From Stichopus chloronotus (Eukaryota > Echinodermata > Holothuroidea > Aspidochirotida > Stichopodidae), in NCBI GenBank assembly GCA_021234535.1, contig CM037836.1, positions 13,437,111 to 13,501,110 on the forward strand: 64,000 nucleotides of DNA, given 5' to 3'. The notes beneath the pieces were generated by a model. That model made no database searches and had not been told where the DNA came from. It saw only the letters and a list, made by a program, of their open reading frames with translations. Of the stretch, positions 1 through 64,000 are shown piece after piece. Position 1 is the stretch's first letter. Each line of letters begins with the position of its first letter. A program made the position numbers and the translations under genes.

Positions 1-3000
1 TTTCAAAATTTTCCACAAGCTACAGAACAAACCGATGGAAGGAATTCTCTTCTTGTTTTCCAGCAGGGAATGCAACAATTGCTAAAAAATGCTCTAGATG
101 TTGGCTACAATAATGATGCTATCATTCTAGCAAAAGCTGCCAAAATAGTACGAAAAGATATTTTCAGTTCAAGTGGCTTTCATTTTGATGGATCCTTCTA
201 TACTGGGTGCCAACAAGATTCCACACCTGCTAATCTTAGGTCCCTTGTGTCCATGTTGCTGGTTGGAGCTAACCTAAAGAACCAACAAAAAGTCGACTCA
301 CAGGCATGTCTTACTATTTCCCAAACCATCATGCTCAACTGCAAGAAAAGGCTATCAACTGATGAAAATGTCCGTCATTCTAGAGGCAATGAGCCAACAC
401 CTCCTCTGTACATAGGAATGAAAATTCACACACAAACAAGGTCAAAGAAGTTGATTCAAGAACTCTACAAGTTAGGGATTAGTGTGAGTTATGATCGCAT
501 CCTCCTTATTGAAAGCCAATTGGCTGCTGCTGTTTGTGAGGACTTCAAAGAAAAGGGTGTTGTGTGTCCTGCTCAGCTGAAAAATGGACTATTCACAGTT
601 AGTGCTCTAGACAACCTGGACCACAACCCTTCAAGTACTACAGCTAAAGATTCTTTCCACGGTACAGGTATCAGTATGTTTCAGTTTCCCACCAGTAATA
701 AGACTGGATCTACGCAGAATTCGATACGTATGTCTAACTCTGAATGAGATACAGATCATACTTTACCTGAAAAGTACAGAGTGGTTCCAGCTGTTGCTTT
801 CAAGAAGGTTAACGTTATTGTTCCTAAGCCCCCCAGAAGTACCACAGTAATAGACGGACACATGCAGGAAGCGCAAAATAAAGAGAAAATGTGGTTGGAA
901 CATGGTCAATGTTTATTGGGAAAGTCAAAATTGGACAAAGGGGACGTTGCGGCATGGCCAGCATTTCATTCGTCTCTGCAAGAAAACTCTCCTGATGAGA
1001 AGAAGGCGCTTACCCAGCTTCTACCTCTTTTCTACGAGAAGGCAGCTACAGTCGCCATGATCAAGCACGGAATGGATGTGATTCTTCAAGCTACACAATT
1101 TCTCAACCCTGGTCACATTCCTGTTATTGCAATGGATGCACCTCTATTTGCTCTAGGAAAGTATGTTCAGTGGCAGTGGCCTAATACCCATGGTGAAAAT
1201 AGTTACACGTTGATGTTCGGGGCCGTCATATTGAGATGGCGATATGGAATACATTGGGTGACTATTTAGAAGAGTCTGGATGGACCACTGCATTAACAAA
1301 TGCCGGTATTGCTTCTTCGGGTACGGCTAATTCATTTCTCAAAGTCTCCCATCTCACTAGGACTAGACACGCTCATCAGGTCAGTGCGCTTGCTCTAGCT
1401 AAGCTCCAACAGGATGCATTCATGCAGAATGGAGGGTCTTACAGTGAAAAAGACAAATTAGCCTGGAAACAGGACATGATTGAGAAGAGTCCAACATTTC
1501 AGTATTGGAACACAATTCTAAATACAGAGATTATGGCCCTCATTTTTATCAGAGCTCATCGGGAACGCGACTTTCGTCTTTATGTGGAATCTCTCAAAGC
1601 TGTTACCGCGTGGTTTTTCGCATTGGACCACCAGAACTATGCCAGATGGATGCCAATTCATATCCGTGATATGGAGAACCTTCCCCTATCTATTCACAAA
1701 GAATTTGAAGAGCATGGAAACTGGGTTGTCAAAAAGACTAATAATCGATTCTCAGCAATGCCAATAGATCAAGCGCATGAACAAAACAACGAACTCGTTA
1801 AGGGTTTAGGTTCAGCAATTGGTTTAACTGAGAACCCATCAGCTTTCCGGAAGTGGATGATATCAGGGCCCGAGCAAGCACGACTTCTCGAAGAATTCGA
1901 GAGAGAGTATATCTGTCCATCTGAAGAACAGAACTTACACCACGAAGAAGGATTTCAAGCACAACAAACCTTCACAGAACAAGTACAAACTCTGGTGCAA
2001 ACTATCTCTGATATGGGGAATCCATTCTTGGATAACATTCCTGAACTCCTTGCCTTGGATGCACGTAATATAATGGATGAGTCTGTAGTAAACACAGTGC
2101 GGACGATCAAGACCCTAGGAGAAGATCAGTACAATGACTACTACAAAACTGTTGTCAAAAATTGTACATGTTCTATACATGATCCAATTAAGAAGAATTC
2201 TCTTGACCTCTTCAGATGTCCGTCATCAAAAAAGCAGTCCAAACAGTCAAGGAAGATTGCAATGCTGAAGGATGATGTTGCATTATTTGCAAGGTTGTAT
2301 ATTGTGATGCAACATAGAAAAGGTGATATGAATCAGTTTTTCCAACACGAGAATCACCGTTTTCCCCCTTCTCTCTCAGACAATGGGAACCTGCGCTTTG
2401 CCAAGAAATCTGATTTACTCACTAAGTTGGAACAGACAAATCAGAATGACCAACCGAGTACTTTCGATGTGAAAGTTCTTGATGGTGCTGCTGTCGTGCA
2501 CTTACTCTCCACCAATAACGTTTCCACATTCAATGAATATGCTGACAAAGTATTTGTGCCCTACATAAAGGCGCAGTTAGATAACTCCAAGAGAGTGGAT
2601 GTTGTATGGGATACTTACATCAACACGTGTATTAAAGAGTCTACACGGGAGAAGCGTGGCAAAGTGGAAAGTAGAGGGCAAAAATGCGATCCCAGGCAAT
2701 TGGAAAGAATTTCTGCGTGACTCTAAAAATAAACAGGAACTATTTGCATTCCTCACTGATAAGATTGCTATGACAACCTGCCCAGATGATAAGGAAATTT
2801 TCATTACCTCTTGAAGAAGTGTCATTGGTACAGACTGCATACACGGAATGTCGGAATGCGACCACGAGGAGGCAGATACCCAAATAATGGTTCATCTACA
2901 AGATGCTCTGGAAAGTGGATCCATTGTCTGCCAGGTACGCACTGTGGATACTGATGTTATTGTAATTCTCATCGGCAAGTTTCATTACCTGCTGACCTTG

Positions 3001-3673
3001 AACCCAGATGCTGCCTTTTGGGTTGCGTTCGGTACAGGCAAACATTTTTCCTACTTCCACGTCAACCAAATCTGTATGGCACTTGGGGAAGACACATCTA
3101 GAGCACTTCCTGTTTTCCACAGTTTCACTGGATGTGATACCACATCGGCTTTCTACCGTAAGGGTAAAAACGTGGCATGGGATGCCTGGAAATGCTACCC
3201 TGCTGTGACTCAAGCGTTTTCCTACATGGCAATGAATCCATATGCCAGGCTGGAGACAGAGACCCAGCACTTCAAACTCCTGGAACGCTTCATTGTTGTT
3301 CTTTATGACAAGACCAGTAATCTTGAGTCCATTAATGAGGCGAGAAGAGAGCTGTTCTGCCAAAAGAACAGACCCATGGAGAACATCCCTCCCACACAGG
3401 ACGCTCTTTTACAACATTCAGAACGCGCGGCGTTTCAAGCAGGTATATGGACCACCAGCGACTTGGCTATACAGGGGAGTCCTAATCCAGAGGGGTGGGG
3501 ATGAACTCGGTGTGGAGTCAATCAGCCATGGGTTCCAGTGTGGATTTGGACTTGTAAAGTGTGGATGTAAGAGCAACCGTGGATGTAGTGGTAGGTGTGC
3601 ATGCAAACGAGCTCACTGGAGGTGCACTGAGTTGTGTAGCTGCAACTGTGACAAGCGAGTATCCAGGGAATAA
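1..3673 (+). pseudogene. Broken copy of an invertebrate multicopy protein: XPG/PIN-like motifs plus CXC cysteine cluster
   Basis: One long intronless coding region runs in from the left edge (frame 1 is open from base 1) and ends at 3673. It is broken by in-frame stops at 745-747 and 2812-2814. Frameshifts lie near 1222-1228 (frame 1 to 3), 2656-2680 (3 to 1) and 3490-3505 (1 to 2). The C-terminal third (2848-3504) has the order HEEADTQ, then VDTDVIVI (about 2944), then FTGCDTTSAF (about 3130). This resembles the acidic order of XPG-I/PIN-like nucleases (EA..Q, D.D, GCD). After the last frameshift comes a dense cysteine cluster (about 3540-3660) like a Tesmin/TSO1 CXC motif. I recognise it as a family of large uncharacterised proteins with many copies in cnidarian and other invertebrate genomes. 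No function is established; nuclease relatedness is inferred. The absence of introns and the high copy number fit a mobile or retrocopied gene. This copy is almost certainly dead. Confidence 0.75.
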
Positions 3674-4468
3674 TACTTACGTAAAGAGGTCAAATCATCT
3701 GTGTTGTTAAATAGATGCTCTTGATCAGTTAGAGTTCCCAGCACAATCTATAGAATCTATGTGTTGTCAGGAGTCTCCTATGCATATATGTTTAGTACCG
3801 GTGTAGTGAATTTTTCTATGAGGGGGGGGGGGGTAGTTTTCTGCCATAAAAGCAGACATGCTATCTATATACTATTTTGCAGGACAATACATGGAGATGA
3901 GCTACTGTTGTTATGAAATTGTGTAGTGAGTTAGTTGTGTATTAAGTTGTGTAATTATATGCATACTTTTCAAAATTCATCTCAACAGGAAATCGTTTCA
4001 CCAATTTTCGCTACTGGCTGAGTTTTTAAGGGGCTGTACCCTCTAGATCTACTCTTCTACCGCCCTTGTTGTAGGTCACTTCCAGTTCACCTCCACAGGG
4101 AGTCACAATATATATATCAGACAATATGTACAATAGTTACCATGTCAATGAGTTTGGACCGGTCATTAGAAGAGCGCCCTCACCTTGAAATGAACTGCAT
4201 ATGTGACAATATTCTGTGGTTGTACACTCCTGACAATGGATACATCCTGTTTTGACCAGCAACATTACTTAATTACTTCATTAAGTCCAAATCCTAAAAT
4301 TTCATTATTTCAGCGGCCATTTTGAAAAACGCCCTCTATTTGCTAAAACATACATCTAAATTTTGGCAACCCTTCCAAAATGTATTTTGTATGACCCAAG
4401 GAGCTACCAAAATGAATTTGGTGCTTTTGTCCAGAGTGTCCACATTAAGTCGCTAAGCTGCCTGACTA
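3674..4468. other. Non-coding gap after the CXC pseudogene
   Basis: There is no open frame with recognisable protein similarity here. The stretch is AT-rich, with a G homopolymer around 3821-3832 and short (TA)n and CA-like runs. No promoter or RNA gene was seen. Confidence 0.5.
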
Positions 4469-4580
4469 TTGAGATAGAGTGTTTACGAGCAACCGTCACA
4501 CACACATACACACACACATACATACCCACACATGACATCAGGACTGCATAGCTTCCCCTGCCTACGGCAAGGAATCAAAA
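4469..4580 (+). repeat. Dispersed CA-repeat/hairpin element, copy 1
   Basis: It starts with TTGAGATAGAGTGTTTACGA, continues through a CA-rich microsatellite, and ends with an imperfect hairpin (GATTCC-type arm pairing with GGAATC, inner TGCC/GGCA, loop TAC) followed by AAAA. A second copy in the same orientation lies at 25597-25715. The two share both ends and differ mainly in the length of the CA tract. The class (SINE-like or MITE-like) cannot be decided from two copies. Confidence 0.7.
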
Positions 4581-4987
4581 ATGGTCGTATTATTTACTTT
4601 AATAAAAGAGTTATTCCAGATAAGTAGGGTTTCAAAGTTACTAACGGGGGTGTGGTAACAGATAGTAAACCAAGAGCGAACTACGTCTGACACAAAATTA
4701 TTTTTAATTGTAGGTAGATCAGTAAAACTACAATTACACCTGAAAAGAAGACTTTTTCCAAATGTAATAAGAGATTTATTAAAAATGAATTATTGCCGAA
4801 TAATTGCCAACTCTTCTAACCTATACGCAAACAATTATTACACCGATTTTCCAGTCACAGGGTGTGAGTAAAGAAATCATGAATGTTACTCGTTCCAAAT
4901 ACTTGCTTTTCTCCTCAAACCCATCTCGGACCGACGATAGAAAAAAAAAAAATTAAAATAAGAAATCAAAAATGTCTAGATAAAAAA

Positions 4988-5071
4988 GTCTACGACACCC
5001 AGTATTCCTAGGCGGTCACACATCCAAGTACTGACTGGGCTCGACGTTGCTTGACTTCGGAGATCGGACGA
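4988..5071 (-). pseudogene. 5S rRNA pseudogene, 5' end missing
   Basis: Antisense 5S sequence from the 3' end (GTCTACGACACCCAGTATTC in plus orientation) up to about nt 35 of the gene. The first ~35 nt are lost, and spacer (AAGTAGTAAATATC) follows directly. It also carries point changes in the ICR part (for example the GGTCACACATCC stretch). It cannot make a normal 5S rRNA. Confidence 0.8.
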
Positions 5072-5320
5072 TAAGTAGTAAATATCAACCATTTATAATA
5101 TATGAAACAGTAAAAAATGAATTATTGTCGAATAATTGCCAACTCTTCTGACCTATACGCAAACAATTATTACACCGATTTTCCAGTCAAAGGGTGTGAG
5201 TAAAGAAATCATGAATGTTACTCGTTCCAAATTCTTGCCTTACTCCTCAAACCCATCTCGGACCGACGATAGAAAAAAAAATAAAATAAAATAAGAAATC
5301 AAAATTGTCTAGATAAAAAA

Positions 5321-5421
5321 GTCCCAGGCGGTCTCCCATCCAAGTACTGACTGGGCTCGACGTTGCTTGACTTCGGTGATTCGACGAGAACCGGTATTTT
5401 CAACGTGATATGGTCGTAGAC
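5321..5421 (-). pseudogene. 5S rRNA pseudogene with internal deletion
   Basis: The 5' part of the 5S is complete up to the leader at 5421. Around 16 nt near the 3' end of the gene (the TACGACACCCAGTATT part in plus orientation) are deleted, which breaks the terminal helix. It lies head to tail with its neighbours in the array. Confidence 0.8.
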
Positions 5422-5693
5422 ATCATCAGTAGTAAATATCAACCATTTATAATATCCGAAAAAGTAAAAAATGAATTATTGTCGAATAATTGCCAACTCG
5501 TCTGACCTATACGCAAACAATTATTACACCGATTTTCCAGTCACAGGGTGTGAGTAAAGAAATCATGAATGTTACTCGTTCCAAATTCTTGCTTTTCTCC
5601 TCAAACCCATCTCGGACCGACGACAAAAAAAAAAACTAAAAAAAAAAAACAAAAAAAAATTAAAATATGAAATCAAAATTGTCTAGATAAAAA

Positions 5694-5789
5694 GTCTACG
5701 ACACCCAGTATTCCCAGGCGGTCACCCATCCAAGTACTGACTGGGCTCGACGTTGCTTGACTTCGGTGATCGGACGAGAACCGGTATTT
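5694..5789 (-). pseudogene. 5S rRNA pseudogene truncated at an inversion point
   Basis: Intact from the 3' end of the 5S to about nt 23 (CCGGTATTT), then joined abruptly at 5790 to spacer of the opposite orientation. The 5' ~22 nt are missing. The junction marks where the array changes strand. Confidence 0.8.
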
Positions 5790-5947
5790 AGACATTTTTG
5801 ATTTCTTATTTTAATTTTTTTTTTTTTCTGTCGTGATTTCTTTACTCGCACCCTTTGTCTGGAAAATCGGTGTAATAATTGTTTGCGTATAGGTCAGAAG
5901 AGTTGGCAATTATTCGACAATGATTCATTTTTTACTGTTTCATATAT

Positions 5948-5954
5948 TATAAAT
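5948..5954 (+). promoter_or_regulatory. TATA-like box about 30 bp upstream of the 5S gene
   Basis: TATAAAT sits 30 bp before the first base of the 5S gene at 5978. Many invertebrate 5S genes use such an upstream element together with the internal control region. The other near-complete 5S copies (16095-16210 and 27382-27499) have lost this segment. Confidence 0.55.
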
Positions 5955-5977
5955 GGTTGATACTTACTACTTATGAT

Positions 5978-6095
5978 GTCTACGACCATATCACGTTGAA
6001 AATACCGGTTCTCGTCCGATCACCGAAGTCAAGCAACGTCGAGCCCAGTCAGTACTTGGATGGGTGACTGCCTGGGAATACTGGGTGTCGTAGAC
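5978..6095 (+). rRNA. 5S ribosomal RNA gene, apparently intact
   Basis: 118 bp with the full 5S layout. The ends (GTCTACGAC and GTCGTAGAC) pair to form helix I. The internal control region (GAAGTCAAGCAACG, then CAGTACTTGGATGGGTGA) is intact, and a T-run follows at once. A TATA-like element lies at -30. Compared with the other copies only isolated differences are seen (for example GACTGCCTGG where others have GACCGCCTGG). It is the only copy here with gene, upstream box and terminator all present. It could be a functional orphan of a 5S cluster; transcription cannot be shown from sequence. Confidence 0.9.
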
Positions 6096-6101
6096 TTTTT
6101 T
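6096..6101 (+). terminator. Pol III T-run terminator of the 5S gene
   Basis: Six T residues immediately follow the 5S 3' end, the usual RNA polymerase III stop signal. Confidence 0.7.
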
Positions 6102-6430
6102 ATCTAGACATTTTTTATTTCTTCTTTTAATTTTTTTTTGTTCTATCGTCAGTCCGAGATGGGTTTGAGGAGAAAAGCAAGAATTTGGAACGAGTGACAT
6201 TCATGATTTCTTTACTCGCGCCCTTTAACTAGAAAATCGGTGTAATAATTGTTTGCGTATAGGTCAGAAGAGTTGACATTTTGGAGGCACCACCCGGATG
6301 GTGTGCTAGGTGGTCCCTTCGACTCTGGCAACTAGAGGGCGCACTATCAAAACCACCGAAAGCAACAGAGCTCAAAGTACTAGATGTACAGCAACAGGAA
6401 GAGTAAAGTGCCGATGCTGAGGAAAACAAG

Positions 6431-7724
6431 TTGAGTGCCATATCTACCCCAAAGATGGATGAGGTGGTCCAAGAAGTCCAGTTGGCCCTGCAACAGTGTA
6501 CAGAGGAGCAGGTGCTAGTAGTGGGTGAACTGTTGAACCTAGAAGAAGTAAAACAAGCCAAGCTAGAAGGTAAGGGCCTTCCATTGCTATTAAGATTAGT
6601 TAATAGATATCTATAGGCCTTAGATGAGCAGACAGCGCAGAACCAGCTTCTGCTTAACAACCTGAGGGACAAATTAGAAAGCTTCAGGTTGGGGACAGTA
6701 GAACCGGTGAGAGAGAGCCCTGTCAGCTCAGCTGAAATTAGCCACCCACCGTCCAGTGAGGGCAAACCCATGTTGGACAGAGTACAGTAGGAAACTTTCC
6801 TTGGAAAAGGGAGTTTAAGATATCTGGTCAGATAGGAGAGCCAGGGCAGAAAGATAGACTCAGCTTTGCCAGCTTGGCCCGACAGATTGAGAGTGGGTCC
6901 AGAAAGGGTTTTAGCCCAGAGGAAATCATTGAGGCAGTTATTAGGGCAGTAGTTCCAGGCTCTGGTCTTCGCAATTACCTTGAAGGTAGGTCAAATATCA
7001 CCCTCCCTGAACTACGAAGGGTTCTCAGAGCCCATTTCCAGGAGAAAGAAGCAACCACCCTGTTCCACGAACTGTCAACGGCTATTCAAGCTCCAAATGA
7101 AACAGCACATTCCTTCATTCTACGAACCATGGATCTTAGACAAAAGGTTGTATTTGCATCAAAAGAGGCAGGGGCAGGTGTTGTGTACGGTCATAAACAG
7201 GTGCAACAAATGTTTTTACACACAGTTTTCACTGGCTTGCAGAGTGAGTATGTCCGGCATCAGATGCAGCCACTCCTCAGGAACCAAGCTACCACTGACG
7301 AAGAATTATTGGAGAGTCTCTCACTATGTGTGAGCCAGGAGGCTGAAAGATTTAATAAGATGTGAAAGGCCAGAGTCAACCAAGTAACTGCACCACCAGT
7401 GAAGGAGGCCACAAAATCTAGTGAGACTGATAAACCAAAACCCCAGAAAAAAGGGAAACAAAGCCAGTATCTTGGGAGGACATTCAAACTGGGGTAAGGG
7501 AAATAATCAGAGCAGAAATCAGTGCCCTACAACAGGACCCACCCCAAGACAAGCCCAAGAAGCCAACAAGGGAGTGGGGATGTAAAAACTGTGTTGATCA
7601 AGGCAGAGGAAGGGAGTGCACTCATTGCTTTAAGTGTGGTAGTGAGGACCACTTCCAGAGAGGCTGCAAACAAGGCAGAAATCTGGGAAACGGGCGAAGG
7701 CCACCCGAGAGGGACATCGAGTGA
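6431..7724 (+). pseudogene. gag: gypsy gag (capsid and CCHC nucleocapsid), broken
   Basis: An N-terminal glutamate-rich segment (6431-6616) is followed by stops. A capsid-like domain is open at 6874-7365 in frame 1. After the stop at 7363-7365 the protein continues in frame 3 from about 7460 and contains a zinc knuckle of pattern CX2CX4HX4C at about 7626-7667. Frame 3 closes at TGA 7722-7724. A GGGAAAC heptamer lies at 7685-7691, 30 bases before that stop, and frame 2 (pol) is open across the overlap. The role is the virus-like particle shell and RNA packaging. The copy is clearly non-functional. Confidence 0.7.
7685..7691 (+). promoter_or_regulatory. Candidate -1 ribosomal frameshift heptamer at the gag-pol overlap
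   Basis: G GGA AAC lies in register with the gag frame (X XXY YYZ), shortly before the gag stop at 7722-7724. A -1 slip lands in frame 2, which is then open through the whole pol region. This is the usual way retroelements make Gag-Pol. No downstream pseudoknot was modelled. Confidence 0.5.
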
Positions 7725-10700
7725 CCAGTTCTATAGCAAAGTCCCAATTATCGGATCAGAGATCTAGGGTGCCAGCTAGTGCCACTTGTGGATTAGCAAA
7801 TTCTAAGAAAAGAAAGAAAATGGCACGGCTGGTGGGAAAGAAATGCTTAGTTAATTGTACGTTGAATGGTATACAGACTACCGCCTTATGGGATACAGGG
7901 GCCCAAGTTTCATTGATATGTGAAGATTGGGTACGACAGTCTATGCCCAATGTTCCTGTGAGACCAGTCGAGGAGTTGCTGGACACTGAGGGGTTACACT
8001 TGAATGCTGCCACTGGCACTCCAATTGGGTACAAGGGCTGGATAGAAGTAGCTTTCTGTATACCCTATGAAGCTACAGTTGGTGACAATGGACTATGTGT
8101 ACCGATGTTGGTGACGGAAGAATCATTAGATAACCCAATTATTGGTTATAATGTAATAGAGGAGATTGCAAGAGACCAACCTGCAAAGGCTACTCAGAAG
8201 GCATTTTCTACCCTCTTACCTCAGATGAACCATGTTCAGGTCAACAATTTGATTGCAGTTCTACAGAGCACAGACTCGGAAGAAATCAGTGCTGTCAAAT
8301 CAAACCGAAGTGTTACCAAGATAAGGGCAGGAGAAACTGTACTTGTGCAGTGTGTCACCCATGCTCATACAGAAGTGGAATGTACAGCCTTGTTTGAACC
8401 AGAGGGAGGCCACCAATCACCAGAGGGCATTGTTTGTCATCCAACACTGGTGAAGGTAAATCCTGGAAACTGTTCCCGTATAGAGGTACCAGTTACTAAC
8501 AATAGTTCAAGGGATGTGGTTTTGCCAGGCCGACTGTGTGTAGGATACCTCTGTAGCATCAGAACCATTCTTCCAGGAGAATTCCTAAATGGCCTTTCAT
8601 CAGAAGTCAACACAACAGCTGGCATACATGGAGTGGAAGCCTGTATCTCAGAAAATGGTGCAACCTGTGAAAAGGAAAAATGGTTACCGAATGTAGACCT
8701 GTCTGACCTGACTGATGAACAGAGGTGTCTGGCTGAACAAATGTTAACAGAAGAATGTCATGCTTTTGCTAAAAACGATGATGACCTTGGCACCATACCG
8801 ACATTAAAAATGAAAATACAGTTGACCGATGATATACCAGTCCAGAAATCATATATGGCTGTACCTCCACCACTCTACAAGGAGGTAAAGGAGTATGTAA
8901 AAGATCTCATCAGTAGGGGATGGGTGAAGAAATCACAGTCATCCTATTCTTCCCCCATGGTCTGTGTCAGAAAGAAAGATGGAACCTTACGACTATGCAT
9001 TGATTACAGGCAACTTAATTCAAAGACAATTGCAGACAGGCAACCCATACCAAGGGTACAAGATATTCTAGATTCGTTGGGCGGAAACCGATGGTTCTCC
9101 ACTTTAGATCAGGGAAAGGCTTACCATCAAGGTTTTGTGGATGAAAGCTGCCAACACCTTACTGCCTTCATTACCCCGTGGGGCCTGTATGAATGGGTTA
9201 GAGTACCGTTTGGGTTAAAAAATGCACCAGCTGCATTTCAGAGATGTATGGAGTCGTGCCTTGAAGATCTCAATAATGAGATATGTGTCACTTATTTAGA
9301 TGATATTTTGGTCTATGGAGAAAATTTCGACCAACATGTAACAAGGCTAAGACAGGTCCTTCACAGAGTGCAGGAACATGGAATGAAGTTAAAAGCTGCC
9401 AAATGCAAATTGTTCAAGCAGCACGTCAGATACTTAGGGCGTGTTATCTCCACAGAGGGGCATATGGCTGATCCAAATGACACTGCGGCACTACAGGCTC
9501 TGAAAGAGAGTGAACCCAAAACTGTTGGAGATGTGAGAAAATTGATGGGCTTTATCGGTTATTACCGATGCTATATCCAGGATTTCTCACGATTGGCTAA
9601 GCCATTGTATGATCTCTTGTCCCCTCCAGACAAGAAAAGCAAGAGTAAAGGGAAAATGGGACAGCTTCCCTCCAGGGCTCCAGTGGATTGGACAGAAAAG
9701 CATCAGGAGCTCATGGAAATGTTGGTAGATAAACTAGCCCAACCACCAGTGATGGCATTTCCTGAGTATGACCAGCCCTATATTGTCCATACTGATGCCT
9801 CTCAAGAAGGCTTGGGGGCTGTTCTCTATCAAAGACAAAAGGGTAAACTGAGGGTTATTTCGTATGCATCTAGGTGTTTATCACCAGCCGAGAAGAATTA
9901 CCACCTCCATTCAGGTAAGCTGGAATTCTTGGCATTGAAATGGTCTATTACCGAAAAAGTCAGGGAATATTTGTTTTATGCCCCATCGTTCCAGGTTTAC
10001 ACTGACAACAACCCTCTCACCTATGTGTTGTCATCAGCCAAACTTAATGCTTCGGGCCAGAGATGGGTTGCGGAGCTTGCAGATTTTAATTTCTCTATCA
10101 AATACCGGCCTGGGCGAAATAATACTGATGCAGACACCCTCTCTAGGATGCCACTACAGATAGAGAATTTCATTGATGAGTGTTCAGAGGAAGTCAACCT
10201 GTGTGCAGTCCAGGCAGTAGGAGCTGCCGTGCAGACCCAAGCTCAGGGTGAACAGTGTCCCTGGGTAATGGCCATCACAGGAAATCCAGATCAACCCGGA
10301 GACATGGAACAACAATCAACCACCATGAACCAATTCAGTGCAGAAGAAATACTAAAGGCACAACTGGCTGATCAACCAATTGGGAGGATCATGAAATTGA
10401 AAAGAAAGGGTAAAAGACCAAGCACTGTTGATTGGAGAAAGGAGTCTGCTCCCACCCGCTTAATGCTGAGAGAGTGGAACAGATTAAGTATAGAGAAAGA
10501 TGGCTTGTTGTACCGGCAAACACCAACCCGACATCAACTAGTATTGCCTGCCGTTTTCAGGGATAGAGTATATCATGACCTTCATGTAGAAATGGGACAT
10601 ATAGGCATAGACAGAGTTATGGATCTTGCCAGGGAACGATTTTATTGGCCAAACATGGAACGTGATGTTGAAGCTTTCGTAAAGAACAAGTGCAGATGTC

Positions 10701-12236
10701 TGTACCAGAAAAAGCCAGCTCGTTCCCTTAGGGCCCCATTAATACCTATTGTGACATCTGAGCCCATGGAATTGGTCTCTATTGATTTCCTGCATCTTGA
10801 GAAGAGTGCTGGGGGCTATGAATACATCTTAGTGATTGTAGACCACTTTACAAGGTTTGCACAAGCCTACCCCACAAGAAACAAGATGGGCAAGACTGCT
10901 GCTAACATTGTTTTTAAACAACTTTGTTATGAGGTTTGGTTTCCCAAAAAGAATTCTTCATGACCAGGGTGGAGAATTTCAAAACAAGCTCTTCCACCGT
11001 CTAGAGGAACTTTCGGGTGTCAAAGACTCAAAAACAACGCCGTATCACCCAGAGTGTAATGGGAAAGCCGAGAGATTTAACAGGACATTGTTGAGCATGT
11101 TGAGGACACTGGCAGATAGTGACAAATGTAGGTGGAGTGACCACTTGCAAAAGGTGGTGCATGCTTATAATGCAACAAGGAACGAAGCAACAGGTTATTC
11201 TCCGATGTATCTCATGTTTGGACGTCATCCTCGTCTACCAATAGACCTAGAATTTGGTCTTAGGAATGAACAGGATACTCAGAGGGACCCAGTGAAGTTT
11301 GTGCAACATTGAAAAGAGGCCATGAAAGAAGCTTATGACTTGGCTAAACAAACTGCCTCGAAGAACTCACAGAAAGGGAAAAGGTACTATGAAAAAGGCA
11401 AGCTGCCTTCCCCTCTTGAGCCAGGTAACAGGGTCCTTGTCAGGAATGTAGGCAAGACTGAAGGTCCCAACAAACTTGGTTCATTTTGGGAAAACCAAGT
11501 GTATCGTGTTGTGAAAAGACATTCACCGGACCTGCCAGTATATGATGTTGCCCCAGAGGATGACAGGGGGAGACAGAAAACAGTTCATCGTAATATGCTC
11601 CTGTCATGTGAACTGTTCACACCAGAATTACCCACAAAGACCAGGAGACCTCAGAATCGTAAGCCAAAACAAAAGACACATATGGTTGAGGATGATTCAG
11701 GGTCTGATTCTGCGAACGATGAATTTTACCTGGTGAGGGAACCACTCTCCCCCATCAACCCTCCTCAGAACCAGTCAGTGATACCCAATGATGACATCAA
11801 TTCAAACCTAGGTGATGATAGATCACAGGAAGTGACTTCACTACAGAGGTGTACACCAGCACTGAATAAAGACACTGATGCACAAGGTCTGGGCATTCAA
11901 GATGGACCAACGGCAGGAGACCCAGATTCACAGGAACAGCGCAGTGCTAGGTACCCAATCAGGCAGAGGCGCCCAAAACAGATGTTCACTTATAACCAAC
12001 TGGGGGTACCTCGTCAGTCCCATCCTGAGGTTAATAATGTGCAAACAAGCGATCATAGTATGAAGTCATGGGATGGCATTCCTTGGCAACAAATTCCACC
12101 AATGTACCAGGGATCAGTATGGTATTTACCCCCCAGCCAGTTGTATAATTCAGCAAGTGGTCAGATGTCCATCCCACTGCAGCAGCCACCGAAGTACGAG
12201 ACGTACCATCCACGGACGTATCAATCAGTATGGTAG
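7721..12236 (+). pseudogene. pol: gypsy pol: protease, reverse transcriptase, RNase H, integrase (one frameshift, one stop)
   Basis: Frame 2 is open over 7721-10963 (1,080 codons; open upstream to about 7691). The aspartic protease motif DTGA is at residues 58-61. The RT carries YLDD at about residue 525. RNase H starts near HTDAS (about residue 690). The integrase zinc-binding HHCC region lies around residues 950-985, and the first catalytic Asp is near 10780. At about 10930-10940 the frame shifts to 3, where the second Asp (HDQGGEF) and catalytic Glu follow. A TGA at 11310-11312 then interrupts it, and the C-terminal tail resumes over 11322-12236. There is no obvious chromodomain. All core catalytic residues are present, so the lesions look fairly young. 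Assignment to Ty3/gypsy rests on domain order; the lineage within it is not determined. Confidence 0.9.
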
Positions 12237-12850
12237 ATGACTTGGGGCAGGGGGAGGGGACTGTTCTTAACCCGTTTGAAATAGGACATTGTTATTTCAG
12301 TAAATCTGAAGCTTGGGATGTCGAAGGTTTAAGATATTAAAACATTAATTGCACTAGAATTGACTCTACAGCAAAGAAGGAGTTATTACTCTGGCTAAAA
12401 TTAGATTGGGAAAAAGTAGGAGTTAAGACAAGAGAGACAGTACCAATGCCCAAGTAGTATGTAAAAGGGGGATAGGAACCAGGTGCCTTGTAACCTAAGT
12501 TTGACAATGAGATTTCTGTTGATAAAGGACATTCTTTCAACCGCAACAGAATAGGTGGCCACTGTTTTGTAGTGAGATACCGGAAATCTCCCATCTAGGA
12601 TCTTGTTAGTTGGCACTAAATAATTAGTCCAGAAGTTGGACATTTTGGGAAGCAAGAGCTTCAATGAGTCAATAGTCAAAGGGGGGGGTGGGGGTACAGG
12701 GGTTGGTTGAGATTGGTTGCAGCAAAAAAAAAAAAAAAGATGACTTTGTTGGATATATTTCATGTTTCATATTTTATTCACCATTTTGTTTTCTGTTCCA
12801 GCAGGTAAAAGTTTTACAAGGTCGAGGACGACTTCTTCTTAGGAGGGGAG
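12237..12850 (+). other. Non-coding 3' region of the gypsy element
   Basis: There is no credible ORF after the pol stop. The stretch includes a G-rich run (about 12681-12695), an A15 tract near 12725 and purine-rich tracts at 12243-12260 and 12839-12850. It is best read as 3' untranslated sequence before an LTR starting TGTGACAGG. Confidence 0.45.
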
Positions 12851-13004
12851 AGTGTGACAGGTGGGAATTTAATGCCCCCATAAAACAATTTCTAAAATTC
12901 AATATCTACATTTGTTGTTTTCTGCGATTGCGCTAGCGTCAATCTTGGACATTTTAGCAGATCGCGATCTGGCAGTTTATCACTGTGGGGCTGGCCACGC
13001 TGCT

Positions 13005-13076
13005 GTTGGAGAATACAGCAACGCCATTTTTCTTAAACACCGAACTTACCGTCTTATCTACTCTCTCCCCTCCAGG
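13005..13076 (+). repeat. 72-bp perfect direct repeat, copy 1
   Basis: Identical over 72 bp to 13810-13881 (it starts GTTGGAGAATACAGCAACGC and ends CCCCTCCAGG). It lies downstream of the gypsy 3' region and is followed by GTATGG. Confidence 0.9.
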
Positions 13077-13809
13077 TATGGATATAACATGTTCTCTTTT
13101 CTTTACAAGTTATGATATAATAAATGGCAGTTCAGAAGTCATTATTCAGTAGTTTAAACTAGGCTAGCTGCCATATTCACTGTGATTACAGAGTAAAATA
13201 TCTTCGTGAGTGCGGCCTAGTCATGGTCTTACTGTTCCCATGGAGACAGTGTGTGATGTGTTTATACGTGTACGCTTATTAATGCTACAGCATCAGTACA
13301 GGTTGTGAAGTGTTGATTAGCATCGGTTCCACTATACAGAAGCTGTCTAGGAATATGCTTAATGTGGCAGTTGCGCCACTATTTACGGAATGATGTGCTA
13401 GTGTGACATTCATCTCTAGTTGTATAGTACATATGGATACACTGTGTTTAAGTGAGTCAGAGAAATTTACTATTAAGCATATGTACTCACATAGTAAAAG
13501 TGTTTGTGGTTGTAGCCATAGGTTGATGTCCATGATATGAAGAAGTGCGGATGTTCAGTCATTTTCGATTTATCCAATAATCAAGAAACATGGTGTAGGT
13601 GAATGTTTCAACAAAGTATTATAATATTGCATTAGTGGTTCAAGTCTATACTTTAGGTTATGTGAATTTTACCTTAAAGCTGAGATACTATCAGTTCAAT
13701 GCTTAAAGTAGTATCGTGACCCTTTAGTTGAATATACGTTAATGTATGTTATGTTAGTTATGGGGTTACTTTCATAGTTTTAAGTTTTCCAAGCATTCAG
13801 ACTGTACCA

Positions 13810-13881
13810 GTTGGAGAATACAGCAACGCCATTTTTCTTAAACACCGAACTTACCGTCTTATCTACTCTCTCCCCTCCAGG
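13810..13881 (+). repeat. 72-bp perfect direct repeat, copy 2, at the LINE 5' junction
   Basis: Second copy of the 72-bp repeat. The LINE endonuclease frame (from 13885) can be read back into it without a stop, so the repeated segment may itself be LINE ORF2 sequence. The 733 bp between the copies (13077-13809) hold no recognisable gene, and start with TATGG and end with TACCAG. Confidence 0.9.
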
Positions 13882-13884
13882 GGC

Positions 13885-15897
13885 GGGTTACAGTATGACG
13901 TCATTTTACTACAAGAAACTTTCTGGGACAGTACACACCATGCTCAGGCTATACAAGAGTGGGAAGGGAACATTTTCTCTTCCTTCTCGCCCATCCTTCG
14001 GCGCAGAGGGGTGAGCTGCTTGATTAGAAAAGACAGCGATATTGAGGTAAACTTTTGTACATCCGATAGCAATGGACGGATTCTATACCTAAATATTACT
14101 GTAGATGAACAACCGTTATCGATCTTTAACATCTATGCTTCTAACTCCCCGAGCGATAGAAAACTTTTCTTCGAGGAACTAGCAGGAAAACTGCAAAATA
14201 TTTCTGACCCAATCGTCTTGGCTGGAGACTTCAATACTGTTCTCAACAGCTATCTCGACAAATATCCAACTTTGCCTTATAGCGACTCATCGAGAAAATC
14301 TTTGAAAAATATCATGTCGGATCATCAGCTCACAGACTTCTGGAGAGAGAGGCACCCTCATGTAGTCCAGTTTACGAGGAAATCCAGCAACAACACAAAC
14401 ACGTCAAGAATCGACAGATTCCTCATCAATAAAAATCTGAGCTCTTACGTCAAATCATGTTGTATCTCATGTTATCAGGACTCTGATCACGACATCATAG
14501 AACTCAGTTTTGATTTCTCTGTGATTCCAAGAGGCCCCCGCGTTTGGATTTTTAACAATTCATTACTTGAAAACAATGCGTTTTGTTCGGAAATTCGTGC
14601 TCTCGTAGAAAAAGAAAAATTAAACTGTCCTTCGCGACATCGACTTTCTCCAGTGGTATGACAATCTAAAACTCGCCTTTCAGAAAATTTCATTAAAGTT
14701 CGCTAACCTTAAGAACCGACTTCCTCCCTCTCGTACAAAGAGTCTGAGAAAGCAAATATGTTACGAAAGAACAAAAGCCCAAAAATATCCAGACTACGAC
14801 ACAACCAGATTGGCAAATCTCGAAGAACAACTGAGAGAAGAAACCCGAGAGAAGATTAGGGGAGCAGCTTTACGTTCAAGAATCAAATGGTTCGAGGATG
14901 GGGAGCGCTCCACTAGTTTCTTTCTTAACCTCGAAAAATCGCATCAAATCAAAAAAGTTATGCGACAGATTCTCACCGATGATGGCGTGCTTGTAACTGA
15001 GCACAACAGTACAATGCAAGAGCAAGTTCGCTTCTGTAGTGATCTATATACTTCGGAACCATCCGACGACTCGAAGAGAAAGATACTGTTAAACCATCTA
15101 TCAAAGCGTTTGTCTGAGCCTGCTTCTAAATCTTGTGAAGGTAACATTACTGTCCAAGAGTTGAAAAACGCCCTCTTTGATATGGATTCTAACAAAAGCC
15201 CTGGCTTAGACGGGCTTACCAGCGAGTTCTATAAGGAATTCTGGGACGTGTTGTGCGATATTTTTCTCAGACTTACAAAAGAAATTTATAAATCGAAACA
15301 ATTATGTGATACAATGAAAACTGGTCTCATTACACTTATTCCTAAGAAAGGAGATCTTAGGAGGCTTAAAAACTGGCGACCAATCAGCCTCCTTAACTCG
15401 GATTACAAAATTATTACGAAAGCACTTGCTAACAGAATATCAAATGTAATTGGGACTCTAGTTTCTGAAGATCAAACTTGCTGTGTTCCTGGTAATGACA
15501 TTGCAGATAATGTTCTTATTATGAGAAATATTGTTGATTACGTTACTGACAATAACCTTGCATGTTACGTACTCAAAATTGATCAACTCAAAGCTTTCGA
15601 CAGAGTTAATCATGACTACCTCTTCGAGGTTCTCACGTCAATGGGATTCGGTCCCGATCTCATTCAATGGATTAAAATTCTTTATACCGATGTCCATGGT
15701 TGCATTAAGCACAACGGCTACCTATCCGAAAAATTTCAAATCCAGAGGGGGGGTCCGACAAGGCTGTCCTATCTCTGCTATCTTATATGTTCTGTCTGCC
15801 GAGCCTTTTCATGATGCTATCTACTGTTGTAAAGATATAAATGGTATTGAATTTATGGATCATGAGGCCAGAATGTTTCAGCATGCAGACGATACAA
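13885..15897 (+). mobile_element. Tx1-clade LINE ORF2 fragment (endonuclease and reverse transcriptase), inactive
   Basis: Frame 1 (13885-14661) encodes an APE-type endonuclease with YDVILLQETFW near its start, GDFN, SRIDRF and SDHD. A frameshift near 14640-14680 leads into frame 2 (to about 15745), which carries the RT N-terminal half: SPGLDGL, LIPKKGD, NWRPISLLN. A further frameshift in a G-run at about 15745-15752 moves into frame 3 (RQGCPIS). The catalytic box reads HADD (15882-15893) instead of the usual YADD. Coding sequence ends at about 15897, where it runs straight into 5S spacer, so the RT thumb and 3' end are missing. The motifs match the Tx1 branch of L1-like non-LTR elements. Confidence 0.85.
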
Positions 15898-16298
15898 CTT
15901 TTTTCTATTTTAATTTTTTTTTTTCTATCGTCAGTCCGAGATGGGTTTGAGGAGAAAAGCAAGAATTTGGAACGAGTAACATTCATGATTTCTTTACTCA
16001 CACCCTTTGACTGGAAAATCGGTGTAATAATTGTTTGCGTATAGGTCAGACGAGTTGGCAATTATTCGACAATTCAATAATTACTACTTATGATGTCTAC
16101 GACCATATCAGGTTGAAAATACCGGTTCTCATCCGATCACCGAAATCACAACGTCGAGCCCAGTCAGTACTTGGATGGGTGACCGCCTGGGAATACTGGG
16201 TGTTGTGGACTTTTTTGTCTAGACATTTTTTATTTCTTATTTTTTTTTATCTATCTTCGGTCCGAGATGGGTTTGAGGAGAAAAGCAAGAATTTGGAA
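15898..16298 (+). repeat. 5S rDNA unit between the LINE and laminin arm A
   Basis: Post-5S tail, spacer, leader, a 5S copy and a second, truncated tail, all in plus orientation. It starts at the break in the LINE RT and ends at ATTTGGAA (16298), six bases before arm A homology begins. Part of the leader, including the TATA-like segment, is deleted. Confidence 0.85.
16095..16210 (+). pseudogene. 5S rRNA pseudogene, near full length
   Basis: 116 bp. A 2-nt loss falls inside the box A region (GAAATCACAACG versus GAAGTCAAGCAACG), and other changes are seen (ATATCAGGTTG, TTCTCATCC). The TATA-like upstream element is deleted. Probably transcriptionally dead. Confidence 0.85.
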
Positions 16299-19200
16299 AC
16301 CCTGAGTGACATATTTTTAGAGAAGAAAATACATACTTCCAATACATGAATGTATTGGGGCATATAAAATTTTTAATTGTCCTTGAAGTAGAGTTGAAGC
16401 AAGCGAAGGAAAACATACAACAACAGCATGAGAGTCCATTTCTTGATATCATAAATTTGCATACTCAGCCAACGTTTATTCATGATGTAGATGTAAAGTA
16501 AAATCATCATTGTTCAATGGATTGCCCTTGAATTTGTGGTTAAATTCAACATTTTTGGTGTTTAATGAAGCCAACATTCTAAAATGTCATTTTCAAGTCA
16601 CCAACCTTTAAATGACTGTTCCATTTAATTTACCTGTACATCCTGTTGGACCAAAGGCATAGAACTCAGGTAAACAGGTGTCACATCGTCTGCCTCCAAC
16701 TCCTTGTTTACACCGACACTGACCCCCCTCCGGGTGGCATTCGCTGCTCATGCTTCCGACCACATCACAGTCGCAGTCTGTGGCACCATCAAAGAAGGAC
16801 GTCACCAGCGAGAAAACACGGGCGGGACAAAATTCTTCATCACTCGTGCCAGTTCTAGGAGAGAGAGAGATGACCAAGGATCTTTAAACATCACCATCAG
16901 AATTATATCTAAGAGCAATGCTAACAAAACAAACTGAAAAAGAAATATGAAAATGATTGAGAAGCGTCTAAGGGAGCAATGACGATGAGATGGGAGAGGA
17001 CAAAATAATGGAGAAAGAGATCTGCATGGTTAGAACCAACATCCACAAAAATGCTTTCTAATGTAAAAAATTGAGTCAATCGTCTTGTCAAAATTTCTAA
17101 AAAGGAAATACCAAATACCATTGGAAAAGAATATCTTTCTGTATATATGGCAAGTAACCACCTCTAACACCACCTCAGATGATTGCCTGGCAATTGTCCC
17201 TGCATGCATTGTCTCCGGAAATTGGTTTCTACTGAGGTGGGTGCGGTAGGTAAACTCACTCAGGGAAACCGCCTCTTATTACTCCCAGAACCAACACACC
17301 ACGAACAAAGTGTTATCCTCTGAGTGTAGTAGTAGCTGTCATTTGATTTTGTTGACTTACTCCAAATTCTGTCAGAAACTGGGATTGAGAAAGTAGGACC
17401 AATCCAATTGTCCAGATGAGATTTTCTTTCTGGTGATCCTTACACAGAGACCTCACAGAATATGAATCATTAGACTATATTGAAAATTAAGAGGTCTTTT
17501 TCTATGATTTGAGATTTTGTTTTACCTCTAAAAATGATTGAATGGGTGAAACAGAAAGAAACGTCACTTCATGGCACCGAGGTCGTTCCTCCTAGTTTAC
17601 TGCCATTAAACTTCCTGCAGATTTGATGTATGTACAACTCCAGAAGTTATTATTATCAGCAAATTACACTCCAAGAAATCTTTTTTTTTTGGTATACATC
17701 ACTGTAAGATTTGATAAAAAACACTAATAAATTACTAGTGAACGAGAAAAGATTTCAGTTCCTGAACTATTGCATAAATCTCTCAGCTCTACCAAAACCA
17801 TGTGATCAGACTTCCAGAACAGTGTGTTTTCTACACACCAAGACAAAGAAGTATTTCAACATGACAACATGGGTTTGTCTTTAGTCACTAACCCCAGGCC
17901 ACTGGTTCGTGCATCACATCTCGAGGCAAACTCGCTGGATAGAACAGGTCCAAAGAGACCCTCTGTGTTAAGGAATTCTACTGGGCACAGCCACGACTCG
18001 ATCTTGCGATAAAGAGTAATGAATATAAGAAGCATGAATATCCAGAGTTTCTGAAAATGAGTCATCTAGTAATTACTTTAAAGTAACTCCACACTTGCGA
18101 TTGTATTATGACAGAATCTGGAATATGGATACCAAATATAATATATTTTATAATATAAAAATTTAACAAGCTGTTTCAAAGTTTCCAACCAGGAATTGGC
18201 TCCATAGCTTGAATTAGAGTAAACAGAGAAAACTATGTTTTAAAATCAGATAAAAACATGTAAAAGAACTCTAACTTTTTCATTGTCCTGCATCTTACCA
18301 GGAGTAGTTTAGCTCCTCCTTGGAGGGTGGACTCTACATTAACGATCCAAGACCCCGGTGCGATAAGGAATCTTCTCCCAAATGCTGGATCTTCATTGAA
18401 CACCTCTGCGTCTAAGAACCAGGAGGGACAGAGTGGTATGTTTGATGTGCCGGCCAGAGCTGTCCCTTGACCGTTACCTGAGGGTGTGATGGTGACTCGT
18501 ACCCTCGTCAGACCCTGGGTGATGACCCTCAAGAGTATCTCATATTCCCCACTGGATGTAGATTGGGGAATTGTTAAAGTGGTGGAGGTTGATTCCTGAT
18601 GATTGCAAAACAAAATGGTTCCAACAGTAAAAGATTTCATTCTGAATAAAAAAACATCATGAAAAAATTGCTACCTTACCGCAGAACAAGGTTGTGATTT
18701 GAGAGTCAGAGGAAACAAGCAGAAGAGAAAAAGAAAAAAAAACTACTACAAGCAAGAAAAACAATTAAACACATTTAATGTCATAAATGTGTCAATCAGG
18801 AGACAAGGACAAGATGTTCTGATAAATATTGGATATGTCAATTGAGATGAATCCAAAATTGGAAGACAAAAGGAATATGAATATAGGCTAATTCTCCCAT
18901 CATAACAACACATCATAATACAATGATAAGAAACATGGGTTTCTTATTATTCAAATTTTCACTGTCACACAGGAAGAAATTAAATATTTATATTTAATAA
19001 TCAGTTTAATGTCTATATAATATTTTGGAATTTTGCACCTTCACATTGAAGTTTCATCAAGACAATAGTAGGATGTTACACTCGAATGTCGGCCTACCAA
19101 TAATGTTGCATCTGGGAAATAGAATTGAACTTTATCAATTATACAGTGGCAATAAGGGAAGATTTTAAATTCTACATAAAAATCATTACATTCTTTTGTG

Positions 19201-22200
19201 TCAATGTCCTTTACAACATTTTCTCCATCTCAGAGATCTGGTACAAAAAGAGAAAAGATGTCACATGTCACAGTCCTTAATTCTGGGTAACTTGGACAGT
19301 GCTCGGTGACTTACTGTGCCGGTGAGGGTAACATATCCAAAGTGGCTGTATCCAGAGTAGGCATTATCCCTCTCAAAATTTGGGTGATTGAAAGACTCAA
19401 ACTCTGCTGAGATGTGATGTAACGTTGGAACAAATGATCCGGTAGATGCTCTGAAGGAAAGCAAAGAGGGATTTGAATAATTTGTCATAACAATAAATAT
19501 GTTTCTAAAGAATGGGTTGGTATACAGTGTAACGCAATTTAAATCACATATGCTGTGCTATGTATAACCTGATTGTGATAACCTATATTACTGCAATTTA
19601 AGTACAACGCAAATCAGAAAAACAAAATAAAAAAGAAAACCTAAAGTACCATGAAGTTTAATGTTAACAGAAAGAAGCTGAATGATTTTGTAGGAACGAC
19701 AAATAGGAATTATTTGTAAGAAATCTGAATTTCGTAAAGAAAATTTGTGTATACAATGTAACACATTTTTAAACCTTATATACTTTACTGTATATAACCT
19801 AATTGAAGTTACCTGTATATTACAATTTAATTACAATGCAAATCAGAAAAACAAAAAAAACAAAAGCGATATACTGCAAACTACGTTAAATGTTGACTTG
19901 TTAGTGAAAATTTGACATTAATGCAATTATAACAGAGGCTGGGTATTAATGTTGAGAGTATATGAATGGTATATTCCTCACTTGAAATTTAAACAAATAT
20001 GTACAAGGAATGTAACAGCTCACTGAATGTTGCATCTTATGTTGCTTGAACATTGCTTGATACAGCAGACTAAAGGTACGAGCGATGAGAAGTGCATGGT
20101 TGTTGAAGGGCTATTCAAATAGCAGTTACATTTATAAGATTTCACTAAACTTTACCACTTTGTCACTCAGAGGTAAATCACACAGCTGGAGTATAATTTC
20201 CAGAATCAAACTTTTGAGATCACTGGGCATAACATATAAAGCAGCTCTTACCTGTTACACTGTCTCCCTGTCACTCTTCCCCTACAACTGCACACGACGG
20301 TGACCTGATTACACTCTACAGATGTGGCTCCTCCGACATCGCAGCCACAGTCGGAGCAGCCGTCCGCATTCTCGGAGGTGAGGTTGAAGTACCCAGAGAG
20401 GCACTGATCGCACTGTCTGTTGGTCGTCGACGTCTTACAGAGACACTGACCTGTCTCGGAGTCGCAGAGGTCCAAACCGTTGACAGTTCCAGCGACGAAA
20501 CAATTACACACTGCGGGAGAGAAAATCAGAATGTTCAAGGAGAAAGGTGAGAATACGTCTAAGAATACAGTAGCATATCAATGCTGTTTGGTCCATTCTG
20601 TTGGGCAATACTCGATGAAGAATAAATGGGAAATTAACGATATCGTGTCAGTACTGTCCTTAAATACACTGAAATAGAAAATGCAATGCTAACAGGAAAA
20701 TTTCAATACCAGATGGAACAGCTTTCAAGTGATATGGCAAATGGCATGATGTTGTCCTTCAAGGGAACTGGCATGGATGGTAGCCAGATGTAATGCAGAG
20801 AGAGAATCAAGTACCATAGTACCTAGACCAAATATTATTACACCAGGAAATTTATGTGAATCTGGTAACAATGTACGGTTTTAGGCATTGAGTCGAAACG
20901 AAAATCAATGAAAATCTTGCATTGCAAGCAAGCACCCAACCCTCTTACCCATTTCACCAAAAACAAATATCCACGTAAAAGTGTACACTAGTAACCAGTC
21001 ATTGATAAGCTTACCTTTGCAACCATCAGGGTTGACGTTGCTCAAGTCGTAGGTGGCAGGAGCACACTGGTCACATCTTGGACCAATAACATTGGATTTA
21101 CAATAGCAGTCACCCAGAGACTTCAGGTGGTAGGGAAAAAAAAACATCAATGTAGACGTAGGAGAAGAAAACAAAGCTTGAAAGCCAGAAGGCCTCTAGC
21201 AAATATTTTTTCTCAGTGCCACTGCGGATCAAATTTTGATAATTGTGAAGGGGCTCAGCCCTAAGGGACTGTTGTAGGATTCAGGGATAAAGTTCCTGGG
21301 AAGAGTTGGGGATATTTGTGATTTCAAGACTATTTTACACAAATAAACTCTGTGTTAATATCACAGTTTTACTTCTATGATGATGGGATGAAAGTCAACA
21401 AGCTGTCTTTGATTGTTCCCAGATAATATAGATCCGTTTTTCATCTAAATATTAAAACAAAGCCCTAGCTTTCATGCCTCGTAGAGGAAAAAATGCAAAA
21501 TCAACTCCGAGGAGAGAAGAGTCGGATTAGACCCTGTACATGGAAACAAAAGCGTGAAAGATTCTTTAAACTGCCTACAGTTATTGTGCTGACAATCATT
21601 TGGCTTATTTCTGGACATATACATTGGGGTGCTGCAGGGCAGAAGATTGTCTACGACTCGTTTTATCGTGTTGCTCCTCCAGATTCAGAGTGACAAACAT
21701 CATCGCAGTGTCTCAACCTCTTTGTAAGTTTGTCAGAAAAAATTGTGAGTTGTTGACATGTCATTTTGTATCAGTGTGGATTTACAAGAATATTATGAAC
21801 ATTATCTGGCCTGTTCTATTAATCGTACCAAGCCTTGGGAATTCTGTTCATCGACTACACATTCTCCCTTTTGAATGCTGGTGCCGTTCCTTGTCCCCGG
21901 GATGTGGCAATCGCACGGTTGGCATCCATCTTCGTCTGTCCTAGACTTGCCGGCAGGGTGGAAAAAGAAGAGTTTGCAGGATTCACAGTTCACACCTGAT
22001 GGGGGAAAATGAAGGAATAAAAGGTCCCCCGATGACTGACAATGGAATACATTTTAGGTTGGTCATTTCTTCAAAGGAGGCAAGCAAGGGGAGAGTCATA
22101 CTGGAAAACTATAATGCGTAAGTGAAAACGAGAACATTGGCATTGTGAAACAGAATAGAGTGCAACAGTGCAGCGAGGTTTCAATAAAGATGAAGACAAC

Positions 22201-24012
22201 TTTTGCTTTATCTTATTGAGGTGCCATAATTAACAACCCAAAATGTCCCACACAAACGACCACCTTACACCGCCACAGCAGATTACAAATTTGCTTCCAC
22301 CAATGAATACAAAGGAAAATTCTTTGCACAATACTCAATTTGTGACATCAGCATATTAAGTATTAGCTAATTTCACACTTGCCTTTCTCAGATATTGCAC
22401 CATGTCATGTGGGTGCTATATGTTACGACGTTATGTTACAATAGTTTAATTTCGCATAAAATGAAGACAAGTGAAGAAGTAATGTTAACCTAAAGCAAAT
22501 GACAGAAAGTGTATGCAGTGTTTCTTTGGATTCATTTCTGATACAAAGCAGGATTTTGTGATAAATCTTTGACTATCATTGTCAATATCATGTATAGACA
22601 GATATGAACCTCATTTCTGGCTTTTTCGAAGCTGGAACATAGGGTTTGAAAAATTTTCAGTGAAAGTCAAATTCTGTGGAATTTGTCATAGCCCTACAGA
22701 GAAAAAAAAACATTGTTCAAGCCCTATTTTTGGATAAATGGATATTCACATGCATTCGCATTGATCTGTTTGATTTCAAGTAACAGTGATTGACTGCTAT
22801 GCGTTCTTGGTGAGTCTGAATTTTGTAGGACAAACAAAAATGTCGAGACTCTTCATATTCAAATATATGAAAGACGAGTGCACAGTTCTCTTTCAGATTC
22901 TGCGACACGTCATCTTTTCTTCTACTTTCTCTTCCCTGAAACACTGACGAAGAAAGATAGATAACCAGGAGATTAACAGTACAACTCATATCCCAGCTTT
23001 AACATATTTATGAACAACACTGCAATATTAGCGATAGCAGCTGGACACTTCTAAGCTACATAACTCCAACTTACCTGCTGTGTTATTTCTGCAGTTAAGA
23101 CAAACCCCACCTCCTATCGGATTGCCCCGTCGATCAAGACTCCCATTGATGTTGGCAATATCAGCATCAAAGATGCATTCTTCACTGTGACCAAAGCAAT
23201 TGCACTCTGAAATAACAAAAGGCACACAAATCTTACAAAAAGAAAACTGAAAATATGTTGAAATAGATAAGAAGGGAAAGCAATAAAACAATGTACAAAT
23301 GACAAAACCTGACAGCATTGAAATCGTTAATTGCACTACTTGCAGGCCCGTAACTCCAAGAACTGTCATTGGGGAGGTCACAAACACCTCACAGACGGGG
23401 CATGATCACTGGTAGCGTAGGTGCATTTTTCTTGCCCTGTGGGAGAACCCCAAATGGGGCCAATCATCACTTACGTACCAGGCAGAACTGTGGATTATCT
23501 GAGCACAGAGCAACAGAAAACTTTAACAAAGAAAAAATATCCCCAGATACAGTGTTCGCACTAAGGCGTGAGGTTGTGTGATTCTCAAATTTGTCTCCTG
23601 AATCCAGCACAAAGATAAATCTTATGCAGGGAATGCCGCACACTTTAAATTATAAATGTACACAATAAAATTGCAATAGAATCTTCATCATGTGACAGCT
23701 CCCTCCTTGATTTTGAAAATCCCTCCCAAAAATGTTCTGTTAGAGAGGGATTTAGCATCCTGGCTCAATTCATTCCAGGGTTGTGCTGAATCAAGCATGC
23801 AGGCAACTGATAAAGAGATGGACAGGACAGTTAGACCTTGTTTGCCTTTAAGAATGCACCCGTACTTTACAACGGAGGCTAAAAATACTTAAAGTAAGAG
23901 TGCATTCTTACAGTAAATGTAAACAAGGCCTTATTGGGAACAATTTCCATCAATAACTTCGTGTCACAGATTAAGGAAAACCAGATCAAGCTCAAATGGT
24001 CTAAAAAAAAAA

Positions 24013-25715
24013 AAACCAGAAAGTCAAATGACTTTGTGATTCCTTGCCAATAGATAATTTATTTATACACACAGGTCCAGGTTTGACTTGTTTAAGAGGC
24101 TGATTAGGAAATTTGCTGACGTGGATGTTAGTTCTTACTCTTTTTGATTTACTCGTCCCTGTGATAGTGTGTTGGCAGGTGTGTTATGCCTCTCTACCAT
24201 ATAGGACACCCTCAGTAAAATACCCTGCTGATGGCAACAGTGGAGGACAGAAGATTTGTTACCTCTACTCCCCCCCCCCCCCCAATAAGGGACCATTGAA
24301 GTAATATGAACAATCCATCTGCTGTAGCTAGAATTTCAAAAGATGATTATCTTTTAAATGACTTTTCATTTAGGATGGTGATCAGTCATCATTTGTTTGG
24401 CACTCATATGTGAGGAAGTTTTCTAGACTGGGAGAGTGGAGCTCCTTTTTGCCATCCAATTTTGTAAGGTGAAATTTTGGCAATGCCCTTACTGTGAATG
24501 TTGTTAAGAGGACTGTTAATAATTAAATCTGCTGGAAGATTTTTGAAGTTGTTATAACAGAAAAGTTGCCTTGAAGATGCTTATGCGATAAAAATATTGT
24601 CCCTCTATCCAAATGTTGAATGAGAGTTTCACCGTCGACATTTTGGTTGACATTTTAGTACGATTTCAAACATGATAATCAGCAACATTGCTGAAACCTA
24701 AAAATTTGACTGTGACTAAAATTTTCAATGGAAATGAAAAATAACGCCGCAAATACTTGTTTTTGATGTTGTTTGAAGTAAATAGGATGTAGACGGTGCT
24801 TACTATAGAATTTCTTTGCGCCCATATGGTCTCCCTGGAGTTTAAAATGCATTGATCGACTCCATGTACCGATCGACTGAATGTACCCCTACCATGCATA
24901 CAGTGCTAGTACTTACAGTACAAGGCTAGGCCTACACGCTATTCAAATTTCAACTCCAACTACGCATAGCAATACACTATACAGTAGCGTTAGTGGCAGC
25001 AACCTGCCAACGACGACTTACTCCAAGCACTTCAAATCTCCATAAGATTTCCTCGTACAGATGAAATATCAGTATCACAAACCCAAGAATATGCTGAGTT
25101 CAACTGAAACTGAGAAACATTTCCTCGACGTTCTGACTTTTACAATCACATTATATAGCTGTTGTTTACTGACTAACGTACTGTAGATCCACATCGACTA
25201 CATGTGCTGCATAGTACAGACAGCACATATCGAGCTGCCTGGTCTGGAATTTGTGCATGTGAAGTATGGTACGGTATGGGCATGAAATTTGAAACCACTT
25301 GACATAAGGATGCCTCGAGCGTCCAGTGTTATCTTTATTGCTTGTGCATCGCAGGTATAACTTGAATGTGCTTGCAAACAGCTTATACAAATGATGAACG
25401 CGAGATACCGTAGAATCCCTCAAGATTGTCATCCTTCAGAATCACATATGGTGTTTACAAGCTCCTCTTAATAACGTCACATTCTTACCTCTCATTCCCC
25501 CAAACAAGCTTTCACCTCCACCAAAAACAATAGGGATCATCTACTCAATATGGGCAACCTACATGCCAAAAATGAAATTACTCAGAGTTACCCTTCTTGA
25601 GATAGAGTGTTTACGAGCAACCGTCACACACACATTCACACACCCTCACATACACACACACACACACGACATCAGGACTGCATAGATTCCCCTGCCTACG
25701 GCAAGGAATCAAAAA
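24013..25715. other. Arm A-specific segment replacing laminin exons 2-4
   Basis: There is no match to arm B by eye. It is bounded on the left by a poly-T/poly-A tract (arm B breakpoint about 49340-49349) and on the right by the dispersed CA/hairpin repeat. No laminin-like exon or other recognisable coding sequence was found. A C-run lies near 24270-24283. Confidence 0.6.
25597..25715 (+). repeat. Dispersed CA-repeat/hairpin element, copy 2
   Basis: Same family and orientation as 4469-4580, with the same TTGAGATAGAG start, CA tract, hairpin and terminal AAAAA. It begins a few bases from the arm A exon 1 donor and is absent at the matching place in arm B (41388), so it entered, or was joined, after the arms separated. 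Confidence 0.75.
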
Positions 25716-27152
25716 GGAACTCACATCCTTAAGTAAATAGTAAGGATGGTGTCCGGACTGCATGTTGACTCCCAGAAACAAGAGATTGTTCTTGGATGTG
25801 CTTTGCCACCAGGTGTAGTTCTCTCCCACAGTGGAATCTAAATCCACTGCATAGCTTGGAGGATGGGCTAGCGTCACGTTGTTGCTATCGCATATCGAAC
25901 GTACTCGATCCTTGGCAGCCTTTGTGATTTCTCGGTGGGTATAAAAATCCTCTGCTGGGCTACCACATGTCACTTGTGCAGTCACTGGCTTGTTCAGTGC
26001 AACATTCACGAGTGGGCTTTGAGCGTGGACTTCAACCTTCAAACACAGTGTCAATAAGAAGATGGCAGAGCAAAATTTTTGGTAGCCTCTGGTAGCACCA
26101 GCCATCCTGTTTCTGAAAGAGAGAGTGCATACAGATGGTTACCTTGCAGAATCAATAAATAACAGGCTGAAGCAGGGCTCCTGCACTTTACAGAAGATCA
26201 CTTTCATGAGTTTTCACAGGACCAAATAAGAACTTCCATGACCTTCCTCCTTCTTTCTTACACAAAGTTTTCACCTATTACAGCTGCAAAAGCAGACTTA
26301 AAATGAGGAATAGTATGACTGAGAATACATTTTGATATATTATGAATGACAACTTCGGCACAAGGTCACTTTCTGAAAACTTCCATGACTTTTCAGGACT
26401 ACACACACTCTCCCTATGATGAATTTCAAAACGTTTCGGCCATGCCCAATTTTCCATTTCCATGACTACTCCAGGTTGTCCATGAGTACAGTACATGACT
26501 GCAGAAACCCCCACAGGTTACTATAGGTTACTATTACAGACAACAGGAATACAAAAACATCAGTCAGCTAATCCATTATATATTCACATCATGTACTGTA
26601 GGCTTTTTCACTTATTCTGCAGTTTTCAAAAAGTTTTGTGATCCTCTGGGAAATAATACTTTCAATAAATAGCATTGCTAACATAGCAAGTTGCATGTTC
26701 AGTGATTGTACAGTCAGATTAAGATGGAGATTAATTTACAGCCTCACCTGTCCTAAACTTATCCCTGCATGTAATTTTTCAGTTTCTTTAAATACAGTAA
26801 TATTACTTCACCATGAAAGTACAGTGCACCAGTCAAAATCTCTTTGCAATTGCATGGAAATTTTAATGACACTATCATTTAAGTACTGTATTGCATTTCT
26901 AACATTTAGTTTGCATACAGTGTGCAAGTTACAATATGTTTATTTGTGCGACGCGTACACAGTTGCAAGATTTTTTTAAAAGCCACAGGTTGAATCACAT
27001 CCACTGTTTCCGATCATTCTTTCGTTGGAATGGCTTCCCCAGTTTCTGTCACACTCAAGCGTACTTACTATGGTGTTTTCACTGGGACCCCATACCATAG
27101 CCAATTACCTTCCTAACATTTAGCTTCAAAATTACTCTCTTGTTGCTTTTAA

Positions 27153-27520
27153 TGTATGAAAAAGTAAAAAATGAATTATTGTCGAATAATTGCCAACTCT
27201 TCTGACCTATACACAAACAATTATTACACCGATTTTCCAGTCAAAGGGTGTGAGTAAAGAAATCATAAAAGTTACTGGTTCCAAATCCTTGCTTTTCTCT
27301 TCAAACACATCTCGGACCCACGATAGAAGAAACAAAAAAAAAAAAAGGAAAGGAAGAAATCAAAATTGTCTAGAAAAAAAAGTCTACGACACCCAGTATT
27401 CCCAGGCGGTCACCCATCCAAGTACTGACTGGGCTCGACGTTGCTTGACTTCGGTGATCGGACGAGAACCGATATTTTCAACGTGATGTGGTCGTAGACA
27501 TCATAAGTAGTAAATATTAT
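27153..27520 (-). repeat. 5S rDNA unit at the outer end of arm A
   Basis: One minus-strand unit: leader (GTAAAAAATGAATTATTG), spacer, AT-rich tract, complete 5S and a short upstream stub ending near 27520. It directly follows the end of arm A/B homology at 27152. Confidence 0.85.
27382..27499 (-). rRNA. 5S rRNA gene copy, full length, upstream element missing
   Basis: 118 bp, complete at both ends, with an intact internal control region. It is followed on the minus strand by a T-run. Differences from 5978-6095 include GACCACATC and AATATCGG. Homology upstream of the gene stops after about 20 bp, so the TATA-like box at -30 is lost. It may be a pseudogene by promoter loss; the transcript itself looks foldable. 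Confidence 0.75.
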
Positions 27521-29899
27521 CCGCATGAGAAGATCTTCAATATGACATTTGTTGTATCAGGGAGGTGTGATTTAGAAGGAGGCACAACTAATTCCTTCCT
27601 TTGAACATAACTAATTGTCGCCAAAGACATCTGCTTTGTTCACCACTTACAGATTCGATGAGCTTAAAACGTATGAAGATCTTAACGTGAAAGGGCACCA
27701 TGTCGTCTCTTACGTCGTCAGTTACAATGGAAAATTTTGTCCATAGTTATAACATTGCCAATCGCTATTCTTGAAAATTAGTTTTCACCTTTTCCACGCC
27801 TTCTGACGTTTATCATAGTAAACCAGTTTCAGTATGTGTAATATGCTGAACATGGGTACACCTACTACAAATTGCAAAACTTTGCGGAAATTGATAAAAA
27901 ATTCAATAGTAAATTATAGTCTTATGTTCATTTTAATCATTTGCATAATGCAAAAGCCCTACACCTTATTCTTATACGCCAGTCCATCTTGATTCGGAAG
28001 AGATAACCAGTCATTTAGACTGGTGAGCTTTCAGTCCTGTCTTGACTGTCGGCAACAACCTTGGCATCAAATAATTGTTCTAAGTAATCCTTTTCATAGG
28101 ATATAAGCAGGTGTGAATAAATTTACTTGGATCCCGTCTAAAAACTGGATACATCACACAAAAGTAAGAGGGTGCTTTAAGTCGTACTCATCCCTTATGA
28201 ATTGGGACTCTTATCACACCGGAGAAAATCGAACAGGATTAGCATAAATTTAACTTTCAGTTGTAACTCCTTCTAAATTGTACCTCCCTGATTGCATACA
28301 CGAATCTGCCCATTTTGCTTCAGTCGGAGGTGTAATCCGCCGATTGTAAGTGCTGTATAATGTCAGTTATTTCTTGCATTTTACTTCAATTGTTCTATTT
28401 GCATATTTTGAGTTGAACGTATATTATCATGCTAAGTTACCACAAACGAATGCCACTTTTACGCTTGACTGATTTTGAAACTTAGATAAAAGAGCCGAAG
28501 AAAGGAATGATAGCGATCTTTCTCATTGTGGTACGCTCCTAGCCACATGCCATTGCTCTGTTCATCATCTACGGAGCCGCATCTACATACCTCACCCGTA
28601 TTCCAACGCTACCTTTCATTAACAGTCCTCAAACTTCCGACCAGTCTGTCATATACTTGTTTCGGCCTTTTCTGTTGCTTTACCAGGCTAGCAACGGTTC
28701 TCCCCTTCGTTGACGTCATTATCTGGAACTCTTTCATAACAACGCTTTCTTGAGTTTCTTTTCCTTATCGCTCGTTGTTGGTTTACTGCCCTGTTACGCC
28801 GACTCTCCTGTTGCGGACCAACCCTGGCAACAGGAGGAGCCCAGATGGAGCCGGCCCACCAGAGGTACCTCGCGGGTGTTACGGTTAAGGCTATCGGAGA
28901 ACCGGTATGTTCATTTACTTCAGTTATTTGCTGTAATTTATTTGCAAAAGCAAGTATTTTGACATAAACGAAACCGCCTCTGATTTCCTCCTTGTCTCAC
29001 CTGTCTTGGTTTGTGTCTTAGGCCTATCTCTGATAACTTGACTTCGTAACTGTGCGTATGGTAAACTTTGCCTTTGGCAGGGAGTCCAACCATGTAGGTC
29101 GAATATCGTTTTCAACGATTGGAAACTCCTTATGTTAACAAGACAACAGTTGCCATGTAAGTAAACCGTCAGGTTACAAGTACAATAACAAGAACTTTAC
29201 CTTTAAAGAAAGGTGGCGCCCTTTCCATCGTTGCAAAAACGTTCCTCGTCATTCACTAATACCGTGATAATAATGTCGTGAGCCAAGTACCATTGCTGGA
29301 CCCGGTTCTTTATTGGAATTAACCAAATGGACCCTTACAGACAAAACCAAAAGAATAGACCCGAAAAATATTTCGCTGATTTCTCTGATTAGTATTTGCT
29401 TTGAAAGTTGAGCTTCAGCACGAGCCTGAAATGTGTGACGTAGAACCGACAAATACTTTTTTTTCCATTTTTGCACTCTTCGTGTTTGTGGCAAGGTGTT
29501 GGACGCAAAAACTGTTTAGTTCAGAGATTAAACCAGTTCAATATTATTTACAGAGCAATGTCATTTAAGTCAACTAATCCTTAAACAATTAGGTAGCTAC
29601 GAACAATGCTTTCAAAGGTAGGTGTAAGCCACTCCCTGGTGAAACGAAGGTCTTATCACCTAATAAGAGATCAGAACAGCACTGTAACCCATACCTTAAT
29701 TGAGCTACAAATCAAGGGCAATGTTCAAGCTAGATTTGTCGATACTACGTCACAACCGATTGATTTCTAGCGGCAGGCTCGTACCTCGAATATTTACTAA
29801 AATGATTCATTTTGCGAATGCTTTGAGATATTTCCTGAAAATGAGAACGATGACTTTCCTACAATAATGTTTGCATCTTTTTAAGAGACATGAAAAACG
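27521..29899. other. Spacer with no gene recognised
   Basis: Only short open frames with no similarity I can name. A low-complexity, slightly GC-richer block at 28500-28900 has weak resemblance to the tail of a LINE ORF2 (PFVDVIIWNSF at about 28700), too little to call. Confidence 0.4.
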
Positions 29900-30734
29900 A
29901 TGGTGGAGAATTCCTTAAAAAAAACCGTGTTCTCCCAGTTTTGTAAGAGTTTCATGACTAAGAACCTAAGATTCTTCGCATTCCTCAGTCTCTGTAGGAA
30001 GAGCATTCTCCTCTATTTGGCTACTAATACCGGTTTCCCGTTTACTTCCGTGGTCCTTTCTTTCAGCCTGTGATTTCTTTCAACGTTTTCACTTTTCAGT
30101 GTGAGGGGTGGGATTCGTCTTGTTGGCAAACGGTATGGGACATTCACGAAAACTATGATTAGAAACTTTGTCATCTTATCTTCGAAGGAACAGTTTTTAG
30201 ATGCATGTCCAATCTCTTGACATTTGAAGCATACAACCTGGCCTCACTGTTTAGCTTTGCGTCCTCCTTTTCCGCACTTCATGAGGATTTTAGGGTAGTG
30301 TCCCGCATTTCTGATCCAACAGTTTCTACCTCCAAAGCGGGGCGACGGAACTTGAGGAATGCCCGCCGTCAGTTCCATCTGGTACTGGCGAATACAATTA
30401 AATAACCCTGGATATTTCTCAAAGGTCATGAAACGGCCGCTCAAAACTTTCCCCTACCGAGCCAACACTTATCTTACAATGTTATCGTTCAACTCGTGTG
30501 GAACATGCAGTACAGTAACAACTGTCGCGGAACCGGGATACATACTAGTCAGCCGTCTCGGACAGAGACCTGCGCCCAAAATCTCTTCCTGAGTTTAACC
30601 GAACGGCAGGTAATATCCCACACTTTACCAGGTACTTGTTGTACCGTAAGAAGGTCTTTCGAAACATCTACTCCAAGATCTTTCAAAAACTCGGGTAGAA
30701 GAGTGTGAGAAGACGCCATCTTGTCACTTTTCAT
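29900..30734 (-). mobile_element. LINE 5' end with ORF1 fragment, joined to a 5S gene
   Basis: The minus-strand ORF1 starts with ATG at 30734. It reads as an RRM-like stretch (around 30540-30430, TVLHVPHELNDN) and then a CCHC zinc knuckle (CFKCQEIGHASKNC) at about 30220-30180, with stops and shifts between. This layout is typical of ORF1 in L1/Tx1-type LINEs. The block 29900-29960 resembles 33290-33340, indicating a related copy there. The start of ORF1 lies directly at the end of a 5S half-gene (30735-30792), with no 5' UTR between. No ORF2 was found downstream, so the element is 3'-truncated or rearranged. Confidence 0.6.
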
Positions 30735-30792
30735 TGCTTGACTTCGATTATCGGAAGAGAACCGGTATTTTCAACGTGGTATAGTCGTAGAC
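30735..30792 (-). pseudogene. 5' half of a 5S rRNA gene, interrupted by a LINE
   Basis: Nucleotides 1 to about 58 of the 5S (ending GAAGTCAAGCA/A) with some changes. The upstream 5S leader follows at higher coordinates (30793-30850). The 3' half is replaced by the LINE ORF1 start at 30734. Confidence 0.8.
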
Positions 30793-30907
30793 ATGATAAG
30801 TAGTACATATTAAACATTTATAATACATGAAGAAGTCAAAACTTAACTATTATCGAATAATAACTGTCAACTCCTCCGTCCTGGATGCACTGACATTCCA
30901 GCCAAAG

Positions 30908-31623
30908 GGTGTAAACAGTGGCGGCGCAATGGGGGGGGGGGATGAGGGGGAATTTGCCCCCCCCCGATTGTTTCCTTGCCCCCCAGTTCCCCCCCCCCCA
31001 GTTGCTCTCACCCTTCCCAATCAGATCTTGTACTCATCCAAAATTAATTTAATCACAAAACTATGTATTGGCATTGGACTGAATAACAACAGCTTCCGGG
31101 GAACCATGATTGATTAATGCCTAATTTATGTTACACAGGCTGCCAGTTTTCATATCATGCCCGTAGCCACTTCAACTGTGGCTACGGGGAGAAGTGAACT
31201 GTCAAAGAATAATGGTAAGTATTGCACATTTTTATAGAATAAAGTGACTGGAATGGAAGTGTATGTAGCCTGTGTGTGTGTGTGTGTACTCGGTGGCACC
31301 GCGTAAATGTGAAATGGTACTCCCAAAGAAAAAAGTTGGAACCTTGGAGTACGGTCAACCGAAAAAATAAATAATATAAAAATAAATAATATACCTCTCT
31401 TGGGACTTAATTTTCCACCCAGAGATATGCTAAAACCTCAGAGCTTCCGCGAGCTTCGCCCTCTGAACCCCACCACGGGCCCCTGGACCCCACCCGCACG
31501 GCCTCGCCCTTCGGGCTCGGTTTTACGCTGCGCGCGAAAACCTTTGCCCCCCGACATTTTGCCCTGCCCTCAGTTTGCCCCCCCCCCCAAGTCTGACATT
31601 TTGGCGCCCCCACTGGGTGTAAA
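30908..31623. mobile_element. hAT-type non-autonomous DNA transposon with 8-bp target duplication
   Basis: The element spans 30916-31615 (700 bp). Its ends are CAGTGGCGGCGCAATGG and, inverted, CAGTGGGGGCGCCAAAA. It is flanked by perfect 8-bp direct repeats GGTGTAAA at 30908-30915 and 31616-31623. CAGTG termini and 8-bp duplications are hallmarks of hAT elements. There is no transposase ORF. G/C homopolymer runs lie near both ends, and a perfect 11-bp hairpin sits inside. It sits in 5S-spacer sequence, which continues on both sides when the element is removed. Confidence 0.9.
31160..31188. repeat. Perfect 11-bp hairpin inside the hAT element
   Basis: CCCGTAGCCAC and GTGGCTACGGG separated by a 7-nt loop. 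Confidence 0.8.
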
Positions 31624-31654
31624 TGAAGCAAAAATGAAAGTTACTCGTTCCAAA

Positions 31655-32120
31655 TTCGTGATCTTATATACAAGTGTGTACATGGACATAACAAAGAGTG
31701 GGAAATAAATATAGCCTTTACAAGTATTTACAGCCTAATTAATGTGAAATAATATCACCTTTCCATGATCGAAATTTGTGCTACTCACATTACATTATCC
31801 TTATGATAGGAAGGATTAACTCTTTTTTAACTATTTGCACGAACATTGAGAAAGATGCAAGCCCTTACAGTAATGACAGTAAGTTTCATTTAGCTTACTT
31901 TACGTTTATAATATACATTTTGCTAAAATATTTACTATATGGTTCGCATTTTGGTTGTCGAAGTAGCTCATTTGAGACAAACTACGTAATATTCTTTTCC
32001 CTACCTTTTCGGGATGTGCAATTTAAACAAAAGGTCTCCCTTGTTAAAGCCTACAATTCTTTAGGAAATAATTGTTAATAATTATATTTATTATAATGAT
32101 AACAATAATTAATAATTCTC
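31655..32120 (-). mobile_element. 5'-truncated LINE 3' end inside 5S spacer
   Basis: It shares a 3' UTR block (TTTACAAGTATTTACAGCCT in plus orientation) with 34550-34590 and 35325-35345. 5S spacer stops at ACTCGTTCCAAATTC (31654), and AT-rich 5S tail resumes near 32121 (AAAATAAGAAAT). Only 3' untranslated sequence is visible. Confidence 0.55.
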
Positions 32121-32142
32121 TATAAAAATAAGAAATAAAAAT

Positions 32143-32179
32143 TCCAAGTACTGACTGGGCTCGACGTTGCTTGACTTCC
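32143..32179 (-). pseudogene. Internal/3' fragment of a 5S rRNA gene next to a LINE 3' end
   Basis: On the minus strand it starts GAAGTCAAGCAACG (about nt 48) and runs to about nt 84. Its upstream side is the 3' terminus of the LINE at 32181. The remaining 3' part of the gene is deleted. Confidence 0.8.
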
Positions 32180-32180
32180 G

Positions 32181-34330
32181 TTTTTTCAAGTTTATTGACC
32201 ATCCTTTTACAAAGGAACAAAAGTTATATACATAATGTAATCATGAATTACACACTACTTACAATTATTTACATGAAGTGACTCATTGCATTATATTTAT
32301 GTAACATAATGTTTAATCAATAATGTAACGTTCATTTTGTAATACATATTTATTGGCAATACATAATATAATATAGAATGATTAGAAAAACATTAACACT
32401 AAATAAAGGAAGCATTGGCTTAACAAAAAGTGAACCAAGCTTGACCCTAAAATTGTCAAGCCCCAATTCCCCCTCTCCCTTTGGGAGACAAACAACATTA
32501 CGAGCTACTAATTCGGGTTTGTTTACTCCCTACAAAAACGAAAAAACGACTCTTTAAATTTCCTTTACAAAGAATTCAGGGGCAGGCCAAACAGGGGCAA
32601 CAAAATAAAATAAAGGGTGCACAACTGTATTAATTACATGAACTTTACCAAGAAGTGAGAGGTATCTATTGTTCCAGCTTTTTAAAATATTAGTGGCTTT
32701 CTCGAGCATGTTAAACCAGTTGACATGAACAACACTTCTCAAACCAAAAGTAACACCAGTAACTTTAATTTCATTGGTGTTCCATTCAATATTTACAGGA
32801 ATGGTACTTTTTGCCAGCCTCCCAAAGTCCAAGCCGCAAGTCTTATACATGTTAATGGACGTGCCTGTAGCATGCTGGAAAAGGGAAAAAACGTTGAAAA
32901 AGTTAGTGACGTCATTAATCGAACTAGCCACGCAAGTAGCATCATCTGCGTACTGTAAAAACTTTAACGGGCCAGTGTACGTACTGAAATTCTTAAAACC
33001 AATAATATCATTACAATTCTCAATATATCTTGCAAGAGGCTCCGCAAAGAGGGAGTAGAGAGAGGGCGACAGCGGGCAACCTTGACTCACCCCTCTGAGG
33101 ATAGGCGAACAGGATCTGAAAGCATCCCAGGGTAGAACGTGAGTTTGTTACATGTGCCCTTGGTGAAACATTTCCAGCATTTCAAAATACGTACTTTTTA
33201 AGTAATAGAGTAGACGTACTTTTAAACAGTGATGTGACAGAGTGTTAAGTGGTTCTTATGACCAAATAATATGGATTCTCTGGCCATCAATTTAAAAAAA
33301 AACCTGTGTTTCTCCCCTTTTGAAAAGTTTCATGACCAAGAACCTCGATGTCGCTATTTTTCATGAATTGGGGGATGCCTCGTCTAAACTAGAACAACAA
33401 ATACTACAATTCCATTCACAATTTGCAGTTTTAAAGATCTCGTCCCAAGAGGTTTCTTGCACAAGCGTAGGCTAATATCAAACTAGGTTTTTGGGAGGAA
33501 AAAAAAAAACAGATCGTTTCTTCGGCTCACGGCTGACCAAGCTGTTACATTTCAATGAGAGGCGAGCTTAATCATAATAACAAAAAGTAAGTAAAAACGG
33601 TTCATGTTGTCTCGCACATGGAAGAGCCGAGCCCTGGTGTAATAAGGAACAAACTTTTTCTTGTTAGGGATCGCCCACGTGTACCACCTGCCACTTTTAA
33701 AATTGTCCCATGCTTCAATTCGTCACTGCTGGATTCTCTTCCCACTTGTATTTAAAAATTCTGCGTCCTTGAAACTTTCAACTGTTGGTTCTTTATTCGA
33801 TTCTTCAGGTTAATCAGGAATAACTTCGGTCATCTTTGTCTTCGGGATCGTAGGTTTGGCTTCATCTGGTGTCGGAGGGTCTTGCATTAGGCGTACATGG
33901 CGTTGGCTCTGGAACATCGACCGTACTCAGGTCAGTCATTTCTTCGTTTTCAGTTGGACTTACTTTACTAGCATTGCAATTAAAACAATTGTGTCCAAGC
34001 CCTCGCCTGGCACTTGTAAAACTTACCTTTAGGGCACTTACTTTCGGGGTACCCCTGTTCCGTACTTTCTTTGCATTTGACACTCTTTCATGAGGTGGTC
34101 TTCTTCCAAACAAAGAATGACACTCTCTTCTCTGGGCATCGTGGTGTAAACGAAGATGGATCCCACTAATAAGCACTGAGTACGGTGGGCTCTTTCTGTC
34201 GGCGGGCAACTCAATCCTATCCCACTTTCAGTAGATAGGAAAATCCTCGTATAGGGTTTTGGGTCCGATCGCTCCTAATGTTTTTTGTAGGGTACATGTA
34301 AGGAGAAAGTTTAACAGACAGATCCTCATC
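32181..34330 (-). mobile_element. LINE remnant (ORF1 zinc-knuckle part, RT core, 3' UTR) ending in a 5S gene
   Basis: Minus strand. ORF1-like sequence at about 34330-33290 contains a CX4HX4C knuckle (CLEEDHLMKEC, about 34110) and frameshifts. RT core at 33130-32554 begins [16 protein letters not shown] and contains FLQYADD. The 3' UTR runs to 32181 and ends in an AATAAACTTGAAAAAAC-type tail. The endonuclease and N-terminal RT are missing, so this is either an internally deleted element or two adjacent fragments. The RT motifs match L1/Tx1-type elements. The 3' tail touches the interior of a 5S gene. Confidence 0.65.
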
Positions 34331-34479
34331 CTTAACAATTGAACAGGTACCCAAACAAGTTAGCTGTAATTAGGGTTTCAATACTGAACCTCTTACGTCG
34401 CCTCCTACTACTATCCCTACATTTAGTTCGGCATCACTTATGGTCTTGATTGTAAGCATCCACTCAATGTCAACTTTAA

Positions 34480-35224
34480 TGTCAAACTTTATTTCCATCT
34501 TGAACATAATACATACGCACACTTATACATAACCAGAGAAGGAAAAGAAATATAATGTTTACAAGTATTTACAGCCTAATTAATATAACTTGACATTTAC
34601 CATTCTATTTACACCATAATTCATTTAGTTTACCCCAGAGGTTTCTTTTTATGAGGATTTTTTCCTCCATTTCTTTGTTCTATATTGTACTTCACATTTC
34701 CCCCTTATTAGAAGAAAATTCTAATGCTTTTGCACGAAGAACTGTAGTCATTGTCAAATACATTTACACACACAATGTTGCTTTAGAAGGTATAAGCACA
34801 AGCATTTACAATTTGATTCATTGATTGTAGGCATTGACTCCACAATAAGTGTAGCAACCATAACACTGTTGATTTTGGGACAAATGAAAGATGTTAATTA
34901 GACAAATTTGAAATGAATCTTTTCTCCACAAACCGAAACAAAGGAATGTTCTCTGATCCAGGCTTTTTCAAATTTAAGTTGAGAAAGGAGGCATCTATCG
35001 GCTCTTAACTCCCCGTTTAATATAATTATTAATTAAGGATTGTATTTCTTCACTGGAATGAACACGTGATTGAAAAACATGAATGCATCTAGATTTCCAA
35101 ATAATGAATTTGGAAACAAATAGAACGTACCAGAACCTATTGAACACTTCCTATAAGGGAGGGTAAATACTCTGGAAGCCCATACGAATGAAAGTGGCCT
35201 TGAAGTTGAAATTGTCTTCAGCAA
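34480..35224 (-). mobile_element. LINE 3' fragment (ORF2 C-terminus and 3' UTR)
   Basis: Minus strand. A short ORF2 C-terminal-like segment at 35224-34990 is followed by a 3' UTR that shares the 31690-31720 and 35310-35400 blocks. It ends GATGGAAATAAAGTTT near 34485. Strongly 5'-truncated. Confidence 0.5.
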
Positions 35225-35244
35225 TGTAAAAAGAGTTTTTTGTT

Positions 35245-36480
35245 AAGGAAAAACTTTATTTCCATCCTGATCATATATACATATGTACACCTATAAAATA
35301 AGTAGATTAGGAAATTAAATATAATATTTACAAGTATTTACAGCCTATGATTAATATGACGTAACATTACCATACTATTCATATTATAATTCATTTAGTT
35401 TAGGTTACATTTCTCTTTTTGTGACGATGTTTCCTCCATTTATTTGTTCTCAATTGTACATCAAACTAGACGTTTTGGTTGTACCTCACCGATTTGAGGC
35501 TTTCGAGCACTAAGAGAGGCAATGAAAATTTTCAGAGGCTTGATACAAACGTTCTCACTTTTACCGGAGCCCAAATCACAATAAAACTCGTGAAGAACAT
35601 CAACGGTCACAGTGTTGGAATGAACAGTGTTTCCATTATGGTCTCGAATACCATGAATAAGTCAATTCTTACGAGCATTCTCCATCTCCTGCCTGTCAAA
35701 ACCAGGCATTCTCGACTTCGGTCCAAAACCTTAACCCTCGATTGCATCGAGACCCTTCAAATTTCCCAATTTAAAATTGACACCATTGCTAGAGTTCAAT
35801 ATTGACATCATTGCTAGAATTGCTAGATTTAATATCGACATCATTGCTAGAATTGCTAGATTTAATATCGACATCATTGCTATAATTTCGAGAATTTAAT
35901 ATTGATCGACATCATTGCTGTAATTGCTAGAATTAATTTTTGACATTATTGCTAGAATTACTAAACCTGGAATAAAGATTAAACGTTCCCTTTTGAGTCT
36001 TGCGATACGAACACTATGACGAATAGACAAGTAATTTGAAGTTTTTTTTAACATGGTCCCACCAATCTGTGAGAAAAGTGAACCCTGGTAAGGGTAGACC
36101 ATAACTTTTAATAGTAACGTATGATAAAAATCTTCCTCCTCGTTTAATACATATTTCAGGTAGAAGCTTCATTTTTTTTAAATAATTTCTCACAGACAGA
36201 AATTCAGTTATATGTTGCCCAACAATAATTTCTTCACCCAAACTTTCCAAAATTCAAATGATGCATCTTCTGTTACTCATCACATGCATGATGTCTTGAG
36301 GAGATGAAGCTTTGGTAATCGAGTTTCCCGTTTGAGGAGAGATGTGGGCTCGAATGGAGAATCCGTGACTGGAACTGTCGTCATTCTATCACGGATACCG
36401 AGCTGCGTTTCCTGCAAAAATACAAATGTAAAATTAAACATTGTGATTATACGAAGGAAATCGAAGTTAAACGATGCCAT
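35245..36480 (-). mobile_element. LINE remnant with 3' UTR, neighbouring the previous fragment
   Basis: Minus strand. Near 36420-36390 the frame reads FVFLQETQLG, like the start of an APE endonuclease. At 36250-36014 comes an ORF2 C-terminus-like stretch. The 3' UTR at 35460-35245 ends in GGATGGAAATAAAGTTTTTC, like the fragment at 34480. A 33-bp tandem repeat lies inside. Coding identity is weak and rests mainly on the shared 3' end. Confidence 0.4.
35786..35960. repeat. Short degenerate tandem repeat, 33-bp unit
   Basis: About five imperfect copies of a unit of the form ATTGCTAGAATTGCTAGATT plus TAATATCGACATC. The first copies are nearly identical and the last ones have decayed. Confidence 0.75.
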
Positions 36481-36560
36481 TAGACTTCAGAAAGTACATA
36501 CATCAAAGAATTCTACCTCTTTCTCCGATACAAACTGTGGGTGCCTTCAAGCGTTTAACT

Positions 36561-38599
36561 AACCTCTGTGCATACTTTCAGTGCACGGGGACAACTGGGT
36601 GCCGAGCTTCATCTGCACTAGCTATATTTTCTTCAGCGAGGGGCCTGCTAGCTCTCGTTAATTCGTGACGTTTTGTATAGTCCAGTGCCATAAGAGCATT
36701 TTCACTCTGCGACGGAGGCTTTTCCCGAGCTAGAGTCCCATTTGGGTCGGGACTTGCACTGTCCTTCCTTATAAGGCAGCTCGCCAGATGGGTGAGAATC
36801 TATAGATCTTTCCTTCTCAAACCCTATTTCGTCGACAATTTTTTCCACCTGATAAACGCCCTTTTTTGTGGAGGATGCACCCCTTTTAATTCTTTACCCC
36901 ATCCTGAGCCTGTTATTCCTAGTTCGAGGTGGGGTCACCACACAGAAAAAAAAACACATGCAGCCATTCGGAATGTTTTAAATTTACCCACTCCTCCCTC
37001 CCCGACCTAAGATGTGACCCAAGCTACGCCCATCCATCAACCTTCATGGGCAAAGCAATTGTCGCAGCGTCTGTATGCACAATTGAAAACTGTTGGAAAG
37101 CCGCAACCGATATTGAACTTCAACTCCACAAGCCACACCTGTCACCTGTTGGCCTTACATTCAGGGATAGTCATCACTATAGCAACAGATCACTGAGAGT
37201 GACGCTTTGGCCAATGAAAACCTTTCACAGGTTACTGTCATTTCGCTGAACGAATACCACACAACTCTCCATCTCACGTAAACGGTTTTCTGTGCCGTGT
37301 ATGCAGTGCAAACATCGCATATTGATTTGATTTCCACGAGAGTGCTAGTCTTAGTGAAAGTTGTTTATATTAGCCAACGTATTTGAATGTTTTGCTGTAC
37401 CAGGAAAAAGCTTGAAGGATGAACGTTCAGTAAGACAGAATGCATCGTTCTGAAAAGATTGTTAACAGTTAGAACCTAAATTGGAGTCAAAGCTGCTGAC
37501 TTGTGTATAATTTAATAAAGTACAGTAAGTATATTACGACGCCCGGTAGACGCGAACTCACAGTCACAAAATACGATTTTTTTTTTTATGTGTAACATGC
37601 CTAGGTTCACTTTATGTTAACGTAACGCTAGTTACTGTAGGCCGCACGTTAGATAGACGAAGGTATGTTTTATCAAAATTAGCTCTAATGAACGTTATGA
37701 TAAAGTGACATAAGCCATAACTGCAGACAATGTAAGTATCAGTGGCAGTACTACAAGACTAACTTAAGATCCATAGCCCCTGTTATAGTCCCATACTCGG
37801 GCCCAGGCCTACTACTGTACTACCCGTCTCTAATTTAACAGCTAATGTTACAATGATTAATAGCTGCATCACTTGGGATTTGGGAGGCACGGATGCAACA
37901 ACGTTGAAGTCATTCAGATGTTGCAGATTCTTTGTGCCATGATTTTAGCTTCACCTCTGTCAAGTGTCAGTCATGTTACCAGTGAATGCACAACCGCCCA
38001 CCCTCTGCTACAGTGCTAGAACTACTAACTATAGCGTACCTGGGCCTGTCGAACACGCTATTAAGGAAATTTATCATTCCAAGTTTGTGACAGTTCCACC
38101 TACAAAAGTCAGAATGTTTGCTTATGAATCAGTATTGTCTCGAACGAATATGTATGCATTGCAACAAAAAAGTATGTCACCAAAGTTGGAATTATCCCGC
38201 CTTCTTTATGACAATCCAAACAAAATTAACAATCCCCAAGATGCCCGTCAGGTGCGCCTGCCGTTGACTTAGTGTAGAGTAAAAATGACAAAAAGTGGTG
38301 GCGAGTTGCACCATGTCAATCTGCCTAACCTAAGCTTTCAAAAGTTTTTGATTTGTGAATGTTAGGCTAGAGGTGCGGTCGAAGGGCCCGTGCAGTCCAT
38401 GGCTACCTTTCAGTATATTTATAGGGTTCGACAGCACTTCTAACTGTACCAGAAACTTGTTCTTTGTTTACATTCTTACACCGACTACTGTACGTACCGT
38501 ATTTAAAGGGAAATAAGGTGTTTATTTTTACAGAAAACAACCAAAATTTTGAAACAACGTTTGTGGACATAGAATGATAGATTATTCAAAATAAGGCAG
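36561..38599. other. Spacer with no firm gene
   Basis: Short ORFs only. One stretch of 102 codons at 37964-38272 is open, with a possible donor (CAG/GTGCGC) at its end; I do not recognise it and no partner exon was found. The rest is AT-rich with no visible repeats. Confidence 0.35.
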
Positions 38600-38740
38600 T
38601 AGCCTTCTTTTCAAGAAGTAAGTTTCTCACAGATAGAAATTCAGTTATTCATTGCTCAACAAATTGTTCGCCAAACTTTTCAAAATTCAAATGATGTATC
38701 TGCAGATACTCAATATGCATCTGTTTCGAGGAGGTGAAAC
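38600..38740 (-). repeat. Short copy of the sequence at 36170-36310 (LINE-derived fragment)
   Basis: Shares TTTCTCACAGA.AGAAATTCAG and TTTCAAAATTCAAATGATG blocks with 36180-36270 at the same spacing. Probably another fragment of the same LINE family. Confidence 0.5.
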
Positions 38741-39960
38741 TTTTGCAGATCTGTTCATTGATGAGACCGAATAGTTTAACAATGATTAAAGATATTTTCT
38801 TTGTATGTGTTGGTACATCTACGTATGTCAACGCCCTGTTTCCCTTTAACCCATATCTTTCGATAAGAAATATGAAATGTGTCTGCCAGCTTGAGCGGTC
38901 TATGTTTGGAGAAAATTAATGTCAGGCCTAACCTGCAATAGACCTAACATTTGCAGGTCAATACACGTGTCCTGATGTGTTTTTATGCAGATGTGATCTT
39001 GCATCCAGGTCTTCAGCTGTGTGGAGAATGACACACAACACTGTAGGGCGTAGGCTCTATTGCACTTATGGCCCAATTTAAAGATATTATATATGTCGCG
39101 TCCTTAAAAGGAACTCTGGAGTGGATTCGCAGAGGCTATCTTGAAAACAACATTCCACATCATGATACTGTAGCAAACTAAATTGTGAGATCAAATCTGT
39201 GCTACTGTACATATGAAGAGGTTTGCAGTATAGCCTATAGGCCTACTGGGCCTGCATTCTATAATTGTATGGTATCCGTTTCAAGAAAATAATCATCGAG
39301 TGACAAGCTTTTTTTCTCAGTGTAGAAGAATTTGCTTCTGGATGTCCTCGTGGTTGGGATGGTCTTTACTTGTTTTGTAATGCTCCTGTACTGTAACAGG
39401 CTGAAGGTGCTTTGTGAGGTCTTCAACGCCACTGTATGTGCTGTGTTGTTACTTACTGTAGGCTGCTGTGCTTTGGGCTCACTGCTGTACCTTGGTATTA
39501 CTGGAATTGCACATACATGGCTTCAAATCCTGTAACGTGGATTGTATCAAAATTCTACAAGTTCTGTGATGGTAGTCATTGGTGGGTCCTAGCGCTGAAT
39601 ATACAGTAGTTCTGATTATGGTCAATAAAGTGTTGACATGATTGCTGGACTTCAATTGGCAAACCTTCCCACAGGTTTGCAAATTGAGGCACTTTCAAAG
39701 TAAGCGCAAAAGGGTGGTAGGATGACAATTTCGTCAGACCTTCTTTATCCCCATCATTTCAACTACTTTAGTGGTTTCCTAAAATCGAAACAGTAGTTTC
39801 TGACTTGCCAGTGTGGTGTACAGTAGCTGTATAGATGACAAAAACATGAAACCAGTATCTTCCTAGGCTGAAGTACTCAGAATTCAGAAATGATATCTTT
39901 ATCAACCTGGTATACTTAGCAGTTTTTGTTTATCACCTATTGGAACTGTTGCTGTACAAC
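38741..39960. other. Spacer before arm B, no gene recognised
   Basis: AT-rich, with many ACTGTA/TACAGT hexamers and no ORF of note. Arm A/B homology begins at 39961, so this sequence is not shared with arm A. Confidence 0.4.
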
Positions 39961-41001
39961 TTAAAGCAACAAGAGAGTAATTTTGAAGCTAAATGTTAGG
40001 AAGGTAGTTGGCTATGGTATCAGGGGTCGCAGTGAAAACACCATAGTAAGTATGCTTGAGTGTGACAGAAACTGGGGAAGCCATTCCAATGAAAGAATGA
40101 TCGGAAACAGTGGATGCGATTCAACGTGTGGCTTTTAAAAAAATTTTGCAACTATGTACGCGTCGCACAAATAATCATATTGTAACTTGCACACTGTATG
40201 CAAACTAAATGTTAGAAATGCAATACAGTACTTAAATGATAGTGTCATTAAAATTTCCATGCAATTGCAAAGAGATTTTGACTGGTGTACTGTACTTTCA
40301 TGGTGAAGTAATATTACTGTATTTAAAAAAACTGAAAAATTACATGCAGGGATAAGTTTAGGACAGGTGAGGCTGTAAATTAATCTCCATCTTAATCTGA
40401 CTGTACAATCACTGAACATGCAACTTCCTATGTTAGCAATGCTATTTATTGAAAGTATTATTTCCCAGAGGATCATAACTTTTTGAAAACTGCAGAATAA
40501 GTGAAAAAGCCTACAGTACATGATGTGAATATATAATGGATTAGCTGACTGATGTTTTTGTATTCCTGTTGTCTGTAATAGTAACCTATGCATCCTGTGG
40601 GGGTTTTTGCAGTCATGTACTGTACTCATGGACAACCTGGAAGAGTCATGGAAATGGAAAATTGGGCATGGAAACGTTTTGAAATTCATCATAGGGAGAG
40701 TGTGTGTAGTCCTGAAAAGTCATGGAAGTTTTCAGAAAGTGACATTGTGCCGAAGTTGTCATTCATAATATATCAAAATGTATTCTCATTCATACTATTC
40801 CTCACTTTAAGTCTGCTTTTGCAGCTGTAATAGGTAAAAACTTTATGTAAGAAAGGAGGAGGAAGGTCATGGAAGTTCTTATTTGGTCCTGTGAAAACCA
40901 TGAAAGTGATCTTCTGTAAAGTGCAGGAGCCCTGCTTCAGCCTGTTATTTATTGATTCTGTAAGGTAACCATCTGTATGCACTCTCTCTTTCAGAAACAG
41001 G
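39961..41001 (+). promoter_or_regulatory. Upstream region of the laminin gene, shared by both arms
   Basis: About 1 kb upstream of the start codon is shared with arm A (26106-27152). An acceptor-like TTTCTCTCTTTCAG-type tract ends at 40994, just before AAACAGGATGG, so the start codon may lie in the second exon of a gene with a 5' UTR intron. No clear TATA box was seen. Confidence 0.4.
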
Positions 41002-44000
41002 ATGGCTGGTGCTACCAGAGGCTACCAAAAATTTTGCTCTGCCATCTTCTTATTGACACTGTGTTTGAAGGTTGAAGTCCACGCTCAAAGCCCACTCGTG
41101 AATGTTGCACTAAACAAGCCAGTGACTGCACAAGTGACATGTGGTAGCCCAGCAGAGGATTTTTATGCCCACCGAGAAATCACAAAGGCTGCCAAGGATC
41201 GAGTACGTTCGATATGCGATAGCAACAACGTGACGCTAGCCCATCCTCCAAGCTATGCAGTGGATTTAGATTCCACTGTGGGAGAGAACTACACCTGGTG
41301 GCAAAGCACATCCAAGAACAATCTCTTGTTTCTGGGAGTCAACAATCCAGACACCATCCTTACTATTGACTTACAGGATGTAAGTTCCTTTTTTTATAAA
41401 CTTGTACTGAAATCGTGTCCTCTACTGTACTCGTTACCACCCCCTATCAGTTTGTTCCTTTTGCCGTTTTTGTAACGAAGACATCGATTTTTCCAGCACC
41501 AAAGTGCTATAACATTCACAGGCAAAAACAGACCAGTTTGTCACAACTGTAAGTTGCACGAAAGTGAAACCACCGTAAACCCTAGACATAGCCCTAATCA
41601 CAATCTCTGATTGGCTGCAGTAAAATTTGCTTCATGTGAAGAATTACGTAGAACTATTCTCACAAACATGTTTTGAGCATACTGTACATCGGATGATTCT
41701 GTCCCGCATTGTCCCGCATTTTCCATTTTGTAGTTATGCCTACAGATTGTTAGGGAGCATCAAACAATGGAAGTGAAACTAACTTGACCACTTTGAAGAA
41801 CAGAAATTTTGTAAAATCAGTAGAAGCATAAATCATGCACTAGTTTAAAATAATTGCCTTGTAAATGCCGACATACTGTATGTATAGTGACGGATGTATG
41901 CAACAAGTAGGTCGCGCTAGTGCAGTGCAGCAAAACCATACAAATCAATTCATCATTTCTAGATTGGTATCTGGAATTGTAGCATGCAATTTAGCGAAAT
42001 TGAGACTTAATTTGCAAATACAGTAATCAACATTGCTTCATTACGGTGTCTGTCAAACTATAAACTAAATATTGTTATGTTATGTTAAGTTAAGTTGAAC
42101 ACAAATTGTCAATCACTACTTTACCAAACTACAGTACACTAATTACCATATTGCAGCCTATGATATTGTCCTTTTTAGAATTTGAAACCATATAATGGCA
42201 GAATTTACCACCTGAAACCTATTTATTTTCCCAAATTATCTGAATGGTAAACTTATAAGACACATCTGTACTAAATTTTCAATTTCAATTTTTGCCTAGG
42301 ACCACACAATCATTTACAATATTCTTAAAGAAATGAGCTGTTCAATATGCGGTGGTGCATCTCAAAATGCAAAGTCTGTGATGTCGTAAGAGATTAACTA
42401 CAGTAGTATAGAATATTTATTTTTTTTTCACATTTTAAACTCAATCTACAGTGCAATAATATTCCAAAGATATATTGTTAATGCAGTTTGTCTTGCTAGT
42501 AATATTTTGTAACCTATAGGGCTACAGTATTCATGTTTTCTCTTGACCAGAGGTCTTATTTAATACATCAACCAAAAAAATGCATGTTGCTCCCCCCACA
42601 GCCCAGCTATGCCACCAGCTACAGTACATTACAGTAGTCAACACTTCAAATTGCAATTCTTTCACTGCAAGAAACTTTACAGGTACTGCAGTACAGGGTA
42701 CCCTGTTCAAAGCTCTTCTAGTGGAGAACACAATACATGTGTATGTATATATTCCTAAAGAGCTTTTTTTCTTCTTTGTACCTGTACGTACAGTGAAAAA
42801 TTTGAAATATAGGATGGGTACAATTTTGAAGTTCTAAAAGAAAAGATGCATGGATACCGAAATTTGAATTTGTAATCTGGACTTATTTCTGAATTTATGT
42901 CTACATCTGTACAGTTTGCAGTTGCACAGCTTGGTTTGCTCGCTGCTCATTAATTACGTTGTATTGATTGTTTGAACAGTTGGATCACATGTTGACATGT
43001 TAGATGCCAACTGACGATGTTAATCAATAAAAAGAGGGCGAGTCAAAGTATTAATTCAACAACTGTGCTTGATTAAAGTTGTCTGTATTGCGCCAGTTTT
43101 CAGTTTGTCAACTTTGTCATATAGTACTAACTAGACAATGGTTTTGAATCAGCCATTGCTCACAGTAGTAGTTAGTCACGTTCAGTGTTCCATATGATGG
43201 TTAAACTGCCCTGGTGTTATTGTAGCCCAAAGCAAAAGTGATCAGGGCTGCCCAATGTGCCCACTGCCTTGTCGTTCCCAATTGCAGTATTTTCCTACCA
43301 TGTTCTGACCTAAGTTGGTGAAAAGTGTCTGTTTTGTACCTTTTCTGTGTTCCTGAAGTTAAAAGACAACAAATCCACAAGGAATATTTCACAACTTCAG
43401 TAAATCAATAAGAGACTACAGTGCTCTACAGTACAGACTGAAAACACTAGACGGAAATAGCAAGATAAAGAGAGAAAAGAAGTAGAAAAATAGGTTTTAC
43501 AAAGCTTTTAATGTACTTTACCAAACATCATTAAAATAAGCAAAAATGGTGTAAAAGTTTTGATAACCCATCATCTAAAAGTGAAATGGGTGTGACTAAA
43601 ATAAAATGTTTAGAGTGTCCATTAATAGAAACATAGTATGATGTACAGTATGCTAAGAGTTAAGGGGGTGTCAGTGAGGTAACTACAAGAAGGATGAGCA
43701 GAGATGGGAGGAGAGAATGGACGCAATTTAGGAAGAAGAGATAAATGAAAGCTCAATATTTTGTCTGCTAAAAACAAAAGTAAAGACACTGCAAACTGGA
43801 AAGTGATGGCATATTGTATATCTGAACTCCAAATGCAATAAGTCACACTTACCACTTTCTAACTGAATAATTTATGTGTCTTCGAAGTACAGTACTGTAC
43901 AAATGACATGTGTTGTACCACTATAACAATTGTGATATGTTCTGTTTCTTCTCATAAACTTATCAAATGATCTCTGCCCCTAACTGATGTGTCTGTTTAA

Positions 44001-47000
44001 ACTCTTTGCCATTTGGTTTTAATATTTAGCCTACATTTGGATGCAGCTTCCTCTAGCTGTTTTACTCCTTTTGTTTAAAGTGATTGTGTCTGCACTGAAG
44101 GACCAAGGATAAGATTGTCTGATCTTAACTTTTCTGTTTTTTGTTAAATGTACACCCAAGGTTGTACATGGATAGAATACATATTTCGATAAACGAAAAT
44201 GACAGTGACTACTTTGAAAAGCAGCGGGATTGGCATCAGAACAGAAGAAACAGTCATAATTCAAAATTATTGTCCTTTTATATGAGCTCCTTAATAGTGT
44301 GCTATAACAAATATTGTAACAGCACGGTCTCACTATTCAAGTCATCACTAGTTGGTTACGAACAGGAACTGTAACATTTGGTGAAAGGAGATATATCGAT
44401 GTACTGTATTTACAAATACAGGTACTGTTACCCACAGTAGAGTAGAAACTGATCACATCGTTGCGGCCGTCAGTGATCCTGAGTTGTTTTGACTACCTGA
44501 ATATTCAATACTACTACTGTAGTATATACTTCCCATCGGCTTGTTCAGAGAGCCACACAGTTGACTTGAATGAAACTGTCATCCACTTCATCATCATATT
44601 GTGTAAACTTTTTGCCGTTATTTCAGAAGCATTTGAAATCAGACGACAGAATCAGCCAATTCAAACCTATTAATTTTCCAAAATGTCTGGATGGTGCCAT
44701 TACTGTAAAAGCCTTTCTAAACTTTTGGACATGAAATCTCAGTGTGGATACACAATATCACTTTAAGATGGCCATTCCTGTTGAGATATCACTTTAAGAT
44801 GGCCATTCCTGTTGAGATATCACTTTAAGATGGCCATTCCTGTTGAGATGTCACTTTAAGATGGCCATTCCTGTTGAGATGTCACTTTAAGATGGCCATT
44901 CCTGTTGAGATATCACTTTAAGATGGCCATTCCTGTTGAGATGTCACTTTAAGATGGCCATTCCTGTTGAGATGTCACTTTAAGATGGCCATTCCTGTTG
45001 AGATGTCACTTTAAGATGGCCATTCCTGTTGAGATATCACTTTAAGATGGCCATTCCTGTTGAGATATCACTTTAAGATGGCCATTCCTGTTGAGACATC
45101 ACTTTAAGATGGCCATTCCTGTTGAGATATCACTTTAAGATGGCCATTCCTGTTGAGATGTCACTTTAAGATGGCCATTCCTGTTGAGATGTCACTTTAA
45201 GATGGCCATTCCTGTTGAGATGTCACTTTAAGATGGCCATTCCTGTTGAGATGTCACTTTAAGATGGCCATTCCTGTTGAGATGTCACTTTAAGATGGCC
45301 ATTCCTGTTGAGATGTCACTTTAAGATGGCCATTCCTGTTGAGATGTCACTTTAAGATGGCCATTCCTGTTGAGATGTCACTTTAAGATGGCCATTCCTG
45401 TTGAGATATCACTTTAAGATGGCCATTCCTGTTGAGATATCACTTTAAGATGGCCATTCCTGTTGAGATATCACTTTAAGATGGCCATTCCTGTTGAGAT
45501 ATCACTTTAAGATGGCCATTCCTGTTGAGATATCACTTTAAGATGGCCATTCCTGTTGAGATATCACTTTAAGATGGCCATTCCTGTTGAGATGTCTCAT
45601 TCAGAGACAGCTTTGTACTGTTGTGTGTGCAGGACTTTTGAAAAACCAAGGTTTGTAAAATAAATGTTTGTAAGCAGACCTGTCAACTCTCCTGGTTTTA
45701 CCAGGGGACTACCCTTTTTTTTGTACAGATCTCTCATCCTCCTGGTTTCATATTTCCATCTCCCAGTTTTATAAGTCCATTTGCGACATTTCTGAAAGTG
45801 ACCAAAACAGCACAAGGCTTACTTGAGTAATTGGCCATAAACTAATGTATATTGCATTGAAAATCAGATCCTTTTTTACCAAATTTTCATCTGTTATACA
45901 GTAGTGTAGATTAGTATTATTACACCAACAGAGGTTGCTTTGTAATTCATTACTTTATGAAGGGCTGTGCATACAGAAGAGCATACATGTACTTGTAATG
46001 TATGTGAAAATAGGCCTACATGGGCAACTTGTGCTGTGGGTGATGATTCTCTCCGTGGCAGTAATGTTTGTTGAAAATTACCCAGTCTCCCTAGATTTTT
46101 TACTAATCTTCTGATTTTTTTGGCCCTGTAAAATGAAAATCTCGGTATTTTTTGGTGACACAGTTTGGCAGGTCTGTTGTAAGGGAGCCAAGGGAGACCC
46201 TCACAAATCTAACCTACTGTAAGGTCATCTCAACTGAGCATGCCATTGCTACCCATGCATTGAAGGAGAACAAGCAAAGAGTAATGCTCCAGTGTAGGCT
46301 ACTGTACGTATCTCTTGGCCTTCCACAGCCCATACACAGATCGTATGCACTAAAGCATGTGAGATGCGCGAAGCTTTGTGAACCTACGATGATCTTAGGT
46401 TAGATGTGTGAGGCTTCCCTAACTCTGTGTGCGTACAGTACTGTAGACCTGCAAAGATGTTTAAGGTTCACAGAATCAATTAAAGACAGCTGTGCAAGCA
46501 ATATATCAATGTACTGTGTGTGCCTTTGTATACAAAATATGGGTATGGTCTTTGCACAGTGTGTCTACTGTACAGTACTTTGTTTGCTATGTATGTGTAC
46601 ATGTGTAGCCCATTACTCGATATGTGCATAAGGTAAAATTTGCTAATTCAACTGTAGGAGACTTCTTCCGAAAACATACATCGTACATGTACTGTACCTT
46701 GTTTTGCATAACAGTTGTTGCAAAATGATAAATAGCATAGTAAACAAAAAGCTCTTACCTGCAAAAGTCACAATTGCTACATGGTTGTTGGAATCACTTT
46801 CAGGAAATTCTTTTCTTTTCAAATTTCTTGAAAGTGTCTGGGCAACTACAGTATTATGATGACATTTGTACTAGTGTGATACCGTACTTAGTATTGTAGT
46901 CAACAGTTCTGCCTGGATGTGCACAGCTTTGATGCCACCCAAAAAGTTGTTCTATTCCATATATACTGCATAATTTGATAAACTGATCTAGTAGGCTGCA

Positions 47001-49180
47001 GTAATTTTGCATATCTTATACCCTGAGTACAGTACATGTTTGTTGGTTCATATTTAGACTACTTCCTTTCTTAATATCAAACAGTGTAATGGCACTTTTC
47101 AACATTTCTTTTATACGTCTCACTTAAACATCTCACAGAAAAAAAAAAAAAAGGCTTCAAATACTAAGTTTCGATCCTACCTTAGACTTTACATGAATTT
47201 CGCAGATCTACAGAGTTCAGCGTGTCAGCATCCAGATGGGTGACTCTGTCCGTCCAGATCAGATGGCCCTCCTCAAATCCAGCGACGGTGTCGACTTTGT
47301 ACCGTGGGAGTACAAGGTCACCTTCAGTTCGGACTGTGTCACCGTCTTTGATGTATCCTCGGCCAACACGGCAGTCGAATCAGCAGAGAGTGTCATATGT
47401 AGCACCTATGCCACTTTTCAAGCACAACCTAACAATGAAATAGTAAGTGAAAAAATAGTGACTCAAAAAGTCTAAGTGTGGACAGGGGCACTAGGCTGGA
47501 ATCATGCTTTGTTTCACTTAGACAAATGAACTTGGAAAAGTTTTGTACTCGAAACCTTACATTCGATAAACTTCTGCTAAAAGGAAATAACGAATGTTTA
47601 TTTCGTCTGAATGTTTCCACCTTTCTTTCATTTTGCAACATTTGTGCAATGTTTTCCGATACACCTTGCTACTGTAGGATCGAAACATCAGGACCAATTT
47701 ACCTCCCTGCAGTTTCCTCCCCAGGTGTTTTAGTTTTTTAGCAGTTTGTAAATATTTTTCATTTCCAAATACAGGGTTCCCATTGGTAACATGTACACCG
47801 CATTTGTGGTTGAAGCTGGGTGCAAGTAGTTCCTCGCAAAATATTGAGATTTAATTATTTTGGGGAAAAGATTATTTTCAAAGTTCCGTCAAAATTGAGA
47901 TAATTTACCAAAGCCTTGAACACTTTGTGAAACATTTGGCTGATGATGCATGGGATGAAACTTAAAATAGTGAAATGATAAATTTACTCTTATGTACTTT
48001 CAGATACGGTTTGATCTTGCTGTGCCTCAGACGCTTCAAGTATGGCAGGAGGCAAGATACGTTCGATTTGAATTTTACAACATGCCTCTGAGTTTTGGGT
48101 TTTTATCTGATATCTATGTGAGTGAAAAACTGCATTGTTAAGCTATGGTACTGTAAGACAAATGATAATGTCACTTAGTATGAGAGATTCTAAAACTAAA
48201 AGAATTCCATCACAGTGACATCAGGACCTTGCAAATGGCCTAACAAGAGGTTGGCCTTTGTAATACTTCTGTAATGAAAACATCTTGTTCTATATTGTCC
48301 CTGTGTTGTACAGGTTTCAGAATGCATATTGATTATTTTCCATAAATAGCACACATTTCATTAGTTCGTGAGCTCACTACAACAGTTGTACATTTGCTTT
48401 CATTAATTGTGTTGTGAATGTATTTATGATTTGTTAATTTCATCATGTGCCATTTACTGGAGGTTGTAATTCTTCTCTTAGCCATATCATGGGAGGACAG
48501 ATTTTTTTTTTTCCAGTGGCATCTGTTTATTCAACATACACTGATGTTGTTTGGATGTCTGTACAAACATGTACTGTTTATACAGTATGCTTAATATGTG
48601 CCCTCTGTGATTACATTTTAAGACCTAAGTGTGCCAATTATGCATTGAACAAAACTTATGCATGATTCTTCATCGCCACACTGTGGGACTATTTTGCTTG
48701 AAACAAAATAGGAATATACAGTAATTTGTGATGGAGAATTTTGAGAGGTAGTCCATCATTCCTAAGGGACAACCAAATTTTATGATGGCAAGGTTGCCTT
48801 AAAGCAGTTAGTGCTTTCATTGCCATTAACCAACTTAATTCATACTTTATTCAGAATGTAGAGGATGTTAAAAAACAACTTGCAAGATTTGATAAATGAA
48901 TTTCAATAAATTTGGCACAATGCATTGTGTGTTCTTGAAAACTAAGTTCATAAATTGTATTAACCATGTACTTTCTGGTAGAAAATTTTGCTTTTGGAAA
49001 GGATGATCACATTTTGTCTTTGGGACAAACAGATGTTATTTCTTAAAATTTCAAACACTGGTTCTTAATTAAAAAATTTAAATGTCATTTTACACATCTT
49101 CACATTTTTCAGCACCACTACACTGTACGAAACATTGAAGTGTTGGCACCCTGTAACTGTAACAACCATGCCAGCGAATG
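41002..49180 (+). CDS. Laminin LN domain (exons 1 to start of 4)
   Basis: Exon 1 begins with a signal peptide (hydrophobic FCSAIFLLTLCL, likely cleaved after VEVHA) and continues with LNKPVTAQVTCG and ENYTWWQS, the TWWQS being a hallmark of LN domains. Exon 2 carries VSIQMGDSVRPDQMALLKSS and FVPWEYKV. Exon 3 has RYVRFEFYNMPLSFG. Exon 4 starts with HHYTVRNIEVLAPCNC, the usual LN-to-LE transition. LN domains drive laminin polymerisation. Exons 2-4 exist only in arm B. Confidence 0.88.
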
Positions 49181-52100
49181 TACCCTCCAGCCGTCGTTGA
49201 GTAACCCCGCTGTGCAGACTTACCAATGTGTCTGCCAGGGGAACACCACAGGCACAAACTGTGAAAAATGTCTACCATTCTACAATCAGTTTGCCTATGA
49301 AACTGGGGAAGGAGGATTCATTTGTCAAGGTACTGTGATTGTTTTGTTTTTTTTTTAGATCGTTTGAGCTTGATCTGGTTTTCCTTAATCTGTGACACGA
49401 AGTTGTTGATGGAAATTGTTCCCAATAAGGCCTTGTTTACATTTACTGTGAGAACGCACTCTTAGTTTAAGTATTTTAAGCCTCCGGTGAAAAGTACGGG
49501 TGCGTTCTTAAGTGCGAACAAGGCCTAATTGTCCTGTCCATCTCTTTATCAGTTGCCTGCATGCTTGATTCAACACAACCCTGGAAGGAATTGAACCAGG
49601 ATGCTAAATCCCTCTCTAACAGAACATTTTTGGGAGGGATTTTCAAAATCAAGGAGGGAGCTGTCACATGATGAAGATTCTTTTGTAATGTATCGTGTGC
49701 ATATATAATTTTAGCTACGACCTCGGCTGTAGAAAAGTGTCCGGCATTCCTCGCATAAGATTTATCTTTTGTGCTGGATTCAGGAGGCAAATTTGAGAAT
49801 CACACAACCTCACGCCTTAGTGCAAACACTGTATCTGGGGGTATTTTTTTCTGTGTTAAAGTTTTCTGTTGCTCTGAGGCTCACCTACAGGGCAAGAAAA
49901 ATGCACCTGTGCTACCAGTGATCATGCCCCGTCTGTGAGGTGCTTGTGCCCTCCCCAATGACAGTTCTTGGAGTTAAGGGCCTGTAAGTTGTACGAGTAA
50001 CGATTCCAACGTCGTTAGGTTTTGTCATTTGTACATTGTTTTATTGCTTTCGCGTCTTATCTATTTCAACATATTTTCTTTTTGTGAGATATATATATTT
50101 GTGTGCCTTCTGTTATTTCAGAGTGCAATTGCTTTGGTCACAGTGAAGAATGCATCTTTGATGCTGATATCGCCAGCATCAACGGGAGTCTTGATCGACG
50201 GGGCAATTCGATAGGAGGTGGGGTTTGTCTTAACTGCAGAAATAACACAGCAGGTAAGTTGGAGTTACGTAGCTTAGAAGTGTCCAGCTGCTATCGCTAG
50301 TATTGCAATGTTGTTCATAAATATATTAAAGCTGGGATATGAGTTGTACTGTTAATCTCCTGGTCATCTATCTTTGTTCTTCGTCAGCGTTTCAGGGAAG
50401 AGAAAGTAGAAGAAAAGATGACGTGTCGCAAAATCTGAAAGAGAACTGTGCACTCGTCTTGCATATATTTGAATATGAAAAGGCTTGACATTTTTGTTTG
50501 TCCTACAAAATTCAGACTCACCAAGAACGCATAGCAGTCAATCACTGTTACTTGGAATCAAACAGATCAATGAGAATGCATGTGAATATCCATTTATCCA
50601 AAAATAGGGCTTGAACAATGTTTTTCTTTTATCTCTGTAGTGGCTATGACATATTCCACAGAATTTGACTTTCACAGACAAATTTTCAAACCCTATATTC
50701 CAGCTTCGACAAAGCCAGAAATGAGGTTCATTTCTGTCTATACATGAAATTGACAGTGATAATCAAACATTTATCACAAAATCCTGCTTTGTATCAGAAA
50801 TGAATCCAAAGAAACAATGCATACACTTTCTGGCATTTGCTTTAGGTTAAAGTTACTTCTTCACTAGTCTTTAAAGTTACTTCTTCACTTATTTTATGCA
50901 AAATTAAACTGTTGTGACATAATGTTGTAACATATAGTACCTACATGACACGGTGCAATATCTGAGAAAGGCAAGTGTGAAAATAGCTAATACTTAATAT
51001 GTTGATGTCGCAAATTGAGTATTGTGCAAACAATTTTCCTTTTTATTCATTGATGGAAGCAAATTTGTAATCTGCTGTGATGGTGTAAGGTGGTCGTTTG
51101 CGTGGGATATTTTGGGTTGTTAATTATGGCACCTCAATAAGATAAAGCAAAAGTTGTCGTCATCTTTATTGAAACCTCGCTACACTGTTGCACTCTATTC
51201 TGTTTCACAATGCCAATATTCTCGTTTTCACTTACGCATTATAGTTTTCCAGTATGACTCTCCCCTCGCTTGCCTCCTTTAAAGAAATGACCAACCTAAA
51301 ATGTATTCCATTGTCAGTCATTGGGGGACCTTTTATTCCTTCATTTTCCCCCATCAGGTGTGAACTGTGAATCTTGCAAACTCTTCTTTTTCCGACCGGC
51401 CGGCAAGTCTAGGACAGACGAAGATGGATGCCAACCGTGCGATTGCCACATCCCGGGGACAAGGAACGACACCAGCATTCAAAAGGGAGAATGTGTAGTC
51501 GATGAACAGAATTCCCAAGGCTTGGTACGATTAACAGAACAGGCCAGATAATGTTCATAATATTCTTGTAAATCCACACTGATACAAAACGACACGTCAA
51601 CAACTCACAATTTTTTCTGACAAAGAGGGCGAGACACTGCGATGATGTTTGTCACTCTGAATCTGGAGGAGCAACACAATAAAACGAGTCGTAGTCAATC
51701 TTCTGCCCTGCAGTACCCCAATGTATATGTCCAGAAATTAGCCAAATGATTGTCAGCACAATAACTGTAGGCAGTTTAAAGAATCTTTCACGCTTTTGGT
51801 TCCATGTACAGGGTCTAATCCGACTCTTCTCTCCTCAGAGTTGATTTTGCATTTTTTCCAGGCATGAAAGCTAGGGCTTTGTTTTAATATTTAGATGAAA
51901 AACGGATCTATATTATCTGGGAACAATCAAAGACAGCTTGTTGACTTTCTTCCCATCATCATAGAAGTAAAACTGTGATATTAACACAGAGTTTATTTGT
52001 GTAAAATAGTCTTGAAATCACAAATATCCCCAACTCTTTCCAGGAACTTTATCCCTGAATCCTGTAACAGTCCCTTAGGGCTGAGCCCCTCCACTGGTCA

Positions 52101-55100
52101 CAATTATCAAAATTTGATCAGCAATGGCACTGAGAAAAAATGTTTGCTAGTGGCCTTCTGGCTTTCAAGCTTTGTTTTCTTCTCCTACATCTACATTGAT
52201 GTTTTTTTTTTCTACCACCTGAAGTCTCTCGGTGACTGCTATTGTAAATCCAATGTTATTGGTCCAAGATGTGACCAGTGTGCTCCTGCGACCTACGACT
52301 TGAGCAACGTCAACCCTGATGGTTGCAGAGGTAAGCTTATCAATGACTGGTTGCTAGTGTACACTTTTACGTGTATATTTGTTTTTGGTGAAATGGGTAA
52401 GAGGGTTGGGTGTTTGCTTGCAATGCAAGATTTTCATTGATTTTCGTTTCGACTCAATGCTTAAAACCCTACATTGTCACCAGGTTCACATAAATTTCCT
52501 GGTGTAATAATATTTGGTCTTGGTACTATGGTACTTGATTATCTCTCTGCATTACCTCTGGCTACCATCCATGCCAGTTCCCATGAAGGACAACATCATG
52601 CCATTTGCCATATCACTTGAAAGCTGTTCCATCTGGTGTTGAAATTTCCCTGTTAGCATTGCATTTTCCATTTCCAGTGTATTTAAGGACAGTACTGACA
52701 CGATATCGTTAATTTCCCATTTATTCTTCATCGAGTATTGCCCAACAGAATGGACCAAACAGCATTGATATGCTACTGTATTCTTAGATGTATTCTTACC
52801 TTTCTCCTTGAACATTCTGATTTTCTCTCCCGCAGCGTGCAATTGTTTCGTCGCTGGAACTGTCAACGGTTCGGACCTCTGCAACTCCGAGACAGGTCAG
52901 TGTCTCTGTAAGACGTCGACGACCAACAGACAGTGCGATCAGTGCCTCTCTGGGTACTTCAACCTCACCTCCGAGAATGGGGACGGCTGCTCCGACTGTG
53001 ACTGCGATATCGGAGGAGCCACGTCCGTAGAGTGTAATCAGCTCACCGGCGTGTGCAGTTGTAGGGGGAGAGTGACAGGAAGACAGTGTAACAGGTAAGA
53101 GCTGCTTTATATGTTACACCCAGTGAACTCAAAAATTTGATTCTGGAAATTAGACTCGGCCGTGTGAGTAACCTCTGAGTGACTAAGTGGTAAAGTTTAG
53201 TGAAATCTTATAAATGTATCTGCTATTTGAATAGCCCTTCAACAACCATGCACTTCTCATTGCTCATACCTTTAGTCTGATGTATCAAGCAGTGTTTGAG
53301 CAATGTAAGATGCAACATTCAGTGAGCTGTTACATTCCTTGTACATATTTGTTTAAATTTCCATGAGGAGTGTACCATTCATATACTCTGAACATTAATA
53401 CCCAGCCTCTGTTATAATTGCATTAATGTCAAATTTACACTCAGACAACATTTAACTTAATTAGCAGAGTATTGCTTTTTGTTTTTATTTTTCTGATTTG
53501 CATTGTAATTAAATTATCGTAATATACAAGTAATTTCAATTAGCTTATATATAGTGTAGCATGTATGATTTAAAATGTGTTACATTGTATACACAAACTT
53601 TCTTCAGGAAATTCAGATTTCTTACAAATACATATTTATTGTTGCAACAAATAGTTCAACTTTTTCTCTGTTAATAATAACCAAGGTACTTCAGGTTTTC
53701 TTTTTCATTTTGTTTTTCTGGTTTGCATTGTACTTAAATTGCAGTAATATAGGTAATCACAATCAGGTAATACATAGTACAGCATATGTGATTTAAATTG
53801 CGTTACATTGTATACCAACTTTTGTTGGAAACATATTTATTGCTACAACAAATGATTCAAATCCCTCTTTGTTCTCCTTCAGAGCATCTACCGGATCATT
53901 TGTTCCAACGTTACATCACATCTCGGCAGAGTTTGAGTCTTTCAATCACCCAAATTTTGAGAGAGATAATGCCTACTCTGGATACAGCCACTTTGGATAT
54001 GTTACCCTCACCGGCACAGTAAGTCACCCAGCACTGTCCAAGTTACCAAGTATTAAAGGCTGTATTGCATCACTCTAAGCTATATTTTTACCTCTCTGAG
54101 AGGAAAATTCTCAACTGGTTCTAAGTTACAGTACTCTTAGATTGCCAGCAAATTCGAAAGATGCAGAGCAGCTCGTATTACACAGCGTACACAGGGATCC
54201 ATTGTTTTGATTACACATGTGGAGGAATGTAAGGCAGGCTGAGGGAGGGACTAGAGGTAGGTGGTTGGGAGAATTTAAACTGTCTGGGCTGATGCATTAC
54301 AGCCTTTAAGGACTGTGACATGTGACATCTTTTTCTCTTTTTGTACCAGATCTCTCAGATGAAGAAAATGTTGTAAAGGACATTGACACAAAAGAAAGTA
54401 ATGATTTTATGCAGAATTTAAAATCTTCACTTATTGCCACTGTATAATTGATAAAGTTCAATTCTATTTCCCAGATGCAACATTATTGGTAGGCGGACAT
54501 TTGAGTGTAACATCCTACTATTGTCTTGATGAAACTTCAATGTGAAGTTGCAAAATTCCAAAATGTTGCATAGAAATTAAACTGATTATTAAGTGTAAAT
54601 ATTTAATTTCTCCTTGTGTGACAGTGAAAATTTGAATAATAAGAAACCCATGTTTCTTATCATTGTATTATGATGTGTTGTTATGATGGGAGAATTAGCC
54701 TATATTCATATTCCTTTCGTCTTCATCTCAATTGACATATCCAATATTTATCAGAACATCTTGTCCTTGTCTCCTGATTATGACATTAAACGTGTTTAAT
54801 TGTTTTTCTCGCTTGTAGTGGTTTTTTTCTTTTTTTTTCTCTTCTGCTTGTTTCCTCTGACTCCCAAATCACAACCTTGTTCTGCAGTAAGGTAGCAATT
54901 TTTTCGTGATGTTTTTTATTCAGAATGAAATCTTTTACTGTTGGAACCATTTTGTTTTGCAATCATCAGGAATCAACCTCCACCACTTTAACAATTCCCC
55001 GATCTACATCAAGTGGGGAATATGAGATACTCTTGAGGGTCATCACCCAGGGTCTGACGAGAGTACGAGTCACCATCACTCCCTCAGGTAACGGTCAAGG

Positions 55101-58100
55101 GACAGCTCTGGCCGGCACGTCAAACATACCACTCTGTCCCTCCTGGTGCTTAGACGCAGAGGTGTTCAACGAAGATCCAGCATTTGGGAGAAGATTCCCT
55201 CTCGCACCGGGGTCTTGGATCGTTAATGTAGAGACCACCCTCCAAGGAGGAGCTAAACTACTCCTGGTAAGATGTAGGACACTGAAAAAGTTAGAGTTCT
55301 TTTACATGTTTTCATTTGATTTTAGAACATAGTTTTCTCCTTTTACTCTAATTCAAGCTATGGAGCCAATTCCTGGTTGGAAACTTTGAAACAGCTTGTT
55401 AAATTTTTTCAAAATATATTATATTTGGTATCCATATTCCAGATTCTGTCATAGTACAATCGCAAGTGTGGAGTTACTTTAAAGTAATTACTAGATGACT
55501 CATTTTCAGAAACTCTGCGTATTCATGCTTCTTATATTCATTACTCTTTATCACAGGATCGAGTCGTGGCTGTGCCCATAGAATTCCTTAACACCGAGGG
55601 TCTCTTTGGACCTGTTCTATCCAGCGAGTTTGCCTCGAGATGTGATGCACGAACCAATGGCCTGGGGTTAGTGACTAAAGACAAACCCATGTTGTCATGT
55701 TAAAATGCTTCTTTGTCTTGGTGTTTGGAAGTCTGATCACATGGTTTTGGTAGAGCTGAGAGATTTATGCAATAGTTCAGGAACTGAAATCTTTTCTCTT
55801 TCACTTGTAATTTATTAGTGTTTTTTATCAAATCTTACAGTGATGTATACCAAAAAAAAAAGAAAGATTTCTTGGAGTGTAATTTGCTGACAATAGTAAC
55901 TTCTGGAGTTGTACATACATCAAATCTGCAAAAGTTTAATGGCAGTAAACTAGGAGGAACGACCTCGGTGCCATGAAGTGATGTTTCTTTCTGTTTCACC
56001 CATTCAGTCATTTTTAGAGGTAAAACAAAATCTCAAATCATAGAAAAAGACCTCTTAATGTTCAATGTAGTCTAATTATTTATATTCTGTGAGGTCTCTG
56101 TGTAAGGATCACCAGAGAGAAAATCTCATCTGGACAATTGGATTGGTCCTACTTTCTGGATCCCAGAAATTAATGGTTTCTGACAGAATTTGGAGTAAGT
56201 CAATGAAATCAAATGCCAGCTAGTAACTAGTACACTCAGAAAGTAACACTTTGTTCATGGTGTGTTGGTTCTGGGAGTAATAGAGGGGGTTTCTCTGAGT
56301 GAGTGTACCTACCGCACCCACCCCAGTAGAAACCAATTTCTGGAGACAACACATGCAGGGACAATCTCCAGGCAATCATATGAGGTGGGGTTAGAGGTGA
56401 TTACTTGTAATACAGAGAGATATTTTTGTCCAATGGTATTTGGTATTTCCTTTTTAGAAATTTTCATAAGACGATTGGCTCAATTTTTTCACATTAGAAA
56501 GCATTTTTGTGGATGTTGGTTCTAACCATGCAGATCTATTCCTCCATTATTTTGTCCTCTCCCATCTCATCGTCATTGCTCCCTTAGACACTTCTAAATC
56601 ATTTTCATATTTCTTTTTGAGTTTATTTTGTTAGCATCGCTCTTGGATATAATTCTGATGGTGATGTTTAAAGATCCTTGGTCCTCTCTCTCTCTCTCTC
56701 CTAGAACTGGCACGAGTGATGAAGAATTTTGTTCCGCCCGTGCTTTCTCGCTGGTGACGTCCTTCTTTGATGGTGCCACGGACTGCGACTGCGATGTGGT
56801 CGGAAGCACGAGCAGCGAATGCGACCCGGAGGGGGGTCAATGTCGGTGTAAACGAGGAGTCGGGGGCAGACGATGTGACACCTGTTTACCTGAGTTCTAT
56901 GCCTTTGGTCCAACAGGATGTACAGGTAAATTAAATGGAACACAGTCATTTAAAGGTTGGGTGACTTGAAAATGACATTTTGGAATGTTGGCTTTATTAA
57001 ACACCAAAAATGTTGAAAATAACCACAAATTCAAGGGCAATCCATTGAACAGTGATGATTTTACTTTACATCTACATCATGAATAAACGTTGGCTGAGTA
57101 TGCAAATTTATGATATCAAGAAATGGACTCTCATGCTGTTGTTGTATGTTTTCCTTCGTTTGCTTCACCTCTACTTCAAGGACAATTAAAAATTTTATAT
57201 GCCCCAATACATTCATGTATTGGAAGTATCTATTTTCTTCTTTAAAAATATGTCACTTACCAATATATCACTTACCCAAAACAGTAACAGACAGAAACAT
57301 AATTTCAATGGATTATCATTCAGGGTTTTCACTCTGAAACTGTTGAATGAAGCCCAGTTCTCCTCTAGATGCATGTCACACAGTCTTTACATATTGTCTG
57401 CCACCTAGTCCTCATAGAATTTGTATAATGTGCTAAAAGATTGCCTTGAGAAAACTTTTTTCTACATGATAGAACATGATATGATATCCAGATATACCAC
57501 AGTGGTTAGTGTAGGTATTTCTCAAGAAGGAATAAACATATATGATATCATGTGAGGATTGGCTGTGTGTGCAATCAATGTAATTAATATGTCAAAATCA
57601 GGTTAATCTTCAAAAAAGAAAGAGAAATACATGTTTTATGTGTCCCTCGCTCGTAACATAATGGTTAAAAACTATGTCTAAGTCAAGGTTGTGCCTATTG
57701 TTTACACTTGACATGGTTTGCAATGTGGTTACAATGCTTATCAGAAGTAAGCTCACACGTTGCCTCCCACAGAATGTTCCTGCTCAAGTGACAACAAAGT
57801 ATGTGACCTCGTGACAGGCCAGTGTGACTGTCCTCCCAACACCGTTGGCAGGAGGTGTGACAGATGCGTTACGTTTTCCTACGGCTTTGACAACAGCACC
57901 GGTTGCACGGTATGTATCGGTAGGGTGTGTTTACGATTGTTCTCTTTTAAAGTTTCTACAGCATGATTGATTTTTGTCACATACCAGTAAATACATGAAA
58001 AAGGAATCACATTATGCAAAGCCAAAACATTACTGTAGGCTACTTATGAATCATCATCTGTAATTGCTGCTAGTAAATTGAAGAATTTTGTACAATAAAA

Positions 58101-61100
58101 GAAATTTAAAAGCAAAGTCCTTCCAAGATGACAAGAAGTGCCAATCAGACCGAAGTGGTTCAAAAGAAATGCTAAAGGGTAAGGATACTTGCACAAAACA
58201 AAGCTTTATGTCATAACTTACACAAGATTGCCACAGAATTGAAAATTAGTTGTCAGCATACTCATGTGAAGGTGGATATTGTGGAGAGTTAGATATGTTT
58301 GTAAGCTATGCGCATGAAAACTATTATGCATTCTTTAGAATCTGTGGACAAAAAAAATTGACACTCAGAGAACCAAGAAAATCAAGACACCAGATAATTT
58401 CTAAAGTTAAATCTGTGTAAATGCTTCCAAACTTTACTGTTCATTAAAAACCTGGACCAAGATTGAAAAAATCAAATTATGCTTCTCCGTGTGACCATAT
58501 ACATTGACAGAATTTTCTAACTCCTCTGCATGTGTAGGAAGGTTCCTATACTGTAGATAAAAGATGACATTTTGTTGTTTGTACGAATTTTGGCCAATAT
58601 CTGTGAAACCTGTCCAGGTTGCTTTTAGTGCAACTGATATTTGCATTTCTCTGTCAGTGTAAAACTTTTTGTTGAACTGTGAACCATTATGCCTTTTGTA
58701 GTCGCAGTTAAAGTCATTTGTGGACATGATTATACATTAATGTCAGTCTTCAAATACCATTTATGCTTACACTCTATCGTCTTAACGTTATTATCATTCA
58801 CAAACCTGTCTTTCCCATTTGAATTGTATATTAATCGTGAATTGACCATGTACAAGATGAGGTTTTGAAAACAAAACCTCTATCTGTTTTTTCTGATACT
58901 AACGTAAGATGACAAACAACGTAGCATCCTGTGTTTTCCAAAAATCATTCCATTTCCTTTATACCTGCCTTCTCTTTTTGTTGTTGTTATTTTTTTTTAT
59001 ATTATTATGTTTTCTTTTTTAACTTTCTATTTGTCAGATGTGTGATTGTAACTCAGTGGGTTCCCTTAACCTGAACTGTGATGGAGTGACAGGCCAATGT
59101 CCATGTAAGAGTGGTGTGGGATCGAGGGATTGTTCCCAGTGCCTCCAAGGGTTCAAACACTTTGGCAGCAGCGGTTGTGCATCCTGCGAGTGCGATGCAG
59201 CAGGATCTCAGCAACCGGCCGTCTGTGATCCCCTGAGCGGACAATGTAACTGTAAGGTGAGTAAGGTGATAAATGGCAAATCAATTTAAAGGTATACATT
59301 TCTTGCTTTCTCAATTACTAGATAACTTATTTTTAGAAACTCTGCATATTCAGGATATGTTAACTCTTTAGAAAATAGTAAAAAGTATGTTACCTGGGGA
59401 CTCTTGATCTGATTTAAGTGCAGTGCGGTTTTCTAACTCTGCGTATCCTGTGGCAGTTGCTAATGTAACTTAGATTCAGGTTTTGTTCAAATGAGACTTT
59501 GAATGGGAAATCTCTCACTCCAAAAGTATTTTTGTCCTATGCCAATAATATTTGCTGCACAATTTGTATCCTCTGAGTCTGACATTTAGTAACAGAATTG
59601 AGGTTCTTTTATATTTTAATCATCATTTGTGAGTGATGCAGTGATATGCATACTTTCCTTTTAAGGTTATAGACAGAAGCCATTGTAATCTTATAAACAG
59701 CATTGCTCTTTATACATGATATATACATTATAGTGAGTACTGGATTCGTTATTGAAAATGCATTCGTAAAAGTGTCCCATGAAGCACTTGCTGAAAGGTA
59801 ACATGTTGAGTCAGGATATGCTAATTGTTATGCTTAGTGTTCAGGGTTCTAGCCAGAGAATTCTGAGCTATGGCGGTAGTTCTTTGTTGGTGAAACGTGA
59901 ACTCTCTTCTAAGGCAGGGGACCTGCAGAAACCAGTATCGGTCGTTACCATCCCTTACCGACCCTTATGCCACAACAGTGGTAGGATAATAGGGGCCTTT
60001 CTGAAAGTTGTACTTGTGATATCAGTCGTTGATTGAAGCTCTGGATGAATACCTTGGTTTCCATCAAATGACCAGATAAAAACTGTGGTTTGTTTTATGG
60101 TGCATTGATAAATACATATCCACGAAGTTTTCAAACATTTTTCTATGGATTTTCATTTGATTTTGTCCCAGCTGGTTGTCTGGAGGTACAGTATGCTCCT
60201 CTTGCTATTCAGCAGCGTCAGTACCACTTACGACCTGCCGTTTTCTGTCAGCATGACTAGAAACGGGATGATATCGTATCGATCGGCTGGCTCCCGCTGT
60301 CAGTGGTGAATGTTGAGGGCAACTCTCCATCTGGAGTATAGTTTCATAAATGTGCACTTGTGATGGCCATAACATTACAATTAACACTGGTCGTTGCGAG
60401 GCTCCCCGCAAAAAGATCATCAGGGTTTCAGATTTTATTTCCAATCAAATCAAATCGTTCTTTAATATTCGTGTCAGTGTCAACTATGATATTAATACAT
60501 TACCGACATCTTGTTTTACCATTTCGCTGGTGTATTCTCTATATATTTAGGCTTTAGTTCAAGGACTTTCCTGCAACCAATGTGTTCCAGGCACATTCTA
60601 CATCTCCGAGAGTAACCCAGATGGCTGCTTGGAGTGTATTTGTATGGGTATAACTACAGACTGCACCAGCACTACACAAAGGTTTATTCAGGTATATCTT
60701 TACATGATTTTAATTCACCTTATTTGTTCTCCTATGAATTATTGATTAAATTCCTTTGTCACTTGCAAAAAGTAAAAGTATCTTCAGTTAGACTGTATCT
60801 GAGAAGAAAGGTGACCTTGTCTTGGTCATCATACGTAACTTTATTTTCAAAAGTTGATTTACACTGGTAAGTAAGTTTTCATGTTATGTTCAACTAGGTT
60901 GTTGGAGGGTTTGCAGTGAAACTTGTCCACTTGTTGAATTGGCTTCTCTCGTTTGTTTACAGTTCAACATCAGCAGAGGAGTTGTCCCAGCAGACTTGCC
61001 GGTCAATTCCAATCTCTTTTGGCCGATTCCGACCTCCTTTTTATCCGGTGATCTTCTCAGCCTCTACGGAGGGCGGCTGGTATTTATGGCATCCTACGAA

Positions 61101-63900
61101 GCAGATTCGCCGATGGCCGTTACTGTGGATGTGCTCCTACAGGTGAAGCTTTAGATTGTGTGTAATAAAAGACGTAAATTTGTAATTGATTGGGAAGAGT
61201 AGGATGCCAGAAGGGCTATGTTTAAATAAGGAACAGGCCTAGCCATAAACAAATGTCTTGTGTGTAATTTCTACCCTGTATTTGATCGGTAAATGGTTTG
61301 TCCCCTACCATATGTAAAATACCAATTTGCTGTCATTTCTTTACTTGCTGTATTCACACCTTTTTCTCTAACATGGATGATATAACATGGGACTCCGGCT
61401 GTTATGATTTTGAAGATGCCTCAAGCAACGGTATTATTGGATAATGTTATGCAATTGAAACACTGACATGGAAGAATCTTCAGTTTCATATTGGTTGGTG
61501 TCTTTTAGGGCCAAGTGAATATTCTTTCATAAAAAATTTAGTACCATCTGTCAAGAATTACATGTTTTGCTTTGAGACACCTCAAAAGCAATCCATTTAG
61601 ATACAAAGTTGATACAGAATTGCTAGTATTCACTGGGGGGAGGGGGGGGGTTAGCATTTACTATAAGTATTTGCTGTATTTACAAGACTGTCCAATGTCA
61701 AAAACAGTGACATACACAAGTCACCTCTAATGCCACTGAGCGGTTTATTTGGTTAATCATTTTTCTCGCTCAGAGCAATGGTATGATAGTCCAGTATTCT
61801 GGTTCTGTTCTTAATGCTCTGGAAGAAACAGTGGTCGAAGTGCCTCTGAGGGAGACCGCTTGGCTGCTGTCAAACAGGGTCCCATTGACAAGATCTGAGT
61901 TCCTTTTGATGTTGGTCAATGTCGATGGGTTTTTCATCTCTGCTACTATGTCCAACGCAACTCATAACTCCAGGTAAGCCTGTTGGCTCAATCAGTATTT
62001 GATATTCAAGACTGTTCGTAGTTCTGAATATTCAGTGGTCATTGTAACATATGTGATAATGATGTCATGGTTACACATGTCTTTGTGTGAAGTGGCTTGA
62101 GGACATACCTCGCTAGGAAGACTAGTACCATGAACAAATCGTCAGATGTTGGCTCATGTTTATAAGTTTTTTTCATTTCAGCTACCATGTTGGAATCAGT
62201 TCGTTACTCTAGGTAGATCTCTATTGGTTACAATCTCACTTAGGTTTTGAAGATTGACATCCTAGTTCTCAAGATTCAGTGATGATTGTAACAAATGTAA
62301 TCATTATGCAATTGTTATGCATACCATTGTAGTGAAAAATTGTAAACACTGTTCTTCAAGGGGACTTGGAGAGATCTTGTGTATGAAGTGCAGGTGTGTC
62401 AAAGTGGTGACGAAATGCCTTTCCTTTTTGATATAGAACTTCATTTGAGTGACCATATATACTATGGATAGTTTTTCTTTATAAAATGTCAATGTAAACT
62501 GGTAACTTTTCACTACATTGCTAAAACCATGGAATGTACATTTGTGTAATGTGGATGAGTGGCCTTGAACAGGGTTGGGGTAGTTCAAATAGGAGTGTGT
62601 ATTTTGGGGCTGAGGAATAGACGACTTCACCTGGACAGGAAAATGACACCAAAGACTCGAGGAGGAGATACGGTGAGCATGTGAAAGTTGTATTCAAGCT
62701 TAGGTTGATGATCAAAAAACAAAAAGAAAAAAATTTGTAGTGAGTGTTTCAACAGTGTATGGAGACTAGAATTTTGTTTTCGTAGTAATTTTTGTTTTTT
62801 CCCCTTTGGATTTTTTTTCTTCCTTTGTTTTTACAGTGTCTCTTGGGTTTATTTCCTGAAGGCCACTCCCCCATCAGATCCCCTCTATGACTCCAATGCA
62901 CCTAGAGCATTTCCAGTTGAAGAGTGCTCTTGTGGAGTTGGATATGAAGGCCTCTCTTGCCAGGTTTGTGGAGTCCAAACTAATTTTTCTTGTCTTCGTT
63001 TTCAGCCAGGATAGACTCTGCTCTTTCACGGGAAGATGACATAATGTTGTTGTGTGTTGTCAAACAGTGTCCTGCAGGGATCTGCCCATGCTATTCTGTT
63101 CCCCTTTTCAAAAATAACTTTCGCCTAAGACTAACTACAACTTGCCAAACCTGCCTGGGACTGCAGTCTCTATCTGGTGCTCACAAATCTTGTGTATATT
63201 CCTGAATGTTAGGGTCTTAATTCTTTGCTTAATAATTCCATGCAGAATGTGAGAAAAATATATTGTGATAGCTGTACAAAACATTCAACTTCACTAAAGT
63301 CATCGCAGATGTACCCTAAGCCTTTTCATGTAGCCAGTCTGTAGTAATGTGACACAGTTTGCATGGGCTCCTATTGATAGTGAATTCCTCACCCATTGAC
63401 CCCCCTCTGGATCCCAAATAGGTGGCAGTCAGAAGCGATACTCTCATGCTCCTTTTTATGATGTTACAGATCTGTGTTGTACTCTGCTACTTCTAACTCA
63501 TACACTACCTACAATACTTGCAATATGGTTAGACAGTAAATGTTGAGCGTAATGTTGGCCCAGAACCAACAGTTAATAGGGAAACCTGGAAATGAGAAAT
63601 TAGACTTTTTTGTACAGAAGTACTGAATACCCTGCAGCACCAGTTGCATTGATAAAATGGCATACGATTTATGCATGTTGTTACCTACATTATTGACTGC
63701 CAAATTGCATCAAATCCTTCCTCATTTTTTTTCTTGTTTTTTCTATCTTGTACCTTAGAATTGTGCCAGGGGGTTCTTCAGACAAAATGTTAGTGTCCAT
63801 CCATTTCTGGGTACCTGTCAACCTTGCCAGTGTAACAATCACAGCGACATATGCGATGTCAACACTGGAGAATGCTTACAGTGCCTCCATAATACAGAAG
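41002..63900 (+). CDS. Laminin subunit alpha (alpha-3/5 type), partial: 19 N-terminal exons
   Basis: Secreted basement-membrane protein; laminin alpha chains form trimers with beta and gamma chains. Exons: 41002-41379, 47206-47442, 48004-48117, 49113-49329, 50122-50253, 51358-51524, 52225-52330, 52836-53094, 53883-54018, 54970-55266, 55557-55666, 56705-56925, 57773-57909, 59038-59256, 60551-60691, 60963-61142, 61774-61973, 62837-62963, 63759-63900. Every junction is GT/AG and phases join without a stop, giving about 1,170 residues. The domain order is signal peptide, LN, about five LE (EGF-like) modules, an L4/LF-type globule, four to five LE, an L4a globule, then LE. This order fits the alpha-3/5 type. 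The gene continues past the window, so coiled-coil and LG domains are not seen. The number of LE modules before the first globule looks small compared with vertebrate alpha-5. ATG 41002 is chosen because a signal peptide follows directly. Confidence 0.9.
41380..47205 (+). other. Laminin intron 1 (5.8 kb)
   Basis: AT-rich and non-coding, with many ACTGTA/TACAGT hexamers and the 31-bp minisatellite. No nested gene was found. Only its first 8 bases are shared with arm A. Confidence 0.7.
44755..45596. repeat. Minisatellite, 31-bp unit, about 27 copies, in laminin intron 1
   Basis: Near-identical 31-bp units (TCACTTTAAGATGGCCATTC followed by CTGTTGAGATA or ...GATG). Almost all variation is a single A/G position (GATATC versus GATGTC), arranged in runs: a mixed start, then about eight to nine consecutive G units, then about six to seven consecutive A units; one unit has GACATC. 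It lies in the part of intron 1 that arm A lacks. Confidence 0.95.
49140..53094 (+). CDS. First LE (laminin EGF-like) tandem, exons 4-8
   Basis: Cysteine-rich modules start at CNCNNHASEC (exon 4), CNCFGHSEEC (exon 5), CDCHIPGTRN (exon 6), CNCFVAGTVNG and CDCDIGGATS (exon 8). The last is a half module ending CSCRGRVTGRQCNR, directly before the globular insert, as in other laminins where an L4-type domain splits an LE. Exon 5, 6, 7 and 8 borders are conserved in arm A. Confidence 0.88.
53883..56770 (+). CDS. First laminin globule (L4/LF-type), exons 9-12
   Basis: Exon 9 (ASTGSFVPTLHHISAEFES), exon 10 (from 54970, ESTSTTLTIP; the acceptor is CATCAG/GAATCA, because starting at the earlier AG at 54923 breaks the frame), exon 11 (DRVVAVPIEFLNTEGLFG) and the start of exon 12 (TSDEEFCSARAFSLVTSFFDGA) form a non-cysteine-rich insert of about 200 residues. 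The LE that follows begins CDCDVVGS. The position matches the L4b domain of alpha-3/5 laminins. Confidence 0.78.
54053..54309. mobile_element. TTAA-flanked MITE (piggyBac-like) in a laminin intron
   Basis: The element spans 54057-54305 (249 bp). Its inverted ends are AGGCTGTATTGCATCA and AGGCTGTAATGCATCA (one mismatch). TTAA lies on both sides (54053-54056 and 54306-54309). The matching place in arm A (near 19280) has a single TTAA and no insert, so both filled and empty sites are in the same window. TTAA duplications are typical of piggyBac-type elements; there is no transposase. Confidence 0.9.
56771..60660 (+). CDS. Second LE tandem, exons 12-15
   Basis: Modules begin CDCDVVGSTS (exon 12), CSCSSDNKVC (exon 13), CDCNSVGSLN and CECDAAGSQQ (exon 14), and run through exon 15 (CNQCVPGTFYISES) to CICMGITTDC. 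Exons 13 onward are outside the duplicated region and have no copy in arm A. Confidence 0.85.
57910..59037 (+). other. Laminin intron between exons 13 and 14
   Basis: AT-rich intron with a long T-rich tract (about 58975-59025) before the acceptor. No ORF or repeat of note. The introns at 59257-60550, 61974-62836 and 62964-63758 are similar, with no further exon detected. Confidence 0.55.
60661..63900 (+). CDS. L4a globule and following LE modules, exons 15-19
   Basis: From FNISRGVVPADLP (exon 16) through LLSLYGGRLVFMASYEA, the exon 17 segment (YSGSVLNALEETVVEVPLRE) and the start of exon 18 (VSWVYFLKATPPS) the fold is that of a laminin IV (L4) domain. EECSCGVGYEGLSCQ (exon 18), NCARGFFRQNVS and CQCNNHSDICDVNTGEC (exon 19) restart the LE repeats. 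The last donor in the window is at 63901. Confidence 0.87.
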
Positions 63901-64000
63901 GTAGGTTTGCTAACCTCTGCAATGATAGACCGAGGTTCAGAGTAAAGAGGAAGTTTCCCCTCAGTTGGGTGTGATGAACTGTCTCTTTGACCCGTTAAAT

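Follow-up and report, generated by a model that had tools for sequence, protein, structure and literature searches.

Two decayed LINE insertions in 5S rRNA genes of Stichopus chloronotus point to an APE-type lineage specific to the gene interior

The stretch of Stichopus chloronotus DNA analysed here (the window; 64,000 nucleotides, G000:C8:13437111-13501110 in the 719-Mb assembly) contains two LINE ends that meet the interior of 5S rRNA genes at closely spaced positions. They are best explained as two independent, decayed insertions from an APE-type LINE lineage that is specific to the interior of the 5S gene, a reading to which we assign a probability of roughly nine in ten and whose mechanism is deduced from sequence. 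This lineage adds a 5S-specific LINE to a niche for which the searched literature, in the portions of the papers accessible to us, names only a fish element. A single genome thereby offers insertion sites known to the base, copies of full length and, in other repeats of RNA genes, several sister families.

Positions in the 5S gene are numbered from window position 5978 (plus strand), which is nt 1 of the reference gene at 5978..6096 (plus strand; Rfam RF00001, 109.5 bits). Five 5S genes in the window score above the Rfam threshold, blastn adds broken 5S copies, and a complete gene in the orientation of the LINE locus lies downstream of it at 27381..27499 (minus strand, 105.8 bits). On the minus strand, the tail of the upstream LINE, ...AATAAACTTGAAAAAA (in a longer stretch, ...GGTCAATAAACTTGAAAAAA), terminates at 32181 and 5S sequence picks up at nt 46 (32180), which confirms the junction of the original prediction and moves it from about nt 48. 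This 3' flank covers 5S nt 46-83 (32143..32180, minus strand) with one mismatch at nt 47 and without nt 84-119, and blastn aligns nt 45-83 to 32181-32143 on the minus strand at 97.4%. The LINE 3' end (32181..32373, minus strand) comprises a 3' UTR, AATAAA and six A. It falls within an 81.6% match, covering the 3' end and its flank, to positions 5556-5800 of a full-length copy of the family, called family A below. The RT region of this internally deleted copy (32390..33129, minus strand) is 93.0-93.7% identical to the full-length copy and contains a Pfam RVT_1 match at 32554-33147 (6.4e-11).

5S nt 59 is followed directly by the downstream LINE, whose ATG at 30734-30732 is in frame, as had been predicted from the ORF1 start behind the second 5S half. 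That half (5S nt 1-59; 30734..30792, minus strand, blastn) does run from nt 1 into the LINE, but it is decayed (91.5%), not intact. From the junction on, 29920..30733 (minus strand) holds part of the ORF1 of a related LINE family, A2, detected by tblastn with the ORF1 of the full-length copy; it has internal stops and a CCHC motif recognized by eye, and beyond about 29920 the sequence is a high-copy repeat. The segment at 30793..30882 (minus strand) matches the 5S upstream spacer and carries TATAA at -30 of the 5S gene, and short pieces of 5S spacer follow the 5S 3' half on the same strand. Since spacer matches accompany both halves, the flanks are genuine 5S repeat. An unrelated high-copy repeat, distinct from the LINEs, interrupts the spacer (30916..31615, minus strand; 39 other full or partial matches among the best 40 of 2234 candidates scored), and in a permissive Rfam search of the locus all non-5S matches fell within a G-rich repeat.

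The two cut points share nt 46-59; the overlap proposed originally therefore exists, but it measures 14 bp, and the 12 bp first given are its exact part. Six 20-mers around the site were found when at most three mismatches were allowed, against none in 100 shuffles, so the arrangement is not due to chance. The whole locus recurs as an inverted copy (99%) at G000:C8:13399116-13400918, 68 kb away, within a palindrome whose 31.7-kb arms are 99.2% alike and include the window locus. Both are thus palindrome duplicates and are counted once.

The original prediction treated both window ends as one LINE family, and for a close family this part does not hold. The A2 piece shares 51% (121 aa) and 49% (47 aa) of residues with the full-length ORF1 in its main stretches and 38% in a third (tblastn), values that rule out one insertion or one close family as the source of both ends; it is 44-49% identical to P0007 (44%) and to LINE-C, a further family described below. 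When the A2 piece was searched against the genome, its last 65 nt proved to be a common repeat, and beyond them only the piece itself and its inverted duplicate appeared among the best 40 of 787 candidates. We regard A2 as an older family in its own right that occupies this 5S position too. Because the window cut points then represent two independent insertions, the case for a fixed site becomes stronger. A 53-bp patch (29967-29917 and 33345-33295) was considered as proof of a single family and rejected, as the family A match starts only at 33129 and the patch lies outside it.

The neighbourhood of the window was examined over 70 kb to the left and 20 kb to the right. The loop of the palindrome is a 5S cluster, and the same LINE is far better preserved there. 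The first full-length copy (C8:13426021-13420322, minus strand) has 5S sequence on either side and reads 5S nt 1-61, AAG, ATGGCG..., ORF1, ORF2, ...AATAAACTTGAAAAAAA, 5S nt 46-119, with a 16-bp target-site duplication of nt 46-61. Its ORF1 encodes 460 aa with a CCHC zinc knuckle, and its ORF2 encodes an APE endonuclease, an RT and a zf-RVT domain but is disrupted by one stop and by about 560 bp of inserted sequence absent from the other copies. The second full-length copy (C74:25086-19890, about 5.2 kb, two ORFs) lies on an unplaced contig of 35.5 kb, again between 5S sequences, and has a 14-bp duplication of nt 46-59. It is 98.8% identical across 3.8 kb and 97.0% across the last 1.5 kb, and it sits among 5S repeats with a different spacer.

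Shorter copies in the C8 cluster display a range of 5' structures. The copy at C8:13419928-13419399 retains both ends around a deleted middle; its ATG is separated from 5S nt 61 by 19 nt, which include a second 5S nt 54-61. The copy at C8:13431403-13429254 begins at element position 3104, joined straight to 5S nt 46, and the copies at C8:13426931 and 13428374 both begin at position 5210 behind an identical spacer and form a duplicate pair. Across the family, LINE sequence starts behind nt 61 with AAG or with 19 nt interposed, behind nt 59 with a G interposed and, truncated at 3104, behind nt 46; further truncations fall at 5128 and 5210. The 5' flanks of the truncated copies vary among nt 46, nt 80 and spacer.

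For the genome-wide analysis of flanks, a 589-bp query from the 3' end gave 13 matches, with 13 of 13 candidates scored. The 3' end is reached in 11 of these matches, and 5S sequence follows in nine of the 11. All nine tails have an A run of 6-7, in eight of the copies 5S resumes at nt 46 (a single mismatch is seen in the window copy and likewise in its inverted duplicate), and seven distinct structures remain after removal of duplicates. In the ninth copy (C74:9262) the tail is followed by CCGA and then 5S from nt 66 onward, which is read from its sequence as a nt 46 junction with a later 16-nt deletion between two copies of CGA; the alternative of a second insertion site was dropped because the deletion is simpler. 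A 522-bp query from the 5' end yielded 13 matches from 12 candidates. The 5' end is reached in four, of which three (C8:13426021, C74:25088 and C8:13419912; 98-100%) stand behind 5S nt 61, 59 and 61, respectively, and the fourth (C3:6381168, 85%) is outside 5S. Of the other nine matches, one is a further part of the C3 copy (87%) and eight, at 66-75%, belong to other families. With two full-length copies flanked on both sides, these counts bear out the prediction of a 5S-targeting LINE.

A 5S search of the genome returned at least 40 matches (47 of 15603 candidates scored), and the 40 listed are distributed as 21 on C10, 11 on C8, six on C74 and a single one on each of C22 and C11. Although 21 of the 40 lie on C10, neither the 3' nor the 5' search of the genome listed a family A end on that contig, which counts against the preferred reading. 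Four of the 3' tails folded no better than shuffles (z = -0.57, 0.40, -0.34 and -0.37).

Duplication is real in this region, as the 31.7-kb arms at 99.2% and the window-sized duplicates attest, and the pair of copies with truncation at 5210 and an identical spacer flank would be expected if a single chance insertion had been spread through the 5S arrays by unequal crossing-over or gene conversion, with no targeting enzyme involved. Gene conversion could also have evened the tails to an A run of 6-7 in nine of nine. Such a history is nevertheless very unlikely, because seven structures with different 5' ends share one 3' junction, copies occur on both C8 and C74 in 5S repeats with unlike spacers, and the A2 family is also found at nt 59. 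Misjoining of LINE reads and 5S-array reads during assembly has a negligible probability. Assembly of 5S arrays and palindromes is difficult, C74 is unplaced and the palindrome arms include the window locus; yet one junction, exact to the base, is found on both C8 and C74 in copies that have private differences, and the full-length copies have target-site duplications.

The lineage might instead take any repeated RNA gene, with the 5S cluster as one home among several, and the evidence for this comes from its relatives on C3, C1 and C12, which lie in tRNA or tRNA-like arrays, and from LINE-C, which occurs in 5S spacers and in another repeat. The copies at C3:6380281 and C12:25556354 have the 3' end, non-5S flanks and A runs of 12 and 9. 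The original prediction had named copies in unrelated sequence as evidence against targeting, and such copies do exist on C3 and C12, but the C3 relative is diverged (identity of 80.6% in the 3' end and of 85-88% in ORF1) and the C12 match spans 56 bp (91%). Two C1 matches end 133 nt before the 3' end; these pieces are 91-96% identical in ORF2 and lie within a tRNA-Glu array. Among copies that are at least 93% identical over the 3' query and keep the 3' end, six of six are in 5S genes (four on C8, two on C74), as are the three 5' ends at 98-100%. Indifference among RNA genes is therefore unlikely. Since the exceptions are diverged or without a 3' end, the preferred reading of 5S specificity is strong for family A proper and not for its kin. 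A TCACCG motif is common to 5S and tRNA-Glu genes and is a candidate cleavage site.

Other families in the genome also occupy RNA-gene repeats. LINE-B (plus strand), a distant lineage whose nearest listed relative is 43% identical, follows 5S nt 37 at one locus and its palindrome copy, with the 3' junction lost; ahead of it stands a perfect repeat (43 bp) of 5S -6 to +37. LINE-C occupies one and the same 5S-spacer position on C74 and C10, and three more copies on C260 and C21 have a common other flank. On C3, a tRNA-like array near GGAGACGT houses two further tail types besides the relative of family A. These placements are tentatively read as repeated changes of target among RNA-gene repeats.

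The domains of the full-length copy identify the kind of LINE. Exo_endo_phos (5.3e-13) and RVT_1 (4.7e-27) are found in one ORF2 frame and zf-CCHC (2e-07) in ORF1, and by sequence this layout of a CCHC ORF1 and an APE-RT ORF2 matches that of L1/Tx1 LINEs. Against solved structures, the best match of the window RT is LINE-1 ORF2p (2e-08, versus 0.03 for R2), and the full-length EN-RT gives 1.1e-65 for LINE-1 ORF2p and 1.4e-13 for R2. The presence of an APE domain departs from the R2 type, which has a restriction-like endonuclease and no APE. A CCHC zinc-knuckle ORF1 is usual for the Tx1 group, and family A combines this feature with APE and RT in ORF2 and target-specific insertion. In an EN-RT tree of 117 aligned rows, from which poorly filled rows were dropped and in which a U2-adjacent relative is the only stand-in for named Tx1 and L1 references, the family A EN-RT pairs with P0014 (63.7%, support 0.998) in a 24-row clade (support 1.0). 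A second tree places the window RT inside the corresponding clade (0.997). On its domains and target-specific insertion, membership of family A in Tx1 is likely. The initial protein search gave no relatives among 74 candidates, and the search of viral contigs gave none among 146 stretches. Nine protein relatives were matched, of which the three named are two from Holothuria leucospilota and one from Apostichopus japonicus, so that by sequence comparison the nearest named relatives of family A are sea-cucumber proteins.

Family A can be compared with several known elements. It resembles R2, which inhabits 28S rRNA genes, as a specialist of rRNA genes, and differs from it in being APE-type, since R2 carries a restriction-like endonuclease. 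R2 is expressed within the host rRNA transcript, and expression from a host transcript may by analogy be proposed for family A. Mutsu is described in the accessible text as a zebrafish 5S-specific LINE with two ORFs and a length of about 5.5 kb (PMC11202950, PMC3706591) and with UTRs at both ends (PMC11202950). By description and target, Mutsu and family A are alike as two-ORF LINEs of similar length in 5S genes; as far as the accessible description goes, they differ in host, zebrafish versus Stichopus chloronotus, and in the UTRs at both ends of Mutsu, where family A has almost no 5' UTR. Keno, described as an APE-type LINE in U2 genes (PMC4640811), likewise inserts at a constant position of a small RNA gene, with U2 as its target in place of 5S. 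A distant ORF2 relative (32%) in L001, a contaminating sequence in a bin that takes its name from a Taylorina symbiont, has an A-rich tail followed by part of a U2 gene, GTATCTGTTCTTATCAG, and looks Keno-like given this account of Keno as a U2 LINE. Dewa, in the zebrafish tRNA-Leu spacer, is presented as a target-specific element of RNA gene clusters (PMC3706591) and by that description recalls the family A relatives in tRNA or tRNA-like arrays on C3 and C1. Dada-5S shares the 5S target, but according to the text available it is a DNA transposon of fish 5S rRNA genes (PMC8869645), whereas family A encodes RT and APE. No title or abstract among the literature matches listed, in a coverage that excludes most subscription papers, concerns a 5S-specific LINE of echinoderms or sea cucumbers. 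Family A looks like a new LINE family, and 5S-targeting elements as a kind are already known.

LINEs insert by target-primed reverse transcription from a bottom-strand nick. From the insertion sites, duplications, 5' truncations, domains and flanks, we infer the nick, the priming and the promoter for family A as follows. The ORF2 endonuclease would nick the 5S bottom strand opposite the bond between nt 45 and 46, and the freed end would prime reverse transcription at the end of the LINE RNA, whose tail is ...AATAAACTTGAAAAAA. The top strand would be cut 14-16 nt downstream, after nt 59-61, to give the duplication of 14-16 bp. Transcription would then proceed from the host 5S gene with 5S nt 1-61 as leader, and the 5S-LINE junction would be rebuilt at each new site. 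It can now be tested by what route an APE-type endonuclease acquires a target and switches to another.

The 5' structures bear on expression. Family A elements begin 1, 3 and 19 nt before the start codon in three copies, and ORF1 starts at the 5S junction in these copies and in the window A2 copy. With a start 1-19 nt before the ATG, the RNA would have to begin in host sequence; judged from these ends, family A has almost no 5' UTR and its RNA probably starts in 5S sequence. Box A of the internal 5S promoter, at about +50 to +64, overlaps the insertion site, so every insertion breaks its 5S gene. A TATAA at -30 is present in 12 of the 23 5S starts checked (three pairs are palindrome duplicates), among them those before both full-length copies and before the window nt 1-59 half. 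The other 11 have one-letter variants or other spacers and include the start before the third family A 5' end. A tentative extension, which we consider less likely than not, is that these LINEs lack any promoter or 5' UTR of their own and that every copy is expressed as a chimera from the 5S start, directed by the TATA-like box at -30 and led by nt 1-61. The target would then serve as both address and promoter, and related families would have moved repeatedly among 5S genes, 5S spacers and tRNA arrays. Expression of a LINE without its own 5' UTR inside a broken 5S promoter is now testable, and the finding would gain in value if such a borrowed leader were demonstrated. The repeated 5S nt 54-61 in the internally deleted copy and the 43-bp repeat before LINE-B look like copied transcript leaders; slippage could also have produced both.

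Within the genome of S. chloronotus, 5S genes also adjoin LINEs other than family A, the 5S-targeting LINE. LINE-B, a distant lineage that carries ORF1 and an APE-RT ORF2, lies at window 13888-15899 (+), with a second copy at G000:C8:13418980 (minus). Its start is preceded by 5S nt 37, and the sequence ahead of it is a perfect 43-bp repeat that corresponds to 5S -6 to +37. Copies of LINE-C are located in the 5S spacer on contigs C74 (L032 5157-502) and C10 (L047), where they occupy the same place and share the site TATTCCATATGGA. The LINE-C copies on C260 and C21 also have one flank in common, which is unlike that of the C74 and C10 copies.

The same genome contains two 5S classes, represented by the genes at window 5978 and at L032 (C74) 5611. 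These classes are separated by the terminal-stem pair, which reads GTCTAC.../...GTAGAC in one class versus GCCTAC.../...GTAGGC in the other, and their spacers differ as well. Going by its title, a 2017 study by Locati reportedly ties different LINEs to the zebrafish 5S types.

LINE sequences are also found among tRNA genes and tRNA-like units. An array of tRNA-like units on C3 (L038, about 4250-6300) holds the tails of three LINE types, one of them a relative of family A, close to GGAGACGT. Numerous LINE pieces accompany tRNA-Glu and tRNA-Arg genes at C1:14565001-14590000 (L036, L037 and L040), some of which match family A ORF2 at 91-96% and lack the family A 3' end.

Outside the host genome, a LINE in contig L001 (2150-3678) ends at U2 snRNA and looks Keno-like. 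L001 belongs to a bacterial bin (symbiont of Taylorina), and the presence of a Keno-like LINE at U2 points to contamination of this bin by animal DNA.

On C8, a 33-kb loop with 5S genes and LINEs is enclosed by inverted arms (G000:C8:13385323-13417601 and window 13893-46249) that are 99.2% identical over 31.7 kb. Either the arms make up a large palindrome, or they are an artefact of the assembly. Within the window arm, self-matches reveal a tandem repeat (44755-45605) whose period is 31 or 62 bp. Adjoining the 5S cluster, open frames judged by eye to include gag and pol (window 6760-12236, +) look like an LTR (Gypsy-type) retrotransposon.
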